Below are positions 1 through 64,000 of a stretch of DNA of 64,000 nucleotides, one piece after another (positions within the stretch are counted from its first letter, which is position 1; each line of letters begins with the position of its first letter). Position numbers and translations under genes: made by a program. Below the pieces are notes generated by a model. It was given only the letters and a program-made list of their open reading frames with translations, did not search any database and had not been told where the DNA came from. Origin of the DNA: Planctomycetota bacterium (GTDB lineage: Bacteria > Planctomycetota > Planctomycetia > Planctomycetales > Planctomycetaceae). The stretch is taken from NCBI GenBank assembly GCA_003388505.1, contig QQVO01000010.1:124001-188000 (forward strand). The letters run 5' to 3'.

Positions 1-1061
1 TGATCATGGATGAACCGACCTCGGCGCTCACGGAATCCGAAGTCGAGCGATTATTCCGCGTCGTGGCGAGGCTCCACGAGCAGGGAGTCACGATACTCTA
101 CATCTCACACAAAATGGATGAGATCTTCCGGCTGTCCGATCGCATCACCGTCTTGCGCGACGGAAAGCTGGTGCGGACCCTCGACCGGAGAGAGACGTCC
201 CGCCGGGAAGTGACTCATCTGATGGTGGGGCGCGAGATTGAGTCGGTCGAATTCGGCGGCGGAAGGAGCGCCGGAGATCCCATTCTGTACGTCGAGAAGC
301 TCTCTCTTCCCTGGCCCGGCCACGCGCGGCAGTGGAGGCTGGAGAACATCTCGTTTGAACTCCGCCGGGGTGAAGTCGTGGGACTCGCCGGATTGATGGG
401 GGCCGGAAGAACCGAACTGCTCGAATGCCTGTTTGGTTCCTCGGACGAGCGGCCTCAGGGCAAGATCGTGCTCGATGGAAAGGAGGTCGCGTTTTCCCAT
501 CCCTCGGAGGCGAAGGCCGCCCGCGTGGCGATGGTGAATGAGGACCGCAAGCAGTTCGGTCTCTTTGCGCAGATGAACGTGCGCGAGAACATCACCATGT
601 GCACCCTCGACCGCTCGACGCAGGGCGGACTCGTCAGCACCCGCCGGGAGCGGGCAGCGGCGCTGGAGTCGATCGATCAATTGGGCGTGCGATGCAGCGG
701 TCCGGAAGCCGCCGTCACCAGCCTTTCGGGTGGAAATCAGCAGAAGTGCGTGATCGCACGGTGGCTGAAGACCGATCCCAAGGTGCTGCTGCTCGACGAC
801 CCGACCCGCGGCGTCGACGTGGGAGCGAAGGCCGAACTCTACAAGATTATCGATGCGCTCTGTCGGAAAGGGCTCGGAATCATCGTCACGTCGAGTGAGT
901 TGCCGGAGTTGATCACGCTTTGCGACCGCATTCTCGTGCTCTGCGAAGGCCGCCTGACGGGTCAACTTACGCGGCCGGAATTCAGCGAGCAGCGGATCAT
1001 GGAGTACGCCACAATGCGGGAGGTCGTTCCCTCTTCGCCACCGGACGCCGCCGGCGAGTGA
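1..1061 (+). CDS. Sugar ABC transporter ATP-binding protein, C-terminal part (RbsA/MglA/XylG type)
   Basis: This is the C-terminal part of a duplicated-ATPase subunit that energises monosaccharide import through an inner-membrane permease. The frame is open at the window edge. The visible part begins in the Walker B/D-loop of the first ATPase half (IMDEPTSAL) with its H-loop following (YISHK). The second half has a Walker A with Arg replacing Lys (GLMGAGRTE, about residues 128-136 of the visible part), the signature LSGGNQQK (about 240) and Walker B LLLDDPTRGVD (about 265). The Lys-to-Arg change is normal for the second half in this family. Roughly the first 150 residues are outside the window. 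No permease or sugar-binding protein follows, so those genes, if linked, lie upstream. The sugar cannot be told from this fragment. Confidence 0.93.
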   Translation, partial: IMDEPTSALTESEVERLFRVVARLHEQGVTILYISHKMDEIFRLSDRITVLRDGKLVRTLDRRETSRREVTHLMVGREIESVEFGGGRSAGDPILYVEKLSLPWPGHARQWRLENISFELRRGEVVGLAGLMGAGRTELLECLFGSSDERPQGKIVLDGKEVAFSHPSEAKAARVAMVNEDRKQFGLFAQMNVRENITMCTLDRSTQGGLVSTRRERAAALESIDQLGVRCSGPEAAVTSLSGGNQQKCVIARWLKTDPKVLLLDDPTRGVDVGAKAELYKIIDALCRKGLGIIVTSSELPELITLCDRILVLCEGRLTGQLTRPEFSEQRIMEYATMREVVPSSPPDAAGE

Positions 1062-1413
1062 CGGTTCGGGGCGGTGGCGAGACCGGCAGCCGTGAACGTT
1101 TCCCCCAAAGGCTTGACTGCACGTCGCGAATTTGCCCGTGTGTCGGTCGGCTTTTCGCTTGCGCCAATGGCCTTTCAGAAATCTCCATAAGCCCTTACTG
1201 CTAAAAGGTTAAAGGGCATTCCTTTTGGCTGGGCCGGAAGTGCCGGTTCTTTTGGATTGGAACAGCTTGTTGACCGGGGGGAATGGCAGGCATAGAATCA
1301 GCAGTGCCGAAATAGCGGCTTGCTGTCCGCAAACCCAAAGCGCCGGTCCACCGCTGGATGCCTGCAACGAATCACGCACGGCGGTCCGGGGGCAGCAGTA
1401 ACGGAGTGTTGAG
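1062..1413. other. Intergenic region upstream of csrA
   Basis: About 350 bases without a convincing gene. It holds a sigma70-like promoter at 1270-1298 and otherwise an untranslated leader of about 110 bases before the first csrA. Short frames here lack ribosome sites and look random. Confidence 0.6.
1270..1298 (+). promoter_or_regulatory. Sigma70-like promoter for csrA
   Basis: A -35 box TTGACC (1270-1275) and -10 box TAGAAT (1293-1298) are separated by 17 bases. The predicted start near 1305 gives a leader of about 110 bases before the csrA start codon. Confidence 0.55.
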
Positions 1414-1623
1414 ATGCTGGTCCTTTCTCGCAAGAAGAACGAGAGCATTATCATCGACGACCGCATCACGGTGACGGTCGTTGAAATCCGTGGAGACAAG
1501 GTCCGTCTCGGGATCGAGGCCCCGCGGGAAGTGCCGATCCATCGCAGCGAAGTCTACGAAGCAATTCGCCGTGTCAGCCAAGCCGAAGAACCGCAGAGCG
1601 GCATCCCGGCGGCTGACGCTTGA
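1414..1623 (+). CDS. csrA: Carbon storage regulator CsrA (first copy)
   Basis: A 69-residue RNA-binding protein that, in the family, dimerises and binds GGA motifs in mRNA leaders to change translation or stability. The sequence has the family opening MLVLSRK, the beta-strand core VRLGIEAP and the RNA-contact residues Arg6 and Arg44 ([10 protein letters not shown]). The length is within the normal 60-75 residue range, with a short acidic/Ala tail. GGAG precedes the ATG with suitable spacing. A good promoter lies about 110 bases upstream and tRNA-Glu follows. A second csrA copy lies 1.1 kb downstream; the two differ strongly in the central strands and the tail, so they are old paralogues, not a recent duplication. 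Confidence 0.95.
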
Positions 1624-1699
1624 TCGGCCGATCGCTCCCGAGCGAGATCGTGATCGTTGCTTGTTGCCCGCCCTCTCGCAGTGCGACTTGCGATTCGGC

Positions 1700-1727
1700 T
1701 TGACACTCCCTGTCACGGGGCTAATGT
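1700..1727 (+). promoter_or_regulatory. Promoter of tRNA-Glu
   Basis: A perfect -35 box TTGACA (1700-1705), a 16-base spacer and TAATGT (1722-1727) place transcription start near 1734, five bases before the mature tRNA 5' end. This is the best-matching promoter in the window. Confidence 0.7.
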
Positions 1728-1738
1728 ACGCACCGACA

Positions 1739-1813
1739 GGCCCCATCGTCTAGTCAGGCCCAGGACACTGGATTTTCAGTCCAGGAACAGGGGTTCAAAT
1801 CCCCTTGGGGTCA
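1739..1813 (+). tRNA. trnE: tRNA-Glu (anticodon TTC)
   Basis: A 75-base cloverleaf. The acceptor arm pairs GGCCCCA with TGGGGTC and is followed by discriminator A. The anticodon stem CTGGA/TCCAG closes the loop TTTTCAG, with TTC as anticodon. The T arm AGGGG/CCCCT closes TTCAAAT. The body resembles E. coli tRNA-Glu (ATCGTCTAG D-arm start, CCCAGGACAC). CCA is not encoded, so it must be added after transcription. It has its own promoter and a hairpin terminator 10 bases downstream, so it looks like a single-gene unit. Confidence 0.96.
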
Positions 1814-1823
1814 ATTCTTACAG

Positions 1824-1850
1824 CCCGCACCCAACCGGTGCGGGTTTTCT
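1824..1850 (+). terminator. Rho-independent terminator of tRNA-Glu
   Basis: CCCGCACC (1824-1831) pairs perfectly with GGTGCGGG (1837-1844) around a five-base loop and is followed by TTTTCT. Confidence 0.85.
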
Positions 1851-2083
1851 CGTTTGAAGGGCCGTTCAGCCGGCGTGCTGTCTGTCGCCCGTTGGTCCCC
1901 TTCCGTCCGCATCGCCTGGCGCGGTTCCTCCGTCTCGTCTGCAACCTGCTGCTGCTCTTCCCGTCACTTCGCCGATAACTTCTCCGTGAGGCGAGCCGCT
2001 CCACAGCGGCACGGCAGCGTGCGATGCCTTGGCTGCCCTGCGCACCGCGCGTCACTCAAGGCTTTTCAATCAGCGGGGAACGT

Positions 2084-2353
2084 ATGGGAACCGGATCTGA
2101 CTGGCGAGCGATGTTCGAAAACTGGCCCGCCGACATGCCTCGCCGGGCGATCGTCTCGACGGCGACACAGGACGGCATCGCCTTGACCGACTTTCGCATC
2201 GCCGGCAACCTGCTGATGATGGAACGGGACCGGCCCGACAGCCTCGGGTCGCGCAAAGTCGTGGTCGCCTTCGAGGCGATTACATCCGTCAGATTCACAG
2301 ATACCGGAGAACTCAGTCGCTTCTCCGCGATGGGCTTCGAATCTCCCCCCTGA
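2084..2353 (+). CDS. Conserved hypothetical protein, Planctomycete type
   Basis: An 89-residue soluble protein of unknown function. I chose the ATG at 2084 because GGGGAA lies just upstream and because the stretch MGTGSDWRAMFENWP is one I recognise, from memory only, as the usual beginning of a small conserved Planctomycete protein. The frame extends 20 codons upstream but that part has unlikely composition. The middle (LTDFRIAGNLLMMERD, then SRKVVVAFEAITSVRFTD) looks like a small all-beta fold. There is no signal peptide or membrane segment. It lies between the two csrA genes; whether it is connected to CsrA is not known. Confidence 0.7.
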   Translation: MGTGSDWRAMFENWPADMPRRAIVSTATQDGIALTDFRIAGNLLMMERDRPDSLGSRKVVVAFEAITSVRFTDTGELSRFSAMGFESPP

Positions 2354-2685
2354 GAATTGCTGCACCCGCAGCACGCGGACAACCTCCAATTCACCGCGGC
2401 ACCGAACTGCCGTCGCGCTGCCCGCGATTTGAGCAGCGCGCGTTGCGGGCACTTTGGAATGTTCAGTAGTGAACGTCAGTCCACAATGCGGCTGGGGTTG
2501 TTTCCAGTGGGGGTCAGCTGTTATCGTTCTGACGTCGTTCTCAGGGTGACGACAGCAGGTCGTTGACTCGAGGAGAATCAAGCCCGAGTTCGGGCATCCG
2601 GTCGAAGAGGGATCGGACGAACTGACACCGGTGCCGCGTTCCTTGCATCGGAGGCGAACGCGGCTGCTTTCCTGGAGGGGGAGTC
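2354..2685. other. Intergenic region upstream of second csrA
   Basis: About 330 bases with no credible gene. The bases just before 2686 carry a strong ribosome site (GGAGGGGGAG) for csrA. A weak TTGTTT/TTATCG pair (2498-2526, 17-base spacer) is the only promoter-like match I noticed. Confidence 0.4.
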
Positions 2686-2904
2686 ATGCTGGTACTATCA
2701 AGGAAGCCGGGTGAGCGAATTCTGATTGGCGACGATGTCGCGGTGACCATTGTGCGCATCGGTCCCAATACCGTCAGGCTGGGCATTGATGCTCCAAAGC
2801 ATCTGAACATCGTGCGCGAGGAACTTTGCGAGAGCAAATCGCCGACGCAACGGCCTTCGGACCCGTCCGCCTCTGTCAACCACGCGCCTGCGACGCGGGC
2901 GTGA
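2686..2904 (+). CDS. csrA: Carbon storage regulator CsrA (second copy)
   Basis: A 72-residue CsrA paralogue. It keeps the opening MLVLSRKPGERI, the core TVRLGIDAPKHLNIVREE, Arg6 and Arg44, all of which are needed for RNA recognition in characterised family members. After residue 50 it carries a Ser/Pro/Thr-rich tail unlike the first copy. A strong GGAGG site lies eight bases before the ATG. Acylphosphatase starts 63 bases downstream on the same strand and could be co-transcribed. Expected role: post-transcriptional control by binding GGA in hairpin loops of mRNA leaders; targets are unknown. Confidence 0.95.
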   Translation: MLVLSRKPGERILIGDDVAVTIVRIGPNTVRLGIDAPKHLNIVREELCESKSPTQRPSDPSASVNHAPATRA

Positions 2905-2967
2905 GTTCCGCCGCGACCGGCGAATTCGCCGTCCCGCCAACTCGCCAACACGGCCCTGTCAGGGCAC

Positions 2968-3252
2968 ATGAGTGACTCCGATCGCAATACGCGCCGACTG
3001 ATCTATCGCGGCACGGTCCAAGGCGTTGGATTTCGCATGACGGTCCGCCGCATCGCCGGCCGGTTCGCTGTGGCCGGATTCGTCCGCAACCTCCCCGACG
3101 GGACTGTCGAATTGGTCGCTCGCGGTGCAGCTAAAGAGATCGACGGTTTTCTCTCCGCTGTCGACGAAGCGATGGCCGGTTACATCCGCAGCGTGGACGA
3201 GACGGCCCCCGGCCCCGAAGAGGTCCCGGCCGGCTTCGAGATCCGGCCATAG
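2968..3252 (+). CDS. acyP: Acylphosphatase
   Basis: A 94-residue enzyme that hydrolyses the carboxyl-phosphate bond of acyl phosphates. The signature GTVQGVGFR contains catalytic Arg23 and the phosphate-binding loop; catalytic Asn41 is in RNLPDGTVE. Size and order match the family over its whole length, with about eight extra residues at the start. It is convergent with hflX, with only 32 bases between the stop codons. It may be in a transcript with csrA upstream. Confidence 0.94.
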   Translation: MSDSDRNTRRLIYRGTVQGVGFRMTVRRIAGRFAVAGFVRNLPDGTVELVARGAAKEIDGFLSAVDEAMAGYIRSVDETAPGPEEVPAGFEIRP

Positions 3253-3284
3253 TGCCCTCTCGGAGCAGTCAGTTCATCGAACGC

Positions 3285-4634
3285 TTATGAAGCGGCCGCG
3301 TTCTCCGCCGCGGGAGCCCCGTTCGTCAGTGTCACCATCACGTCGCCCGACGGCAGCGCGTGCAACAGGGCGCGCGGGATCCGGCAATCGAAGGTGACCC
3401 GATTGTCGGCGTATTCCTCCTGCACCACGTCGGCATGCTCCGCGAGAAACGCTCGCAACCGGCCGTTCCCGGCGCCCGTTTCAACCCGCGCCCGGACGTA
3501 TCCGCCCGAGAGTCGCTCCGCCACGGCCTGCTCGAGACGATCGAGACCTTCACCTGTCGCAGCGCTGACGGTCACACAATTCTCGTTTGTGGCGCGCAGC
3601 ACGTCGACGTACGAGCGATCCTTCACGGCGTCGATTTTGTTCAGCACCATGATCGGGTCGACGCTGTCGACGCCGATCTCTTTCAGGACGCTTTTCACGG
3701 TCTCAATCTGGTGCTGGGCGTCCGGATGGCTGGCGTCGACGACGTGCAGCAACAGGTCCGCGTGCCGGGCTTCTTCGAGCGTCGATTTGAATGAGGCCAC
3801 CAGGTGGTGCGGCAGGTTCCGGATGAACCCGACCGTATCGCTCAGCAGCACGTCGCCCCAGTGGGGGATGGCCCACTTCCGTGTGCGCGTGTCGAGAGTG
3901 GCGAACAACTGGTCGGCCACATAGACGTTGGCGCCCGTGAGGGCCCGCATCAAGGTGCTCTTGCCGGCGTTGGTGTAGCCCACGACCGAAACCGTCATGT
4001 GTCCCCGCCGTCCGGCGACTTCGCGATGCCGCCGCTTTTCCACCGACTTGAGGCGGCGGGTCAGTTCGGCGATGCGTCGGTCGACCAGCCGACGGTCGGT
4101 TTCCAGCTGCTTCTCACCGGGGCCTCGCCCGCTGCCGATGCCCCCCTCGATTCGTTCCAGGTGCGTCCACATCCGTGTCAGCCGCGGCCGCATGTAGAGC
4201 AGTTGCGCGAGTTCGACCTGCAGTTTCGCTTCGTGAGAGCGGGCATGGGTGGCGAAGATGTCGAGAATCACCTCGCTGCGGTCGACCACCTGGGTGCCGG
4301 TCTCCTCTTCGAGACGCTTGCCCTGCGCCGGGCTCAGATAGTTGTCGAAGACAATCAGATCGGCGTCCTCCCGAGCGATCAGCAATTTCAGTTCATCGAT
4401 CTTCCCTTTGCCGATGTAAGTCGCGGAATCGGGGGCCCGGCGGGACTGCGTCAGATCGCCCACGACGACCGCTCCTGCCGTCTTCACCAGCCCTCGCATC
4501 TCACTCAAGGCCTCATCGCGCGAAATGGCTTCGCGAGGATCGAGGACCGCGACAAGGACGGCTCGCTTTTCGTGAACCTTGAGTTCGTCTCGTTGTGGTT
4601 CGCCCAATGCTGTGTGTTCCCTCCGGCAGATCAT
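3285..4634 (-). CDS. hflX: GTPase HflX
   Basis: A 449-residue ribosome-associated GTPase, which in characterised bacteria splits stalled or heat-damaged 70S ribosomes. The N-terminal HflX domain holds the glycine-rich RIEGGIGSGRGPGEKQLETD segment, then a coiled region with Arg-rich helices. The G domain shows G1 GYTNAGKST (about 217-225), G3 DTVGF (about 265) and G4 NKID (about 330). The C-terminal part after residue 390 is a small alpha/beta domain ending in an Ala-rich tail. Several Met codons exist near the start; family alignment places the real start at or shortly after residue 1. It is divergent from queG, so the two may share the intergenic control region. Confidence 0.95.
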   Translation of the reverse strand: MICRREHTALGEPQRDELKVHEKRAVLVAVLDPREAISRDEALSEMRGLVKTAGAVVVGDLTQSRRAPDSATYIGKGKIDELKLLIAREDADLIVFDNYLSPAQGKRLEEETGTQVVDRSEVILDIFATHARSHEAKLQVELAQLLYMRPRLTRMWTHLERIEGGIGSGRGPGEKQLETDRRLVDRRIAELTRRLKSVEKRRHREVAGRRGHMTVSVVGYTNAGKSTLMRALTGANVYVADQLFATLDTRTRKWAIPHWGDVLLSDTVGFIRNLPHHLVASFKSTLEEARHADLLLHVVDASHPDAQHQIETVKSVLKEIGVDSVDPIMVLNKIDAVKDRSYVDVLRATNENCVTVSAATGEGLDRLEQAVAERLSGGYVRARVETGAGNGRLRAFLAEHADVVQEEYADNRVTFDCRIPRALLHALPSGDVMVTLTNGAPAAENAAAS

Positions 4635-4809
4635 GACGGCAACGTAGTTCGAGGTTCTATTCTATGCCCGGTCAACAGCCCCAGCAACGGGCGATTTGTC
4701 CCTTGCGGAAACGGGACACGAACCACGGAATCTGGTTACCATAAAATTGCGCAACCCAGGTCGTTCTTGCCCAACGACTTCCATTTTCTCCCTCAACCCC
4801 TCTCGTTTC

Positions 4810-5958
4810 GTGAGCGCCCACCCCCCGCCGGCCGACGACCTGACCGACGCCCTGAAGCAGGAAGGCCTGCGGCTTGGCTTCGATCTTGTGGGCGTGGCGC
4901 CGGCCGTTTCACCGGAGGGGTTTGCGCAACTCCAAGCCTGGCTCGAACGCGGCCTGGCCGGCGAAATGCAGTACCTGCCACGCCGCGAGGAAGCGTACCG
5001 GCATCCTGAGTCGGTCCTGTCAGGCGTGCGAAGCATCGTCATGGTCGCGCTCAACTACCGCACCGTTGAGCCGCCCGGGGAGGTCGCTCCGGGACAGGGG
5101 CGGGTTTCTCGCTACGCCTGGTCGGACTGCGACTATCACGACGTGCTCCGCTCGAAGCTGAAACACCTGGCCGCGTTCCTCCATCAACGCTCCCCCGATT
5201 CTCGCACGCGGGTCGCCGTCGACACGGCGCCTCTGCTGGAACGGGATTTCGCGCGGCTGGCCGGTCTCGGCTGGTTCGGTAAGAACACCATGCTCATCAA
5301 CAAAAGGAAGGGGAGCTGGCTGTTTCTCGGCGGCCTGTTGACTGATCTGGAGTTGCGTCCGGATGAGCCACACGAAACAACCCATTGCGGCACCTGCACG
5401 CGCTGCCTGGAAGCCTGCCCGACCGACGCCTTCCCCGAGCCCTACGTTCTCGACGCGACAAGGTGCATTTCCTACCTGACGATCGAACTTCGCGATCGAC
5501 CGGTCCCCGAAGCACACCGGCCGGGAATGGGAGACTGGCTGTTCGGCTGCGACATCTGTCAGGACGTCTGTCCCTGGAACCGGAAAGCGCCACAGAGCAC
5601 GGCTGCAGAATTTCATCCAAGCCGCGAACTCGCCCCGGCCGACTGCGTCTCGCTGCTGAGCCTCAGCCAGGAGGAATTCGCCAGCCGTTTCGGTCAAACT
5701 CCGCTGTCCCGGCCCGGGCGTGAGGGAATCCTGCGGAATGCCTGTATCGTCCTGGGCAACACGGGGGATCAAACTGCGGTGACTGCATTGGAAGCCGCCT
5801 TGGACGATGAAAGCCCGCTCGTTCGCGAAGCGGCGTTTTGGGCCATCGAACGGCTTCGCCAACGCGACTCATCACGATTCCATGAAGAATCGGCCGGCGG
5901 GTCGTCACGAAACGAGAGCAGTCAGGAATGGGAAAGCACACCCGAAAGCGGCCGTTGA
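4810..5958 (+). CDS. queG: Epoxyqueuosine reductase QueG with HEAT-like C-terminus
   Basis: Catalyses the last step of queuosine synthesis, reducing epoxyqueuosine in tRNA with a cobalamin and two [4Fe-4S] clusters. Two ferredoxin motifs are visible: [12 protein letters not shown] (about residue 194) and [11 protein letters not shown] (about 247). [13 protein letters not shown] and [12 protein letters not shown] are family segments. I place the start at GTG 4810, because the open frame back to 4696 has Pro/Arg-rich composition unlike the family; that longer form cannot be excluded. After about residue 300 there is a HEAT-like repeat ([11 protein letters not shown], then [13 protein letters not shown]), found in many QueG proteins. 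The last 30 bases overlap the next gene. Confidence 0.93.
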
Positions 5959-6476
5959 GGGATTGCGTTGCTGAACGCGTCCCGATCATTGATCTGGATT
6001 GTATTCGGTTTAATCAGGCAGAACGCGCCACGCTGCAGAGACTTGCCAACAGCGACAATGTCGCCGACAAGCGCCTCTGTGTCGACTACCTCTACTGTGG
6101 AACCGGCGTATCCGCCAATTTGCGATTCATGCTCGAACTGGCGGAGGTTCTTGTTGTGAATCGCAGCCCCAACGTCCGTTGGGGGACGCTCAACTGTATC
6201 TCATTCGGATTCGCGGAAACACATCCTCGTCGGCTCTGGCCGTTCATCGCCCGCTGGGGATGTCATCGCAGCCGGGACATTCGCGCTGCGGTCGCGTGCT
6301 GTATGCTCGAGGATGTCTTCAACGTCGACTTCGAGGAGACGTTCGAGCGCTCGAAAGCACTCGTCGAAGCGGGTAACATCCGGTTTCTGTTCACGCTTCG
6401 CACGTGCTGGCTGACCAACAAGCGCCACGAAGCGAAGATCCGACGCTACGTCGACCGACACCCGCGATCCCGTTGA
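5928..6476 (+). CDS. Hypothetical protein overlapping queG
   Basis: A 182-residue soluble protein that I do not recognise. It begins inside the last 31 bases of queG in another frame; a later start (for example near VPIIDLDCI) would remove the overlap. The sequence is helical with Arg/Leu/Cys-rich segments ([32 protein letters not shown]), consistent with a short alpha-helical solenoid of the HEAT/ARM kind. It may therefore be a partner related to the HEAT-like tail of QueG, but this is inference from composition. It ends 10 bases before dapB, so translation coupling with dapB is plausible. Confidence 0.6.
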
Positions 6477-6486
6477 GGCCCAACGC

Positions 6487-7284
6487 ATGTCAAACATTGG
6501 AGTTGCAGTCAACGGCGCCGCCGGGCGGATGGGGCAGCGGATCGTGGCGCTGGTTCATGCGGACGAGGAACTCCGGTTGGCCGCGGCGCTCGAGTCGCCC
6601 GGGAGCCCGGCGATCGGGCGGGACGCCGGGGAACTGGCCGGCATCGGCGCGGTAGGCGTCCCCGTCGCCGCTGAGTTAGGCGATCGGGTCGACATCGTCA
6701 TCGATTTTTCGACGCCCGACGGCCTTGTCCAGATCGCGCAGGTCTGCGGAGATCGGCAGATTCCTCTCGTCGCCGCGACGACGGGACTCACGGACGAGCA
6801 GCGGGAGGCGGTCCTCTCGGCGTCCCAGACCACGCCGATGATTCTCGCCCCGAACATGAGCCTGGCGGTCAACGTCGGTATGACGCTGGTCCGCGAAGCG
6901 GCCCGCGCGCTCAAGAATGTTCCCGGCGGCATCGACGTCGAGATCGTTGAGCGGCATCACCGCTACAAGGAGGACGCGCCGAGCGGCACGGCGCTGCGGT
7001 TCGGCGAAATTGTGGCCGAAGAGATGCAGCAGACCAAGCATCGCCACGGTCGAGAGGGTCAGGTCGGCCCGCGCCCCCGCAACGAAATCGGCTACCACGC
7101 CCTGCGCACAGGCGACAACGTGGGAGAACATTCCATCATTTTCGGCGCGCTGGGCGAGACGCTCGAAGTTTACGTCCGCGGCCACACCCGCGACAGCTAC
7201 GCCCACGGGGCGCTGGCCGCGGCCAAATATCTCGTCACCAAACGCCCGGGGTTATACACGATGAATGACGTGCTGGGTCTGTAG
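6487..7284 (+). CDS. dapB: 4-hydroxy-tetrahydrodipicolinate reductase
   Basis: A 265-residue NAD(P)H-dependent enzyme in the diaminopimelate/lysine pathway, reducing hydroxy-tetrahydrodipicolinate. The Rossmann motif GVAVNGAAGRMGQRI is at the N-terminus, VIDFSTPDG and the nucleotide-site ATTGL follow, and the catalytic signature ERHHRYKEDAPSGTA is present with His and Lys of the active site. Length is normal. GAGG lies just before the ATG. It is preceded closely by a small hypothetical gene and followed 75 bases later by a creatininase-family gene on the same strand. Confidence 0.97.
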   Translation: MSNIGVAVNGAAGRMGQRIVALVHADEELRLAAALESPGSPAIGRDAGELAGIGAVGVPVAAELGDRVDIVIDFSTPDGLVQIAQVCGDRQIPLVAATTGLTDEQREAVLSASQTTPMILAPNMSLAVNVGMTLVREAARALKNVPGGIDVEIVERHHRYKEDAPSGTALRFGEIVAEEMQQTKHRHGREGQVGPRPRNEIGYHALRTGDNVGEHSIIFGALGETLEVYVRGHTRDSYAHGALAAAKYLVTKRPGLYTMNDVLGL

Positions 7285-7359
7285 CAGCCCGCCCATGCCA
7301 ATCCGGCGAGCGGACTTGACGACGACATCACAACCGATCGACATCGAAGGGACAGCGCA

Positions 7360-8118
7360 ATGCAGTTGACCGACATGAACTGGCCGCAGGTCGCGGCGCT
7401 CGACAAGAACACCCCCGTCCTGATTCCGGTCGCCGCCCTGGAGCAGCACGGCGGCCACATGCCGGTCTTTACCGACAGCATGCTGCTCGGCGAGGTGGTC
7501 CGCCGCGTGAGCGAAAAGCTGGATGAGAGGATTCTGTTCGCGCCGCTGATGTGGCTGGGCAACTCGGATCATCACATGGACTTTCCCGGAACGCTCTCCG
7601 CCCCTCCGCGCGTCTATCTCGATCTGCTGAACGGATTGGCCGAGAACTTCCTGTTCCACGGATTCAAGCGGATCGTCTTTCTCAATGGACACGGCGGCAA
7701 TATCGTTCCCGGTCGACAGGCGACGTTCGAACTGCGGCAAAGGCATCGGGACCGGACCGACCTGCTGCTGCTGTTCGCCACCTACTGGGACTGCGGGCAG
7801 CGGCCGAATGAACTCCGCGACGACTTCTCTCAGCAGCAGATGGGCCACGCGGGCGAGTGGGAAACGTCCATGATCCTGAAGATCGCGCCGCACCTCGTCG
7901 GTGATCTTTCGAAGCTGCACACAGTGGACTTTGACTTCTCATTCTCGCCCGCGATTCGCGGCTGGACGACGAAGGACCGTTCCGAGACCGGCCACATCGG
8001 CTTTCCCCAACACGCCTCGGCCGAGAAGGGCGAACTGTTGTTTCAGACGTTTGCCGACGGGGTGGTGGACCTGATGACGCGGGTCGCCGACTGGGACGGA
8101 CAGGGGTGGTCCGAATAG
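7360..8118 (+). CDS. Creatininase-family amidohydrolase
   Basis: A 252-residue metal-dependent amidase of the creatininase fold. Metal ligands are recognisable: Glu and His in AALEQHGGHMPVFTDS, His in WLGNSDHHMDFPGT, FLNGHGGN and the Glu of GHAGEWETSM. Family members act on creatinine, on formamides such as 3-dehydro or mycofactocin-type precursors, or on pyrimidine-like intermediates; the substrate here cannot be read from the sequence. AAGGGA precedes the ATG. No neighbouring gene points to creatinine, riboflavin or coenzyme pathways. Confidence 0.88.
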   Translation: MQLTDMNWPQVAALDKNTPVLIPVAALEQHGGHMPVFTDSMLLGEVVRRVSEKLDERILFAPLMWLGNSDHHMDFPGTLSAPPRVYLDLLNGLAENFLFHGFKRIVFLNGHGGNIVPGRQATFELRQRHRDRTDLLLLFATYWDCGQRPNELRDDFSQQQMGHAGEWETSMILKIAPHLVGDLSKLHTVDFDFSFSPAIRGWTTKDRSETGHIGFPQHASAEKGELLFQTFADGVVDLMTRVADWDGQGWSE

Positions 8119-8391
8119 CGGCCCTCCGCGTTCGGTGCATTCCCTACGATGCGGACGTCCCGAACGCCCGTCGCGGCGCAATCGTCATAGCCGGTGCGAC
8201 GACTCGGAAGAGCTGCGAATCGCCGGCGCGAATTGTGTCCGCTGGCCGACATTTGTGACCTACGTTATCGCTTGAGGCGAAGCGGGACGTTTCAGTCCGG
8301 CTGACATCGCCCTCGCGCATCTTCCAATCGGGTCGCATTCCGCGCCCTCCATCCACCTCGCGCGACCGTTGCTGCACAGGAGTCTGTCACC

Positions 8392-8967
8392 GTGCCTGCC
8401 GATCGACCGAAGCGGACCAAGACCTTCGTCAACGCCCGGATTCAGGGCCGCATTATCGCACGGATCGCCGGCTACTGGGCTCTGTACCACGTCGTGCTGT
8501 GGCACGGGCTGTTCATCTATCGTTATGCGCAGCACCGCGCCGACGTCGCCAATGGCGGTGCGACGATGCCGTTTCGCGATCTCTATCACCAGTTTACCGC
8601 CGACTACTCCCCGGTCATCTTCTGCGCCCTGTTGATTCTGCCGATCTTTATGATCGATTTCGTCCGCATGACGCACCGCATCGCGGGACCACTGGTCCGG
8701 TTTCGAAGCGTGCTCGCCGAACTGATGGACGGCAAACGGGTCAAGCGATTCGAACTCCGCAAGGGCGATCTGCTGACCGAATTTGAGGAAGACTTCAATC
8801 GGTTCCTCGGGTACTACAACGCGCGCCTCGACGGACTGGCGCCGGGCTGCCCGCACATGTCAGACGAGCAGGCGGACGTGGTCGAGTCGATCGTCGAACG
8901 CTCCGAGCAGGCGTCCGAAGACGACGTCCCGTTGAAAGAGCACGCCGCCGCTGCAGCGGACGCCTGA
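8392..8967 (+). CDS. Membrane protein with HAMP-like region
   Basis: A 191-residue protein starting at GTG with AGGAG nine bases upstream. It has two likely membrane helices (about residues 20-45 and 78-98, the latter SPVIFCALLILPIFMIDFV) around a short outside loop, then a cytoplasmic stretch THRIAGPLVRFRSVLAELMDGKRVKRFELRKGD that matches a HAMP linker pattern, and a short acidic/Ala tail. No kinase, cyclase or chemoreceptor output domain follows, so it would be a bare sensor or assembly module. This architecture recurs in Planctomycetes as an uncharacterised protein (from memory). Function unknown. Confidence 0.75.
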   Translation: MPADRPKRTKTFVNARIQGRIIARIAGYWALYHVVLWHGLFIYRYAQHRADVANGGATMPFRDLYHQFTADYSPVIFCALLILPIFMIDFVRMTHRIAGPLVRFRSVLAELMDGKRVKRFELRKGDLLTEFEEDFNRFLGYYNARLDGLAPGCPHMSDEQADVVESIVERSEQASEDDVPLKEHAAAAADA

Positions 8968-9010
8968 ACCCCGCGCATCACGAACGCCGAAACTCTTACT
9001 CACTTTCTTT

Positions 9011-9036
9011 TCGCCGCGACCCGCAGGGGAGCGCTC
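9011..9036 (-). repeat. Dispersed repeat family C, copy 1
   Basis: Minus-strand GCGCTCCCCTGCGGGTCGCG-type element, seven bases beyond the stop codon of the MATE gene. Other copies: 46886-46914 and 57923-57950. Confidence 0.7.
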
Positions 9037-9043
9037 GCTTTTT

Positions 9044-10546
9044 TCACACGCGAACATCGACCCACTTTCCCCGCGCAAAGCGCAGGAAGGCCAGCACGCC
9101 GCGGGCCAGCATGTCGATGCACATCGCGATCCAGGCGCCGTACAGCCCCCCCTCCAGCAGCACCCCGAACACGTACGCCCCCGGCACGCGGAGTCCGTAT
9201 GTGCTGAAGAGCGTGATGAGCATCGGAGTTCGCGTGTCGCCCGCGCCCCGGAGGCCGCCCACGTAGACGATGCCCATGATGAGGGGTATCTGAAACAGCG
9301 CCGCCAGCCGGAACGGAGGAGCGCCGACCGCGACCACGTCGACGCTGTTGTGCATGGCTGCGTAGATGAGCCGGGCTCCGACGAAGAACAACACAGTCAA
9401 CCCAACGCCCAGCAGGCCGCATTGGATCGCCGCCTCATGTCCCGCCCGGCGGGCGCGATGGACGTCGCCGGCCCCCAGCGACTGACCGATCATTGTCGCC
9501 GCCGCCGCGGCCCAGGCGACGGCCGGCAGGTAGGTGATCGCTTCGACGCGAATCCCCACGATGTGCGCCGCCATCGCCGTCTCGCCGAAGCTGCCGATGA
9601 TCGTCAGAAACACAAAATGCCCGCTCCACATGATCGACCCGTCCAGCGCGGACGGACCGCCGATCCGCAGAATGCGGCGGGCCGACGCGCCCCGCACGCG
9701 CATTTCTCCGATCTGGAGTTGCAGTCCGGACTTCCCCCGCGCCAGCACGGCCGCCATCGCGAGTCCGCCCGTACTGCGGGCGATGATCGTGCCGGTGACA
9801 ATGCCGTCGACGCCAAGCGGCGGGACCGGTCCCCATCCGTGAACGAGAATCGTTGAAGCGATCACGTTCAGCACGCTCACGGCGCCCAGAATCCACATCG
9901 GCGTCCGCATGTCGCCGCAGCCGCGCAGCGCCGCAGAGCCGACGAGACTGAGACTCGTCAACGCCAGCCCGATCGCATCCAGCCGGAGATAGCGGGTCGC
10001 AATCGCAACCGCCTCCGGGTCGCTCGCGACGGCCCGCGCCACATACGGCGCCAGCGGAAAGATGACGACCAGAAACCCGAGACCGGCGACCAGCGCGAGC
10101 GCGAACGAACGATTGAGAATCCGGTTCGCATCGTTGTCATCGCCCGCCCCCCGGGCCCGCGCCACGAGGGCCGTCGTCCCCGCCGCCACGAGCGAGAACA
10201 GCATCGTCGCCAGCCAACCGACGTAGGCCCCCACGCCCACGGCCACAGTCGCCGGTTCGCTCTGCTGGTTGCCCAGATGCCCCGCCAGCAACGTGTCGTA
10301 CAGTCCCACACAAAAACTGAGAAACTGCTCCAACAGCACCGGCATCGCAAGGACGAACAACGTCCGCCGCAGGTTGCCGGTCAGTAGAGCCGGGCGCTGC
10401 ACCGCGCGACCGGCCGTCGCCGGTTGCCCGGCAGGCCGCTCGTAGGAATCGGAAGGTGGCGAATCAGACAATGGGTCACCGGGCAGGCGGCTGAGGCGCG
10501 AAGAGGACGGACGAGTCGCGTCCGAACAGCGGGAATTCCACCGCAT
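9044..10546 (-). CDS. MATE family efflux transporter
   Basis: A 500-residue inner-membrane exporter with about 12 hydrophobic helices in two homologous halves, a Na+ or H+ driven drug/metabolite antiporter by family. Typical segments are LFVLAMPVLLEQFLSFCVGLYDTLLAGHLG in helix 1-2, ALRGCGDMRTPM at the end of half one, and GLRGAGDTRTPM at the matching place in half two. The first 60 residues are polar and Pro/Arg-rich, and no obvious ribosome site is seen, so the true start may be downstream of the one given. Substrate unknown. A family C repeat lies directly after the stop codon. Confidence 0.92.
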   Translation of the reverse strand: MRWNSRCSDATRPSSSRLSRLPGDPLSDSPPSDSYERPAGQPATAGRAVQRPALLTGNLRRTLFVLAMPVLLEQFLSFCVGLYDTLLAGHLGNQQSEPATVAVGVGAYVGWLATMLFSLVAAGTTALVARARGAGDDNDANRILNRSFALALVAGLGFLVVIFPLAPYVARAVASDPEAVAIATRYLRLDAIGLALTSLSLVGSAALRGCGDMRTPMWILGAVSVLNVIASTILVHGWGPVPPLGVDGIVTGTIIARSTGGLAMAAVLARGKSGLQLQIGEMRVRGASARRILRIGGPSALDGSIMWSGHFVFLTIIGSFGETAMAAHIVGIRVEAITYLPAVAWAAAAATMIGQSLGAGDVHRARRAGHEAAIQCGLLGVGLTVLFFVGARLIYAAMHNSVDVVAVGAPPFRLAALFQIPLIMGIVYVGGLRGAGDTRTPMLITLFSTYGLRVPGAYVFGVLLEGGLYGAWIAMCIDMLARGVLAFLRFARGKWVDVRV

Positions 10547-10670
10547 GCGCGGCGCAACAACACATGCGGGATCGAACCGGGCATCGTCGCGAGATCATGC
10601 ATTGCGGACAAGCCTCATGGGCTGTGGTTCAGGGCGAGCGGTGATTTCACTCCGGAAGACATGTTCAGAC

Positions 10671-11129
10671 GCCAGAACTTCGTTCTTCTACAACGCGACC
10701 GGGATCACACCGGCGATGGCGATGCGGCTGAGGGGGGTCGGCTCGCAGTATCTTTTCGCCATCAAGGACGCCGGCGGCGACTACTTCGACGGGTCGAAGA
10801 CCTACAAAGTGACCCTGCCGAAGAACATCCCCGCCGCGGCTTTCTGGTCCCTGACCCTGTATGACAATCAGACTCGCTCGATGCTCAAGACGCCGCAGAA
10901 GTATCCCCGCGCCGGCAGCCAGGGCTATCCCTCCCCAGCAGCCGAGGAAGCCAACGACGGCTCGACGACCGTCTGGTTTTCACCCGAGCAGCCTGACGGT
11001 GTGTCGCGCGGAAACTGGATTCAGACCGACCCGGATAAGGGCTGGGTCGTCCTCCTTCGGCTCTACAGCCCGCTCGATGCATTCTTCGACAAGTCTTGGC
11101 GGCCGACCGAGATTGAACTGGTCGAATAG
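10671..11129 (+). pseudogene. DUF1254/DUF1214 protein remnant (C-terminal domain only)
   Basis: From about 10671 the + frame reads FFYNATGITPAMAM, later KTYKVTLPKNIPAAAFWSLTLYDNQTRSML and WIQTDPDKGWVVLLRLYSPL, which is the DUF1214 domain that ends 450-500 residue DUF1254/DUF1214 proteins. Only about 150 residues remain. Upstream sequence in the same frame (10545-10670) has no family similarity and no DUF1254 domain is found nearby, so the gene has lost its front part. The remaining frame is intact to its stop. A short form translated from an internal start cannot be excluded. Confidence 0.75.
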
Positions 11130-11155
11130 TTTCCGCTCGCGGGCGAAACAGAAAA

Positions 11156-11187
11156 CGGGACGCCCGATTCGGTGGTCGGGCGTCCCG
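11156..11187 (-). terminator. Rho-independent terminator (minus strand)
   Basis: A perfect 12-base stem (CGGGACGCCCGA/TCGGGCGTCCCG) with an eight-base loop. Read on the minus strand it is followed by TTTTCTGTTT, so it ends the small minus-strand gene at 11213-11344; it may also stop the + strand remnant. Confidence 0.8.
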
Positions 11188-11212
11188 CGAACGTGGTGCT
11201 GTATGTCTGCGC

Positions 11213-11344
11213 TTAGAAGAAGCAGCGGCAGCAGCGGCAACAGCGGCAGCAGCGATGCCGTTCCGCCGCCTTCCGGGCGCGGTCGTTCGTGCGGAGCTTC
11301 TTCACTTCACGGACACTCTTCCTGGCTTGGGTCGCGACTTTCAT
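11213..11344 (-). CDS. 43-residue basic microprotein with Cys/Arg tail
   Basis: A small gene with complete expression signals: GGAGGAATTTCCC leads into ATG on the minus strand, and a perfect hairpin followed by a U-rich stretch lies 26 bases beyond the stop. The product starts MKVATQARKSVREVKKLRTN, continues as a basic helix rich in Lys/Arg/Ala, and ends HRCCRCCRCCRCFF: seven Cys in 12 residues, arranged as Arg-Cys-Cys repeats. There is no signal peptide, so it is expected in the cytoplasm. I do not recognise the family. The tail could bind metal or form disulfides, and the basic part could bind nucleic acid; both are inference. Its codons are ordinary for the window (CGC, TGC). Confidence 0.65.
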   Translation of the reverse strand: MKVATQARKSVREVKKLRTNDRARKAAERHRCCRCCRCCRCFF

Positions 11345-11900
11345 GGGAAATTCCTCCGGTCATAGAAAGTGGTGTGTGGACTTATCCGACGGCTCGACCA
11401 TCGAGCCGCCGGGTGATTCGTCCTGGTCAATCTCCACAGCGAGATCGCCGTCGTCTTGTTACCGGCAGATTTTGCAGGTTCCGTGCCGGAGTTCCGGTTA
11501 TGACGGCAGCCGGCCGCAAGGTATTGCCACGAAAGATGATGTGCCAACTGAGTGGCCGCCCGCGGATCCGGAAGCAAGGAATCGCATCCGCAACAGCCGT
11601 CGTCAGGATGACGACGAATTCGAGCGCACGGACGGGGCTCGCCAGACCTCGGGCGGGACGCGAGAGCGCTTTGCAGAATTGTGCTTGTGCAGAGGGGGTG
11701 GTTGGCTGGAGTTCGTCATCTCCGGCGAAGTGGGGGGTCGAGAGCCGAGAGTCAAGGGATTCGAATCGTTGACGCGTCGCTGGTGAGGTCTCTGGACTCT
11801 TGACTCTCAGCCCTCGGCTCTTTTTCGGTGATGCATCCGCGAATCAAGAACGGACCGTTCCCAGGACCACAGACCGAACTGCAGAGCGCTCCAGCCAGGT
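11345..11900. other. Intergenic region between microprotein and LecA-like gene
   Basis: About 550 bases. It holds a short palindrome GGCTCGA-CCA-TCGAGCC (11391-11407) upstream of the microprotein and a long imperfect inverted repeat (about 11742-11757 with 11798-11820, GAGCCGAGAGTCAAG against its complement) followed by TTTTTC on the + strand. Short frames here look random. Confidence 0.45.
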
Positions 11901-13457
11901 TCAATTGCGATTCCGAACAGTCAGTTCCACGGAGAAACTCCCGTCATTGTTCGCCGGATCGCCGTTCTCCAGAATCGCCAGTTGCACCTCTCCGGCCGTT
12001 TCCGGATCGATCACGAGGTCGGCGCCTGCGGCGTAGACCTTCACCCCGATCTTGACGAGGAGGCAGCCGTTGGGGCCGCGCACTCCGGAGGATGATCGCA
12101 ACTCTCCAGACTGGCCGTCCGCCGTCACATAGGGGTAGTCGTCAAGCCGGTGTTTCTGCAGCGTAATGCGGCCCTGGCATCGGACTTCAAGCGACTGTCC
12201 CGGCAGCAGGCGGACGCCGGCCGGCCGCCAGCCCGGATCGGTGGCATCGATTCGCACGCGCACCTGTCCATCGGCCGGCAAGGCGTCTGCCACCGGGTCC
12301 AACACGTAGTAACGATCTTCGATGAATGCGCCGCTGAGGCTCCATCGCGAGCGATACCTGCGTGCGGCCCCTTCAAACCCGACCAGCAGTTGCCGCCCCG
12401 ACCACTCCAGGTCTTCCGCTCCTGCGGGGAGCGCCATGCGGACCACCGTCTTCTGCTCGTCGAGGACGTAACCCGGTACGGTCCCACCCGAGTGGAGTTC
12501 AACCGCAAGTGGCTGCTGCGTCAGCGGCGAATCGTAGACCGTCAATCGGCTGTCCGCAGGGCCGTACGACGTCGAAATCGCGATGAAATCCTCACGGAAC
12601 GCGATGCCCTGCACCTGATCGGGAACGAACACAACCAATTCCGGACGCAACACGCTGCGCCCGCCAACCTCGTAAGTCGCCGTCGAATCGATCATCCCCG
12701 CTTCGTCAACGCGATACGCCGCAGCCCACGCTGCGCACCCGTTCTGCCGGTGGTGCGACGCCGTCCGATACCTGGAACCATGGGCAAACTCACCCACCCA
12801 CAACAAATCTCCCTGGCTGCTGAGACAATCCGCTTCACTGTCCACAGCGAACGACATCTCCGACGACAGGACGCCGTCGATCGCCGCTTCGGCGGATGGA
12901 GACTTGAATCGATAGAGCCTGCCTTCTGAAGCCACCCACAGATATCCGCGACAGACTGCAATTCCGCCGACGTGACCCACGAGCGGAGAGCCGTTGACAT
13001 GAAGCGGGAGGGAGCCGAGGTGCGTCCCGCTTTCGCCGTCAACGAGCACCAGAATCGATGCGCGTCGGCCGCGATCGTGATACAGCGAGAGCGCAACCGT
13101 CGATGAATCGGGCAGCCTCGCAATCCCCTGCGGCACGAAACCGGCCGGCAGTTCCGGGATGGGGTGCGCCTCCACGAGACATTCCGCAACGGCTCGATAG
13201 CGCTCCCGCAGCGACAACCTGTGACTCGGACTCTCCCCCCACACGCTGAGAGCGACAAGCAGAACGGCGGCGCAGAGGACGAGCCGGTTGACTGGCGTCG
13301 GAACTCTGAATCTCCCGGCGCGACCTCCGGCCGCAACCCCACAACGTAGCGCCCGCAGCCTTGCGTGCGTGCCGCTGATCGCAAAGGCCGCTGACGCACG
13401 CCGGCAGCATGCGCTACGGACAACCGCAACAATTTGCGCAGGAAGACGTGATTTCAT
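11901..13457 (-). CDS. Secreted propeller-like protein with C-terminal LecA-like sugar-binding domain
   Basis: About 518 residues if it starts at the ATG at 13457. A hydrophobic segment (LVLCAAVLLVALSVWG) looks like a secretion signal, but it lies about 55 residues in, behind Cys/Arg-rich sequence made of two palindromic repeats, and no ATG, GTG or TTG lies between the repeats and the hydrophobic segment. The start is therefore doubtful. The middle has repeated beta segments (GYLWVASEGRLYRFKSP, GDLLWVGEFAHGSRYR) typical of a propeller. The last 120 residues (DPGWRPAGVRLLPGQSLEV, later PNGCLLVKIG and ENGDPANNDGSFSVELTV) match the LecA/PA-IL fold known for galactose binding. Ligand unknown. Confidence 0.72.
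   Translation of the reverse strand: MKSRLPAQIVAVVRSACCRRASAAFAISGTHARLRALRCGVAAGGRAGRFRVPTPVNRLVLCAAVLLVALSVWGESPSHRLSLRERYRAVAECLVEAHPIPELPAGFVPQGIARLPDSSTVALSLYHDRGRRASILVLVDGESGTHLGSLPLHVNGSPLVGHVGGIAVCRGYLWVASEGRLYRFKSPSAEAAIDGVLSSEMSFAVDSEADCLSSQGDLLWVGEFAHGSRYRTASHHRQNGCAAWAAAYRVDEAGMIDSTATYEVGGRSVLRPELVVFVPDQVQGIAFREDFIAISTSYGPADSRLTVYDSPLTQQPLAVELHSGGTVPGYVLDEQKTVVRMALPAGAEDLEWSGRQLLVGFEGAARRYRSRWSLSGAFIEDRYYVLDPVADALPADGQVRVRIDATDPGWRPAGVRLLPGQSLEVRCQGRITLQKHRLDDYPYVTADGQSGELRSSSGVRGPNGCLLVKIGVKVYAAGADLVIDPETAGEVQLAILENGDPANNDGSFSVELTVRNRN
13345..13419. repeat. Dispersed repeat family E, two inverted copies
   Basis: One copy at 13345-13368 (minus) and one at 13396-13419 (plus), consensus GCACGC-GGCAGC-TGC then CTACGG. 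A third, perfect copy is at 54797-54820. Both lie inside the 5' part of the LecA-like reading frame. Confidence 0.65.
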
Positions 13458-13640
13458 ACGTGAGTAGCACACCGTACCCTCGTGGCGTCGTCGTACGACA
13501 CTGACGATACGCCGGGAGACTTCAGTGGGACAAGACCGGTTTCGCGATCGCAACAGCGGCCAACAGCGGCGACGACCTCTGGCGTACTCATGGCCGTGAA
13601 AACTCCGATTCCTGCTGTTGAGAACGCCGCGTGGAGCGCG

Positions 13641-13676
13641 TTGCATGCTCATGCAGGGGCTCTATAATCCCCTGCA
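13641..13676 (+). promoter_or_regulatory. sdh promoter with palindromic operator candidate
   Basis: TTGCAT (13641-13646), a 16-base spacer and a perfect -10 TATAAT (13663-13668) face sdhC. The -10 box lies in the centre of a perfect 8-base inverted repeat, TGCAGGGG (13652-13659) and CCCCTGCA (13669-13676). This arrangement suits a repressor site that blocks polymerase. Confidence 0.6.
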
Positions 13677-13738
13677 CAGCCACGATTTGACGCGATTTTT
13701 TCCAGCTGACGACTGCTGCAGACTGAAGGGAGCCGACC

Positions 13739-14512
13739 TTGAGTTGGGTGACCGCCGCCCTGCGATCCTCCGTGGGCAAGAAGTTCGTGATGGGGATCAC
13801 CGGGCTCTTCCTGTGCGGTTTTCTGGTGATTCACCTCGCCGGGAACCTGCTGCTCTACATTGGTGACGGCACGGTCTATAACGAGTACGCCCACAAGCTG
13901 CATTCGAATCCCATCCTGCTCTTTGTGGCGGAAGTGATTCTCTTCGCGGGATTTCTGATCCACATCTATCTGGCGATCGTCACCAACCGGGAGAACCGGG
14001 CGGCCCGCGGCGTGCGCTACGCCGTGAAGAAGACCAAACGCGAAGACCGCACCGTCAACCTGTTCGGCTGGACGCCCGACACGACGATGTTCGCCAGCGG
14101 GGCCGTCATTCTCGGGTTCCTCGTGGTCCATCTGAGCGACTTCAAGTTCGGCGACATTGTGCATGGCGAACGGATCGCCGGCCTGGAACCGGCCGACAAG
14201 GCACGGATTCTGATGTCAGATGCGATCCGCGCGGGCATCTACCTCGTTGGCAGCATCTTCGTCGGCATCCACGTTTCTCACGGATTCTGGAGCGCGTTTC
14301 AGTCACTGGGGGTGAACCATCCCAAGTACAACGACTGGATTCGTAAAGTCGGGATTGCATTCGCGATCATCGTCGCGGTCGGATTCGGAAGCTTTTTCGT
14401 GTGGGGAATCAGCGGCGGAGAGGTGGACCCCGCTGTTGAGGAAGCCCCCGTCGGCTCGTCGTCCGTCCTGGAGACGGCACCGCCGCGTCCCGATCAATAC
14501 ACGCAGAAATAG
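13739..14512 (+). CDS. sdhC: Succinate dehydrogenase cytochrome b subunit
   Basis: A 257-residue membrane anchor of complex II, type B (one five-helix, di-heme cytochrome b subunit with no separate SdhD). Starts at TTG with GGGAG seven bases upstream. Helices are visible at VMGITGLFLCGFLVIHLAGNLL, FVAEVILFAGFLIHIYLAIV, FASGAVILGFLVVHLSDF, GIYLVGSIFVGIHVSHGFW and IAFAIIVAVGFGSFFVWG, with His residues suited to heme ligation in the first four. A Pro/Thr-rich tail follows. First gene of sdhCAB; sdhA starts 145 bases later. It passes electrons from SdhB to quinone. Confidence 0.93.
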   Translation: MSWVTAALRSSVGKKFVMGITGLFLCGFLVIHLAGNLLLYIGDGTVYNEYAHKLHSNPILLFVAEVILFAGFLIHIYLAIVTNRENRAARGVRYAVKKTKREDRTVNLFGWTPDTTMFASGAVILGFLVVHLSDFKFGDIVHGERIAGLEPADKARILMSDAIRAGIYLVGSIFVGIHVSHGFWSAFQSLGVNHPKYNDWIRKVGIAFAIIVAVGFGSFFVWGISGGEVDPAVEEAPVGSSSVLETAPPRPDQYTQK

Positions 14513-14657
14513 CGTCGATCCTACTGCCCTCGTCAACTTGTTCCGGCCGCAGCGTCGCTGACGCAGCGCATGACCCGTGGGCCGCGATTCAAAAAAAGGC
14601 CATACGATTCCTCAACCGCGCCTCCCGCCGGTTCCTGCCATTGATTGATCGAATTCC

Positions 14658-16589
14658 ATGAGCACCGCCGTTGAGACTCGCTTGAACTCACGCGTCCCCA
14701 CCGGACCGCTGCCGGACCAGTGGACGAAGTGCAAGAACGAACTGAAGCTTGTTGCGCCCAACAACAAGCGGAAGTTCCACGTGATCGTCGTCGGCAGCGG
14801 TCTCGCCGGCGCCTCCGCGGCCGCCTCGCTGGGCGAACTGGGCTACAACGTCACCTGCGTCACAATTCACGACTCTCCCCGCCGCGCTCACAGCATTGCC
14901 GCTCAGGGGGGAATCAACGCCGCCAAGAATTACCAGAACGACGGCGACAGCACCTGGCGGCTGTTCGTCGATACGATCAAGGGCGGCGACTACCGGTCTC
15001 GCGAATCGAACGTCTATCGCCTCGCCGAAGTGAGCGGCAACATCATCGACCAGTGCGTGGCGCAAGGGGTTCCGTTCGCCCGCGAATACGGGGGCACGCT
15101 CGCGAATCGCACGTTCGGCGGCGCGCTTGTCTCGCGAACCTTTTACTGTCGCGGGCAGACCGGACAACAGCTTCTGCTCGGCGCATACAGCGCGCTCATG
15201 CGACAGGTGTCGGCGGGAAAGGTGAAGGTGCTGCCGCGGCGGGAGATGCTCGACCTCGTGGTCGTCGACGGTTGCGCCCGCGGCGTCGTCTGCCGCAATC
15301 TTGTCAATGGTCAAATGGAGACCTACGCCGGCCACGCCGTGCTGCTTTGCACCGGCGGCTACGGCAACGTGTTCTATCTGTCAACGAACGCCAAAGGCTG
15401 CAACGTGACCGCGGCTTGGCGGGCGCACAGACGGGGCGCCTACTTCGCCAACCCGTGTTATACGCAGATTCATCCCACCTGCATCCCGGTGCACGGCGAC
15501 TACCAATCGAAGCTCACACTGATGAGCGAGAGCCTCCGCAACGACGGCCGCGTGTGGGTGCCGAAGGAAAAAGGGGACCAGCGAAAGCCGACCGACATCC
15601 CCGAAGAAGACCGGGACTACTATCTGGAGCGGCGCTACCCGACCTACGGGAACATGGTCCCGCGCGACGTCGCCAGCCGGGCTGCCAAGGAGCGGTGCGA
15701 CGCCGGCTACGGAGTGGGCAGCACGAAGATGGCCGTCTACCTCGATTTTTCTCGCGCCATCGAAGAACAGGGCGAGGATGCGATTCGTCGCAAGTACGGC
15801 AACCTGTTCGACATGTATGAGAAGATCACCGACGACAACGGTTACAAAACGCCGATGATGATCTACCCCGCCGTCCACTACACGATGGGCGGCTTGTGGG
15901 TCGACTATCACCTCCAGAGCACGATTCCCGGCCTGTTCGTCCTCGGTGAGGCCAACTTCTCCGATCACGGAGCGAACCGCCTCGGCGCCAGCGCGCTGAT
16001 GCAGGGTCTGGCGGACGGTTACTTCATCATCCCCTACACCGTGGGACATCACCTCGCTTCACAATCGCTCAAGCCGGTCACCGAAGCGCACCCCAAGTTC
16101 AAGGAGACGATGATCGACGCCCGCAGCCGCATCGAGAGCATCCTCGCCGTCTCCGGAACGCGGACCGTCACCGACCTGCACCGCGAACTGGGCAAGATCA
16201 TGTGGAATCGCTGCGGCATGTCCCGCAACGCGGAAGGTCTGGAAGCGGCCCTCACCGAGATCAAGGAACTGCGGGAAGAATTCTGGCGGACGATCAACGT
16301 CCTCGGCTCCGGGGAGGCGTTCAACCAGAATCTGGAATACGCCGGACGGCTGGCAGACTTTCTCGAATTCGCCGAACTGATGGCGCGGGACGCGCTGGAG
16401 CGAAAGGAATCGGCCGGCGGGCATTTCCGGGAGGAGTACCAGACCGAAGAAGGCGAGGCCAAACGCGACGACGAGAACTTCTGTCACGTGGCCGCCTGGG
16501 AGTACCAGGGGGACGACTCCCCGCACACACTGCACAAGGAACACCTGGACTTCCAGAACGTGGAACTGACGACGCGGAGTTACAAATGA
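14658..16589 (+). CDS. sdhA: Succinate dehydrogenase flavoprotein subunit
   Basis: A 643-residue FAD subunit oxidising succinate to fumarate. The dinucleotide motif [17 protein letters not shown] starts near residue 44. The FAD-linking His is His78 in [14 protein letters not shown]. Later landmarks are [54 protein letters not shown] and [17 protein letters not shown]. Size fits the type B (Wolinella/Bacteroidetes-like) form, larger than mitochondrial-type SdhA. It lies between sdhC and sdhB in the same direction. No strong ribosome site precedes the ATG. Confidence 0.97.
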
Positions 16590-16680
16590 GCAAGTCGGCC
16601 GAATGCTGACCGGGCTGAGCAACTCGCTGGAACGCAACTCACGGTAATCGCTACCAACTATCAACGACCCACGACCCACT

Positions 16681-17448
16681 ATGCCTGCACACAAGCAACT
16701 CAACTTGACGCTTCGCGTCTGGCGGCAACCGGATGCGGGGTCGCGGGGAGAATTCCGCGACTACAAGCTCTACAGCGTCTCTCCGGAGATGTCGTTTCTG
16801 GAGATGCTCGACGTGCTGAACGAGCAGTTGCTGGAGGAGGGAGAGGAGCCGGTCGCGTTTGACCACGACTGCCGTGAGGGGATTTGTGGCACGTGCGGGG
16901 TCGTCATCAACGGGCAGCCGCACGGACCGATGCAGGGCACGACGACCTGCCAGTTGCACATGCGCAACTTCGAAGACGGCGACCTGATCGTGATCGAACC
17001 CTGGCGAGCCAGCGCGTTTCCGGTCGTCCGCGATCTGGTTGTGAACCGCTCGGCGTTCGACCGCATTATTCAGGCGGGAGGCTACGTCTCCGTCCGCACC
17101 GGGCAGGCGCCGGACGGCAATGCGATTCTTGTTCCGAGTCCGGACCAGGCCGGAGCGATGGACGCGGCAGCCTGCATCGGCTGCGGGGCCTGCGTCGCCG
17201 CCTGCAAGAACGCTTCCGCCATGCTCTTCACGGCCGCCAAGGTCTCGCACCTGGCGCAACTGCCGCAGGGAGAACCGGAACGCAAACAGCGCGCCTTGCA
17301 GATGATCGCCACACACGACGAAGAAGGCTTCGGCGCGTGCACCAACACCTACGAATGCGAAGCCGCCTGTCCCGCCGAGATCTCGGTCAGCCACATCGCG
17401 CGGCTCAACCGCGAGTACAGCAAGGCGATGCTGACTGCCAGGCAGTAG
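16681..17448 (+). CDS. sdhB: Succinate dehydrogenase iron-sulfur subunit
   Basis: A 255-residue electron-transfer subunit of complex II. The N-terminal [2Fe-2S] domain has [20 protein letters not shown], with the last Cys in TTCQLH. The C-terminal domain has [12 protein letters not shown] for one cluster and [17 protein letters not shown] for the next. The order fits the type B enzyme. It starts 91 bases after sdhA. A family A dispersed repeat lies just after the stop codon, and no classical terminator was seen. Confidence 0.96.
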
Positions 17449-17455
17449 TCTCAAA

Positions 17456-17488
17456 CCGGCGAGCGGCGCGGCGTCAGCCCGCCGATGC
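17456..17488 (+). repeat. Dispersed repeat family A, copy 1
   Basis: Contains GGCGAGCGGCGCGGCGTC followed by AGCCCGCCGATGC. The same 33 bases recur at 24018-24050, and a near match lies on the minus strand at 30597-30628. Confidence 0.8.
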
Positions 17489-17510
17489 GATCGCCTGGCG
17501 TCAATCGCTC

Positions 17511-17546
17511 GTCAAGCAAGCCGTCAAGCAAGCCGTCAAGCAAGCA
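17511..17546 (+). repeat. Tandem repeat, three 12-base units
   Basis: GTCAAGCAAGCC occurs three times head to tail (the last ends in A), directly upstream of the DUF1015 gene. It is in frame with that gene and would encode Ser-Lys-Pro-Ser repeats only if translation began upstream of the chosen start. Confidence 0.8.
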
Positions 17547-17577
17547 ATCGCGCCAACAACGGACGGAGCGGCCCCTC

Positions 17578-18816
17578 ATGATCACGATTCGCCCCGTCCC
17601 GCGCGCCTTGGCGCCCGTAGACTCCGCCGCCGCCGAACGCATCAGCGCGCCCAATTACGACGAATTTCAAAGCGAGCGCGAAATCTGGGAACTCCTCCAG
17701 CGGCGCCCCCAGGCGGTGCTCCGCGTCACGATGGCGCACTGCCACACCGACCGTTTCGAGGACGTGCTGCCGGACGGGTCGGAGGCGGCGCTCGCGAAGG
17801 CCGCGGAGGAAATGGCCCGGTTTCGTGAATCGCGCGACACCCGGTCGGTGGAGGACATCCTCTGGGTCTATGAGATCGTTTCACCCCGCCGACCGGAGCT
17901 GCGGCAGATCGGATTGGGCGGCTACGCCCGGACTGCGGAGATTCGCACCGACGAAACGCCCGACGGAACGATCGTTCGCAATGAGGGCATCCGTCCCGAC
18001 AAGGCCGAAGGCCGCGCGCGGCTGATTGCCGCCACCGACGCCTACATCGGCACCGTGAACTGCGCGGTCCGCGACCGTTCCGGCGAGATGACGCAAGCGC
18101 TCCAGGCGCACGCCGACGCCCGTTCCGCCGATTTCGAAACGCCCGATGAAGCGGGAAACAGGCACCGGGTCTGGTTGGTGCAGGATCCGGCAGACGTCGA
18201 TCGTTTCGTGCAACTCCTTGCGAATGAGCCGGCCGCCTATGTGGCGGACGGCAACCACCGCAGCGCGGCCGCCGCAGCGCTGGGACGCGAGCATTTTCTG
18301 GCGGCGTTCTTTCCCACCGACCGGCTGCATCTGGAACCGTACAATCGATTGCTTCCCGGCTGCGGAGTGAGCGCTGAGGCAATGCTCGAGCGCGTGGCCG
18401 GGGCGTTCGATGTGACTTCCCTCGGAGACCTGCCGGGGTTCCGCCCCGAAGCAGTGCATGAGATCGGCTTGTATTGCAAGTCGGGCTGGTACCGGCTCGT
18501 TCCGAAGCCCGGTGCATTCGACGAGACCGACGCCGCCGCCTCGATCGACGCCGCCATCGTGCAGGAGCACATCCTGGACGGCGTCTTGGGGCTGACCGAC
18601 GCCCGCGACAGCCGAATCAACTACGTCGGCGGCAACAAGGACGCCTCGTACCTCAAATCTCGCGTCGATTCGGGCGAATTCGCCTTTGCCCTGTCGCTGG
18701 CGCCGGTGACGATGGATCAGTTCATCGCCGTCTGTGAGCAGGGACGATTCATGCCGCCCAAATCGACCTGGTTCGATCCGAAGATCCGCAGCGGTCTGGT
18801 GAGCGCGCTGTTATGA
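17578..18816 (+). CDS. DUF1015 family protein
   Basis: A 412-residue soluble protein of the DUF1015 family, which is widespread and uncharacterised; some annotations link it to serine or phosphonate metabolism without proof. Family landmarks are ITIRPVPRALAP at the start, SAPNYDEF, the glycine/histidine motif VADGNHRSAAAAA and the terminal MPPKSTWFDPKIRSGLVS. I chose ATG 17578 (GGACGGAG upstream) over an upstream start at 17485, because the extra 31 residues come from a tandem repeat. The rhodanese gene follows 86 bases later. Confidence 0.82.
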   Translation: MITIRPVPRALAPVDSAAAERISAPNYDEFQSEREIWELLQRRPQAVLRVTMAHCHTDRFEDVLPDGSEAALAKAAEEMARFRESRDTRSVEDILWVYEIVSPRRPELRQIGLGGYARTAEIRTDETPDGTIVRNEGIRPDKAEGRARLIAATDAYIGTVNCAVRDRSGEMTQALQAHADARSADFETPDEAGNRHRVWLVQDPADVDRFVQLLANEPAAYVADGNHRSAAAAALGREHFLAAFFPTDRLHLEPYNRLLPGCGVSAEAMLERVAGAFDVTSLGDLPGFRPEAVHEIGLYCKSGWYRLVPKPGAFDETDAAASIDAAIVQEHILDGVLGLTDARDSRINYVGGNKDASYLKSRVDSGEFAFALSLAPVTMDQFIAVCEQGRFMPPKSTWFDPKIRSGLVSALL

Positions 18817-18852
18817 ACGCCGAAATACTCAATGCCCACCGGGACAAAGTTT

Positions 18853-18872
18853 GCCGGCTGCAACCGGCGGGA
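18853..18872 (-). repeat. Dispersed palindrome family D, partial copy
   Basis: On the minus strand CCCGCCGGTTGCAGCCGGC. The arms match the fuller palindromes at 53683-53704 and 55454-55475. Confidence 0.6.
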
Positions 18873-18904
18873 GTCACAGGAAAGGCGTCGACCGGAGCAA
18901 CGCG

Positions 18905-19252
18905 ATGAGCAATGCGACCCCCCCGTTGCCGATTGAAATCTCCTGCAGCGCCCTCAAGGCAAAGCTTGACGCGGGAGAAGAGTTTCTGCTGCTCGACTGC
19001 CGCGAGCCGGAAGAGTATGAAGCGGCGTCAATTCGCGGCGCGAAACTGCTCCCGATGGCCGAAACGCCCGAGCGGATCGGCGAACTCGAATCCCATCGGG
19101 GCGGATCGGTGGTCGTCCACTGCCACCACGGCGGACGCAGCTTACGGGTGGCGGCGTTCCTCCGCCAGCAGGGATTCGAGCAAGCCCAGAGTCTGGCAGG
19201 CGGGATCGATGAGTGGTCGCAAACGATCGACCCCGCCGTTCCCCGCTATTGA
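18905..19252 (+). CDS. Rhodanese-like domain protein
   Basis: A 115-residue single-domain rhodanese, a sulfur-carrying enzyme of the cytoplasm. The family segments are FLLLDCREPEEYEAASIRGAKLLP and the active loop VVHCHHGGRS with Cys73 as the sulfur acceptor. The loop ends in GGRS, the usual six-residue type. The ATG at 18905 has CCGGAG a few bases upstream; an in-frame start at 18851 falls in a dispersed palindrome and is unlikely. It ends 62 bases before the convergent ferredoxin gene. Confidence 0.92.
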   Translation: MSNATPPLPIEISCSALKAKLDAGEEFLLLDCREPEEYEAASIRGAKLLPMAETPERIGELESHRGGSVVVHCHHGGRSLRVAAFLRQQGFEQAQSLAGGIDEWSQTIDPAVPRY

Positions 19253-19314
19253 GCACCGCGCAGATCGCGGGCCGGGCCATCGCGAGTGACACGGCGCCGC
19301 GGCGCCGTTGCTGC

Positions 19315-19596
19315 TCATGTCGCCGGACCCATCGGATCCTTGCGTTCGGTAATCACCGGGCACTGAGGCGCCAGTTCTGCGTTCAGTGCGGTGTAGTCGC
19401 TCCATTCCTCGGGGAGATTGTCTTCGTGGAAAATTGCTTCCACGGGACATTCGGGCACGCAGGCTTCGCAATCGATGCACTCATCCGGATGGATATAGAG
19501 CATCGACTCGCCTTCGTAGAAGCATTCCACCGGGCAAACGACGACGCAGTCGGTGTACTTGCAGTTAAAGCAGGGTTCGGCAACGACGTGAGTCAT
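19315..19596 (-). CDS. fdxA: 7Fe ferredoxin (FdxA-like)
   Basis: A 93-residue electron carrier closely resembling Azotobacter ferredoxin I. The first motif [18 protein letters not shown] binds a [3Fe-4S] and part of a [4Fe-4S] cluster; the second, [16 protein letters not shown], supplies the rest. The acidic C-terminal part (about 40 residues) is normal for this type. GAAAGGA precedes the start. Redox partner unknown; neighbouring sdhCAB is not a known partner. Confidence 0.94.
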
Positions 19597-20136
19597 GAGT
19601 CGTCCTTTCTCTCGACGCAGACGCTCCCTGGTGGGAGGTCAGTCTCAACTGGCAGGGTTCCCCGATGTCAGGCGGAGGAGTTCAATCAGGTTCGCGAAAA
19701 ACGTCCGACCTTCAAAGACGGATGTTCAGTAGTTCAGACATCGACCGTTGTCGAATGTCCATCCAGACGGAAATGCGGGTGAAACTCCGGGGCCGAGCCT
19801 GTCTCGCACAGGGCGCTGCCCCCAGCTCTCCGAAATCCGCCCGATTCTCGGGCTGATCGAAGCCGCAGTTATCCTCTAACCGGCGGCGTACGAATCAGTT
19901 GCGTTGATGCAGCGCACGCGGATCGTAGTCCCGCCTTCTGGAGGTGTCAAGCAGCCGTTCGGCAGGCATAACTCGTTTCTCGGAAGTGGGTAGCAGCCGC
20001 CTGGGGAAGATCCGTATTGCCGTAAGACCGGTCGTCGCATAGATTAGTAGTGTCGAGACAGAAATCGGGCTTCAGTGGACGAAGGCCGACGAGGAACAGA
20101 GGGATCACCCTGTCGGGTCGACTTGAGCGAGATCCC
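19597..20136. other. Intergenic region between ferredoxin and sigma factor
   Basis: About 540 bases between divergent genes. No frame has a ribosome site or credible composition. It must contain promoters for both sides, but I saw no clear -35/-10 pair. Confidence 0.4.
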
Positions 20137-20724
20137 GTGGCTCTGACTGAAATTGATCGCCGTCTGCTGAAGCAATGCCTCGCGCGGACTCCCGGCGCGT
20201 GGCAGGATCTGGTCGACCGTTTCCTCGGTCTGTTCGTGCATGTCATTCAGCACACCGCTCACGCCCGCAGCGTGCGGTTGTCGGCCGACGACATCGATGA
20301 TCTCTGCTCCGAGATTTTCGTCACTCTGCTCAAGAACGACTTCGCCGTCCTCCGCAACTTCCGCGGACAGAGTTCTCTGGCAACCTACCTCACCGTGGTC
20401 GCCCGCAGGATCGTGGTGCACCAGTTGGTTCGACGGGCGCGCGAGGAAGCACTGGGCCACATCAGCGCCCATCAGGCCGCCGTCGACGCCGCGGGCCGCG
20501 AAACGCGGGAGCCGCAGCGCATCGAGGATGCGGAAGAAATCTCCCTGTTGATGAACCGCATTCCGCCGGCCGACGCCCAGATCGTCCGCATGTTCCATCT
20601 CGAGGGAAAGTCCTACCACGAGATCAGCGACAAACTCGGCATTCCCGAGAACACGGTCGGATCGACGCTCTCCCGCGCCCGCGAAAAACTTCGCGTGGTC
20701 CGCGTGCCGGACAACAAAGGCTGA
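20137..20724 (+). CDS. RNA polymerase sigma-70 family factor, Planctomycete type
   Basis: A 195-residue ECF-size sigma factor that directs polymerase to a set of promoters. Region 2 is LVDRFLGLFVHVIQHTAHAR, then DDIDDLCSEIFVTLLKNDFAVLRNFRGQSSLATYLTVVARRIV. Region 4 is PADAQIVRMFHLEGKSYHEISDKLGIPENTVGSTLSRAREKL, including the helix-turn-helix. Start chosen at GTG 20137 because the family usually begins LTEIDRRLLKQCL; the frame is open back to 20050. No anti-sigma factor gene is adjacent, so regulation is not evident. Confidence 0.9.
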   Translation: MALTEIDRRLLKQCLARTPGAWQDLVDRFLGLFVHVIQHTAHARSVRLSADDIDDLCSEIFVTLLKNDFAVLRNFRGQSSLATYLTVVARRIVVHQLVRRAREEALGHISAHQAAVDAAGRETREPQRIEDAEEISLLMNRIPPADAQIVRMFHLEGKSYHEISDKLGIPENTVGSTLSRAREKLRVVRVPDNKG

Positions 20725-20731
20725 TCTCCGC

Positions 20732-21850
20732 TCAACGAGTCGGATCCGCCGCCGCTCGATCGACCCGCTTGCTTCGCTCGTTGGTGCGTTCGGCGCATCC
20801 CTGGAATGTCGCGTCCGACTGCAGTGCAGCGACTGCCTCCCGAAAGTCCTGCGGCCATGGCGCGCTCCATTCCACCCAGACGCCGGTGATCGGATGCGCT
20901 GCTGACAGGCGTTCCGCGTGCAGTGCGTGCCGGCGAATGGGCAAACCGGTTTCGATCGCCGCATCGTGTTCGCCCGCCGACTCGCCGGCGTCCTCATTCG
21001 CCATCCGCAGCGGTCTGATCCGTCCCCGGGCCAGGTAGAATTCATCCCCCACCAGCGGATGACCGATCTGCGCCAGATGAACGCGAATCTGGTGGTTCCT
21101 TCCCGTGGCCGGATACGCGCGGACGAGCGTGTGATCGGCAAACCGCTGCACCACCGCGTAACGCGTGAGCGCCGGCCGGGCGTCCAGCGCATCGGCGCGG
21201 GCCGACATCAAGACGTGGCGGCCCGTCCTCGCCCGTCCGATCGGCAGCCGGATCTCACCGCGATCCCTCTGCATTCGTCCCTCGACCAGCGCGACATACG
21301 ACTTCAACACCCGCCCGTCCTCAAACGCCTCCGCCAGGCGACGATGAGAGAGGTGGTGCAGCACCGCCACCATCACGCCGGAGGTCTGCCGATCGAGCCG
21401 ATGCACGAGTCCCGGCCGCAGCAGTCCCGGCAACGGCGACCTCTCATCAGCCCAGTGTTGAAGCCGGTTGATGAGCGTCTCGGTCTGGTGTTCGCCCGTC
21501 GGGTGGGCAATCACGCCGGCCGGCTTGTCGACGACGACGATCCACGGGTCGTTGTACAGGACGGGAATTCCGCGCGGACTCGCGCTCAGCAACTTGTCTG
21601 GCGGTTCGATCAATCGCACCGAGATCGTCTGCCCCTCGAACACCCGGTCGGTCTCTTGGGCCGGCGCCGAATTGATCGTGGCGCCCCCTCCCCGCACGAT
21701 CCGCTGCATCCGCCACGACGTGTAATTCCGGAAGTGGCGAATCAAGAAGCTGTCGATCCGGATTCCGCTCAGTTCGCGCTCCACCGTCAACTCCGCGTGA
21801 TACGGCAGAGGCGCGGTCGCCAACTGTAAATCGGAGGATGGCCGGATCAT
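20732..21850 (-). CDS. RluA-family pseudouridine synthase
   Basis: A 372-residue enzyme converting uridine to pseudouridine in rRNA or tRNA. An N-terminal S4 RNA-binding domain (IRIDSFLIRHFRNYTSWRMQRIVRGG) precedes the catalytic domain with HRLDRQTSGVMV (catalytic Asp), RYAVVQRF and GRNHQIRVHLAQIGHPLVGDEFY. Target position unknown: RluC/RluD-like by architecture. The ATG overlaps the gpsA stop by four bases, so the two genes are translated together. The last 80 residues form an extra tail after the common core. Convergent with the sigma factor, with a seven-base gap. Confidence 0.92.
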   Translation of the reverse strand: MIRPSSDLQLATAPLPYHAELTVERELSGIRIDSFLIRHFRNYTSWRMQRIVRGGGATINSAPAQETDRVFEGQTISVRLIEPPDKLLSASPRGIPVLYNDPWIVVVDKPAGVIAHPTGEHQTETLINRLQHWADERSPLPGLLRPGLVHRLDRQTSGVMVAVLHHLSHRRLAEAFEDGRVLKSYVALVEGRMQRDRGEIRLPIGRARTGRHVLMSARADALDARPALTRYAVVQRFADHTLVRAYPATGRNHQIRVHLAQIGHPLVGDEFYLARGRIRPLRMANEDAGESAGEHDAAIETGLPIRRHALHAERLSAAHPITGVWVEWSAPWPQDFREAVAALQSDATFQGCAERTNERSKRVDRAAADPTR

Positions 21851-22842
21851 TCGTCTCGGGGCGGCCGCAACATCAGGCTTTCTGTCGCCTGTTCCGGTGA
21901 CTTGCCGTCGAAGAGAACCTGGTGCACTTCCCAGGTGATCGGCATCTCGACGCCCCGCTGATCCGCCATGTTCTGCACCGACCGTGTCGTGTTCACCCCT
22001 TCCGCCACCGCGTCCATGCTCTCCCGGATGGTCGTCAGAGACTCACCCCCGCCGAGCCGTTCCCCCACCATCCGGTTACGGCCGTAAGGGCTGATGCAGG
22101 TGGTAATCAGGTCGCCGATTCCGGCCAGTCCCCAGAACGTCGCCGACTCGGCGCCGAGGCTCGTTCCGAACCGCGTCATCTCGACGATGCCGCGCGTCAT
22201 CAGGGCGGACTTCGCGTTGTCGCCGTAATCCAGCCCGTCGCAGATGCCGGCCGCGATTGCAATGATGTTCTTCAAAGCGCCGGCCAGTTCGACGCCGATC
22301 AGATCGGGGTTGGTGTACACGCGAAAGCGATCGGTCGTGAACATCTCCTGCACGCGGCGGGCGAGGCCGATGTCTCCGCTGGCAGCCACCACGCTGGCCG
22401 GCAACCGGCGTCCGATCTCCTCGGCGTGGCTCGGTCCGCACAGCGCCACCACCGCCCGGCTGCCGAGCACTTCCTCGATGATCTGGCTCGGCCGCAGAAA
22501 CGTCTCATTCTCGATTCCCTTCACAACGCTGATCACCGGCCGGTTCTGTTTGAGCGTGGGCGCGATGTTGGTCAGCGATTCACGCAGAAACTCGGTCGGA
22601 ATCGCGACAACGAGCGTATCGGCCCCGTTCACCGCCTCCTCGATGTCCGCCGTCACGCGAATCTGCTCCGGCAGTTTGATTCCCGCCAGCAGCCGCCGGT
22701 TTTCGCGATGCGCGTCGATGTCGCGGGCGTAGTCCGGGTTTCGGGCCCAGATGGTGACCGATTGTCCGGGATGCTCCGCCAGCAGCACGGCGCAGGCCGT
22801 CGCCATGGCCCCGCTGCCCAGAATTGTCGTTGATTGAGGCAT
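21847..22842 (-). CDS. gpsA: NAD(P)-dependent glycerol-3-phosphate dehydrogenase
   Basis: A 331-residue cytoplasmic enzyme making sn-glycerol-3-phosphate from dihydroxyacetone phosphate for phospholipids. The dinucleotide motif is TILGSGAMATACAVLLAEH; later landmarks are GIENETFLRPSQII, CGPSHAEEI, the catalytic Lys in GALKNIIAIAAGICDGL and GLAGIGDLITTCISPYGRNR. Length is typical. It is the first gene of a two-gene unit with the pseudouridine synthase. Confidence 0.96.
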   Translation of the reverse strand: MPQSTTILGSGAMATACAVLLAEHPGQSVTIWARNPDYARDIDAHRENRRLLAGIKLPEQIRVTADIEEAVNGADTLVVAIPTEFLRESLTNIAPTLKQNRPVISVVKGIENETFLRPSQIIEEVLGSRAVVALCGPSHAEEIGRRLPASVVAASGDIGLARRVQEMFTTDRFRVYTNPDLIGVELAGALKNIIAIAAGICDGLDYGDNAKSALMTRGIVEMTRFGTSLGAESATFWGLAGIGDLITTCISPYGRNRMVGERLGGGESLTTIRESMDAVAEGVNTTRSVQNMADQRGVEMPITWEVHQVLFDGKSPEQATESLMLRPPRDE

Positions 22843-23109
22843 GATTGACCGATGAATTCGATAAACGGGTCAGCCGCCCGGCGCCGGGCGGCCTCGCGTC
22901 CGTTGATACAACGCGAAATCCTGAAGAATCTGCGTGGTTCAATCGCGCGGCGACGGAAGGCGAACCGCGAATCCCCGTCACGACCGGATAACCGGCACGT
23001 CCCCCCCACCGATCCCCCCACCGGTGAGCCGCAATGCCGCCTGCGATTTGCGAGGAGCCCGAACGCGACGTAGCGTTATTCGGGATCCCCACGTCTCAGG
23101 AGTAATCTA

Positions 23110-23337
23110 ATGCAACTCACGACAGAGAAACAGACAGAGTTCGTCGATCGGCGGGCTCAGCAGGACGGCCCCCCCGGTGTCGAGCGGCGGCAGTTCTCCG
23201 ATTCCCGGATTCACGAACGCCCCGAAGTCCGCGAACTCGCCGAAGCCGTCGACCAGTACAAGCTCCGCCACCGGCGTCGCTTTGTGACGTTCAGCGAGTT
23301 GTACGACGTGATGGTCGGTCTCGGCTACCACAAGTAG
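23110..23337 (+). CDS. Small conserved hypothetical protein
   Basis: A 75-residue charged, soluble protein with AGGAG eight bases before the ATG. The sequence is rich in Arg/Glu (VERRQFSDSRIHERPEVREL) and ends RRRFVTFSELYDVMVGLGYHK. I recall similar short proteins of unknown function in other Planctomycetes. No motif or membrane segment. It sits 110 bases ahead of the DUF1802 gene in the same direction. Confidence 0.7.
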   Translation: MQLTTEKQTEFVDRRAQQDGPPGVERRQFSDSRIHERPEVRELAEAVDQYKLRHRRRFVTFSELYDVMVGLGYHK

Positions 23338-23447
23338 ACGGCAGGCCCGCAGAGTGCGAGCTTGAAGATCGACCATCGGCTGCTACGTTGCACGCCGGCG
23401 CCGCGATGCGCGCGGCGCTGCGATGATTCACCGAAGCGGCCCATCTC

Positions 23448-24008
23448 ATGCAACCTGTCAACCGGATTGCGCTCAAGGAGTGGGCGGCGGTCTGCGAGGC
23501 GCTCGCCCAGGGGCGACAGTCGATCCTGCTGCGCAAGGGCGGCCTCGAAGAAGGTTCCGCCGGATTCCAGCTCCAGCACGAAGAATTCTGGCTGTTTCCG
23601 ACGCGCTTCCACCAGGACCCGGCTCAGTTGAAGCCGGACGCCGAACCGCTGCTTGCGGCCGCCACTGTCCCGCCCGACGGCATCGTCGCCCTCCGGCTGT
23701 ATGCCGTCGCCGAAGACGTTCACCAGTTGACCGACCCGGGACAACTCGCGCAGCTTGAACCGCTGCACGTTCTCGCTCCGGAAACGGTCCGCGAGCGGTT
23801 CCACTATCGCGCCGACGGATTGAACGTGATCACCGTCCGCGTCTTCAAGCAGACCACGTCCTTCGAGATCAGCGAAGCCCCCCACTTCGCCGGCTGCAAA
23901 AGCTGGGTCGACTTGCGCAACAAGCTCCCGACAAGCGGCCTGCAGCCCGTCCTCTCCGACCCCGACTACGAAGTTCAATGCGACGCAATCCGCGCAGCAC
24001 TTCAATAA
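23448..24008 (+). CDS. DUF1802 family protein
   Basis: A 186-residue protein of the DUF1802 family. Typical segments are ALKEWAAVCEALAQGRQSILLRKGG near the start and EFWLFPTRFHQDPAQL. Members are found in cyanobacteria, Planctomycetes and others and have no known function; the fold shows distant resemblance to nuclease/ribosome-associated proteins only by inference. A family A repeat follows the stop by nine bases. Confidence 0.82.
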   Translation: MQPVNRIALKEWAAVCEALAQGRQSILLRKGGLEEGSAGFQLQHEEFWLFPTRFHQDPAQLKPDAEPLLAAATVPPDGIVALRLYAVAEDVHQLTDPGQLAQLEPLHVLAPETVRERFHYRADGLNVITVRVFKQTTSFEISEAPHFAGCKSWVDLRNKLPTSGLQPVLSDPDYEVQCDAIRAALQ

Positions 24009-24017
24009 GCAATCGCC

Positions 24018-24050
24018 CCGGCGAGCGGCGCGGCGTCAGCCCGCCGATGC
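24018..24050 (+). repeat. Dispersed repeat family A, copy 2
   Basis: Identical over 33 bases to 17456-17488. It lies between the convergent DUF1802 and RNase Y genes. Confidence 0.8.
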
Positions 24051-24085
24051 TTTGAATCGATCGAAGACGTCCACCGTTCGCCCGC

Positions 24086-25627
24086 TTACTTCGCGACCCC
24101 CACCGAGCGCGTCTCCCGCATCACCACAACCCGCACCTCTCCCGGATAGGTCATGTTCTGCTCGATCGCCTGGGCGATATCGCGAGCCAGCTTCGCCGCC
24201 GCCCGATCATTGACGTCCTTCGGATCGACAATCACCCGAACTTCGCGTCCCGCCTGGACGGCGAACACCTGGTTCACTCCGGGGAACCCCAATGCGACCG
24301 CTTCCAGTTCCTCCAGACGCCGGACGTACTTCTCCAGCGTCTCGCGCCGCGCTCCGGACCGCGACGCCGAACAGGCGTCGGCGGCCGCCGTCAGCACGGT
24401 ATAGATGTACTCGGGGCGAATGTCGTCGTGGTGGCCGGCCGCCGCATGGACCACTTCCGGCGGTTCGCCGTTCCGCTTAAGGATATCGGCGCCGATCGCG
24501 GGATGGCCTCCCTCCATCTCGTGGTCCGCCGCTTTGCCGATGTCGTGTAGAAAGCCGCACCGCCGGCCCAGCATCACGTCGAGCCCGAGTTGCTCGGCCA
24601 TCATCCCGGTCAGAAACGCCACCTCGACGGAGTGCCGGAGCACATTCTGGCTGTAGCTGGTGCGGAAGTGCAGCCGCCCGGCGTAATAGAGAACCTTTTC
24701 CTTCAGCCCGCCGATTCCCACCTCGTCCGCCGCTTCGCGTCCGAGCATGAGGATGCGGTTGTCCATCTCCTTCTGCGTTTCGGCGACCACCTCCTCGATC
24801 CGCGATGGGTGAATCCGTCCGTCCTGGATCAGTTTCTGCAACGCGATCTTGGCGACTTCCCGGCGGACCGTATCGAACGCCGAGACCACGACGACGCCCG
24901 GCGTGTCGTCCACAATCACGTCGACGCCGGTCTCCTTTTCAAAGGCACGAATGTTGCGCCCTTCGCGACCGATGATGCGTCCTTTCATCTCGTCGCTCGG
25001 GATGTCGATTGTGGAGACGGTTGTTTCCGAGGTATGGGCCGAGGCGTACCGCTGCACGGCCATGCCGACGATCTCGCGCGCCAGTCGCTCGGAGTTTTGC
25101 TTGATCTCCTGTTCCTGCTTGAGAATCAAGCTCCCGGTCTCGTTCTTGAGTTGCTGTTCCAGTCGCTTCAGCAGCCTCTCCGTGGCGTCTTCTTTTGAAA
25201 GCCCGCTGATCTTGTAGAGTTCCTCCTGCTCTTCCCGCAGCAGGCGTTCGAGTTCCTCCTCGCGGGTTTCGACGGCGCGCGTCCGATCGGCCAATCGATT
25301 CTGAGTCGTTTCCAGCATTCGCTCCCGCTTCCGGAGGTTTTCCTGCTCCTCCGACAACTGGGCTTCGCGTTTCTCCAGGCCGCGTTCCTGATCCCGCACC
25401 GTTTCGCGTTGCGCGGCGATTTCCTCCTGGAATTCGTTTCGCTTCTGGAGGATCTCTTCCTTTACCTCCAATTCTCTGGTCTTCTTCAGGGCCTCTGCGT
25501 CGCGTTCTGCGTCGCGAATCAGTTCGTCGCGCGTGCGATATGCGCTTCCACGGCGCACGCGGTCCACAAAAAAGCCGATCACGACGCCCAGCACCAGACC
25601 GACGGCCCCGGCAATATACTCTGTCAT
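24086..25627 (-). CDS. rny: Ribonuclease Y
   Basis: A 513-residue membrane-anchored endonuclease that starts mRNA decay. Domains in order: one N-terminal membrane helix ([17 protein letters not shown], residues 4-20), a long Glu/Arg/Lys coiled coil (about 30-200), a KH RNA-binding domain ([19 protein letters not shown], about 216-235) and the HD metal phosphodiesterase domain with HSVEVAFL and [15 protein letters not shown] (HD at about 359). I chose ATG 25627 so that the membrane helix is at the front; a 35-codon upstream extension has no family precedent. Confidence 0.96.
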
Positions 25628-25804
25628 GCGGATCGTCCCCCCCGAGCGGCGACCCTCGTCCTTGCCGGAGATCTGCAAGCGCCCGATTGCAGCGTCCCGT
25701 CTGCCCTGAGCAGTGCCCGGCCGACCTGACAAGCGGCACAGAAAACCGGTGCAAAGGAACGTTCGGTTCCTCCGCTTCGGTACGCCGCGATGGAAAGAAC
25801 TCGT

Positions 25805-26077
25805 CTAGAGCAATCGCCAGAGTCGTCGCGGCGCAGGCCGCGCAGGCTGAGGCCCCGCAGTGGCGACCGACGTCGCCAGCGCAGACCCGACGGGCGCGCC
25901 CGTCAGTTCCGGATGAATCGCCGGCACGCCAACCGCTGCACACTGGGTGACGCGCGACGAAGACGGATGCATTGTCTCAACCAGCATTCCCAGGCAACGG
26001 CGTTGGACCGACCTCGTGCAGACGAGTGACGCCAGCCAAGACACCAATGCCAGGGAAGCTGCCAGCAGGACGTGCAT
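25805..26077 (-). CDS. Possible small membrane protein
   Basis: A 90-residue frame starting MHVLLAASLALVSWLASLVC, a good membrane helix or signal segment, followed by polar, Ala/Thr/Pro-rich sequence without recognisable domains. AAGGTGG lies nine bases before the ATG. It is directly upstream of rny on the same strand. Composition of the second half (PQPARPAPRRLWRLL) is only moderately protein-like, so this may be chance. Confidence 0.35.
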   Translation of the reverse strand: MHVLLAASLALVSWLASLVCTRSVQRRCLGMLVETMHPSSSRVTQCAAVGVPAIHPELTGAPVGSALATSVATAGPQPARPAPRRLWRLL

Positions 26078-26576
26078 CCAGGACCACCTTTCAGCCAGCC
26101 AACTCAAGCCCACGATCTGTGACTGCCGACACCCGACCCCATCGCAATCACGCCCCCGCGGCCGGGCCATACCGGTCACAACCCACGAACCGGCCAGGGA
26201 ACAAGACGATCCACTGTGTCAGTGTGAAGGCAGGTCCTCTTGGAAGTGTTGCCGTCGATCTGATTCGCCCGAATCATTCGGGGATCGCGGCACGTTCCAC
26301 GACAAGTCTGTCCACCAGGTCGTCAGACCCCGCCCCATTGTGGCAAGGACTTGGAACTCCTGATGTTAAGTCAACATGATCCCAGCCGCCGGATGCGACG
26401 ACTGAAAACAACATCGTATCATGGACGACCGATCGGTCAACCAACTCGAAAGCCAGCCAAGATGTGGATGGTCATTCGCCACGCAGAATGAGACAATTCA
26501 TGGTCCAGTTTGCCGGAAGATCTGATGACGGAACGTTCTGGGCGTTCCTCTTCGAACGACGAGCGAGGTGGTGAAC
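26078..26576. other. Intergenic region upstream of DUF1501 gene
   Basis: About 500 bases. No convincing gene, and no clear promoter. A small palindrome ATGTT-AAGTC-AACAT lies near 26363. A CGAGG-like ribosome site precedes the DUF1501 start. Confidence 0.35.
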
Positions 26577-28016
26577 ATGAACAGCCCAATGATCGACATC
26601 GGCCGGCTGAAACGGCGAACTTTCCTCGTCCGGTCGATGACCGGTTTCGGCTCCGCTGCGCTCGCTGCGATGATGGTGCGCGACGGGACGACGCACGGGG
26701 CAGAGACCGCGGAGAAATGGGCCGGTGCGATTCGCCCGCTGCACCATGCGCAGACAGTCAAGCGCGTCATCTGGCTCACGATGGCGGGTGGCCCGTCGCA
26801 TCTGGAAACGTTCGACCACAAGCCGGAACTGGCTCGTCAGCACGGTCAGCCGATGCCGGAGAGTTTCACCCAGGGGCAACAGATCGCCCAGTTGCAGGGA
26901 CAGAAGCTGGTCTGCTTCGGACCGCAACTCGGCTTCAGGAAGTTTGGTGAGAGCGGCACGGAAATCTGCGAACTCTTCGAGCAACTGGGGACGGTCGTCG
27001 ATGAGATGTGCATCGTGCGCTCCATGACGAGCGACGCCATCAATCACGATCCCGCCCACATGTTCATGAACACCGGGTCGCAGATTGCCGGCCGCCCTTC
27101 AATGGGCTCGTGGGTCACCTACGGACTCGGCGCAGAGACTGAGGATCTTCCCTCATTCGTGGTGCTGACGTCCCTCGGCCAGGGAGGTCAAAACCAGCCG
27201 ATCGCAGCGCGGCAGTGGGCCTCCGGCTTTCTGCCGAGTCGCTTCCAGGGCGTCCATCTGCGCGGAAAAGGGGATCCGGTGCTGTACCTCAGCAATCCGC
27301 CGGGCATCGACCGCGGCAGGCAGCAGGACGTTGTCGACGCGGTCAATTCGATCAACTCGCAATTCGATCAACTCGTCGACGATCCCGAAATCGCCACGCG
27401 AATCGCGCAATATGAAATGGCGTTTCTGATGCAGGCCAGCGTTCCCGAATTGATCGACACGTCGGGCGAACCGCAACATGTGTTCGATCTGTACGGATGC
27501 CAGCCCGGCGACGGTTCCTTCGCGTCGAATTGCCTGCTCGCCCGGAGATTGGCGGAGCGCGGCGTTCGATTCATCCAGCTCTATCACAAAGACTGGGACC
27601 ACCACGGCGGAGTCAAGCAGGGGGTCGAACTCAAAGCGCAGGAGATCGACCGGGCGTGCGCCGGACTGATCAAGGATCTCAAGGCGCGAGACATGCTGAA
27701 GGACACGCTGATTGTCTGGGCGGGCGAGTTCGGGCGGACGCCGATGTCCCAGGGAGGCTCAGGCCGGGATCACCACAATAAAGGGTTCTCGATCTGGTTC
27801 GCGGGGGGCGGCGTCAAGGGCGGCATGAACTACGGCGCCACCGATGAACTCGGTTACGCGGCTGTCGAAAACGTCGTCACAGTGCATGACGTGCACGCGA
27901 CAATGCTGCACCTGCTCGGGATCGACCACGCGCGGTTTGCCTACAGGTTCCAGGGACTCGACGCCCGTCTCTCAGGCGTCGAACCGTGCAACGTGCTGAC
28001 TGACATCCTCGCGTAG
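26577..28016 (+). CDS. DUF1501 domain protein (sulfatase-like fold)
   Basis: A 479-residue exported protein of the DUF1501 family, related to the alkaline phosphatase/sulfatase superfamily. A twin-arginine-like leader (LKRRTFLVRSMTGFGSAALAAMMV) directs export. Landmarks are VKRVIWLTMAGGPSHLETFDHKPEL, DEMCIVRSMTSDAINHDPAHMFMNTG, RPSMGSWVTYGLG, WDHHGGVKQGVEL and VWAGEFGRTPMSQGGSGRDHHNKGF. In Planctomycetes such genes usually sit beside a large DUF1549/DUF1553 cytochrome-like gene; none is present here. Start at ATG 26577; GTG 26568 is three codons upstream. Substrate unknown. Confidence 0.88.
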   Translation: MNSPMIDIGRLKRRTFLVRSMTGFGSAALAAMMVRDGTTHGAETAEKWAGAIRPLHHAQTVKRVIWLTMAGGPSHLETFDHKPELARQHGQPMPESFTQGQQIAQLQGQKLVCFGPQLGFRKFGESGTEICELFEQLGTVVDEMCIVRSMTSDAINHDPAHMFMNTGSQIAGRPSMGSWVTYGLGAETEDLPSFVVLTSLGQGGQNQPIAARQWASGFLPSRFQGVHLRGKGDPVLYLSNPPGIDRGRQQDVVDAVNSINSQFDQLVDDPEIATRIAQYEMAFLMQASVPELIDTSGEPQHVFDLYGCQPGDGSFASNCLLARRLAERGVRFIQLYHKDWDHHGGVKQGVELKAQEIDRACAGLIKDLKARDMLKDTLIVWAGEFGRTPMSQGGSGRDHHNKGFSIWFAGGGVKGGMNYGATDELGYAAVENVVTVHDVHATMLHLLGIDHARFAYRFQGLDARLSGVEPCNVLTDILA

Positions 28017-28096
28017 CGTGCGCTTTACTTATTTTCTCCCATGGCTCACGCGAAGCCGCAGAGACGCCAAGTCCAGGTGTTCAAGTGGAGTGAGCG

Positions 28097-28255
28097 ATGC
28101 TAAACAGCGCTTCGCAAGAACTCGTGCTTGAATACGAACTGACGTTCGCCGGCGACCAGGACGTCTGGATTCCTGCATCGGCGTTCGCCAGCCTTGCGGA
28201 CCGTGAACGGCTCCGCACGTGGGCACTGGGTGTGGATGCGGCCTCAATGCATTGA
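28097..28255 (+). CDS. Candidate 52-residue protein
   Basis: A short frame beginning MLNSASQELVLEYELTFAG with GGAG six bases before the ATG. Composition is protein-like (DQDVWIPASAFASLADRERL, then RTWALGVDAASMH) with balanced hydrophobic and charged residues. It ends where base composition turns AT-richer, so it may be the surviving front part of a longer gene. I do not recognise it. Confidence 0.35.
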   Translation: MLNSASQELVLEYELTFAGDQDVWIPASAFASLADRERLRTWALGVDAASMH

Positions 28256-28671
28256 TGGCAAAGGGCTTACGGCGACATCTCGGCAAGAAAAAAGGTCCGC
28301 CGCGATATCGCGAACGGACCAATGCGTTGGCCAACACACACTCTTTTCGTGGAGTTACCGCAACATTGCCTGGAACATTCGTACGGGATATCAGATTTTT
28401 TGTGAAAATCAGGATTCTGACTGCGAGACACTCCTTGAATTTCTGGTGAATTCGGCCTATCAATGTGTTGGCCCGTGGTTTGCTTTTGAGACAAGCGTTG
28501 GCCCGCACTTGCTCGAGGCGGCTCACGGGCCGCTTTATGCGCGGTTTTGAGCGATTCCCGCCGGAATCGGTCAAAAAGGTGCGGCTTCCCCGGTCGCGCT
28601 GCATTCGCCGGGGGGGCTTTGCGATGCACCGGCCCTGGAAGGCCGGTGTACGGTTTGGAACGCCGATTTCG
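28256..28671. other. AT-richer non-coding patch
   Basis: About 415 bases, clearly AT-richer than its neighbours between about 28320 and 28500 (for example TCAGATTTTTTGTGAAAATC). Frames on both strands have poor composition. It contains a minus-strand terminator-like hairpin at 28286-28320 and a palindrome ACCGGCC/GGCCGGT (28628-28648) just beyond the stop of the minus-strand asparaginase gene. Confidence 0.5.
28286..28320 (-). terminator. Terminator-like hairpin (minus strand)
   Basis: GGTCCG (28294-28299) pairs with CGGACC (28315-28320), with an inner GCGATATCGC palindrome; on the minus strand the hairpin is followed by six T. No gene is assigned to a minus-strand transcript ending here unless it reads through from the asparaginase gene or is a small RNA. 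Confidence 0.5.
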
Positions 28672-29808
28672 TCACTTGGCTTTGCGATAGAGGAATTCGC
28701 AGGCTTCCATTCGCGGCCCGCGTTCGTCGCACACGGCGAACTCGGTCGGCCCCCAGAGGGAGACGCCGGCGTGCTCCCCCGCCTTGTTCAGCAGATAGAA
28801 CTTGAGCCCGAAGTTCGGCTTGCCGTCGTCTCCCAGTAGGTGCGGTTCGCGGGTGTGGGCCGCCACGCGGCGGAGCACTTCCATCCCCGCCTCGGAAGGG
28901 GACGCGCCTCCCCGCATCAGTTCCACCGCCGCGAACGAGCAGAGGTTCTGCAGGTTGGCCTCTCCCCTCCCCGTGCTCCCGCACGACCCGATCTCGTTGT
29001 CGACGTACAGGCCCGCACCAACAATCGGCGAGTCTCCCACCCGTCCCGGAATTTTGAACGCCAGTCCGCTGGTGGTCGTCGTGCACGAAATCTCCCCGGC
29101 AAAGTTCATGCAGGCGCAATGAATCGTCCCGGTCGGACGGTCGATCGCCTCACTTCGCTGATACCGCGCCGCGCTGCCGCCCGGTCCCTCGTCGTCAGAG
29201 AGTTTGAAGAACTCCCGCACAGCCGGATCGAGCTCTTCGATCGGCGGCGGCAGCCAGTCGTCGCGGGTTGAGTTGGTTTGCTTCCAGTAGAGCCAGATTT
29301 TGCGGGCCTTCTCCGTCAGCAGATCCTCGCTCGGGAACCCCTGCGCCCGGGCGAAAGCGCGGGCGCCTTCGCCGACCAGCAGGACGTGGTCCGTCTGTGC
29401 GAGTACCAGGTGCGCCAGTTTCGCCGCATGTCGCACGCCCTGCAGCGACGCCACGGCCCCCGCACGATGCGTCGGCCCGTGCATTACGGCCGCGTCGAGT
29501 TCCACGTCGCCGTTCTCATTCGGCAGCCCGCCGTACCCCACGGTGAGATCGTCGGGGTCGTCTTCCACCAGTGTCACACCGGCCACCGCGGCGTCGAGCG
29601 TATCGGCCCCGGCCTGCATCCTCTCGTACGCCTTCGCAACGGCCTTCAGGCCGTTCTTCGAAGCAATCGCCTTCATGGGAACTCTCTGTCTTGAATCGCA
29701 CGACGAGCGCAACGCTTCTCGTGCCGGTAGAACGCGAAACGGCAGTCCCGCCGCGCAGGCGGCGCCTCCCTGTATGAATTCGCGACGAGTAACAATCGGC
29801 GGCGACAT
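28672..29808 (-). CDS. Glycosylasparaginase / isoaspartyl peptidase family hydrolase
   Basis: A 378-residue exported N-terminal-nucleophile hydrolase. A twin-arginine-like leader (TRREFIQGGAACAAGLPF) precedes the alpha chain. Self-cleavage is expected before the Thr of PTGTIHCACMN, which becomes the catalytic nucleophile of the beta chain. Beta-chain landmarks are GRVGDSPIVGAGLYVDNEIGSCGSTGRGE and LMRGGASPSEAG. Members cleave GlcNAc-Asn or iso-Asp bonds. The open frame extends 124 codons upstream, but the leader marks the start at 29808. It is divergent from the Uma2 gene. Confidence 0.92.
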   Translation of the reverse strand: MSPPIVTRREFIQGGAACAAGLPFRVLPAREALRSSCDSRQRVPMKAIASKNGLKAVAKAYERMQAGADTLDAAVAGVTLVEDDPDDLTVGYGGLPNENGDVELDAAVMHGPTHRAGAVASLQGVRHAAKLAHLVLAQTDHVLLVGEGARAFARAQGFPSEDLLTEKARKIWLYWKQTNSTRDDWLPPPIEELDPAVREFFKLSDDEGPGGSAARYQRSEAIDRPTGTIHCACMNFAGEISCTTTTSGLAFKIPGRVGDSPIVGAGLYVDNEIGSCGSTGRGEANLQNLCSFAAVELMRGGASPSEAGMEVLRRVAAHTREPHLLGDDGKPNFGLKFYLLNKAGEHAGVSLWGPTEFAVCDERGPRMEACEFLYRKAK

Positions 29809-29892
29809 CGTCTGTTCCGAGTTGCCGAAGGATTCTGTTATGATCGTTTCCAGCGGGATCTTACACAAACAACCGCGTCGAGGGGCGTGATA

Positions 29893-30531
29893 ATGTCCAC
29901 GGCCGTGGAACTCTCTGTTGACGAACAAGTCGCACTGATCGGCCCGCGCGACGCCGGGATGCCGATGACGCTTGACGAGTTCGAGGAGGCCGAGTTCGAG
30001 GAAGGTTTCCGATACGAACTGATCCACGGAGTGCTCGTCGTGACGCCGCCGCCTCTGGAAGAAGAACGGGACGCCAACGAGGGACTCGGGCATTGGCTGC
30101 GCAACTATCAGGAAAGTCACCCTGAGCGCGAAGCCCTCAATCTCACTCTCCCCGAACACAATCTCCGCACAAGAACGCAAAACCGCCGCTGTGATCGGGC
30201 GATCTGGGCGGGCCTCGGCAGAATGCCGCAGACGCGTGGGCCCGTCCGCAAACGCGACATCCCCACGATCGTCGTCGAGTTTCCCTCATCGAGGCCTGCG
30301 GACCAGAGGCGTGACTACGAGGAGAAGCGAGTCGAATACCGGGATCTCGGCGTGCAGGAGTACTGGATCATCGACCGCTTCCGGCGCACGATGTCGGTCG
30401 ATGCATGGCGCGGCCGGCGCTGGGTGCGAAGAACGATCACAGAGGGGGAGACCTATACAACGTCACTGCTGCCCGGATTCGTACTCGACGTCGCCCGGCT
30501 GTTCGCAATCTCCGACCGCTACCGGGACTGA
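29893..30531 (+). CDS. Uma2 family (DUF820) restriction-endonuclease-like protein
   Basis: A 212-residue protein of the Uma2/DUF820 family with a PD-(D/E)XK nuclease-like fold; members are abundant in cyanobacteria and Planctomycetes, with no proven role. Landmarks: MTLDEFEEAEFEEGFRYELIHGVLVVTP, the core DIPTIVVEFPSSRPADQRRDYEEKRVEY (Glu-Phe-Pro-Ser replaces the usual Glu-Val-Ser-Ser), GVQEYWIIDRFRRTM. GAGGGG lies before the ATG at 29893; a GTG two codons upstream is possible. A single gene, divergent from the asparaginase. Confidence 0.9.
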   Translation: MSTAVELSVDEQVALIGPRDAGMPMTLDEFEEAEFEEGFRYELIHGVLVVTPPPLEEERDANEGLGHWLRNYQESHPEREALNLTLPEHNLRTRTQNRRCDRAIWAGLGRMPQTRGPVRKRDIPTIVVEFPSSRPADQRRDYEEKRVEYRDLGVQEYWIIDRFRRTMSVDAWRGRRWVRRTITEGETYTTSLLPGFVLDVARLFAISDRYRD

Positions 30532-30596
30532 CAATCTTCCATAGAAATCGGTTGGCTCGCTGTTTGCTCGTGAATCGGGTCGGTGGAACGCAGGTC

Positions 30597-30628
30597 GCAT
30601 CCGCGGGCTGACGCCGCGCGGCTCGCCG
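30597..30628 (-). repeat. Dispersed repeat family A, copy 3 (inverted)
   Basis: Minus-strand CGGCGAGCCGCGCGGCGTC then AGCCCGCGGATGC, differing from copies 1 and 2 at two positions that keep the hairpin paired. It lies 23 bases beyond the stop of the PQQ-like gene. Confidence 0.75.
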
Positions 30629-30650
30629 ATACGGTTGGCAGCGAAGCACG

Positions 30651-31943
30651 TCATCGTGGGCCGATTTTGAAGCAGCGCAGGTCGCCTCGGCGGTCCTTGC
30701 AGTACAATCGCCCGTTCGCCAGCACAACGTGCGGCCAGGCTTCGGACGAGAAGCCGAGGCGGATGTGAGCCAGTTCGCGATACGCATTGGGCGAATCGGC
30801 CACCGTTTCGATCAGGTACAGATCACCGCGGTCTCCAAGGACGATCAGCTTGTCGTCCGACGTCACCATGCAGGAACCGGGAGTTCCCACCTTGGGGCCC
30901 ATCCAGAGTTCTTCGCCGGTGGCGAAGTCGACGCAGTGAATCCCGCGCCAGGCCCAGTAGACATGACCATCATGAATCACCGGACTGCACACGCCCGACG
31001 GATTCTCCCGCTTCCAGACCTCCCGCAACCCGGTGCGCGAAACTTCCAGACAAACCATCGCCGCCTGGTTGTAGGACGTGGTGACGAGTATCCGATTCCC
31101 GGACACAGCCGGCGTCGGAATGTTGTTCGCAAAATCGGTCGTCCAGGGATAGTCGGCCAGCGTTTCGCCTTCGTGCCCGGCGTCGAGCCGAACGATGACC
31201 AGGTTCCGCATGGTGAGGAGGACGGCGCACGGAATGCCGTCGACATCCAGCGGCACGGGTCCGCCGGTATGCCCCGCTTCGTCGCGACAGTCCGACGTCC
31301 ACAGTTCCTCGCCCGTCCGCTTGTTGAATCCCTTGACCGTCCCGGACTTCGTATCACCCGCTTCGACGACGATTGTCCCCTCATACACAAGCGGCGACGT
31401 CGTATATCCGTAATCCCGCCGGCTCGCGCCGCCCCTCTTGCCGCCGACGTCAGGTCGTTGGCCGACTCCGTACCGGTCGTACAGGTTGAGCGACCAGACC
31501 TCGGCTCCGTTTCGATTCGCGTCCCAGCAACGGAGATCGCCGTCGATGCCGAGCGTGTAGATCCATCCGGTCTCTTCGTCGTACTCCGGCGTCGACGAGA
31601 CAGCCGAGTAGATCCCCTTATCGCCCGTGCTCTCGCGCGCGTATTGCGGCGCGGCATAGTCGGCGCGCCAGACCTCCTCACCGTCGCTCGCGTTCAGGCA
31701 GGACAGATGTTCCCGGCCGTCACGCCACCCCATCACAAAGACACGCTCGCCGACCACCAGCGGCGACGAGGCCCCCTCGCCGACGATCGCCTTCCAGTCC
31801 TCGGTCAACAGCCACTCGCTGCCGTTCCAGCCGGACGGCTCATCGACGACGTCGTTCCGATCGGCCCCGCGCCAGTGCGGCCAATCGGCTGCCGGTATTG
31901 CGAGAGAGAGAACGAGCACGGGAACAGCGATCCGTAGAAGCAT
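30651..31943 (-). CDS. Secreted PQQ-like beta-propeller protein
   Basis: A 430-residue exported protein. Signal peptide MLLRIAVPVLVLSLAIPAA is followed at once by DWPHWRGADRNDV, the usual Planctomycete opening of this family. Repeated tryptophan-docking blades are visible: GEEVWRADYAAPQY, GAEVWSLNLYD, GEELWTSDCRDEAGH, GEELWMGPKVGTPG. No PQQ-binding catalytic residues were identified, so it may be a structural or binding propeller rather than a dehydrogenase. It is related to the longer protein at 49977-51797. Confidence 0.88.
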   Translation of the reverse strand: MLLRIAVPVLVLSLAIPAADWPHWRGADRNDVVDEPSGWNGSEWLLTEDWKAIVGEGASSPLVVGERVFVMGWRDGREHLSCLNASDGEEVWRADYAAPQYARESTGDKGIYSAVSSTPEYDEETGWIYTLGIDGDLRCWDANRNGAEVWSLNLYDRYGVGQRPDVGGKRGGASRRDYGYTTSPLVYEGTIVVEAGDTKSGTVKGFNKRTGEELWTSDCRDEAGHTGGPVPLDVDGIPCAVLLTMRNLVIVRLDAGHEGETLADYPWTTDFANNIPTPAVSGNRILVTTSYNQAAMVCLEVSRTGLREVWKRENPSGVCSPVIHDGHVYWAWRGIHCVDFATGEELWMGPKVGTPGSCMVTSDDKLIVLGDRGDLYLIETVADSPNAYRELAHIRLGFSSEAWPHVVLANGRLYCKDRRGDLRCFKIGPR

Positions 31944-32114
31944 TCTCAGTCTCCCGGAAACGAGATGAAGGATCGATCGGTTTCGGAGTATCGTTCAGGA
32001 AGGGGAAATCCCCTGGTCGCACAAGTGGCTTGCTGAGTTGCTACAGGATACGATGATGAGAAACGTGAGCCTCTCTCTCTCGTCGCCACCCGGCGACCCT
32101 TGGAGAATAGTGTG

Positions 32115-32345
32115 ATGAATATCCTCGGACGGGTTAAAGGCGGAGTCATCGTCCTGGAGGGCGGACCGGTTCTTCCCGAGGGCTCGATCGTGACCGTTTC
32201 CTGTATTGACGATGTGCATTCACCGACCGCCGGCCGAAAACCGCGAGTCCAGTTGCCCCTTGTGCCGTCCACACGGCCCGGCTCGGTGATGCTGACGGCT
32301 GAACGGGTCGCAGAATTGCTGGACGAGACCAATGTTCCTGGCTGA
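32115..32345 (+). CDS. Antitoxin of a PIN-domain toxin-antitoxin pair
   Basis: A 76-residue protein with an N-terminal small beta domain (MNILGRVKGGVIVLEGGPVL then PEGSIVTVS) and a C-terminal toxin-binding helix (GSVMLTAERVAELLDE). This layout matches antitoxins commonly paired with PIN toxins in cyanobacteria and Planctomycetes. GGAG lies nine bases upstream of the ATG at 32115. Its end overlaps the start of the toxin frame by 14 bases, a typical coupling. The antitoxin is intact while the toxin is broken. Confidence 0.8.
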   Translation: MNILGRVKGGVIVLEGGPVLPEGSIVTVSCIDDVHSPTAGRKPRVQLPLVPSTRPGSVMLTAERVAELLDETNVPG

Positions 32346-32755
32346 TGTCAACGTCTGGTTGGCGCTTGCGTTCGAATCCCATGTGCATCACCCGTCGGGC
32401 GCGGAACTGGTTTGACAGCGCGGCGGACGGCTCGTGCTTCTTCTGCCGATTAACGCAACAAGGCTTTCTGCGGTTGGCAACGAACCCGAAGGCGTTCGGC
32501 GATGAGGCTGTTCCGCTCAGAGACGCCTGGCGGCTCTACGATGCATTCGTAGGCGATCCGCGCGTGGCGTGCGCTGTTGAGCCTCCCAATCTCGAAGTGT
32601 TGTGGCGGGGCCACACCCAGCGCCGCTCGTTTTCGCCGAAGGTTTGGAACGACGCCTACCTGGCAGCCTTCGCTGAGGCGGCGTCGTTGGAAATCGTGAC
32701 GTTCGACAGCGGGTTTACGCAGTACCAGAGTGCTCAGTGCACGATTCTCTCATAG
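32332..32755 (+). pseudogene. PIN-domain (VapC-like) toxin, frameshifted
   Basis: The gene starts MFLADVNVWLALAFESHVHH with the first PIN acidic residue (Asp5), but this frame stops at TGA 32413-32415. The rest continues in the next frame: RNWFDSAADGSCFFCRLTQQ, GFLRLATNP, then the late acidic region WNDAYLAAFAEAASLEIVTFDSGF. The change of frame lies between about 32380 and 32405 and equals one extra base (or two missing), in a G/C-rich run. Rejoined, the protein would be a normal 140-residue RNase toxin. Either it is inactivated, or the base is a sequencing error, or a frameshift is programmed; the first is the simplest. Confidence 0.82.
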
Positions 32756-32979
32756 ACAGCGTCGACAGACACCGCAATTCAGGCACGCAAGCACTCACTC
32801 ACTGTTCCGCCGCTTTCCGGGGGACTCCCGACAGACTATCTTGATGGAACCGCCAAACTTGCGGAAGTCTCGGCGTTCGATCCTGCTGCGGTTGGCAGCC
32901 CGCGATCGCCCGAGTCGCGGTGTTTCGCAGTAAGTGCCAGATTCGTTTCGTTCTATTTCCGTGCCCTCCGTGGTTCCCC

Positions 32980-34269
32980 ATGTACCTCCGACTCGCCAAA
33001 CGCGTCCTGCTGGAAACCGACAAACGGTTGCTGTGGAAGCTCGCCTGGAACATGGGCTTCAAGGGGGCGCGATCCGTCCAGAAGTTCAAACGGCGGCTCA
33101 AACAGGGGGAGGTCGTGCCGCCGTTTCTCTACATCTCGATCATCAACTCCTGCAACCTCCGCTGCCAGGGGTGCTGGGTCGACGTCGCCGCCAAGCAGCA
33201 GGTGATCGACGTCCCGGCCATGAACCGGCTCATCAGCGAGGCGAAGTCGTACGGGAACCGCTTCTTCGGGATCGTCGGCGGCGAACCATTCATGCATCCC
33301 AACCTGCTGGAGATCCTCCGGCAGCATCCCGACTGCTACTTCCAGGTCTTCACGAACGGGCATTTCATCACCGATGAGGTCGCCAAGGAGCTGCGCAGGC
33401 TGGGGAACGTCACGCCGCTGATCAGCATCGAGGGGACCGAGATCGTCAGCGACGAACGTCGCGGGCGTGCGGGCGTCTACTCGAAAAGCATGCAGGGCAT
33501 CCACAACTGCCTCAATCACAAGGTCTTCACCGGCGTCTGCACCAGCGTCTGCAAGACGAACATCGACGACCTCGTGACCGAGAAATGGGTCGACCGGCTG
33601 ATCGAGATGGGCGTCTTCTACACCTGGTTCCACGTCTACCGGCCGATGGGCCCCGACTCGTCGCCGGAACTCTGTCTCTCGCCGGAAGAGCAACTCCGCA
33701 TCCGCAAGTTCGTCGTCGAGCAGCGGGCGGCCAAGCCGATCATCTTCATCGACGCCTACTACGACCACGCCGGCCAGGCGCTCTGTCCGGCGGCGACCGG
33801 GATCAGCCACCACATCAACCCGTGGGGGGGCATTGAGCCCTGTCCCATCGTGCAGTTCGTCAAGGACGACATCCACGACGAATCGAAGACCCTCTCGGAA
33901 AAATTCAACGCGCCGTACATGCAGGAATTCCGCGAACTGGCGGCCGAGACCACCCGGGGCTGCATTGTGCTGGAGCGGCCCGATCTGCTGAAGGAACTGG
34001 TCGAGAAGCACGCAGCCGACGACGGGACGGTTCGCAAGTCCGCATTGGCAGAACTCTCCGCGATGCAGGTGCGGCCTTCGCAGTACAGCCCGGAAACGGC
34101 CATCCCGGAGAAGAGCTGGGCCTACCGCTTCGCGAAGAAGCACTTCTTCAACGACTTCGGGGCCTATCGCGGCCGCGACCACTCCCGCGCTTCTGCGCCG
34201 TCCCTGATCGCCCGCGGCGAAGCCCCCACTCGCGACAGTGAGCCGGACGTGGTGGAACTGAACGTCTGA
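32980..34269 (+). CDS. Radical SAM protein with auxiliary Cys-rich C-terminal region
   Basis: A 429-residue iron-sulfur enzyme. The radical SAM cluster motif CNLRCQGCW follows FLYISIINS, and GIVGGEPFMHPNLLEIL is the Gly-Gly-Glu SAM-binding strand. A later part contains CPAATGISHHINPWGGIEPCPIVQF and TTRGCIVLERPD, whose Cys residues could bind a second cluster as in SPASM or HpnH-like enzymes. It starts MYLRLAKRVLLETDKR, similar to enzymes in lipid or hopanoid modification, but no such genes are adjacent. Start chosen at 32980; the 20 codons upstream are unlike protein. Substrate unknown. Confidence 0.85.
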   Translation: MYLRLAKRVLLETDKRLLWKLAWNMGFKGARSVQKFKRRLKQGEVVPPFLYISIINSCNLRCQGCWVDVAAKQQVIDVPAMNRLISEAKSYGNRFFGIVGGEPFMHPNLLEILRQHPDCYFQVFTNGHFITDEVAKELRRLGNVTPLISIEGTEIVSDERRGRAGVYSKSMQGIHNCLNHKVFTGVCTSVCKTNIDDLVTEKWVDRLIEMGVFYTWFHVYRPMGPDSSPELCLSPEEQLRIRKFVVEQRAAKPIIFIDAYYDHAGQALCPAATGISHHINPWGGIEPCPIVQFVKDDIHDESKTLSEKFNAPYMQEFRELAAETTRGCIVLERPDLLKELVEKHAADDGTVRKSALAELSAMQVRPSQYSPETAIPEKSWAYRFAKKHFFNDFGAYRGRDHSRASAPSLIARGEAPTRDSEPDVVELNV

Positions 34270-34726
34270 CCGGCCGGTGAGCGGACTGTGAGCTGTTTGG
34301 GGATTAGTCCCGGTCGTAAAGGGTTGATCGCGTTTTTTCTGCGGGATCGAGGCAAGGCTGCAAGGCTTTGGAAATTTTCGCCCCCGGAAGGGCCGGGGGA
34401 GGCTGTTTTGGAAAGGGCGATCGGAGTGGTGTTCGCATGGACGAAGAGCCGTCATAAGTGAACGCGGAGTGGTTTCTCAGACTACCGGGGTGGGTTGCGC
34501 CGGGATGGGACCGGGGTGAGTTGGTGCATCGAGCGCGTCGGGTCCGTGGAGCGGACCGAGGTTGTTGTTGAACGAATGGTTCGCGGAGCGGACGCTACTT
34601 GCTGTCGTTGACAAGAGCACTGGCGGGACGCCAGTGGCACCCGGTGTCGTTGGCAAGAGCACTGGCGTCTCGCCAGTGCCGCCGTCGATTTCACCTTGCA
34701 CGTCGAGCGGTTCGCGCCCCTTCCAG
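34270..34726. other. Intergenic region with terminator-like hairpin and left REP pair
   Basis: About 455 bases. A hairpin CCCCCGG/CCGGGGG (34381-34399) could end the radical SAM transcript. The left pair of REP palindromes lies at 34618-34678. No gene seen. Confidence 0.5.
34618..34678 (+). repeat. REP pair, left of RAYT gene
   Basis: Two palindromes with identical 8-base arms: CACTGGCGGGACGCCAGTG (34618-34636, loop GGA) and CACTGGCGTCTCGCCAGTG (34660-34678, loop TCT). Their starts are 42 bases apart and the linker reads GCACCCGGTGTCGTTGGCA. Confidence 0.9.
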
Positions 34727-35308
34727 TCATCCAACAAAGAACCCCGGCCGCAGTCCGTGCATCTCGGGCAGATCGACATCGACATGCTGCCGGTCGGTTT
34801 CATACCAGCGGGCACTCGACCACTTCCAGAGAGACGCCCGTTCGACCAGCCGGCGGCGGACGGGGTTCATGTGAACGTAATCGATGGCCGACAGCGCCGT
34901 TCGTTCCTGCTGCAGGTTCCGATCGTATCCCGGTCCTTCCTGCCAGAAACGAAACACCGTCTTGCCCGGACGCTCGAGGATGGTCAGCTTCTCCAGCAGC
35001 CGGCTCCCACGCTGCACGAGAGTCTGTTTGACCCGAGCCGACACGGGACGCTTGACGGCGGCCAGGAACGTTCCGATGTCCGGCTCTTCGTCGAGCGGAT
35101 CGACAATCAGATGTACGTGCTCCGGCATGAAGACGAACGCCACGAGCCGAAACCGTTGCTCCCGACACGAAGAGCCGATGCTGTCCGACAGGTAGCGACG
35201 CCAGGTGTCGTTGGTCAGGAGCGGCATCCGTTGATAGCACGAGAATGTCAATTCGTGCAGATCACCCGGCTCGTGATAGTGCTTCACCCGCTTCCGATGT
35301 TCCGGCAT
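34727..35308 (-). CDS. REP-associated tyrosine transposase (RAYT)
   Basis: A 193-residue single-domain Y1 transposase of the IS200-like superfamily, family RAYT. It has the HUH pair in MPEHVHLIV (His64, His66) and the YxHxNPV motif (DYVHMNPVRRRLV, Tyr144), which carries the expected nucleophile. The N-terminal HEPGDLHELTFSCYQR is typical. Known members cut and join REP hairpins in single-stranded DNA and are usually single-copy, immobile genes maintained by the host. Here the gene is flanked on both sides by pairs of one palindrome, the presumed substrate. Confidence 0.93.
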   Translation of the reverse strand: MPEHRKRVKHYHEPGDLHELTFSCYQRMPLLTNDTWRRYLSDSIGSSCREQRFRLVAFVFMPEHVHLIVDPLDEEPDIGTFLAAVKRPVSARVKQTLVQRGSRLLEKLTILERPGKTVFRFWQEGPGYDRNLQQERTALSAIDYVHMNPVRRRLVERASLWKWSSARWYETDRQHVDVDLPEMHGLRPGFFVG

Positions 35309-35393
35309 CGGTTCTTCGCTCGATGTGTGTTACGGCCAACCGACATAAGAATGTCAATTGGCCGGATTCACTGCAAGCTGCCGTTGAGAAAAG

Positions 35394-35454
35394 CACTGGC
35401 GGGACGCCAGTGGCACCCGGTGTCGTTGGCAGGAGCACTGGCGGGACGCCAGTG
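35394..35454 (+). repeat. REP pair, right of RAYT gene
   Basis: Two identical copies of CACTGGCGGGACGCCAGTG at 35394-35412 and 35436-35454, again 42 bases apart and with nearly the same linker as the left pair. All four units in the window point the same way. Confidence 0.9.
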
Positions 35455-35570
35455 GCACCCGGTGGTCGATTCGGGATTGATGGTCCGGCATTGATCGTCC
35501 TAAAGCGGCGACGGGTCGCCGGACTCCAGGGAGACGCGCTGGACTCCGGGAAGACGGTGTGTGAAAAGGA

Positions 35571-35604
35571 ACAGGCCGCGTCCGGGATGGTGGACGCGGC
35601 CTGT
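35571..35604 (-). terminator. Terminator of the giant beta-helix gene
   Basis: A perfect 13-base stem ACAGGCCGCGTCC/GGACGCGGCCTGT with an eight-base loop; on the minus strand it is followed by TCCTTTTC. It lies 31 bases beyond the stop of the giant gene. Confidence 0.75.
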
Positions 35605-35634
35605 GGTTTGTGATGGTCTGGAGGTCGTCGGCAG

Positions 35635-38600
35635 TTACTCGACGTCGCCGATACCCGGCAGGTTAATGACCGGAATTCCAGTCTGGTATCCATTCAGGAT
35701 GAACAGTCCTGCCTCATCAATATCGATGCCTGCGGCGTCGATGAAGATGTTCTCAGGCGGCGGCGGAGTGGTTCCGGGCACGACAACCTGGAAGTTGGTC
35801 TGGATGGCTCGTCCGGCTGCTTTCCAGACATCCCCGGTGGCCCAGGTGCCGCCGGTCGTGAGCGGCAGCAAGGTGTTTCCCTCGTTGAATGAAGTCGGGC
35901 CGCCCGCGCTGTCGCCGAAGAACAGGTTGAGGTGTGCGAGTGGGTCGAGTACCACAATATCGTCAGCCCCTTGGGCGTTGTTGTCCGAGATTGCCAAGGG
36001 CGGAGCGATCGTGTTCGAAATCGTCCCGGTCAGGAAGTCGAAGGCCCGATTTCCACCCATGTCGTTGTTGCGGACAGTGACACTCTGCCGCGTAGCGGCA
36101 CCGACTTCCAGGACGACTCCGTTCTGGTTGCCGTAAATCGTGTTTCCGCCGAAGGCACCGACACCGAATCCAGGTTCGAGGCTGGGATCGCCAATGACGA
36201 GCGTAGTGTCGAAGTCGAGGGCATCCAGATCACCGAAGGGACGAAGCGTGCCGTTGTAGTCCGCTCTCGCGTTAAGGAACGGGCTATCCGTGCTGACCCA
36301 GTCACCGATGTTATCAGGTCCGATGAGGTCGAGATCTTGCGGAGTATTTGGAGGAAATGGAGCGCCGGCACCGTCGGCGGGCACGATGACCGTGCTTTCG
36401 TCGAAGTCTTCGGCGAGACTAAGCAAGCGAATGGCATCGCCGTCGGCTCCGACAAACGAGTTCTGGAAGAAGTATCCGGCGAATCCATCGTCGCGGACTT
36501 CGATGTCGGCTCCGTCGCCGCCGATTGTGCCTGATCCGGTACCGATCTGACTGTCGGCGACGAGCAGGTCGAGTGAGCCGCCCGTGCCATCGTCGTCGCG
36601 GTCATAGAAGACATTGATGGCGTCGCCGTCCTCGCCGATGTCGGTGATCGTTACGCCGGAACGAAGGTCGTCGCCGGCGACCAGGTCCATATCGAGTTCC
36701 CGATCGGCGCCCATGTCCTGTCCGATGTAGACCTCGGCGTCGTCGTTGCCGGTGTAGTCGATGGTGACGCCGGGGTCGGAGGGTGAGCCGACGCGGCGGG
36801 CGCCGTTGATGAGTGTGTTGGCGATGGAGACGTCGACGGGCGCGGCCCCGGAGAAGTTGAGGTCGACGGCGTCGATGGGGTTCTGGAAGATGGTGACGTC
36901 GGGGAACGTGTTCGCGGCGTTGCCGACGCGAATTTCGGTGAAGGCGGGAGTGAGGATCGTGTCGGTCGAGGCGTGATTGACCTCGATGCCGTCGAGGGTG
37001 TTGAAGCCAATGAAGCTGGCGTTGGGGGTGGCGTCGCTGACGATGTCGGCCAGCAGGCGGGTGGCGTCGTTGGCGTTGAAGGTGTAGCCGTTGCCGGTGT
37101 TGTTGGTGACGACGACGCTGTCGAAGACGGACGGGGCGAAGGGGGGCGCGCCCGGCGTGCTGGTGTCGCCGAAGAAGCTGAGGACGTTGGTGGTGACGCT
37201 GACGCCGTCGCCGCTGTTGCCGTCAATCAAGTCGTTGGTATGGGTGGTGAGGACGGTTGAGCTGCCGAAGAGGAGGTAGTTGACGCCGCCCAGACCGTTG
37301 CCGGAGTAGGAGCTGTCGTCGGACGTGACGATGACGTCGGGAATGGTGCCGACGCTGGCGCCTTCGGCGGCGACGAGGAGTCCGAAGCCGGCGTTGCCGT
37401 CGGCGAAGACGTCGTCGAGGTCGGCGAGGATGGATGCAGTGCCGGTGCGACGGAGAAAGACGCCGTTGCCTCCGTTGCCCGTGATGAATGTGGGATCGAT
37501 GGTGAGATCGATGTCGGAGTCGTCTTCGGCGATGGCGGCGACGCCGTCGCCGGCATTGCCGTCGATGAAGCTGTCGGTGATGGTTGCAACGAGAGAGGCG
37601 TCGTCGGATGTGCGGAAGATGACGCCTTCGCCGTTGAGGTCGACATCGGGTCCGTCGAGAGTGTCGATAATGACGCTGTCGAAGATGTCGACGGTTCCGG
37701 TGGCGTCGTTGGCGAGTGTGACGGAGATGCCGGCGTCGGAGTTGGGGTCGACGAGGGCGTTGATGGTGGCGTCGATGGTTGCGGCGTCGAAGCCTTTGAG
37801 GTTGATGCCCTGCAGGTTGTTGTTGCTGGCGGAGGAGGGTCCGCTGGCGAGGGGATCGGCGGGGCTCGTGAAGCTGAAGGTGAGGTCGGCGGTGTCGAAG
37901 ACTTCGCCCTGGACGCCGCGTCCGCCGTTCTCGTCGAACTGCGTGTTGCGGAACGCGACGTCGATGGTGGCGTCATCGAAGCCCTGCATGAAGAGTCCGT
38001 TGCGTCCGTTGGCGGTGACGCTGTTGCGGTCGCCGGCAACGCGGATGGTGGAGGTACCCGTGGCGCCGAAGAACATGCCGTCGGCGGCGAAGCCGGTGAT
38101 GGTGTTGTCGGAGATGGTGGTTGACGCGTCGATGAAGGCGGCGTCGGAGGTGGTGATGGCGAGGCCGTGCTGGGGTCCGGTGGCGACCGGGCCGCCGACG
38201 ATGAACTGGGAGGCGTCGGGGTTTCCGGAGACGGCCTGCATGGTGCCGGCGAAGACGTCGCCGGTGCTGAAGGCGATGGCCACGTTGGAGCCGATGAAGT
38301 TATTGCCTTCAAAGTTGCCCGCGCCCCCTTCGCCGCCGTCGCCGGCCGGCGCGGGTGCGAAGTCGGCGTCGAGCGACCAGAGCATGGTTTCGCCCGGATC
38401 GAAGTCGCCCCAGGCGACGCTCATGCTGGTCGACTCGTCCGGAATGATGGGCGGGATGAGCCCGGTGGTCAGGTTGGTTCCGGCGAGCGAGGTGAAGGCG
38501 CGCGAGTTGGAACCGGCGGTGTCGAAGTAGTCGGGGCCGATGTCGAGCGAGAGTCCGGTGATGCGGAAGTCGTCGCCGAAGGAGGTGTTGGTGAGGGTGT

Positions 38601-41600
38601 AGGGCGCGGGACTGGTGTTGAAGACGTTGTCTTCGATGGTGAAGACGGCGGACTGGGTGGGGAGGCGCTCGGAGGCGATGATGGTGTTGCGGAACATGTC
38701 GAGCGTGGCGAATGACGCGTCGGTCATGTCAATTTCGACGCCGAAGCCGAACACGCCGGTCATCTCGTTGTCGTTGATTTCGAGTGCGGCGGATGCGGTG
38801 TCGCTGAGGCTGATGGAGATGCCGTCCTTACCGCCTTTGCCGGTGATGATTTCGGTGACCTGGACTCCCCAGGTGTCGTCGCGGACGACGAGTTCCTGGA
38901 AGGTCCAGAAGCGGTTGTCGAATTCGGGATCGAGTTGCGTGGCGCTGTAGTCGCCCCAGCGGTTACGGCCTGTGCCAAACGTGACGTTGTAGTTGCCGAG
39001 TCCTTCGGCGAGGACGATGGGGTCGGCGAAGGTTGTGACTCCGGCGTCGGTGGAGGCGATGGCGGCCATGCTGGAGGGGAACTGTCCCGCCCCGGTGCCG
39101 GTGAATCCGACGACGACCTGTCCGGCGGAGTTGACGGCGACGGAGGCGTCGAGGAAGTCGAGGGCCGGGTCTTCAATCAGGCCGGTCTGGAGGAGCGTGT
39201 TGGTGGTGGGATCGATTTCATACCAGCGGACGGCTGAGTTGCCGCTGCTGCCGGCGACGGCGTGTACGGCCCAGAGGCTACCGTTCTTGACGACGACGTT
39301 GCTGTTGAAGCGGGGGCTGACGTTTTCGAGGTCGGGGCTGAAAGGCTGCGTACCGTCCGGAGCGGTGGCGAAGGCGGGGACGGTGATGGTGTCGGGCAGG
39401 GTGACGGAATTGCCTGCGCCGGCTCCGCCGACGACGTCGGCGCGGATGAGTTCGGTTCCCGGTCCGGCGTTGGAGAGGAGGTAGGCGTCGGTTCCGGCGA
39501 GGCTTTCAAAGTCGACGGCGGGCTGGATCGAGCTGCCGTAGCCGAGCGAGGAGGCGTTGAGGTTTTCAAACCGCTGGAGTCCCGCAATGGTGGGGACGGC
39601 GGCGAGGAGGTCGGCCTTGGGGATGGTGTAGATGGAGACGTCGAAGCCGGACGACGTGGGAGCGGAAAAGTTGTTGGTGGCGAGGTAGACGCCGTCGGCG
39701 TTGATGCCGAGTGTGTCGAAGTCGCCGAAGCGGACTCCGTCTTCGAGATCGGTGGCGAACTTGAAGCCGTTCCAGTCTCCGGTCGGGTCGCTGGTTTCGG
39801 AAACGGCGATGTAGATGCTGTTGGCGACGAAGCCCGGGATGCCGCCGTCGATGGCTGCGGCGAACCACCGTTCGGTGGTGGGATCGTAGATGATGCGGGG
39901 ATCGAACGTACCGTCTCCGGCGGGGATCAACTGGGCTGCGACGTCGGTCCAGAATTCGTCGAGAGAAATGCGGCTGATGAGGGCGCCGGTGTCCTTGTCG
40001 TAGATGGCGAAGGCGCCGTTGAGCATTTCGACAATGTGGTCGTCTCCCACCGCTCCCATCGTGTCGGGAGGAATGAACCCGGACTCGTCGATGGTGGTGC
40101 CGAGGAAGTTGGTGCCGGTGATGAATTCGTCTTCCTGGAGGAGGAAGAATTCGTTGCGGTTGGTTTCGACGTCGGCGACGGCTGCGCCGCTGAGGTCGAT
40201 GTCGATGGCCTGTTCGAGGGTGCCCTCGAAGTAGTTGTCGTTGACGGTGAGGAAGAGTGTGCCGGAGGACGCCCCGGTGTCGTCGTAGGTGAGGCGGAAG
40301 CCGTCGTCGCTGGTCATGCTGACGATGTTTTCGGAGAAGTTGCCGATCTGGGGAGTGGCGTCGGGGGTGTCCTCGACGTCGATTTCGACGCCGACGGTGG
40401 CGTTCATGATGGTGTTGCGGTTGATGTCGAAGTCGCGGACGCCGAAGTCGCCGGCGTCGAGGCCGTTGATGCCTCGGGCGGTGCCGCCGGCGTCGATGGA
40501 GAGTCCGGAGACGACGTTGCCGTCGGCGAGCGTGACGACGTCCATTCCGGGCGCGGCGGCGTTGGTGAGGTTGGGCGTGGGATAGGTCAGTTCGGGCAGC
40601 GGGACGGGACCGACCGTGGCTTCGGTGATGAAGTGGGGAACCCCCGTGCCGAGGAGTTGCTGGTAGTCAAGCAGAGTGATGGTTGTATCGAGTCCGGTGT
40701 CGGATCCGTCCATGTTGCCGCGGACAAGAATGACATCGATCTCGCCTCGCGTGGCCACCGGGAGGGCCATGTACTCGGCGAGCGAGGAGAGGGGTGAATC
40801 GACGAAGCCGGGAACGCCTGAGGCGCCAGGGACGGGAATCATCGGATTCGGATCGAGGTGAGCGAACGTGTAGGCCTCGCCGTCCCGAGGATTGATGGCG
40901 GTGCGGCGGGTGGTCTCCGACTGGATGTCGCGGAGGACGCGGTAGGTTCGCTTATCCGAGGCGGTGAGGTAGGAGCGAGGCGTGAGCCGGCGGAGGACGC
41001 GGGAGGGATTGGTGCCGGGGAGGGTGATTTCGAAGTTGACGGAGACGTTTTTGCCGAAGACGTCGTCGGTGGTGGCGAGACCGTTGACCCAGATGTCTTC
41101 GGTGACCTGGGCTTCGATGCGGCCGCTGACGCCGAGGGCCTTGTCGTCGACGCGGGTGTGCTTTGCGGAGACGAAGTAGGCTCCGACGCCGCCTTCAAAG
41201 CCGTAGCGGGCGAGGCCGGGAAGCGGGATGGCGAATTCGACTTCGGACTTGCTGTAGCCGAGTTCGATCATGGCGTCACGGCGGACGACGAGCTGGTCCT
41301 CGAAGAACTCTGAGGAGAAGACCTTGTTGAAGGTCTTGCCGGCGTTGCCGAGCGGCATGTTGACGCCGCCGCGGAGCGACCAGAAACGGCCGATGGTGGC
41401 GGCGTGAATACCGGCCTGGAAGTAGCTGCCCCGTCCGGCTTCGTCGATGTCGAGCCAGCCGGAGAGGGAGAAGACGCGGTCCATGCCGGGGACGTGGCGG
41501 CGGGCGGTGACGCCGAAGTTGAGGCCGCCTCGTCCGCTGTCGGAAACGAAAACGCGTGGATCGATGGCGAGGATGCTGTCTCCGCCGTCCATCGTGGTGA

Positions 41601-42048
41601 TGGGGATGAAGGCTCCGGCGCTGGTGTAGCCGTCGTTCATGAGGCCCATGTAGTCGCCGTTGACGCGTCCGATGCGGTAGAGGACGTCCTCGACGGTGCT
41701 GGTGACTGCGTAGCCGACGGAGTCGTCCTGCGGGATGGTGACGGGGTCGACGCCGACGCCCGGAGGTGGCTGGAAGTCATCGAGCCAGACCGCTTCGTAT
41801 GCGGCGTTGGAATCGGCGGGACGGACGGCATTGAGCGGATCGGGCTGGACCCGGGCGGTGCCGAATTCGTCGATTTCGATGGTTTGCGCTCCGGCAGTCG
41901 GCGCGACGAGCAATGTCGCGGCGATTGCGGCCAGCAGGTGTTTCCACAACCTTGTGGTGCTGGAGCGATTGAGGCAGCCCTGCCCGGACACGTTGGTCGC
42001 GGCGCCGGTGCGGTTGGGGCTCGAATTCCTGCGGAAGATTCTCATCAT
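35635..42048 (-). CDS. Giant secreted beta-helix protein with inserted propeller-like domain
   Basis: A 2137-residue exported protein. Start at ATG 42048 with GGAG eight bases upstream; the signal peptide is HLLAAIAATLLVAPTAGAQ. Order: a leader region; about residues 90-400 a beta-rich domain (GGVNMPLGNAGKTFNKVFSS, IELGYSKSEVEFAIPLPGL) resembling an outer-membrane barrel; short Asn/Asp-rich beta-helix turns; about 640-1070 an inserted domain beginning FIPPDTMGAVGDDHIVEM and including RWFAAAIDGG, a propeller-like domain I know from other Planctomycete surface proteins; then many parallel beta-helix turns (for example DGVAAIAEDDSDIDLTIDP, GNGGNGVFLRRTGTASILA) to the end. Very acidic. No C-terminal sorting motif seen. 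Likely surface-attached; ligand unknown. Confidence 0.85.
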   Translation of the reverse strand: MMRIFRRNSSPNRTGAATNVSGQGCLNRSSTTRLWKHLLAAIAATLLVAPTAGAQTIEIDEFGTARVQPDPLNAVRPADSNAAYEAVWLDDFQPPPGVGVDPVTIPQDDSVGYAVTSTVEDVLYRIGRVNGDYMGLMNDGYTSAGAFIPITTMDGGDSILAIDPRVFVSDSGRGGLNFGVTARRHVPGMDRVFSLSGWLDIDEAGRGSYFQAGIHAATIGRFWSLRGGVNMPLGNAGKTFNKVFSSEFFEDQLVVRRDAMIELGYSKSEVEFAIPLPGLARYGFEGGVGAYFVSAKHTRVDDKALGVSGRIEAQVTEDIWVNGLATTDDVFGKNVSVNFEITLPGTNPSRVLRRLTPRSYLTASDKRTYRVLRDIQSETTRRTAINPRDGEAYTFAHLDPNPMIPVPGASGVPGFVDSPLSSLAEYMALPVATRGEIDVILVRGNMDGSDTGLDTTITLLDYQQLLGTGVPHFITEATVGPVPLPELTYPTPNLTNAAAPGMDVVTLADGNVVSGLSIDAGGTARGINGLDAGDFGVRDFDINRNTIMNATVGVEIDVEDTPDATPQIGNFSENIVSMTSDDGFRLTYDDTGASSGTLFLTVNDNYFEGTLEQAIDIDLSGAAVADVETNRNEFFLLQEDEFITGTNFLGTTIDESGFIPPDTMGAVGDDHIVEMLNGAFAIYDKDTGALISRISLDEFWTDVAAQLIPAGDGTFDPRIIYDPTTERWFAAAIDGGIPGFVANSIYIAVSETSDPTGDWNGFKFATDLEDGVRFGDFDTLGINADGVYLATNNFSAPTSSGFDVSIYTIPKADLLAAVPTIAGLQRFENLNASSLGYGSSIQPAVDFESLAGTDAYLLSNAGPGTELIRADVVGGAGAGNSVTLPDTITVPAFATAPDGTQPFSPDLENVSPRFNSNVVVKNGSLWAVHAVAGSSGNSAVRWYEIDPTTNTLLQTGLIEDPALDFLDASVAVNSAGQVVVGFTGTGAGQFPSSMAAIASTDAGVTTFADPIVLAEGLGNYNVTFGTGRNRWGDYSATQLDPEFDNRFWTFQELVVRDDTWGVQVTEIITGKGGKDGISISLSDTASAALEINDNEMTGVFGFGVEIDMTDASFATLDMFRNTIIASERLPTQSAVFTIEDNVFNTSPAPYTLTNTSFGDDFRITGLSLDIGPDYFDTAGSNSRAFTSLAGTNLTTGLIPPIIPDESTSMSVAWGDFDPGETMLWSLDADFAPAPAGDGGEGGAGNFEGNNFIGSNVAIAFSTGDVFAGTMQAVSGNPDASQFIVGGPVATGPQHGLAITTSDAAFIDASTTISDNTITGFAADGMFFGATGTSTIRVAGDRNSVTANGRNGLFMQGFDDATIDVAFRNTQFDENGGRGVQGEVFDTADLTFSFTSPADPLASGPSSASNNNLQGINLKGFDAATIDATINALVDPNSDAGISVTLANDATGTVDIFDSVIIDTLDGPDVDLNGEGVIFRTSDDASLVATITDSFIDGNAGDGVAAIAEDDSDIDLTIDPTFITGNGGNGVFLRRTGTASILADLDDVFADGNAGFGLLVAAEGASVGTIPDVIVTSDDSSYSGNGLGGVNYLLFGSSTVLTTHTNDLIDGNSGDGVSVTTNVLSFFGDTSTPGAPPFAPSVFDSVVVTNNTGNGYTFNANDATRLLADIVSDATPNASFIGFNTLDGIEVNHASTDTILTPAFTEIRVGNAANTFPDVTIFQNPIDAVDLNFSGAAPVDVSIANTLINGARRVGSPSDPGVTIDYTGNDDAEVYIGQDMGADRELDMDLVAGDDLRSGVTITDIGEDGDAINVFYDRDDDGTGGSLDLLVADSQIGTGSGTIGGDGADIEVRDDGFAGYFFQNSFVGADGDAIRLLSLAEDFDESTVIVPADGAGAPFPPNTPQDLDLIGPDNIGDWVSTDSPFLNARADYNGTLRPFGDLDALDFDTTLVIGDPSLEPGFGVGAFGGNTIYGNQNGVVLEVGAATRQSVTVRNNDMGGNRAFDFLTGTISNTIAPPLAISDNNAQGADDIVVLDPLAHLNLFFGDSAGGPTSFNEGNTLLPLTTGGTWATGDVWKAAGRAIQTNFQVVVPGTTPPPPENIFIDAAGIDIDEAGLFILNGYQTGIPVINLPGIGDVE

Positions 42049-42619
42049 CGATTGCTCCAGCATCCTGCTGAACCTCAATGGAAACCGGGTGATCCGGCGT
42101 GACGTGGCCCTGAAGGGCGCGGGCAGTCGCCTGCCTTGTCATGACCGGACTCTGCACGCTGCGACGCACCGACAGCCGGTTCCGTGCGGAACGGTTGTAG
42201 GGAATGCGCCGATGGTGACAGTTGTTCTGGATTTTCGGCCTGTGACGGCGTTGGAGTTGAAGGAAATGGGAGTTACGGCAAGGTTTGACGGTTGTTCCTG
42301 ATGCACCGGATGTGCGGGCTGACGGCGCTGGATGACGCAATGCGTTTCCAATCAATGAGTTGTGGAAATATCTGGTCGGAATTGCGGGGAATGCTGAATG
42401 GAGAACCGCCTTTTTTTGCAAACCTCCTGGTTACGCCAGAGTTCCATTGCTCCGCATCGCTGACCGGTGATCGAGTTTCTGCGGATTTTTCTGGAATAGG
42501 CTCAAGTGTGAGTGGATCGTTGAAGTAGCAGACCCTCCTGTGTTGGGGAGTCGACGCCCGGGCGGAGTGCCTTCGCCGGGCGAGATGGTCAAGAAGTTTG
42601 CAACTCGAGGAGCGAACAG
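42049..42619. other. Divergent intergenic region between giant gene and lipoprotein gene
   Basis: About 570 bases, somewhat AT-richer than the neighbouring genes (for example CCTTTTTTTGCAAACC near 42410). It must hold promoters for both sides. No clear -35/-10 pair or gene was seen. Confidence 0.45.
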
Positions 42620-42949
42620 ATGAAGAAGCTGCTGTCCCTGCTGTGTGTCGCGTGTGTGGCTGGCGTGTTTGTCGGTTGTGCGGCGGAAGAGGATACCGTC
42701 ACGGATCCTGCGACGCCCCCGGCCGTGACCGATCCGGCGACGGATCCCGCGACGATGGACGATCCTGCGATGGATCCGGCTGCCGATCCCGCTGCGGAAG
42801 ATCCGGCGGCCGATCCGGCTGCTGAGGATCCGGCTGCTGAGGATCCGGCTGCCGATCCCGCTGCGGAAGACCCGGCTGCTGAAGATCCGGGCGAAGATGT
42901 GACCGAAGAGCCGGCCGCCGATCCCGCCGAAGAGACGACTGAAGAGTAG
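42620..42949 (+). CDS. Lipoprotein with acidic Asp-Pro-Ala repeat domain
   Basis: A 109-residue lipoprotein. The signal MKKLLSLLCVACVAGVFVGC ends in a lipobox (FVGC) giving a lipid-modified Cys20. The rest is a low-complexity chain of Asp, Pro, Ala, Glu and Thr, mainly DPAAEDPAADPAAEDPAAED, ending EETTEE. It has no positive charges after the signal, so it is a stiff, strongly acidic tether. GAGGAG precedes the ATG. A bidirectional terminator follows. The repeats at DNA level use GATCCGGCTGC-type units and could expand or contract by slippage. Confidence 0.85.
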   Translation: MKKLLSLLCVACVAGVFVGCAAEEDTVTDPATPPAVTDPATDPATMDDPAMDPAADPAAEDPAADPAAEDPAAEDPAADPAAEDPAAEDPGEDVTEEPAADPAEETTEE

Positions 42950-42983
42950 TTTTTCGGTCTGATCCGCGAGACGCGAGAAATGA

Positions 42984-43014
42984 CAAACCCCCGCTCATCG
43001 GGAGCGGGGGTTTG
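42984..43014. terminator. Bidirectional terminator
   Basis: CAAACCCCCGCTC (42984-42996) pairs perfectly with GAGCGGGGGTTTG (43002-43014). It lies between the convergent lipoprotein and SH3-like genes and can serve both. Confidence 0.85.
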
Positions 43015-43041
43015 TTAATGCGCGAGTGGGTGGCCGGTGGT

Positions 43042-43755
43042 TTATTCGTCCAGTCCGAGCAGGGTGGAGATTTTGGGCCAGACGGTGGTGCGAATTTCAT
43101 CGAAGCGTTCGGCGTCTTCGACGGCGCGGGACTTGGTGAATTTGGCGGCTGCTTCCGCTTCCTGTGCGAGCAACTGGTAAATGGCGATCATGTCGTCGAC
43201 GGCCGCTTCGTCGGAGGGGGAGAGTTCTCCCCGTTTGACCTGTTCGAGGTTCTTGATGAGGCTTTCGCTGACGGCGGAGACCTCACCGAGCAACTCGATG
43301 ACCTGCTCGTCGGGGTACAGTTCTTTGCTCAATCCGTCGGCGAGAACGCCGATGTAGGCGTAGGTTGTGTAGACGTGGGCTCCGCCGAGGGCGCCGATGA
43401 GGTAGAGGCGGTCTCCATCGGGGTCGACCGGTGGGGGCTGGGGGACATCCGGGGAAGGGGGAGCGGCGTCGTCAGGAGAGGGGGGGGCGGAATCGTCGTT
43501 GAGTTCGACCTGGTCGCGTTTGACCCAGCCTTGCTTGCCGGAGGGGGATTTGACCCAGAGCCATTTGCCCTCGACATCTTCGACCTGGAGCACGTCGTCG
43601 GGCCCCACGGTCTCGATGACCTCGTCCTTGACCTTGAGGGCGACGTCATCCTTGGGCACGACCTCGTCGCCTTTTTCCTGGCCGAAGACCGGCTCGGACA
43701 ACAACACGAGGCTGCAGAGTGCAACACTCACCAATCCACGCACCAGAATTCGCAT
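43042..43755 (-). CDS. Secreted SH3-like domain protein
   Basis: A 237-residue exported protein. Signal peptide MRILVRGLVSVALCSLVLLS, cleavage likely after VFG. An N-terminal bacterial SH3-like domain is visible (VIETVGPDDVLQVEDVEGK then WLWVKSPSGKQGWVKRDQV), then a Pro/Asp/Ser linker (APPSPDDAAPPSPD), then an alpha-helical C-terminal half with Ala/Glu-rich helices (AIYQLLAQEAEAAAKFTK). SH3-like domains in exported proteins often contact peptidoglycan or other wall polymers. GCGGGAG lies before the ATG at 43755. Confidence 0.78.
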   Translation of the reverse strand: MRILVRGLVSVALCSLVLLSEPVFGQEKGDEVVPKDDVALKVKDEVIETVGPDDVLQVEDVEGKWLWVKSPSGKQGWVKRDQVELNDDSAPPSPDDAAPPSPDVPQPPPVDPDGDRLYLIGALGGAHVYTTYAYIGVLADGLSKELYPDEQVIELLGEVSAVSESLIKNLEQVKRGELSPSDEAAVDDMIAIYQLLAQEAEAAAKFTKSRAVEDAERFDEIRTTVWPKISTLLGLDE

Positions 43756-44023
43756 GATGGGCTCCCGCAAGAGAAAGATCAGTGGTTTGAGGTAAATTGG
43801 GGGTCAGCCGATACTGAGCGGGCTGCGCGAGTCTGCTGCTCCGCTCCGACCCCGATGTGACGTACGGCGAACGCGAGGGTTAAGAATACCGTGTCGGTTC
43901 CGCGAACGCGAGTTGAGCGAAGGGTGTGTCGGGAAAGGGTCTGTATTTTTGAGGCGGCGCCGCAATGAGGGGGAGTGTTGCAACGTTTGTTTACCCGCAT
44001 CTCGGGTCGTGGGAAAGGTTCAT

Positions 44024-44043
44024 CCGAAGTCTCACGACTTCGG
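44024..44043 (+). repeat. Palindromic element F
   Basis: CCGAAGTC-TCAC-GACTTCGG, perfect eight-base arms, followed by CTACACG. The right flank GGCTACA is shared with family B. Confidence 0.65.
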
Positions 44044-44101
44044 CTACACGACCGGGGCTTCCCTCGCTTCGCTCAGTCCAGCCCCGGCCACCCGGATAAG
44101 A

Positions 44102-44121
44102 TGTGTGTCATGGACAGGGCT
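44102..44121 (-). repeat. Dispersed element G, copy 1
   Basis: Minus-strand AGCCCTGTCCATGACACACA, nine bases beyond the stop codon of the TPR gene. An 18/20 match abuts the stop of the gene at 52523. Confidence 0.6.
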
Positions 44122-44130
44122 ATGAGGGTG

Positions 44131-45291
44131 TTACGGGTTGGGGGGAGGGGCGGGGAGCGGTGGTTCCGCGGGAGCTTTCAAGCGGGGGCCGTTTTCGGCG
44201 TCGGGTTCGGGGAGCGTGGTGTCGGGGGTTGGGGGCGGGGGGACGAAGACGCCGTCGCCTGTTGCGTTTTCTTCCTCGGGGGCCGCGACGACTTCGGTGT
44301 CGGTCTGCATGAGAAATGCGGCGAGGTATTCCTTCATGCCGCCGAGTCGGGCGGCTGTTTCGAACACTTCGAGGGCGCGTTCGGCGTCGTCATCGATGTA
44401 GAGGATGACGCCGAGCAGAAAGAGGCGGTCTGGGTCGCGAATGTCGAGCTTGACCCAATCGAGCAGTCTCTGGGTGAATTGCGCCTTGGCGAGGAGGTTG
44501 TGCTCGCCGAGCAATGCACTCAACTGTTCGGGGTCGGCGGGCCAGTCGGGATCGAGTTGCAGGCCCAGTTTGAAGTTGCGGGCCGCTTCATCGAATTCTC
44601 CGCGTCCGGTTTCGGCAATTCCCAAGCGAAAGTAGGGGGCGGCGCGGTCGGGGGCGGTACCGACGGCGTCGCGGTAGCGACGAGCGGCGACGGTATACTG
44701 CAGGGCGGCGAGTTGCAGGTCGCCTTCGTGTTGCCGACGAATGCTTTTTCGTTTGGCTTCGTCACTGCTGGGGCGGAGGAATCGTTTGGGGAGTTCCTCG
44801 ACGGGAAGCGTTTCGAGGGGGGCCTCCCAGGCTTCGCGGTCTTCCTGCAGCCACTCCTGCATCTGCTGTCGTCCGGGCAGCGCAGGCTGGAGCGGTTCGC
44901 GGAGATCGGAGAAGCCGGGGGGGGCGTCGATCGCCGGTCCGTAGACGCCGTATGCTCCGTAACCGTAGTAGGCGGGCGGAATATTGGGGGCGGAGTAATA
45001 GCCGAATCCGGAGGGGGTGATGAGGGGGTCGTAGCGGTAGCCGGCGCCCCACAGAAAGCCGCCTCCGTAGAATGCCGCGCCTCCGTAGCCTCCGTAGAAG
45101 TTGTTGTATCCGAATCGGCCGGAGCGATAGCGCGGGGAGTAATGGAGTCTGTTGAAGCCGTCCCAGCCCCAATTGGGATCGCGTCGAACTCCGCCTGAAT
45201 GCCGACGACCGTGTCGATGATCGGCGTTGGCATCGAGCGGCGGCAGGAGGAACAGTGACAAGACTGCCAGCGTCAATGCTCGGTTCATCAT
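44131..45291 (-). CDS. Secreted TPR protein with Tyr/Gly-rich N-terminal region
   Basis: A 386-residue exported protein. Signal peptide ALTLAVLSLFLLPPLDANA; then a His/Arg and Tyr/Gly/Asn-rich region (YNNFYGGYGGAAFYGGGFLW); then a tetratricopeptide part (AALQYTVAARRYRDAVGTAP, YFRLGIAETGRGEFDEAARN, LDWVKLDIRDPDRLFLLGVI) of about four repeats; and an acidic Pro-rich tail. TPR domains bind other proteins, so a role in a surface or periplasmic complex is plausible. GGGGAGG lies seven bases before the first ATG. Start codon is one of two adjacent ATGs. Confidence 0.82.
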   Translation of the reverse strand: MMNRALTLAVLSLFLLPPLDANADHRHGRRHSGGVRRDPNWGWDGFNRLHYSPRYRSGRFGYNNFYGGYGGAAFYGGGFLWGAGYRYDPLITPSGFGYYSAPNIPPAYYGYGAYGVYGPAIDAPPGFSDLREPLQPALPGRQQMQEWLQEDREAWEAPLETLPVEELPKRFLRPSSDEAKRKSIRRQHEGDLQLAALQYTVAARRYRDAVGTAPDRAAPYFRLGIAETGRGEFDEAARNFKLGLQLDPDWPADPEQLSALLGEHNLLAKAQFTQRLLDWVKLDIRDPDRLFLLGVILYIDDDAERALEVFETAARLGGMKEYLAAFLMQTDTEVVAAPEEENATGDGVFVPPPPTPDTTLPEPDAENGPRLKAPAEPPLPAPPPNP

Positions 45292-45581
45292 CGTATTGCC
45301 TCCCCCAGTCGCGGAAATCGGGCAGTGCGGCGGCCATTTCGATTATCGAGGCTGTGTCACAGGGGGTCAAGAACTTTCGAGTTTGCCGGGAGAGGGGTGA
45401 ACCGCTCCCCGTCGAACGGAGGCACACAGGTGGGAACGCATCGAGGGGGGCTGATTGACAGTGATTGGGCCGGGACTTATTGTGAGGGTTCACACCGGAC
45501 GTGAGCACCACAACCGGCGATTTTCCGGCTCAGGACAGCCGGTCGATGACGCCGCTTATCCAGAAATCGAAGGTGAAACTC
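45292..45581. other. Divergent intergenic region
   Basis: About 290 bases between the divergent TPR and Tyr/Gly/Cys-rich genes. I saw no gene or clear promoter. Confidence 0.4.
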
Positions 45582-46307
45582 ATGTTGCGTCACTCCGGGA
45601 AGGTGATCCTCAAGGTCTCGTGCGCTGCGGCGCTGATTCTGGGATCTTCTGCTGCGAGCGAGGCCTGCCTGTTTCCGTGCCTGTTTGGATGTTGGGGATC
45701 GCCGAACTACTACGGAGGGGGCTACTACGGCGGAGGCGGCTATTATGGAGCTCCGGTCTACTCTGCTCCGACTTATTCGCCCTCGCCGTGCGGTCCGGGG
45801 GGATGCGGTGCGTATTACGGTCCGGTGAGCGTTTCACCCTGCGGTTGTGCACCGTGTCAAGCGGGTTGCGCTCCGTGTGGAAGCGGCTGCGCGTCCGGGA
45901 ATTGCGGCGTCAACTATGCTCCGGACGACGAGCCGATTCCTGATCCGGCTGCCGACGGCGATCCGAATCGGAGAACGTATGCCGACGAGCCGGAGACGAC
46001 TGACGACATGCCGGACGACGATTTCGGCCCGACGCGGCGGGAAGCACCACCCCCGGCGGAACCTGGCGCCGACCCGTTCGAGCAACCGGTCTTGCCGCTG
46101 GAATCGGAGCCGGCGGACGATCCGGGGACGCCTGCCCCGCTCGACGAGTCGGAACTTGACGGGGGAATCACGCTGCGTGTGCAGCCGGTTCGTTCACGAG
46201 TCCTCGCGGAGGCCCGGTATCGGTTGCCGAAGGTGGCGCGTGTCCGGGGACACCGCAATCTGCCGGTCGACGGCGACAGTGAGACGGCGCGCATCGCCAC
46301 GAAGTAG
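45582..46307 (+). CDS. Secreted Tyr/Gly/Cys-rich protein
   Basis: A 241-residue exported protein. I chose ATG 45582 (AAGGTG upstream) because it puts the signal peptide VILKVSCAAALILGSSAASE at the front. The mature N-terminal part has Cys pairs and Tyr/Gly repeats (CLFPCLFGCWGSPNYYGGG, then CGCAPCQAGCAPCGSGCASG), suited to disulfide cross-linking. The second half is acidic and Pro-rich without domains, ending in a basic stretch. Similar short Cys/Tyr/Gly-rich exported proteins are frequent in Planctomycetes, without known function. Confidence 0.75.
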   Translation: MLRHSGKVILKVSCAAALILGSSAASEACLFPCLFGCWGSPNYYGGGYYGGGGYYGAPVYSAPTYSPSPCGPGGCGAYYGPVSVSPCGCAPCQAGCAPCGSGCASGNCGVNYAPDDEPIPDPAADGDPNRRTYADEPETTDDMPDDDFGPTRREAPPPAEPGADPFEQPVLPLESEPADDPGTPAPLDESELDGGITLRVQPVRSRVLAEARYRLPKVARVRGHRNLPVDGDSETARIATK

Positions 46308-46323
46308 AATTCTGCTTTCGGAT

Positions 46324-46384
46324 CAAACCCGCGAAGACTCGGCCGGCAGCGCTCGCCCGTTCCGGTACGGCCTTTGCGGGTTTG
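46324..46384 (+). terminator. Possible terminator of the Cys-rich gene
   Basis: CAAACCCGC (46324-46332) pairs with GCGGGTTTG (46376-46384) over a 43-base loop that contains further pairing. The U-rich part lies inside the stem. Confidence 0.45.
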
Positions 46385-46424
46385 TTGTGCGCCGACAACG
46401 GGTCGGCGACGGGGCTTCAATCGA

Positions 46425-46769
46425 ATGAACCAGGTGATGATTATGTCGATGGACGTCGTGCTGACCGTCTCGCTGCTCGGGCCCGACAAGCGGCGACGCA
46501 ATCGCTTTGATGAAGCGATGATCGAGCGCGGGTGGTGGAAGCTGCCGGATGTTCCGGAGAGCTATCAGGTCGGATTTCGGGGCATGAGTGATGATCAGGA
46601 GATTGTTCATGAGTGTGAACAGGACGTTAAGGCGGCTGCACAGTTGACGGGGGTCACGCGTTTCCAGGCGACGTGTCTGATTTCGCCCGAACAGCCAGAT
46701 GGTAGCGCACTCGAGAGCGACGAGGACGACGCGGGCAGCCGTCTTGATCTGGGAGAGTGGGGATGTTGA
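46425..46769 (+). CDS. Hypothetical protein
   Basis: A 114-residue soluble protein that I do not recognise. It opens MNQVMIMSMDVVLTVSLLGP and continues with charged sequence (DKRRRNRFDEAMIERGWWKL, ECEQDVKAAAQLTGVTRFQA). No signal, membrane helix or motif. Start is uncertain: ATGs at 46425, 46437 and 46443 are all possible and none has a strong ribosome site. The last 20 residues are acidic. Confidence 0.5.
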   Translation: MNQVMIMSMDVVLTVSLLGPDKRRRNRFDEAMIERGWWKLPDVPESYQVGFRGMSDDQEIVHECEQDVKAAAQLTGVTRFQATCLISPEQPDGSALESDEDDAGSRLDLGEWGC

Positions 46770-46885
46770 GGCTGCCCGTGGATCAGTGAAGTCAACGAGC
46801 GGAAGATCCGGGGGAGAATGGGCCGCGGATGTTTGCGGATGGGGCGGATTCTCGCTGGTGGACATCCTGGGACTGGTTGGGCGAA

Positions 46886-46914
46886 GCGCCCCTTTGCGGG
46901 TCGCGGCTAAACGG
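46886..46914 (+). repeat. Dispersed repeat family C, copy 2
   Basis: GCGCCCCTTTGCGGGTCGCG followed by GCTAAACGG. On the minus strand its end supplies the last codon and TAG stop of the phosphatase gene. Confidence 0.75.
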
Positions 46915-47347
46915 GAGGCACGGTCGATTCACCGTTTTCGATTGCGGCGGCTGCGGCGTTCCAGAGTGCTGCGGATTCCTGTTGCGGCCCGTCGCCGACT
47001 ACCTGTTTCAAGCATTCGTCAATCGGCTTGCCGTACGCGATGGCCAATGCGGCTGCGATGACCACGGGCGAGCGGCTCATTCCTCCGCTGCAGGCGACCA
47101 GCAGCGGCACCTGGTGGGAGATCACGGTTGCTACGCAATCGATGACAGAGCGGAGGAGCCAGGGGGGATTTCCGTCGCCGTCCAGCAGGGGAAACCGGTA
47201 ATAGACCAAGTCGCGCGAAAGGACGGCTGGCGGCTCGTCGGCCGCCAGATCGACGACCGCCCGGATTCCGTGGTCGTGGATTGACCTGAGGTTGCGGGCG
47301 TCGCCAGCGTTGCCGATCCAGAGCAGTTGGTCGATGATGACTCGCAT
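46907..47347 (-). CDS. Dual-specificity protein phosphatase-like protein
   Basis: A 146-residue cytoplasmic Cys phosphatase. The CX5R loop is VACSGGMSRSP with Cys86 and Arg92; the usual His before the Cys is replaced by Ala. The likely general acid is Asp56 or Asp58 in RFPLLDGDGNPP. Start at ATG 47347 with AAAGG upstream. It lies 77 bases after 6-phosphogluconate dehydrogenase on the same strand and may be co-transcribed. The stop codon lies in a dispersed repeat (46886-46914). Confidence 0.82.
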   Translation of the reverse strand: MRVIIDQLLWIGNAGDARNLRSIHDHGIRAVVDLAADEPPAVLSRDLVYYRFPLLDGDGNPPWLLRSVIDCVATVISHQVPLLVACSGGMSRSPVVIAAALAIAYGKPIDECLKQVVGDGPQQESAALWNAAAAAIENGESTVPPV

Positions 47348-47405
47348 GTTTCGACCTTTTGCGGGTTGCCTGCGAGGATCGACTTGCTTCATCGGACGCA
47401 CGCGC

Positions 47406-47433
47406 GACTCGCGGAGCGAGTCGCCTACATTGG
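47406..47433 (+). repeat. Dispersed palindrome family B, copy 1
   Basis: GACTCGCGGAGCGAGTC then GCCTACATTGG. The TACATTGG part supplies the last residues and TAG stop of 6-phosphogluconate dehydrogenase on the minus strand. Confidence 0.85.
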
Positions 47434-48891
47434 TTTGCGCTCCCGGATCCAGTCGGTGTGGAAGGTTTCGCCGCGGGGTTTGTCGATGCGTTCGTAGGTG
47501 TGGGCGCCGAAGTAGTCGCGTTGGGCCTGGAGGAGATTGGCGGGGAGGCGGGCCTGGCGGTAGCCGTCGTAGTAAGTGAGGGCCGCACTGAAGGCGGGGA
47601 CGGGGAGGCCGAGTTCGATCGCCGTGGAGACGACGCGCCGCCAACTTGGCTGGGCCTTGTCGATGGCGGAGCGGAAGAAGTCGTCGAGGAGGAGGTTTTC
47701 GAGGTCGGGGTTGTTGTCGAAAGCGGCCTTGATGTCCTGCAGGAAGCGGCTGCGAATGATGCATCCGCCGCGCCACAGGAGGGCGATGCTGCCGTTGTCG
47801 AGTTTCCAGCCGAATTCCTCGGCGGCTGCGTCAAGCTGGACGAAACCTTGCGCGTAGCTGCAGAGCTTGGATGCGTAGAGCGCCTGCCGAACGTCTTCGA
47901 TGAACTGTGCGCGGTCGCCGTTGAATCTGACTTCCGGCCCGGAGAGGAGTTCGGCGGCGCGGACGCGGGCGTCCTTTTGTGCGGAGAGGCAGCGGGCGTA
48001 GACCGCTTCGGTGATGAGAGTGGTCGGCACGCCGAGGTCAAGAGCGTGCTGGCTCATCCACTTTCCGGTCCCTTTCTGCTTGGCCGTATCGAGAATCGCG
48101 TCCACGAGGTCGCCGTCGCCGATCGAGTCCTTGACGGTGAAGATGTCGCGGGTGATTTCGATGAGATAGCTTTCGAGTTCGCCCTCGTTCCATTCCGCGA
48201 AAACCTCGTGCAAATCGGCGTTGGAGAGTCCGAGAGCCTGCCTGAGGATGAAGTAGGCCTCGCAGATCAACTGCATGTCGCCGTACTCGATGCCGTTGTG
48301 CACCATCTTGACGTAATGGCCCGCCCCGTCTTCGCCGACCCAGTCGCAGCAGGGGATGTCGTCGTTCGGGCCGACTTTGGCGGAGATTGACTGGAGGACG
48401 TCCTTGACGTGGGGCCAGGCCTCGTTGTGGCCGCCCGGCATGATGCTGGGCCCTTTGAGCGCGCCTTCCTCGCCGCCGGAGACGCCGGCGCCGATGAAGA
48501 GCAGGCCGGCGTCGCGGAGTTGTTTCGATCGGCGGTTGGTGTCGCGGAAGTCGGAGTTGCCGCCGTCGATGATGATGTCACCTTCGTCCAGCAGCGGGCG
48601 AAGCTGCTCGATGACGGCGTCGACGGGGCCGCCCGCCTTGACCATGAGCATGACGCGTCGAGGCCGGTCGAGAGCGGCGACGAGTTCTTCGAGCGAATGG
48701 CAGCCGTGGATGCGGTCCGCGGTTCCTTCGTGGACCTTGTCGGCCGGTTCGCCAGCGAGACCTCCGACGAAGTCGTCGGTGACGGTCGCAGTGCGATTGT
48801 AGACGGCCACGGAGAAGCCGTGGTTGGCCATGTTGAGCACGAGGTTCTGGCCCATGACGGCCAGTCCGATGAGTCCGATGTCGTGGGGCAT
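47425..48891 (-). CDS. gnd: 6-phosphogluconate dehydrogenase (decarboxylating)
   Basis: A 488-residue enzyme of the oxidative pentose phosphate pathway, making ribulose-5-phosphate, CO2 and NADPH. The coenzyme motif IGLIGLAVMGQNLVLNMANHG (21 residues in all) is at the N-terminus; then IIDGGNSDFRDTNRR, the GVSGGEEGALKGPSIMPGG substrate loop and the catalytic Lys/Asn segment GHYVKMVHNGIEYGDMQ. Late landmarks: GTGKWMSQHALDLGVPTTLI. Start chosen at ATG 48891; the 27 upstream codons are not family sequence. The final Pro-Met and the stop come from a dispersed palindrome. Confidence 0.97.
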   Translation of the reverse strand: MPHDIGLIGLAVMGQNLVLNMANHGFSVAVYNRTATVTDDFVGGLAGEPADKVHEGTADRIHGCHSLEELVAALDRPRRVMLMVKAGGPVDAVIEQLRPLLDEGDIIIDGGNSDFRDTNRRSKQLRDAGLLFIGAGVSGGEEGALKGPSIMPGGHNEAWPHVKDVLQSISAKVGPNDDIPCCDWVGEDGAGHYVKMVHNGIEYGDMQLICEAYFILRQALGLSNADLHEVFAEWNEGELESYLIEITRDIFTVKDSIGDGDLVDAILDTAKQKGTGKWMSQHALDLGVPTTLITEAVYARCLSAQKDARVRAAELLSGPEVRFNGDRAQFIEDVRQALYASKLCSYAQGFVQLDAAAEEFGWKLDNGSIALLWRGGCIIRSRFLQDIKAAFDNNPDLENLLLDDFFRSAIDKAQPSWRRVVSTAIELGLPVPAFSAALTYYDGYRQARLPANLLQAQRDYFGAHTYERIDKPRGETFHTDWIRERKPM

Positions 48892-48984
48892 GTGCAGGAT
48901 CAACGTGAGAAAGTTGGGAGTGTGAACGGTTTTCTGAAACGAAACTTCGTGGTTCGTCAAACCTGAATTCACGGCGTGGACGAA

Positions 48985-49839
48985 CTACTCGTTTCCCGCA
49001 GCCGTCTCTGCATCTAATCCGAGGTACTTGAGCGTATTTGGATACAACGCGTGCCAGACGTGGGCGAGATAGGTGTCGCGATCGTATTGGTGTGCGACGA
49101 TAAAGACGCCCAAGTATTCGTTGTGGTCCCAGGGGTGGCCTTCGCGGCCGATGGCGAAGAGCAAGTCGCCCGCTTCGCAAGTGACGAAAATTTCCGTTTC
49201 CACCAGGTGGTCCGGCACGATCAATTGGACGATGCGGCCGCCGACCGTCACCTCAACTGAAGCCGCCGGACTCATGCCGAAGCACTCGTGCTTTTCGCGG
49301 AGAACATCGACCCAGAGTTTCTCAACGTCGTCAGGCAAGGCGGATTCCGGTTGTGGAAGGCCGCTGAAGATTCCGGCGGGGGTGATCGCGGACAGGCTCC
49401 GCGGCAGCGGCAGTGCCTCGTCTCCACGAAAGTATTCTCGCGGTTCGTCGCCGGGCCGGTGGATCGTCACCTGCTGCGAATAGAACTCCAGTTCCCAGAC
49501 CTGCAAGACGCCGACGGCATGACAGGCTCTTACCTTGTCGGAAGTTTCGCCAATCGTCTCACCGGGACGCGGGATCAACACGACCAACGCAGGCAATTCA
49601 CTGCCAGCTTGTACCACCGCAATCTCGACCGGGAACAAGTCTTGCGGCTCATGGCGGACCTGGAAATCTGTTCGCAACTCCGGTCCGCCGTCCTGCTTCA
49701 ACAGATCGAGCAACCGCTCGACAGCCGCCCGTCTCTGTCGGTCCGGTCGACGCCGGGGTCTGGTGAAGACGCGGCCCGCGATGAGGGAACACACCCGGCC
49801 AGGCTTCTCTGGCAGGGATAGGAACTCGGTGATCGTCAT
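48985..49839 (-). CDS. Uma2-like protein with extra C-terminal domain
   Basis: A 284-residue protein. The N-terminal 170 residues resemble a diverged Uma2/DUF820 domain (LPALVVLIPRPGETIGETSD, VGVLQVWELEFYSQQVTIHR, GDEALPLPRSLSAITPAGIF), but the nuclease Glu-Val-Ser-Ser/Lys motif is not clear, so activity is doubtful. About 115 further residues (EVTVGGRIVQLIVPDHLVET, GREGHPWDHNEYLGVFIVAH) form a second part I do not recognise. It is upstream of gnd on the same strand. Confidence 0.55.
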   Translation of the reverse strand: MTITEFLSLPEKPGRVCSLIAGRVFTRPRRRPDRQRRAAVERLLDLLKQDGGPELRTDFQVRHEPQDLFPVEIAVVQAGSELPALVVLIPRPGETIGETSDKVRACHAVGVLQVWELEFYSQQVTIHRPGDEPREYFRGDEALPLPRSLSAITPAGIFSGLPQPESALPDDVEKLWVDVLREKHECFGMSPAASVEVTVGGRIVQLIVPDHLVETEIFVTCEAGDLLFAIGREGHPWDHNEYLGVFIVAHQYDRDTYLAHVWHALYPNTLKYLGLDAETAAGNE

Positions 49840-49976
49840 GCGGCATCTTCCCCAGCACTTCCGGATTCAGCTATGAGCATAAGCGAGTTCGACTGATGCG
49901 CAAAGCGGGAGAAAGCCAAGATGTCGCCGGGAATTGCGGATTGTGTCGCAGCATGCGATCACGCGGGGGTCGCGAC

Positions 49977-51797
49977 TCACTCCGCACTCACGTCGTAGGC
50001 CGTGAGGCGGTTTTGATCGCGGATGTAGAAGCGGCCGTTGGCGACGGCGGGGTGCGCCCAGGAGGGGCGTCCGGTGGAGGGGATTTCGAAGCGGCCTTTC
50101 TCGACATACTCTTCGGGATTGGCCTCGACGAGGGCGACCTGATTGCGTTCCCCGAGGCAGTAGAGGTGACCGTCGGCGTAGACGAGCGAGCCTTTGCCGG
50201 CCGCTCGGTCCTGCCAGGCGATTTCGCCGGTCTCGAAGTGCATGCAGATCAACGTATTGCTGCCGGTGCCGTATACATAGTCGCCGACTTTCACCATTCC
50301 TCCATGATGGTTCTGCAAGGCTTTTTCGAAGTAGAGTTCCCGGGCCTGCTGCTCGGTCGCTGTTCCGCTGACTTTCACCAATCCGCCACCGGTGCCGTAA
50401 GCGCTGGCGGAGAGGATGTAGTCGCCGTCAATCACGGGTGTGGAGCAGTTGGCGGTGCCGTTGGCCGAGCCGGAATAACTCCAGAGTGCGCGCCCGTCTT
50501 CCAGGGAGACGCCGAAGACGCTCTCGCGGGCGAACTGAATGACCTGGCGTTCGCCGGCGACGTAGGCGGAGATGGGCGATGAGTAATGCGCGGCCTGGTT
50601 GAGTTCGGTGGTCCGCCAAGCGACCTCTCCGGTCGGTTTGTCGAGGGCGGCGAGCGTGCCATTGTTTCCGCCCGGCGTGACAATCAGGTAGTTGTCGATC
50701 ACCAACGGTGACTCGGAATACCCCCATCCGGGCCGTCCGCCGCCGAGGTCGGACGCGAGATTGACGTGCCAGACGGTTTCGCCGGAGTCGGCCTTGAGGC
50801 AGGTGACGTCGCCGTTGCCGCCTTCGGTGTAGACGAATTCGCCGTCGATGGCGGGCGTTCCGCGGGGGCCGTCTCCCTGTCCGTTGCGGTATCCGCCGAA
50901 GATGCGGGTCAGGTCGTCCCGGGTGAGGACGCCGTCTCGGTTGGGGAAGTCCCGCTGCAGATAGGCAGTGAGTTCTTTTAAAGTCAGTTCTCCGTCGCGG
51001 CCGGGCTTCTGGTTGGTGAAGAAGTCGGTCAGTTCTTGCTCGGTGAGTTCGCCATCGCCGCGGCGCTCGCCTTGCGCCCGCTGGTCGATGCGGTTGAAGT
51101 CAGCTTCGACGAGGGTGCGGCGGCATTCTTCGCGCGTGATGCGGCCGTTTCCATCGGCATCGAGTTGCATGGCGACGGCTGTGCGGTCGGCGGCGAGTCG
51201 TTGGACGTCGGCGTCCGGGTCGGGTTGATCGGCGCGTTCGAAGAACTCGCGGGCGACGGAGGGAGGGACTTCTGGGAAGGAGAGTTGCTGATTGCCGTCG
51301 TCGTCGAGTGCGCTGAAGAGAATGTCGGCGCGCCGGCGGGCGGTCTGTTCGGCATCGTCGCCGGATTCCGATTCATTGGAGAGGTGGCGTCCCAGTTCGA
51401 GCGACTCGATCGGGTCGATCAGGCCGTCGGCGTTCTGGTCGTAGCGGGCGAACTGCTGATCGATGTTTTCCGCCAGCGCGTCTCTGACAGGTTCCGGCTG
51501 CACGGCCCAGAGCAGCGATCCATCTTCTTCGTTGAAGCAGATGATGTGCTCGACGCCGTCGAGGTCGCCCTGCGTGATGACGCGACCGTCCTTGACGACG
51601 ACCGACGAATAGCCGACGCCGGCGTTTTCGACATGCCAGGCGATGGACGGCCCGCCTGCGGGCCATTCGGACAGGAGTCCGGTTTCGGTGGAGCGTGCGT
51701 CGCGGTTGGGGCCGCGCCACTGGGGCCAGTCATCGGCAGAGGCGGAACTCGCGACGAACAGGACGGTGAGTCCATAGAGACAGGCGAATCGGGACAC
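49977..51797 (-). CDS. Secreted PQQ-like propeller protein with EF-hand insertion
   Basis: A 606-residue exported protein. Signal peptide CLYGLTVLFVASSASA is followed by DDWPQWRGPNRDARS. After two blades the propeller is interrupted (about residues 105-300) by calcium-binding EF-hand loops: DQNADGLIDPIE, DDDGNQQLSFPE, DADGNGRITREE, and shorter ones (RRGDGELTEQE, GRDGELTLKE, NRDGVLTRDD). Blades then resume (DSGETVWHVNLASDLGG, GEVAWRTTELNQAAHYSS, GEIAWQDRAAGKGS). Calcium probably stiffens or switches the insert. Substrate unknown; relative of the protein at 30651. Confidence 0.86.
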   Translation of the reverse strand: MSRFACLYGLTVLFVASSASADDWPQWRGPNRDARSTETGLLSEWPAGGPSIAWHVENAGVGYSSVVVKDGRVITQGDLDGVEHIICFNEEDGSLLWAVQPEPVRDALAENIDQQFARYDQNADGLIDPIESLELGRHLSNESESGDDAEQTARRRADILFSALDDDGNQQLSFPEVPPSVAREFFERADQPDPDADVQRLAADRTAVAMQLDADGNGRITREECRRTLVEADFNRIDQRAQGERRGDGELTEQELTDFFTNQKPGRDGELTLKELTAYLQRDFPNRDGVLTRDDLTRIFGGYRNGQGDGPRGTPAIDGEFVYTEGGNGDVTCLKADSGETVWHVNLASDLGGGRPGWGYSESPLVIDNYLIVTPGGNNGTLAALDKPTGEVAWRTTELNQAAHYSSPISAYVAGERQVIQFARESVFGVSLEDGRALWSYSGSANGTANCSTPVIDGDYILSASAYGTGGGLVKVSGTATEQQARELYFEKALQNHHGGMVKVGDYVYGTGSNTLICMHFETGEIAWQDRAAGKGSLVYADGHLYCLGERNQVALVEANPEEYVEKGRFEIPSTGRPSWAHPAVANGRFYIRDQNRLTAYDVSAE

Positions 51798-52387
51798 GGG
51801 GAGGCTCCTCGGTGGGAGGGATTGGGGCGGGGACTCCTGGAGGCATGCAGGCCGTTTCCGACCTGTGTGGCTGAAGGAGCATCTTAGCAGCCGGCCCTGA
51901 GGATCGCGACAACTTGGGCAGCGCAGACATCGGGACTTGGAGCGACGGATTCCGTTGTCGTGGACAGGGCACTGTCACGCGGGACAGGTTTTCAGCGCTG
52001 TCGTGCATGCTCAACCTGTAGTCAGACGGTCTCCGATCAACTCATTGGTTGAGAGAATCGAATGGGACGCGGATGGGCACTGATGAAACGGATTCGCACT
52101 GATTGCCTTCTTGCGTGGTCGTGTCGCTCACTTGTGGATCGATGCGGTCTCTGCGCTTCCGCCTCTTGCCCTGACAGGCTGTGCCGACGAGTTGGCTGGA
52201 CAGCAAATCCACACGAAGCCCTGCGGGATTCACACTTTCGTGAGAACCGCTCACCCTGAAAACTCTGTGTTGACGAACGATGCACTGTTAAAGTCGCGCC
52301 GATCCGCCCAATCCGGGTCACTCACGGTAAGAATCTTCGCGTGGTGCGCAAGTTTCGCGTGCAGCATACTCCACGTCGTGGACATCC

Positions 52388-52416
52388 GACTCGGCGGAGC
52401 GAGTCGGCTACATTGG
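52388..52416 (+). repeat. Dispersed palindrome family B, copy 2
   Basis: GACTCGGCGGAGCGAGTC then GGCTACATTGG, one base longer in the loop than copies 1 and 3. Confidence 0.85.
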
Positions 52417-52502
52417 TTGCGGCCGGAGGCCGCGCTGGGGAAATCCGTGTTCTCTTCGAGTTTTCCGTCGGCCCAGTTCTTCGGGGTCGGCCCCCGACGA
52501 AT

Positions 52503-52522
52503 TGTGTGTCATGGGCAGGGTT
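52503..52522 (-). repeat. Dispersed element G, copy 2
   Basis: Minus-strand AACCCTGCCCATGACACACA, directly adjoining the stop codon of the enolase-superfamily gene. Confidence 0.6.
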
Positions 52523-53644
52523 TCACCGTGACTCCGCGACGAGGGTCGAGTTGACGAAGTCTTCGTTAAGGGTGACGCCGAGGCCGGGGCCGTCGGGGGG
52601 GGAGATCCAGCCGTCTGTGGCCTGGACTTTTTCGACGGTCAGTTCATGGCGGAGGGGGGAGTCTTCGACGCAGTCTTCGAAGAGGAATGCGTCGCGGCAG
52701 GTGCTGAGCCAGTGGATGCTGGCAGCCACCGTGAGGGGGCTGGTGTAGCAGTGGTTGCAGAGCCTCGCGCCGATTTCTTCGACGCGGGAGCGGATGTAGG
52801 CGGCGTCGGTGAATCCGCAACGGGAGAGATCGACCTGGTAGATGTCGAGAGCGTGCCGGTCGATGAAAGGTCGGAATGACTCTCGGCCGCATTCTCCTTC
52901 ACCGGCGGCGATCGGCACGGGCGAGCGGTCGCGGAGCCAGGAGTAGCCGTCGACGTCGTCTTCGCGGAGCGGTTCCTCCAGCCAGCCGATGCCAAAGTCG
53001 GCGAAGGAGTTGGCGCGGCGGAGCGCGGTCCTGGCATCCCAGACGCAGCCGGCGTCGATGAGGAGGTCGGCGTCACCGCCCAGTCCCTCGCGGGCGCCGC
53101 GAACGAGATCGAGATCGACTGCTTCACTTTCGCCCATCGGCTCCCAGCCGAATTTGACGGCGCGGTAGCCGGCATCGATCCACCGTCGGCCGATCTCGCT
53201 TGTTTCGCTTCCGTCGCGACCGAAGAGGATCGATGCGTAGGCTTTGATCTTTTTGTGCCGGCTGCCGCCGAGCAGGCGGTGGATCGGCTCGCCAAAGTGC
53301 TTGCCCTTGAGGTCCCAGAGAGCCATGTCGATGGCTGACATCGCCGTGATGGTGACGCTCGTGCGGCCGAAATACATGGTGCGGCGGAGCATCTTCTGCC
53401 AGAGACGCTCGTGTTCGAGCGGGTTCTCTCCGACGAGGATCTCTCGCAGGCCGCAGGCGATGTTATGGCTGAAGGGGGCGTCGATGATCGCCTTGACGAC
53501 CTCGGGGGAGGAGTCGGCTTCGCCGATCCCTTCGAGGCCGGTGTCGGTGCGAATGCGGACGAGGACGGAGTCCTGGCTGCTGGCTGTTTTGGCTTCGATG
53601 CTCTCGATGCGGAGGATCTGGCAGATGACTTCGGTGATTTTCAT
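52523..53644 (-). CDS. Mandelate racemase / muconate lactonizing family enzyme
   Basis: A 373-residue enolase-superfamily enzyme acting on a carboxylate by proton abstraction, Mg2+ dependent. Capping domain MKITEVICQILRIESIEAK; barrel with Lys in YRAVKFGWEPMG, metal ligands in LLIDAGCVWD (Asp), WLEEPL (Glu) and GEGECG (Glu), and a His in NHCYTSPLTVAASIHW. Such enzymes degrade sugar acids or related compounds; the substrate cannot be named. Start at ATG 53644; the open frame upstream is a shadow of the next gene. It follows the 2OG oxygenase by 83 bases, probably in one transcript. Confidence 0.9.
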   Translation of the reverse strand: MKITEVICQILRIESIEAKTASSQDSVLVRIRTDTGLEGIGEADSSPEVVKAIIDAPFSHNIACGLREILVGENPLEHERLWQKMLRRTMYFGRTSVTITAMSAIDMALWDLKGKHFGEPIHRLLGGSRHKKIKAYASILFGRDGSETSEIGRRWIDAGYRAVKFGWEPMGESEAVDLDLVRGAREGLGGDADLLIDAGCVWDARTALRRANSFADFGIGWLEEPLREDDVDGYSWLRDRSPVPIAAGEGECGRESFRPFIDRHALDIYQVDLSRCGFTDAAYIRSRVEEIGARLCNHCYTSPLTVAASIHWLSTCRDAFLFEDCVEDSPLRHELTVEKVQATDGWISPPDGPGLGVTLNEDFVNSTLVAESR

Positions 53645-53682
53645 GGGCGGTTGTTGGGCGGTGAGATGGCGTGGACGGGGGA

Positions 53683-53704
53683 CCCGCCGGTCGCAGCCGG
53701 CGGG
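53683..53704 (+). repeat. Dispersed palindrome family D, copy 2
   Basis: Arms CCCGCCGG (53683-53690) and CCGGCGGG (53697-53704) around TCGCAG, between the oxygenase and racemase genes. Confidence 0.75.
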
Positions 53705-53727
53705 CGTTGGGCGTTGGGCGTTCGGGG

Positions 53728-54651
53728 TTATGACCAGACGAAGATTTCGTCGCGGTCGGTCGAGTATCCAACGAAGGTTGCGAGGACGATGCGGGGGTCG
53801 TCGCCGTCGACGCCGGGGACTTCGTGGATGCAGCGGGTGTTGAAGAAGTACATGTCGCCCGGCTCGAGGCAGACTTCGACGCTGTCGATGTGGTGTTCTT
53901 CGGCGTAGTCGTAAAAAGTACCGGCTTTGAGGTGTGGATCGACCTCTTCGTTCCAGAGGCAATGATGGAGTCGGCACTGGGCCGTCCGCGATCCCTGGCG
54001 GGAGTTCTGGAGGACGAGGACGCCGGCGAACTGATGTTCGAAGTCGTGGACGGCGTAGTTGTCCCGCTTTTCTCGGAGGCGGACGGAGTCGAAGTGCGGT
54101 TTGTAGGTGTAGCCGCCGTAATGGGCGCGGATGATGGCCGAGCCGTAGAGTCGTCCGTCCGGCTCGCGGGCGGTGACGACCTGTTTGTTGACTGAGAGGC
54201 GCTGCAGAGCGTCGTACATGAGTTTGATCGGGTCGTCGCCACCGGCGAAGAGTTCGCTGAACAGCCGGTTTGACTCGGCGCTGTGCGTCAGGAAATCCTC
54301 CTTGTCGGACCCTCGATATCCGAGGCTGGTACCGATGTCGATGCGTGTGCGACCGGTGGCCGTCTTGGCCTGCCAGGCGTAGATGGGTTCCGATTTGCTG
54401 CCTTCGCGGTAGTAGCCTTCGGGAATCGCTGCCTGCTGGAACTTTTCGGGGACGGGTTGGTGGGGATCGTAGAGGTGTTCCTCTCGAACCAGTTTCTCGA
54501 CCAGAGCGCGGCACTTGTCCTCCGGCCAGGCTTGACGCAGGACGATCGCCGGAACGGATGCGGCTGCGAGTTCTTCCAGCGGGTACTTGAAACGATCGAG
54601 TGCCGCATTGATGTCCGGTTCAACGAGAGTCCAATCGGTCACTTCGGGCAC
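53728..54651 (-). CDS. 2OG-Fe(II) oxygenase superfamily protein
   Basis: A 307-residue non-heme iron dioxygenase-like protein. The facial triad is seen as His and Asp in YKPHFDSVRL and the distal His in RCIHEVPGVDGDDPRIVLATF, with the following Arg suited to 2-oxoglutarate binding. The sequence opens MPEVTDWTLVEPDINAALDR. Iron and 2-oxoglutarate are cosubstrates by family; the substrate is unknown. It is upstream of the enolase-superfamily gene, so the two may act on the same metabolite. Confidence 0.82.
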   Translation of the reverse strand: MPEVTDWTLVEPDINAALDRFKYPLEELAAASVPAIVLRQAWPEDKCRALVEKLVREEHLYDPHQPVPEKFQQAAIPEGYYREGSKSEPIYAWQAKTATGRTRIDIGTSLGYRGSDKEDFLTHSAESNRLFSELFAGGDDPIKLMYDALQRLSVNKQVVTAREPDGRLYGSAIIRAHYGGYTYKPHFDSVRLREKRDNYAVHDFEHQFAGVLVLQNSRQGSRTAQCRLHHCLWNEEVDPHLKAGTFYDYAEEHHIDSVEVCLEPGDMYFFNTRCIHEVPGVDGDDPRIVLATFVGYSTDRDEIFVWS

Positions 54652-54796
54652 GGGGCATCACTCCAGGTTCACAGTCTCGTAGTTCGCATTGCGACGCGTC
54701 AGTATACTCGACACCGTCGCCACGGCGCTGTGACGGCAGTTTGGTCGGTCGAGTTGCAACTTGGCAAGGAGCCGCGACCGCCAGGGAGAGTGTTTC

Positions 54797-54820
54797 GCAC
54801 GCTGGCAGCGTGCTCTACGG
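54797..54820 (+). repeat. Dispersed repeat family E, copy 3
   Basis: GCACGCTGGCAGCGTGC then TCTACGG, the best-paired copy, 15 bases before the nadD start codon. Confidence 0.7.
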
Positions 54821-54834
54821 GGACGAGTGACTTG

Positions 54835-55449
54835 ATGCGGTTGGGAATCTACGGTGGAACGTTCGATCCGGTGCACTACGGGCATCTAATCCTGGCCGAG
54901 CAATGCCGGGAACAGTGTGCACTGGACGAAGTGTGGTTCATCCCGGCGGCGGTCCCTCCCCACAAGATCGGCGACCAGATCTCATCGGGAGAGACTCGAT
55001 GCGAGATGCTCGAACTGGCGATCGCGGGGTATCCCGAGTTCCAGGTGAGCCGGATGGAACTTGAGCGCGACGGGCCGAGTTACACGGTCGATACGCTCTC
55101 GGCGTTGCAGAGCGAGGATCCGACGCGCGAGTTGTTTCTGCTGATCGGGGCCGATTCGGTGGCTGACTTTCCGACGTGGCGGGAGCCGTCGCGGATCGCG
55201 GATTTGGCGCGGCTGGTCGTCGTCAATCGCGGCGATGATGCGCCTGATTTGTCAGCGGTCGAGTCGGCGTTGGGAGCGGATGTCGTCGAGCGAATCGACG
55301 AGGTGGTCATGCCGGGGGTTGATCTCTCGGCGACGGACCTTCGGGGCCGCGTTGCCGAAGGCAGGTCGATCCGATACATGACGCCCCGGGCGGTTGAGGT
55401 GTATGTCGCGGAGCACGGGCTCTACGCGGCGGTGGCCGGGGAATCATGA
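54835..55449 (+). CDS. nadD: Nicotinate-nucleotide adenylyltransferase
   Basis: A 204-residue enzyme making deamido-NAD from nicotinate mononucleotide and ATP. The nucleotidyl-transferase motif GIYGGTFDPVHYGHL is at the N-terminus; FIPAAVPPHK and the late SATDLRGRVAEGRSIRYMTP (ATP site) follow. I chose ATG 54835; the open frame upstream to 54283 is a shadow of the oxygenase gene. A palindrome lies in the leader, between any promoter and the start codon. A family D palindrome follows the stop. Confidence 0.95.
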   Translation: MRLGIYGGTFDPVHYGHLILAEQCREQCALDEVWFIPAAVPPHKIGDQISSGETRCEMLELAIAGYPEFQVSRMELERDGPSYTVDTLSALQSEDPTRELFLLIGADSVADFPTWREPSRIADLARLVVVNRGDDAPDLSAVESALGADVVERIDEVVMPGVDLSATDLRGRVAEGRSIRYMTPRAVEVYVAEHGLYAAVAGES

Positions 55450-55453
55450 GCGT

Positions 55454-55475
55454 CCCGCCGGTTGCGACCGGCGGG
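55454..55475 (+). repeat. Dispersed palindrome family D, copy 3
   Basis: Arms CCCGCCGG (55454-55461) and CCGGCGGG (55468-55475) around TTGCGA, five bases beyond the nadD stop codon. Confidence 0.75.
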
Positions 55476-55567
55476 CATTGAGGGCTGTGATTCGCGTATT
55501 CATTTTCTCGTTGATGGCGCGATTGCTCTCGTGGGTGTTGGGCAGTTGCGCGGCGCGTTTAGCGACC

Positions 55568-55595
55568 GACTCGCGGAGCGAGTCGGCTACATTGG
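55568..55595 (+). repeat. Dispersed palindrome family B, copy 3
   Basis: GACTCGCGGAGCGAGTC then GGCTACATTGG, about 30 bases beyond the stop of the minus-strand ferredoxin gene. Confidence 0.85.
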
Positions 55596-55623
55596 GCGGA
55601 AGGAGTGCGAAACGCGAGCGCGC

Positions 55624-56244
55624 TCAGTCCATCCAGACGCGGTGCCATTCGGGAAAGATGCAGTCGAGGAGGTCGCGACCGGAAGGGGTTGCGACGAAGC
55701 AGACTTTCTCCTCATCGCGTTCGTATTCGTCAGCGATGGCGACCGTGTCGCCATCCTCGGTGAAGAGCCAGTGCGGCTTGACGAACCAGGCCAGGATTTC
55801 GAGCAGGTCGTCTCGACCGGAAGGCAGAATGACCTGGCCGTCGACGAAGAGCTGGTAGCCGTATTCTTCGAGTTTCGGCCAAGGCAGATCGGTTTCCTCA
55901 CCCTGCCAGTACGGCTCGAGGATCGACTCGTCATCCGGTTTGACGTTCGGATTGTGGAGCATGTCGATCGCGTTCCAGGGACAGATCGTGAGCTGGTAGT
56001 GCTCAGTGCTGTCGTTGGGCGATCGGTAGCACATCTGGCAGCCGATGCAGCGGGAGGTGTCGATCTGGTGGTAGCTCTGGCCGGGAATGGGGCTCGGCAC
56101 TTCGTAGATGCAGTCGACCGGGCAGACGGTGGCGCACGACTGGCAGCTCGTGCAGGAGTCCTTGTTGATGACGTTGAGATACCGGGTCTCTTTTTTCCGG
56201 TCGTCCTTACGTGTGCGGAAGTATTCGGTTGCAGAGATCGTCAT
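55624..56244 (-). CDS. Two-cluster 4Fe-4S ferredoxin-like protein
   Basis: A 206-residue iron-sulfur protein. The first cluster motif is CTSCQSCATVCPVDCIYEV; the second is CIGCQMCYRSP with a distal Cys in TICPWNAIDM after an insertion of about 15 residues. A 110-residue acidic C-terminal part (YWQGEETDLPWPKLEEYGYQ, FVKPHWLFTEDGDTVAIADE) has no recognised fold and is unusual for ferredoxins. Redox partner unknown. It is divergent from the YihY gene. Confidence 0.85.
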   Translation of the reverse strand: MTISATEYFRTRKDDRKKETRYLNVINKDSCTSCQSCATVCPVDCIYEVPSPIPGQSYHQIDTSRCIGCQMCYRSPNDSTEHYQLTICPWNAIDMLHNPNVKPDDESILEPYWQGEETDLPWPKLEEYGYQLFVDGQVILPSGRDDLLEILAWFVKPHWLFTEDGDTVAIADEYERDEEKVCFVATPSGRDLLDCIFPEWHRVWMD

Positions 56245-56488
56245 TTGAAGAATCGTGGGCGAAGGGAATCACCGGCGGAGCTGCGATCTGGACGCAACTC
56301 TGGTTCTCGAAAAGGTTAGCGTCGCCAGCGGCGTTCGCCTACCCGGGGCAGATTGAAAACGGGGTTTTCCCAAAGATGGGAGCCTTACGATCGGGCGGCA
56401 GCCGGTTGGATGTCGCACTTCCGACTGACGGCGTGCGATTCTTCGCGGTAGACTGCTTTAAGGAACTTTTTCACGGCTGCGGAGATGT

Positions 56489-57850
56489 TTGATGATCGCG
56501 AAGATTCGGGAGTCTGTGGGTCTGGCGCTGAAATGGTTGACGCACGTGATCCGTGAGCCGCGGGATGAACTTGACCGCTGGCAGCGCGCGGCGCGGTTTA
56601 CGTACGACCTGGGCCGGTACGGGGCGCGGCAGTTGCGGGAAGACCGGGCGGCTCAGATGGCGGGGGCGCTCGCCTTTCAGATGATCTTCGCGATGGTGCC
56701 GATTCTTGTCGTCGCGACAATTCTGGTGCGGGCGGTTGCGGGGAGCGACCAGTTTCTGGGCATTGTCAACAATATGCTCGATTCGGCCGGTCTGGCCGAA
56801 GTTCCACTCCCCGACGTCGGGGCGGACGCGGTTGAGCCGCAGACAGTCACGCTGCGGGAGTGGCTGGCCGATCTGATCGGACAAGCGACGGAAGTGAACG
56901 TCACGGCGGCCGGATGGATCGGATCTCTGATGATCGTCTTTGCGGCGATCAATCTGCTGGTGACGATTGAGAACAGCTTCAACACGGTGTATCGCGCGCC
57001 GGAGGGGCGGTCGTGGACGCGGCGGATTCCTCTGTACTGGTTCCTGCTGACTTTGAGTCCGTGCGCCGTTTTTCTTGCTTCGTACGTCGACCAACATGTC
57101 GAAGAGTGGGCGGTGTCGTTCGACTGGGGGAACTGGTTCTCCCATACGGTGACGGTGGTGTGGAGCGTCGCCGTGGGGTGGTTGTTCTGGTTTGCGGTCT
57201 ACTCGCTGGTTCCGAATACGGACGTTGACGCCCGGACGGCGGCGATCGGCGCATTCGTGTGTGTGATCCTGCTGGAACTCGGCAAGCAGTCGCTGGGGGC
57301 GTATCTGTCGAACGCTCCCTCGTTGAATCGTCTTTACGGGTCGCTGGGATCGATCCCGGTCTTCATGCTGTGGGTGTACTTCATGTGGCTGGCGGTGCTG
57401 TTCGGCCTGCAGGTCAGCGCGGCGCTGCAGTTTCTGGGAAACCGCGCGCTCGAAGAGATGGAGACCCGGCGGATGATGTCGGGTCTGATCGAGCCGGCGA
57501 CCGTGGTGACGGTGTTGCAGGTCGTTGCAGAGGATTTTCGAGAGGGGAAGGGGACGCAACTGAGACGGATTGCGGAGCGGACGGGGGTGCCGGAGCGGAC
57601 GGCTGCAACGGTGGTGCAGGAACTGTGCAGTGCGGGACTGCTGCACAGGATCGATCGGGATCAGAACACGGTGTGTCTCTCGCAACCGCCGGAGTTGATT
57701 ACGGCGGACCGGGCAATGGACGTCGGTTTTCGGTTGGCAGACGCGGAAGGGACGCGCTGGGTTTCGGACTTCGCGCAGCGATTGCGTGACGAGCAGCGCG
57801 CGCTGGCGGGAAAGGTGACGCTGGCTTCGCTGGTGGGGTCGACGCCGTGA
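56489..57850 (+). CDS. YihY/virulence factor BrkB family membrane protein
   Basis: A 453-residue inner-membrane protein of the YihY/BrkB family, function unsettled. Six hydrophobic helices are visible, from MAGALAFQMIFAMVPILVVATILVRAV to LYGSLGSIPVFMLWVYFMWLAVLFGLQVSAAL. After about residue 315 it carries a cytoplasmic domain with a winged-helix pattern (QLRRIAERTGVPERTAATVV then QELCSAGLLHRID), seen in some members. There are two ATGs at the start. A family C repeat lies about 70 bases after the stop. Confidence 0.88.
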   Translation: MMIAKIRESVGLALKWLTHVIREPRDELDRWQRAARFTYDLGRYGARQLREDRAAQMAGALAFQMIFAMVPILVVATILVRAVAGSDQFLGIVNNMLDSAGLAEVPLPDVGADAVEPQTVTLREWLADLIGQATEVNVTAAGWIGSLMIVFAAINLLVTIENSFNTVYRAPEGRSWTRRIPLYWFLLTLSPCAVFLASYVDQHVEEWAVSFDWGNWFSHTVTVVWSVAVGWLFWFAVYSLVPNTDVDARTAAIGAFVCVILLELGKQSLGAYLSNAPSLNRLYGSLGSIPVFMLWVYFMWLAVLFGLQVSAALQFLGNRALEEMETRRMMSGLIEPATVVTVLQVVAEDFREGKGTQLRRIAERTGVPERTAATVVQELCSAGLLHRIDRDQNTVCLSQPPELITADRAMDVGFRLADAEGTRWVSDFAQRLRDEQRALAGKVTLASLVGSTP

Positions 57851-57922
57851 GGGGTGCGAATTGATACGTGGGAGATTCGGAGATTCAGCGGCGCGGGGCG
57901 AATGTGTACACTGAGTCGTGGC

Positions 57923-57950
57923 GCGCTCCCCTGCGGGTCGCGGCTAAACG
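57923..57950 (+). repeat. Dispersed repeat family C, copy 3
   Basis: GCGCTCCCCTGCGGGTCGCG then GCTAAACG, between the YihY gene and the next gene. Confidence 0.75.
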
Positions 57951-57996
57951 AATTGGGGTCGGGCGATCTATTCACCACGAAAGGGCGTTGTGACGG

Positions 57997-59034
57997 ATGA
58001 GATTCGGCAGAGAATCGCGACCGACTCCTTACAACAACCCGCGGGATCGCCGCAGGATGCTGATCCTGGTGGTGCTGCTGGGGGTGGTGTGGTTCGCTTA
58101 TCGCGAGGCGCAGGATCCGAGGAACTGGGAGTTGTTCTTGCGGCTGAGCGGCGTTGAGCCGGCGGAGGAAGTGGTTCCGCGTCTGGAGGAACTCGATTTT
58201 CGTGTGCGGCCGGAGCCGAATGATTCGCTCGCTCCGGGTGAGTTCCGTGTGGAGCTGGCCGCGGCGGAGGAGTCGGAGATCGTCGCCGAAAGCAACACGG
58301 GAACGGATTTGCCGGAAGGACTGTTGGAGGGGATGCAGGACAATCGTGTAGGGTCGTTGCGGCGGGAACAGCCAGCGATCAATCATATTGTCGAGAAGGT
58401 TCGCAATTTGTCCCTGGCGGAACTCGAACAGGCGTCTGAGCCGGATGTGGCGTTTACGGTGTTGATGGTGCAGACCGACGAGCACCGCGGGCGGCTGATC
58501 ACGTTGCGAGGGACGTTGTGGAAGCTGCAGGTGCTCGCAGCGGGAGAAACCGAGGGAACCGAAGGCGATCTGTATGAAGCGTGGATGTTCACACCGGACT
58601 CCGGGAACAACCCGGTGCGGTTGCTGCTGACGGAGATTCCTGCAGAACTCCAGCCGGGGGATCGCATCGACAAGGAGGTGCTGTTCACAGGTTACTTTGT
58701 GAAGCGTTATGGCTACGTGTCCCAAGGGGGGCAGCATGTGGCGCCGATGCTGATCGGGAAAACGCTGCGCGTGATCCAGCCGGCGGCCGCGCCGCCACCG
58801 GGCCGGATTGGAGGGGAACTGGGTCGTTACGCGGTGGGGTTCTTTCTGGTGATGGCGTGCATCTTCGGCTTGATTATCTGGCGGTTCACAGCGAGCGACC
58901 GGGAGTTCGCGAGCGGTCGCCTGCGGGAGATCGCGGACTCACGGCTCGACGCGCGATCTGAGGATCTGGCGGCTCTGAGCGAACTGGAGACGGTCGATCC
59001 GGACCGGGTGTTCGAGCGTCCGGGTGAGGAGTGA
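57997..59034 (+). CDS. Hypothetical two-helix membrane protein
   Basis: A 345-residue protein. One N-terminal membrane helix (LILVVLLGVVWFAYREA), a large loop of about 250 residues and a second helix (YAVGFFLVMACIFGLIIWRF), so the loop should face the periplasm. The loop has beta-rich segments (FTVLMVQTDEHRGRLITLRG, QPGDRIDKEVLFTGYFVKRY) resembling an OB-like fold. I recall similar uncharacterised Planctomycete proteins. Its short acidic tail would be cytoplasmic. Confidence 0.72.
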   Translation: MRFGRESRPTPYNNPRDRRRMLILVVLLGVVWFAYREAQDPRNWELFLRLSGVEPAEEVVPRLEELDFRVRPEPNDSLAPGEFRVELAAAEESEIVAESNTGTDLPEGLLEGMQDNRVGSLRREQPAINHIVEKVRNLSLAELEQASEPDVAFTVLMVQTDEHRGRLITLRGTLWKLQVLAAGETEGTEGDLYEAWMFTPDSGNNPVRLLLTEIPAELQPGDRIDKEVLFTGYFVKRYGYVSQGGQHVAPMLIGKTLRVIQPAAAPPPGRIGGELGRYAVGFFLVMACIFGLIIWRFTASDREFASGRLREIADSRLDARSEDLAALSELETVDPDRVFERPGEE

Positions 59035-59118
59035 GCGGGGGGACGTGGGAATCGCGAGGGGCGAGTCAAGACGGGGTCGTAACGCTTCGCACCGCATGGC
59101 GCGAGCGGCAGTGAGTCT

Positions 59119-59388
59119 TCAGTCGCCGTCTTCGCTGGGGAATCGATCCGTTTCCGGTGGTTCCACGTCCGGAACGGCGGAGAGGAAATGATCAAAGTCC
59201 TCACGCCGGCCTGAAGCCGCCTCTTCTCGGAGGCGATCGAGCGACGTCCATACCGCGAGTTTCTCGCCAGTTGCGCTGGCGATGAACTGCTCCACAGTAA
59301 TCCCTTCGCGCTCGGCCAACGCTTCCACCCGACGGCGAATCGGCTCCGGGAGATGCACGGTGACGGGATTGGGCGCAACGTCGCTCAT
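59119..59388 (-). CDS. Antitoxin-like protein, partner of PIN toxin
   Basis: An 89-residue protein. The N-terminal part (VTVHLPEPIRRRVEALAERE then GITVEQFIASAT) is a ribbon-helix-helix pattern, as in DNA-binding antitoxins that repress their own operon. The rest (WTSLDRLREEAASGRREDFD) is a likely toxin-binding tail. The start at 59388 overlaps the toxin stop by four bases. Here the toxin gene comes first, the reverse of the other pair in this window. Confidence 0.8.
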   Translation of the reverse strand: MSDVAPNPVTVHLPEPIRRRVEALAEREGITVEQFIASATGEKLAVWTSLDRLREEAASGRREDFDHFLSAVPDVEPPETDRFPSEDGD

Positions 59389-59804
59389 GACTTGATGATA
59401 AGCCGCAGGAAATCCCCCGGCAATACGGCTTCGACGCCGAACTGGGGCGATCCTTGGAAATCGTCTGGATTGTGAGTCACGACATAGATGCATCCGGCAG
59501 CGACTGCCAATTCCAGGACCATGTCGTCGTCGGGATCGCACAGAAAGGGACGCCAGAGGTAGTAGACCTCCTGAAGGTGAGCCTCAGCGGCCAGGAATCG
59601 GAGGAACGCCAGCGCCTCGTCGGGCGAGCGGCCCGGCGGCAGATGCTGCGGTCGTGTGAGCACGTCCTGCCACTCCACATAGAGCGGGACCGACAGGCAG
59701 ATCTGAAAAGCGGACGAAGGAATCAAACTGAGCAGAGCGAAGCTGGCCCCGCGCCGAGAGCGCGCCGCCGCGACCAACACGGATGTATCCAGCACGATTC
59801 GCAT
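59385..59804 (-). CDS. PIN-domain toxin (VapC-like RNase)
   Basis: A 139-residue PIN-domain protein beginning MRIVLDTSVLVAAARSRRGA with Asp6 of the metal site; further acidic residues are in CDPDDDMVLELAVAAGC and THNPDDFQG. The length and sequence match the PIN family of putative toxin components that cut tRNA or rRNA. Start at ATG 59804 with GGAG upstream; the frame extends 20 codons further but with poor composition. Intact, and overlapping its antitoxin by four bases. Confidence 0.86.
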   Translation of the reverse strand: MRIVLDTSVLVAAARSRRGASFALLSLIPSSAFQICLSVPLYVEWQDVLTRPQHLPPGRSPDEALAFLRFLAAEAHLQEVYYLWRPFLCDPDDDMVLELAVAAGCIYVVTHNPDDFQGSPQFGVEAVLPGDFLRLIIKS

Positions 59805-59960
59805 CAATGCTCCAGGCCTCGGGCCGACGGGCCGGTGTCTGCTGAGCGCCAGGCATGCCGGCACCGCGTTCGCGGAGCGCCTCTCTGGGTTCGAATGAAC
59901 TCCACGAACTCGCGCGGCGCAGCTTCGAAGCTCCGTAACATACTACTCACCGCTGCCCGG

Positions 59961-62624
59961 TCACTCAGCGGCTGCGTCGATTCGTTCCTGGAGCGTGGCG
60001 GTGGTCTCGTTGAAGACGTACTCCAGGTAATCGTCCTGCTCGTAGATGAGCGATTCGACGGCGATGGCGAGGGCTTCTTCGCTGTCGAAGAAGCTCAGGG
60101 CGCGGACCGCTTCGAGACGGACTCGCGGGTCTTCGTCGTTGACCCGTTTCTGGAGCAAGGCGAGAGGATCGTCAACTTCGTCGCGCCAGTAGCAGAGGAC
60201 GCGGACGGCGGCGGCGCGGGCATTGCGGTCGGGTGAATTCAATACGGCCTCGAGCAGAGACGGATCGACCGCCCCGTGGTGCTGTTTGACCCAGAGCGCC
60301 TCGAGGCGGTGGTGCTCGTAGTTCGGTTCGCCCTCTCTGAGTCCGGCGACCCAGTTGTCGACGGCGGTGACCACGTCGTCGGTGTTTCGGTCGCGCAGCT
60401 CGCGGCGGACACGGTAGCGGGTGCGGTATTCGTAGGTCTTAAGTTGGTCGAGGAGGTGCTCGATCGATTCGCCGGCGATGGCGGGAGGATCGACGAGCGG
60501 TTTTTTGGTGTAGCTGATTCTCCAGATGCGGCCGTGGTGCTGGTCCCGCTTGGGATCGCGGATGTTGTGCTGCATGTGGCCGATGAGCGGATTGAACCAG
60601 TCGAGGACGTAGAGAGCCCCGTCGGGTCCGAACTGCAGATCGACCGGGCGGAAATTCGGATCGGACGAGCGGAGGAGCGGTTCCACGGGATCGGCGGCGA
60701 AGCCGGAACCATCCTCCTTGAACCGATACTGCAAGACGCCCTGGAAGCCGATGCAATTGTTGAGGAGGTAGTCGCCCTGCATCACTTCCGGGAAGTTGCG
60801 GCTGCTGACGATTTCGCAGCCGCAGGTGGGCCGCCACTGTTTGACCAGAAACTGCTTGAGGCCGGGGTGCTTGCGGGGATAGTCGACTTCGCCGGAGAAG
60901 GCGGCGGCGAAGTAGTTGGCGCCGCCGGAGGCGTCGGCCACGAAGGTCTGTCCCCAGTCGTCCCAGCAGATGCCCCACGGGTTGGCGAACTCGTAGGAGA
61001 CGAACACGCCGAACTTCTCGCTGCGCGGTTCGTAGCGGAAGACGGCGGCGTTCTTGACGCGGGTCAGTCCGTAGGGGGTTTCCACCTGGGTGTGATGGAA
61101 CGTTCCTTCGGCGAAGTAGAGATCGCCGCCCGGACCCCATTCGAACGCGCCCAGTGCATGATGCGAATCGGCCGAGTCGAAGCCATGCAGGCGATACTCG
61201 AACGCATCGGCCTGGTCGTCACCGTCGGAGTCCTGCAGGAAGACGAGGTTGGGCTGCTGGGCGACGTACGCGCCGCCGTCGCCGAGTTCGATGCCGCCGG
61301 GAAGGTGCAGTCCGTCGGCGAAGACCGTCTGCTTATCGGCGCGTCCGTCGTGGTCGGTGTCTTCGAGGATGAGGATCTTGTCGTCGACGGGCGTGCCGGG
61401 CAGATACATGGGATAGGACGGCATCGTCGTGACGTAGAGGCGGCCTTTGGCGTCGAAGGCGAACTGGACGGGATTCTCGAGGTCGGGGAATTCGACTTCG
61501 GAGGCGAACAGTTCGACCTGAAATCCCTCGGGCGACGTGAACTGCTGCTGTGCCTCCTCGGGCGGCGTGATGTAAACCTCGTTCTGAAAGTTGGTTTCGA
61601 TTCTGGTGAACTCTCCGGTGTCGCCGTCATCGATTGCTTCGGGCAGATCCTCACCGCGGGCGGCGGCCCAGACGCGGTTGTCGCGGACCTTGATCATTTC
61701 GCGGAGCTTGGCGAATTCGGCCGGGAAGTTGACGACTCCGAAGGGTTCCTTGCGGTCGCCGTAGATGTAGTAGCCGTTGACGGCGCGGTAGTCGTAGAAG
61801 AACTGCAGGTTCTTCTCGTTGACTTCGCGGTGAATTGGCGCGAGGAACTGCTCATCGTAGAAACGATCGGGTTGCGGGCCGAAGAGAAGTTCGTCGAGCA
61901 GGGCGCCGATTCGCGCTTCTCCCTCTCTGCTGATGTGCACGCCGTTTGTGGTGTAAGGCCGGGCGTCTGCGGGCGCTTCGAGCGTGGGGGTGTAGAGATT
62001 GACGAAGCCGACGAGGGCGTCTTCGGCCACTTCCTGCATGGCCTCGGTGTAGAGAGCGAGGTTCTCGTTGTTCCAGGTTGCGGCGAGGATGCCCCGCTCG
62101 GGCAGGTCTTCGTTGGCGATGGGGGAGACGAGAACGATTTTCGGCTGCTCGACGTTCTCGGCGGACTTGTCCTGGGAAACCGGATCGCTCGATCCACGGG
62201 CGAAGGTGGTCGACGGATAGTGGAGTTGCTTGAGTTCCGTGAGGAAAGTCGCGAGATCGGTCTTAAACCGTTCGAGGCCTTCCGGCCCGGCGAAGGATTC
62301 GTTGAAGCCGAAGAAGGCCAGGATGACATCGGGTTCGTGGTCGACGAGCGTGTGACCGTGGTCCTGGAAGTTGAGTGAGCGGAGCCTGACGTTGATCGTG
62401 TCGCCGGAAAAGCCGAGGTTGCGAACGACCAGATTATGCTCAGGAAATCTCGCGTGCAGGAGGGTTTCCCATCCGCCGAAATACTGCATCCGCTCGGCGT
62501 GAGTGTTGCCGATGAGCACGATTTTCGAATCGGGTTCGAGATCGAGGGCGAGAGATTGAGCGGCGACGGGCGAGGTCAGGAATCCCCAGCAGAGGGCCGC
62601 GCACAGAGCGAATCTCAAGAACAT
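59961..62624 (-). CDS. SGNH-hydrolase / PVC-type dehydrogenase-like fusion with HEAT repeats
   Basis: An 887-residue exported protein. Signal peptide FALCAALCWGFLTSPVAAQ. Residues about 25-260 form an SGNH/GDSL-like domain, but block I is IGNTHAERMQ (Thr instead of Ser) and block V is TTNGVHIS (Asn instead of Asp), so classical esterase chemistry is doubtful; blocks NLGFSGDT and FFGFNES are present. From about 390 to 680 lies a six-bladed dehydrogenase-like propeller typical of PVC bacteria (FQVELFASEVEFPDLENPVQ, ALGAFEWGPGGDLYFAEGTF, FGPDGALYVLDWFNPLIG). The end has HEAT repeats. No heme-binding CxxCH follows. Large frames on the + strand are shadows. Confidence 0.87.
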   Translation of the reverse strand: MFLRFALCAALCWGFLTSPVAAQSLALDLEPDSKIVLIGNTHAERMQYFGGWETLLHARFPEHNLVVRNLGFSGDTINVRLRSLNFQDHGHTLVDHEPDVILAFFGFNESFAGPEGLERFKTDLATFLTELKQLHYPSTTFARGSSDPVSQDKSAENVEQPKIVLVSPIANEDLPERGILAATWNNENLALYTEAMQEVAEDALVGFVNLYTPTLEAPADARPYTTNGVHISREGEARIGALLDELLFGPQPDRFYDEQFLAPIHREVNEKNLQFFYDYRAVNGYYIYGDRKEPFGVVNFPAEFAKLREMIKVRDNRVWAAARGEDLPEAIDDGDTGEFTRIETNFQNEVYITPPEEAQQQFTSPEGFQVELFASEVEFPDLENPVQFAFDAKGRLYVTTMPSYPMYLPGTPVDDKILILEDTDHDGRADKQTVFADGLHLPGGIELGDGGAYVAQQPNLVFLQDSDGDDQADAFEYRLHGFDSADSHHALGAFEWGPGGDLYFAEGTFHHTQVETPYGLTRVKNAAVFRYEPRSEKFGVFVSYEFANPWGICWDDWGQTFVADASGGANYFAAAFSGEVDYPRKHPGLKQFLVKQWRPTCGCEIVSSRNFPEVMQGDYLLNNCIGFQGVLQYRFKEDGSGFAADPVEPLLRSSDPNFRPVDLQFGPDGALYVLDWFNPLIGHMQHNIRDPKRDQHHGRIWRISYTKKPLVDPPAIAGESIEHLLDQLKTYEYRTRYRVRRELRDRNTDDVVTAVDNWVAGLREGEPNYEHHRLEALWVKQHHGAVDPSLLEAVLNSPDRNARAAAVRVLCYWRDEVDDPLALLQKRVNDEDPRVRLEAVRALSFFDSEEALAIAVESLIYEQDDYLEYVFNETTATLQERIDAAAE

Positions 62625-63051
62625 CAGCTTTCCGTTCCCCGTTGAGTGTTGAGTGGACTGTGACGGCCGCGCGGTGGGTGGACAGCGCGGTTTGTGGTTT
62701 TATCTGCCGGCGAAAGAGGGATATTCTGGCAGGGGGCGGAACGAATGTAAAACGACCGTCGGCTCCTGTCGTCCTGGCCGTCTTTCGATGCCTCGGGTGA
62801 CTGGTGGGGGCGGGGTGGTAGTGAATTTGTCTCACCCTCACCCCAACCCCTCTTCTGCGCGTTCACACGAATCGACCCGCCGCGACCTCTCGCGGCGGAG
62901 AGGGGCTTGACCGCGACCGGCATCGATCCGATCCACCCCCCCGCTTTTTTGGGGCAGTGGAATTGGCACCGGGGGCGCGTTAGAGTGTCGGCCCCGCCGG
63001 GATGGAGTCGATCCATCGCAGCGAATTGAGGAAGAGAAAGGCGAATCCGCG
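62625..63051. other. Intergenic region with nested inverted repeat
   Basis: About 425 bases between divergent genes. An inner palindrome CCGCCGCGA-CCTC-TCGCGGCGG (62877-62898) lies inside outer arms CCCCTCT (62847-62853) and AGAGGGG (62899-62905). No gene seen. Confidence 0.55.
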
Positions 63052-63840
63052 ATGCCAGATCAGCGTGAGACGGAAGACCAATTGCTGCAACGGGCGCGCG
63101 AGGCGCTCAGTCAATGCAACTGGGAAATCGGAGAATGCGCCGCGCAGTGGACCGAGCGGTACGCGCGCGGGCGAACCGACGCGGACTTCGGCGGCCTGAT
63201 CGGCTTGAGCGGCGATCAGGTGTATCAGCGGCGGCGGGTGTGGGAGACGTTCAGTGACGTGCATGAGAACTACAGCCGGCTGAAGTGGTCGCATTTCTAT
63301 GCGGCGCTGAACTGGGACGACGCGGCAGATTGCCTGCAGTGGGCAGAAGACATGCACGCGACCGTGGCCGAGATGAAGGCGTGGCGGCGGGCGCAACATG
63401 GAGAGGATCTGACGACGCCGGCCGGAGACGAGAACGCGGCGCTGGCGGCGGTCGAACTGCTGCCGATGGAAACCGGCGTCGTGCGGGACGTTGAATCGAC
63501 ATCTTCCACGCAGGACAACCCGCGACGGCGGAGCGAAAGCAGCAGTGCCGAGTCGGCTACGGTCTCGGGCGCGGCACGAGAATCGGGAGCGGGGGACGAC
63601 TATGCACCGTTCGGGAACCGGGCGCGAGGCGACGCGGAAACGAGCACGGCGGTCGCTGAGCGACCACAGCCGTCTGCAGAGGCCGTCCTCAAGCGGGTGG
63701 CGGCGGCTCTCGAAAAGTGCGACGCTGCACTGACTCCCGAGGTTCTGGAAGGGTTCGCCGATGCGCCGGTGAAACTTCGCAAGCGGTTGAAGCTGGCAAT
63801 GCAGAATCTGTCCTCAAAGACGGCGGGGCTGAAGGTTTAA
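63052..63840 (+). CDS. Conserved hypothetical protein, Planctomycete type
   Basis: A 262-residue soluble protein. The N-terminal 110 residues are a compact helical domain (CNWEIGECAAQWTERYARGR, FGGLIGLSGDQVYQRRRVWE, YSRLKWSHFYAALNWDDAAD), which resembles a helix-turn-helix-like DNA-binding domain (inference). A 90-residue low-complexity Ser/Glu/Ala linker follows, then a C-terminal helical end with basic residues (KLRKRLKLAMQNLSSK). This layout, with folded ends and a flexible middle, fits a DNA- or RNA-associated adaptor. GAAAGG precedes the ATG. Confidence 0.7.
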   Translation: MPDQRETEDQLLQRAREALSQCNWEIGECAAQWTERYARGRTDADFGGLIGLSGDQVYQRRRVWETFSDVHENYSRLKWSHFYAALNWDDAADCLQWAEDMHATVAEMKAWRRAQHGEDLTTPAGDENAALAAVELLPMETGVVRDVESTSSTQDNPRRRSESSSAESATVSGAARESGAGDDYAPFGNRARGDAETSTAVAERPQPSAEAVLKRVAAALEKCDAALTPEVLEGFADAPVKLRKRLKLAMQNLSSKTAGLKV

Positions 63841-63963
63841 AGCAAATCGCTCTACCGTGTGACCGCGCCGAGCGGTTTTCGCACTGTTCAGCCGGAGATT
63901 CCGCGAGACAGATCGCCAACACTGTTTCGCAAAGCGGTATGGTGAAGGACGAGGCGACTCATC

Positions 63964-64000
63964 GTGTCCGACGAACGACCCGAAAGCGAGAGCCGATCCG
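63964..64000 (+). CDS. Start of a possible gene cut by the window edge
   Basis: GTG at 63964 opens a frame reading MSDERPESESRS to the window end, with GACGAGG 11 bases upstream. Too short to identify. Confidence 0.35.
   Translation, partial: MSDERPESESRS

Follow-up and report, generated by a model that had tools for sequence, protein, structure and literature searches.

The window analysed here, a stretch of 64,000 nucleotides on contig C6 of a Planctomycetota genome (G000; 6.78 Mb in 78 contigs), carries on its minus strand a small gene for a 43-residue peptide ending in Arg-Cys-Cys repeats, and the question it raises is what kind of product such a peptide represents. The first-pass annotation had described a complete small gene of no known family, and had offered metal binding, redox sensing or RNA binding as possible functions. 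The layout is indeed that of a complete gene, with GGAGG, the ATG at 11344, 43 codons and a TAA stop, followed by a hairpin; the T-rich sequence reported after the hairpin is present as well, and the stem comprises 13 pairs instead of the 12 first counted. The elements of the gene are as follows.

11213 to 11344, minus strand: gene for the putative precursor peptide, 43 amino acids (MKVATQARKSVREVKKLRTNDRARKAAERHRCCRCCRCCRCFF) and stop codon (translation, family matches, alignment, dN/dS)
11255 to 11344, minus strand: leader part, residues 1–30, with the conserved motif KxVREhxxLRT (alignment A1; predicted split between leader and core)
11216 to 11254, minus strand: core part, residues 31–43, RCCRCCRCCRCFF (alignment A1)
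11353 to 11357, minus strand: Shine-Dalgarno GGAGG (sequence)
11155 to 11188, minus strand: intrinsic-terminator-like hairpin, 13-bp stem and then the T-rich tail TTTCTGTTTC (terminator scan and folding)

Seven cysteines are packed inside residues 32–41 of the peptide in an R-C-C rhythm. No Sec signal peptide was recognised by eye, residues 1–30 being highly charged and free of any hydrophobic stretch. The terminator scan found one candidate at the ORF, where shuffled sequence gave 0.4 on average (sd 0.7), and the hairpin stretch folds with z = -3.0, with 2 of 200 shuffles equally good; a scan of the ORF region found no sigma-70-like promoter. A DUF1214 gene (10545–11129, plus strand) is convergent with the ORF, and the next sizeable minus-strand gene past it encodes a MatE transporter (10546–9044). 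We note that the DUF1214 domain (PF06742) accounts for residues 67–176 of 194 in the former protein and that the N-terminal part is unusual-looking; as a guess, this gene is possibly truncated or frameshifted.

The peptide belongs to a family, which we call RCC. A second copy, 70% identical, lies on contig C8 of the same genome, and 34 matches (E ≤ 0.001) are spread over 30 of the 170 genomes of the window's taxonomic family. The consensus of alignment A1 (26 rows) reads MTxxxxxxKKAVRELKxLRTxxRxKKAAERHRCCRCCRCCRC, with R12 and the stretch C33-R34-C35-C36-R37-C38 invariant in all 26 rows, and the length and final residues of the tail vary among the members (W, FF, GR or GGR). Within the tail, TGC is exchanged for TGT, and CGC, CGT, CGA and CGG for one another, while the R-C-C order is kept. 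All 246 usable pairs of RCC genes have dN below dS, with a median ratio of 0.23 (taken over pairs with dS > 0.05, the pairs not being independent), which indicates purifying selection; 189 of the 435 pairs were dropped for a dS of 0, not computable, or ≥2. The first-pass annotation had judged the repeat tail too regular for chance and had expected a real gene to show a conserved frame and a bias for synonymous changes in related genomes, and all three points are borne out. A chance ORF is ruled out by the family, the synonymous bias and the synteny described below.

The family was followed outward in several ways. Profile searches matched 8 of 392 genomes of the phylum (E ≤ 0.01) and 25 of 397 genomes of the class (E ≤ 0.001), several of these matches being weak or due to chance. 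The clearest additional match is in G515, whose RCC copy also stands before a gene of the oxidase family discussed below (MNIO). The weak matches in G733 and G006:C247 were not counted as members, with no precursor-like ORF seen by eye in the matched strand, nor were those in G041 and G119:C136, whose surrounding stretches contain no match to the MNIO or to its partner; weak matches in G194, G285, G408 and G529 were likewise left out of the member count. A pattern scan of GTDB gave one relative confirmed among the matches listed (at least 592), from a Planctomycetota MAG. None was confirmed among the matches listed for IMG/VR contigs (at least 600 pattern matches) or in 72,556 plasmid records, and a mobile or viral origin was set aside on this basis. 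No model in Pfam or NCBIfam matches the peptide, in agreement with its original description as an undescribed family.

The surroundings of the RCC genes were compared at 21 loci, drawn from 35 matches (34 in the family plus G515) and consisting of 20 loci of the same family (two in G000, with the three copies of G036 counted as one) and the G515 locus. Three clusters of ORFs are widespread downstream, all on the strand of the RCC gene. The first (c0) occurs in 16 of the 21 loci and is PF05114 MbnB_TglH_ChrH (184.2 bits for the G116 protein, cut-off 25), i.e., a multinuclear non-haem iron oxidase (MNIO) of the superfamily that includes the methanobactin and bufferin maturases. Its profile (alignment A3, without L063, L069 and L171) matches the solved MNIOs 3bww, TglH and MbnB, with the common blocks VH, SDH, EN, LDV.N, DSH and ERD, which we take to hold the iron ligands. 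The second cluster (c1), here called the partner, is found in 15 of 21 loci by ORF clustering and in all 16 MNIO-linked loci by tblastn. The third (c2), in 12 loci, is an ABC transmembrane region (PF13748) in which Pfam finds no ATPase domain. No other cluster of ORFs of at least 90 residues occurs in more than 4 of the 21 loci, and no protease gene was seen to recur. A ranthipeptide such as SCIFF, with six cysteines in 45 residues, has an adjacent radical SAM maturase; the RCC loci differ in that no radical SAM maturase of this type is among their recurrent neighbours.

In the 16 linked loci the stop codon of the RCC gene and the start of the MNIO gene are 83–428 bp apart, and the MNIO and partner genes overlap by 4 bp in eight. 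Five stretches were folded, and the intergenic hairpins are strong at some linked loci and not above shuffles at others. The association also holds across genomes: partner matches occur in 44 of the 170 family genomes, namely in 28 of the 30 with an RCC gene versus 16 of the 140 without (Fisher p 1.6e-18). The RCC gene and the partner share a contig in 24 of the 30 genomes, the linkage in nine genomes beyond the neighbourhoods compared above being read from the contig positions of the two matches; they lie on separate contigs in four (G000, G003, G100 and G101). The partner was not found in G136, where only some 380 bp of contig follow the RCC gene, or in G135, whose RCC gene is diverged (RCDRCCRCSRCW).

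The partner also occurs by itself. Of the 16 genomes with a partner but no RCC gene, 11 yielded no similar MNIO in the fetched stretch: L128 (G120), L129 (G182), L130 (G181), L131 (G011), L132 (G004), L134 (G119), L137 (G183), L138 (G179), L145 (G102), L146 (G180) and L147 (G017). In G120 an ABC transmembrane homologue follows the partner homologue. These MNIO-less homologues could be remnants, or partners that have taken on another function. In G130 (L140 1386–1764) the MNIO matches only query residues 16–78 and 227–290, as after an internal deletion; it adjoins a full-length partner match, and G130 has no RCC match at the threshold used.

No convincing family match to the partner exists in Pfam or NCBIfam; 29 partners together match 16 Pfam families (E ≤ 1), none of which is DUF2063, and a profile search (alignment A2, without L171) found no relative among PDB sequences, so that the similarity is seen by fold comparison only. 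An AlphaFold2 model of the G000 partner (29 sequences, pLDDT 92.2) was compared with known structures. Foldseek places NGO1945 (3dee) first with an E-value of 0.021, and no structure reaches E ≤ 0.001. By VIA-align the model matches NGO1945 with Z 14.1 (184 residues, 3.3 A) and TglI with Z 13.8 (219 residues, 4.6 A); these two cover most of the model and stand well above the other rows, MbnC reaching Z 4.9. The C-terminal half alone matches the ribosomal oxygenase NO66 group (Z about 8–9) and the RRE domains of TbtB (Z 8.6), PbtF (6.2) and TbiB1 (6.0), where a Z near or under 8 may mean a common arrangement only; an RRE-like domain in this half is thus suggestive only. PME-type 2 partners are those that have no DUF2063 signature, an NGO1945/TglI-like fold with an RRE-type domain, and a gene placed after the MNIO (Antoine et al. 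2025, PMC12452194), and the partner of the RCC clusters, as modelled, is one of them in this sense. An RRE-type partner, characteristic of MNIO RiPPs, is accordingly predicted from the model.

Upstream of some other MNIOs of this subfamily stand short ORFs that combine a related leader with a different Cys-rich end. The precursors of G622 (..KKAVRELKNLRTS..LAFCHGCHA) and G782 (..KKAIRELKNLRTS..LAFCHGCHA) lie about 1.3 kb and 0.9 kb upstream of their MNIOs, in each case with one gene between. The intervening genes (L121 7469–8683 in G622; L123 7413–8246 in G782) encode a protein with repeated GTWxxxxxERDGKPLPKE-like segments, the one in G622 having no Pfam match. The precursor of G105 reads MATTSKPQMSKSVREIMAF..(LERCGR)n, those of G675 and G568 read ..IVVKELTGLR..(CRRG/CNRG)n, i.e., with a (CxRG)n core, and that of G032 reads ..LKVTELAALKT..FCRGCRRCRSCRRCRRCRC. 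Within 1.5 kb upstream, no precursor was recognised by eye before the MNIOs of G709, G710, G714 and G130 or before the unlinked MNIOs of G000, G003, G100 and G101; only doubtful ORFs precede the G112 MNIO and the second MNIO of G622, and the contig of G016 ends before the region concerned. Judged from these translations, the leader is what the precursors have in common, and the core can be exchanged, often for a short repeat with Arg and Cys. A constant leader followed by an exchangeable core is the usual architecture of RiPP precursors. A conserved leader (KKxVREL..LRT) and a variable core are thus encoded together with an MNIO in the relatives, and apart from it at the window locus.

Where, then, are the enzymes for the peptide of the window? 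The genome contains one close MNIO, on contig C2 (L086:8013–8852), which is 69% identical to the G116 MNIO and is followed by the partner (L086:9001–9756) and the ABC protein. The MNIO tree pairs it with the RCC-linked MNIO of G036 as sisters (support 97/94). We note that the genome also has a separate cluster at G000:C9:46354–47127 (L087:6315–8761, minus strand), with a 169-residue precursor, an MNIO of 309 residues and a protein of 306 residues; the precursor has a twin-arginine/lipoprotein-like start and repeated Cys-Gly motifs. By eye we take this cluster to be bufferin-2-like and its 306-residue protein to resemble DUF2063. Two elements upstream of the window ORF link it to the C2 operon.

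11436 to 11462, minus strand: candidate ECF-sigma-like promoter GTAACA-N15-CGCTGT (pattern search, at the level of sequence)
11456 to 11476, minus strand: 21-bp element TGCAAAATCTGCCGGTAACAA, overlapping the -35-like box and agreeing at 19 of 21 positions with its counterpart upstream of the unlinked MNIO operon

The 21-bp element (TGCAAAWTCTGCCKGTAACAA) starts 132 bp before the ATG of the window ORF and 124 bp before the C2 MNIO. It was found by comparing three pairs of upstream regions, and its two exact matches are there by construction; elsewhere in the genome the closest match differs at 3 positions, and a reversed control gives 2 matches at up to 3 mismatches. When the upstream region of the window ORF was compared with 1,497 random stretches of the genome, the best 21-mer identity was 17 (three perfect scores, taken as self-overlaps, were set aside), whereas the C2 operon reaches 19. 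The element includes GTAAC, and at both places a spacer of 16 nt separates this from CGCTG. The pattern GTAACA-N15-CGCTSW has only two matches in the 6.78 Mb, before the window ORF and before the C2 operon; since the reversed control also has two matches in the genome (elsewhere or at unstated places), the location is telling and the count is not.

Among 35 upstream regions, of which 30 belong to RCC genes (some of them almost the same) and five to MNIOs, GTAAC-N16-CG occurs in six, including positions -111 to -124 before all three RCC copies of G036 and the MNIO of G714. The stricter GTAAC-N15..17-CG[CT][TA] occurs in five of the 35, whereas 300 shuffles gave 0.47 on average and 3 at most. 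The motif is absent upstream of the C8 copy, of most linked loci, and of the unlinked MNIOs of G003, G100 and G101, and when the upstream region of the C8 paralogue is compared with that of the window ORF or of the C2 operon, no similarity exceeds that of shuffles (40 each). The three RCC genes of G036 are in tandem (L056 4000–5050) upstream of the MNIO, each with its own GTAAC-N16-CG site. A candidate promoter of ECF type (GTAAC, 16–17 nt, and a CG-containing -10) is therefore present before both the window ORF and the C2 operon, as far as sequence can tell, and the argument from a shared promoter draws on few sites. In Caulobacter, the ECF factor sigma-F uses GTAACC-N16-CGAA before DUF2282-DUF692-DUF2063-DoxX operons that respond to cadmium and chromate, with a spacer one base longer than that of the window promoter, according to the part of PMC3511200 consulted; DUF2282, DUF692, DUF2063 and DoxX are the domains given for bufferin clusters in the main text of PMC12452194.

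We conclude, with high confidence, that the ORF encodes a RiPP precursor of an MNIO-type pathway, whose enzymes lie on another contig and appear to have an ECF-like promoter motif in common with it. This assignment follows from the neighbourhood seen elsewhere, with its MNIO, its partner and the related leaders that carry other Cys-rich tails, and it very probably makes VREVKKLRT the leader and (RCC)3RC the core of the window peptide. The first-pass annotation is thereby confirmed in its observation and partly supported in its interpretation: metal binding stands as a possibility, and the context places the ORF as an MNIO-type RiPP precursor, not as a metal-binding, redox or RNA-binding protein acting on its own. 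None of the results points to RNA binding.

Alternative readings differ in how much of this evidence they accommodate. It is conceivable, though unlikely, that the system makes a methanobactin- or bufferin-type copper peptide in the narrow sense, by the same chemistry and with only the precursor sequence new. The enzyme superfamily and the order of precursor, MNIO and partner are the same, and the promoter resembles the GTAACC-N16-CGAA of sigma-F before the Caulobacter DUF2282-DUF692-DUF2063 operons (PMC3511200, consulted in part). However, the G000 MNIO scores far under the equivalog cut-offs for BufB (156.5 of 310 bits), HvfB (142.5 of 360) and MbnB (TIGR04159; 46.2 of 325), DUF2063 is absent from the Pfam matches of the 29 partners, no stretch resembling a signal peptide is seen by eye, and the repeats are Arg-Cys, not Lys-Cys or EGKCG. 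It is a good deal harder to maintain that the peptide is an unmodified, metallothionein-like metal-binding protein that is associated with the MNIO through shared stress regulation only. Seven cysteines in ten residues would bind soft metals without modification, and the gene lies off the contig of the enzymes in four of 30 genomes and has no partner match in G135; against this, it is on the contig of the partner in 24 of the 30, and a conserved leader, which in related form precedes other Cys cores before the same enzymes, is needless for a plain chelator. That the ORF is a leader peptide whose run of Cys codons, followed by a terminator-like hairpin, attenuates a downstream gene is scarcely credible because of the gene arrangement, the next sizeable gene on the strand (MatE, 10546–9044) lying beyond the opposite-strand DUF1214 gene (10545–11129), and the non-Cys half of the amino-acid sequence is conserved too.

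For an MNIO-type RiPP precursor, the typical order in the relatives (precursor, PF05114 MNIO, partner with RRE-like domain, PF13748 ABC transmembrane protein) suggests a sequence of events. The RRE-like domain of the partner would bind the leader of the precursor; the MNIO may oxidise cysteines in the (RCC)n core, on the model of thiooxazole or oxazolone-thioamide formation; and the membrane protein of ABC type would move or export the product. The product would likely serve to bind a soft metal, for instance Cu(I), in response to metal or oxidative stress signalled through an ECF sigma factor. Because the window ORF is not adjacent to these enzymes, its product would be processed in trans by those encoded on C2. 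The products that MNIOs are known to form on cysteine (Table 1 of PMC12452194) are oxazolone-thioamide, thiooxazole, 3-thiaglutamate and a macrocycle. Test substrates in which the cysteine is followed by a charged residue were left unprocessed by the fontiphorin enzyme (PMC13097082, in the part consulted). An Arg-Cys-Cys-Arg core would therefore call for an enzyme specialised in another way, and the low scores obtained with the five matched NCBIfam MNIO equivalogs agree with this. More tentatively, and as something we can suggest but not lean on, the RCC peptides may form a new planctomycete RiPP class, in which leader-type precursors have pure Arg-Cys repeat cores and a distinct MNIO subfamily converts every unit, giving a cationic poly-ligand metal-binding peptide of undescribed chemistry, and in which the precursors are in some lineages scattered and tied to their enzymes by a dedicated ECF promoter instead of linkage.

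With these results, a small gene left unnamed by the family libraries searched can be placed in a functional class, and the expanding MNIO field gains a group with Arg-Cys repeats. The results also suggest that a precursor gene can be remote from the genes of its maturases, in which case searching just the ORF before each MNIO would overlook it; unlinked precursors might then be located through a promoter motif shared with the enzymes. For the question of how an MNIO chooses among adjacent cysteines, the repeat core is a test substrate of unusual simplicity.

Among known systems, methanobactin (MbnA-MbnB-MbnC) has a short leader-type precursor without a signal peptide, an MNIO with a partner, and cysteines in the core. 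The RCC system has all of these features in common with it. Unlike methanobactin, its precursor has several R-C-C repeats, its partner is nearer to NGO1945/TglI than to MbnC (Z 14 versus 4.9), and its MNIO (that of G000) reaches 46.2 bits against the MbnB cut-off of 325. The bufferins (Buf1/Buf2; BufA-BufB-BufC) resemble the RCC clusters in having a Cys-rich precursor, an MNIO and an NGO1945-like partner in the same order, and can be likened to them in the setting of metal stress, with the related Caulobacter ECF promoter GTAACC-N16-CGAA (consulted part of PMC3511200). In contrast to bufferins, the RCC precursor is a 43-residue Arg-Cys repeat peptide without a Sec-signal-like N-terminus, the partner has no DUF2063, the MNIO is under the BufB cut-off (156.5 versus 310), and an ABC transmembrane protein is present.

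The captophorins/oxazolins (FonA and HvfA, with EGKCG or Lys-Cys repeats) likewise combine a basic residue with cysteine in repeats, and an MNIO with an RRE partner, whereas the RCC system has Arg for Lys, vicinal Cys pairs and no DUF2063 (PME1) partner, by comparison with the part of PMC13097082 consulted. The pearlin system TglA-TglH-TglI is alike in the fold of the partner (TglI, Z 13.8) and in the match of the MNIO profile to TglH; TglA is a scaffold that receives an added C-terminal Cys (PMC9016710, in the part consulted), whereas the cysteines of the RCC peptides are encoded as repeats. Antoine et al. 2025 (PMC12452194) report adjamnio families, which are putative precursors with Cys motifs before MNIO genes; in the main text some of them have no signal peptide and some have PME-type 2 partners, as in the RCC system. 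The sections of it that were compared describe no short Arg-Cys-Cys repeat peptide, and words beginning with RCC or planctomycet are absent from the main text. Searches of titles and abstracts found, among the papers listed, none describing Arg-Cys repeat precursors. From these searches, and with the families of Antoine et al. compared through the main text, we call the RCC peptides a new precursor family within the known MNIO-RiPPs.
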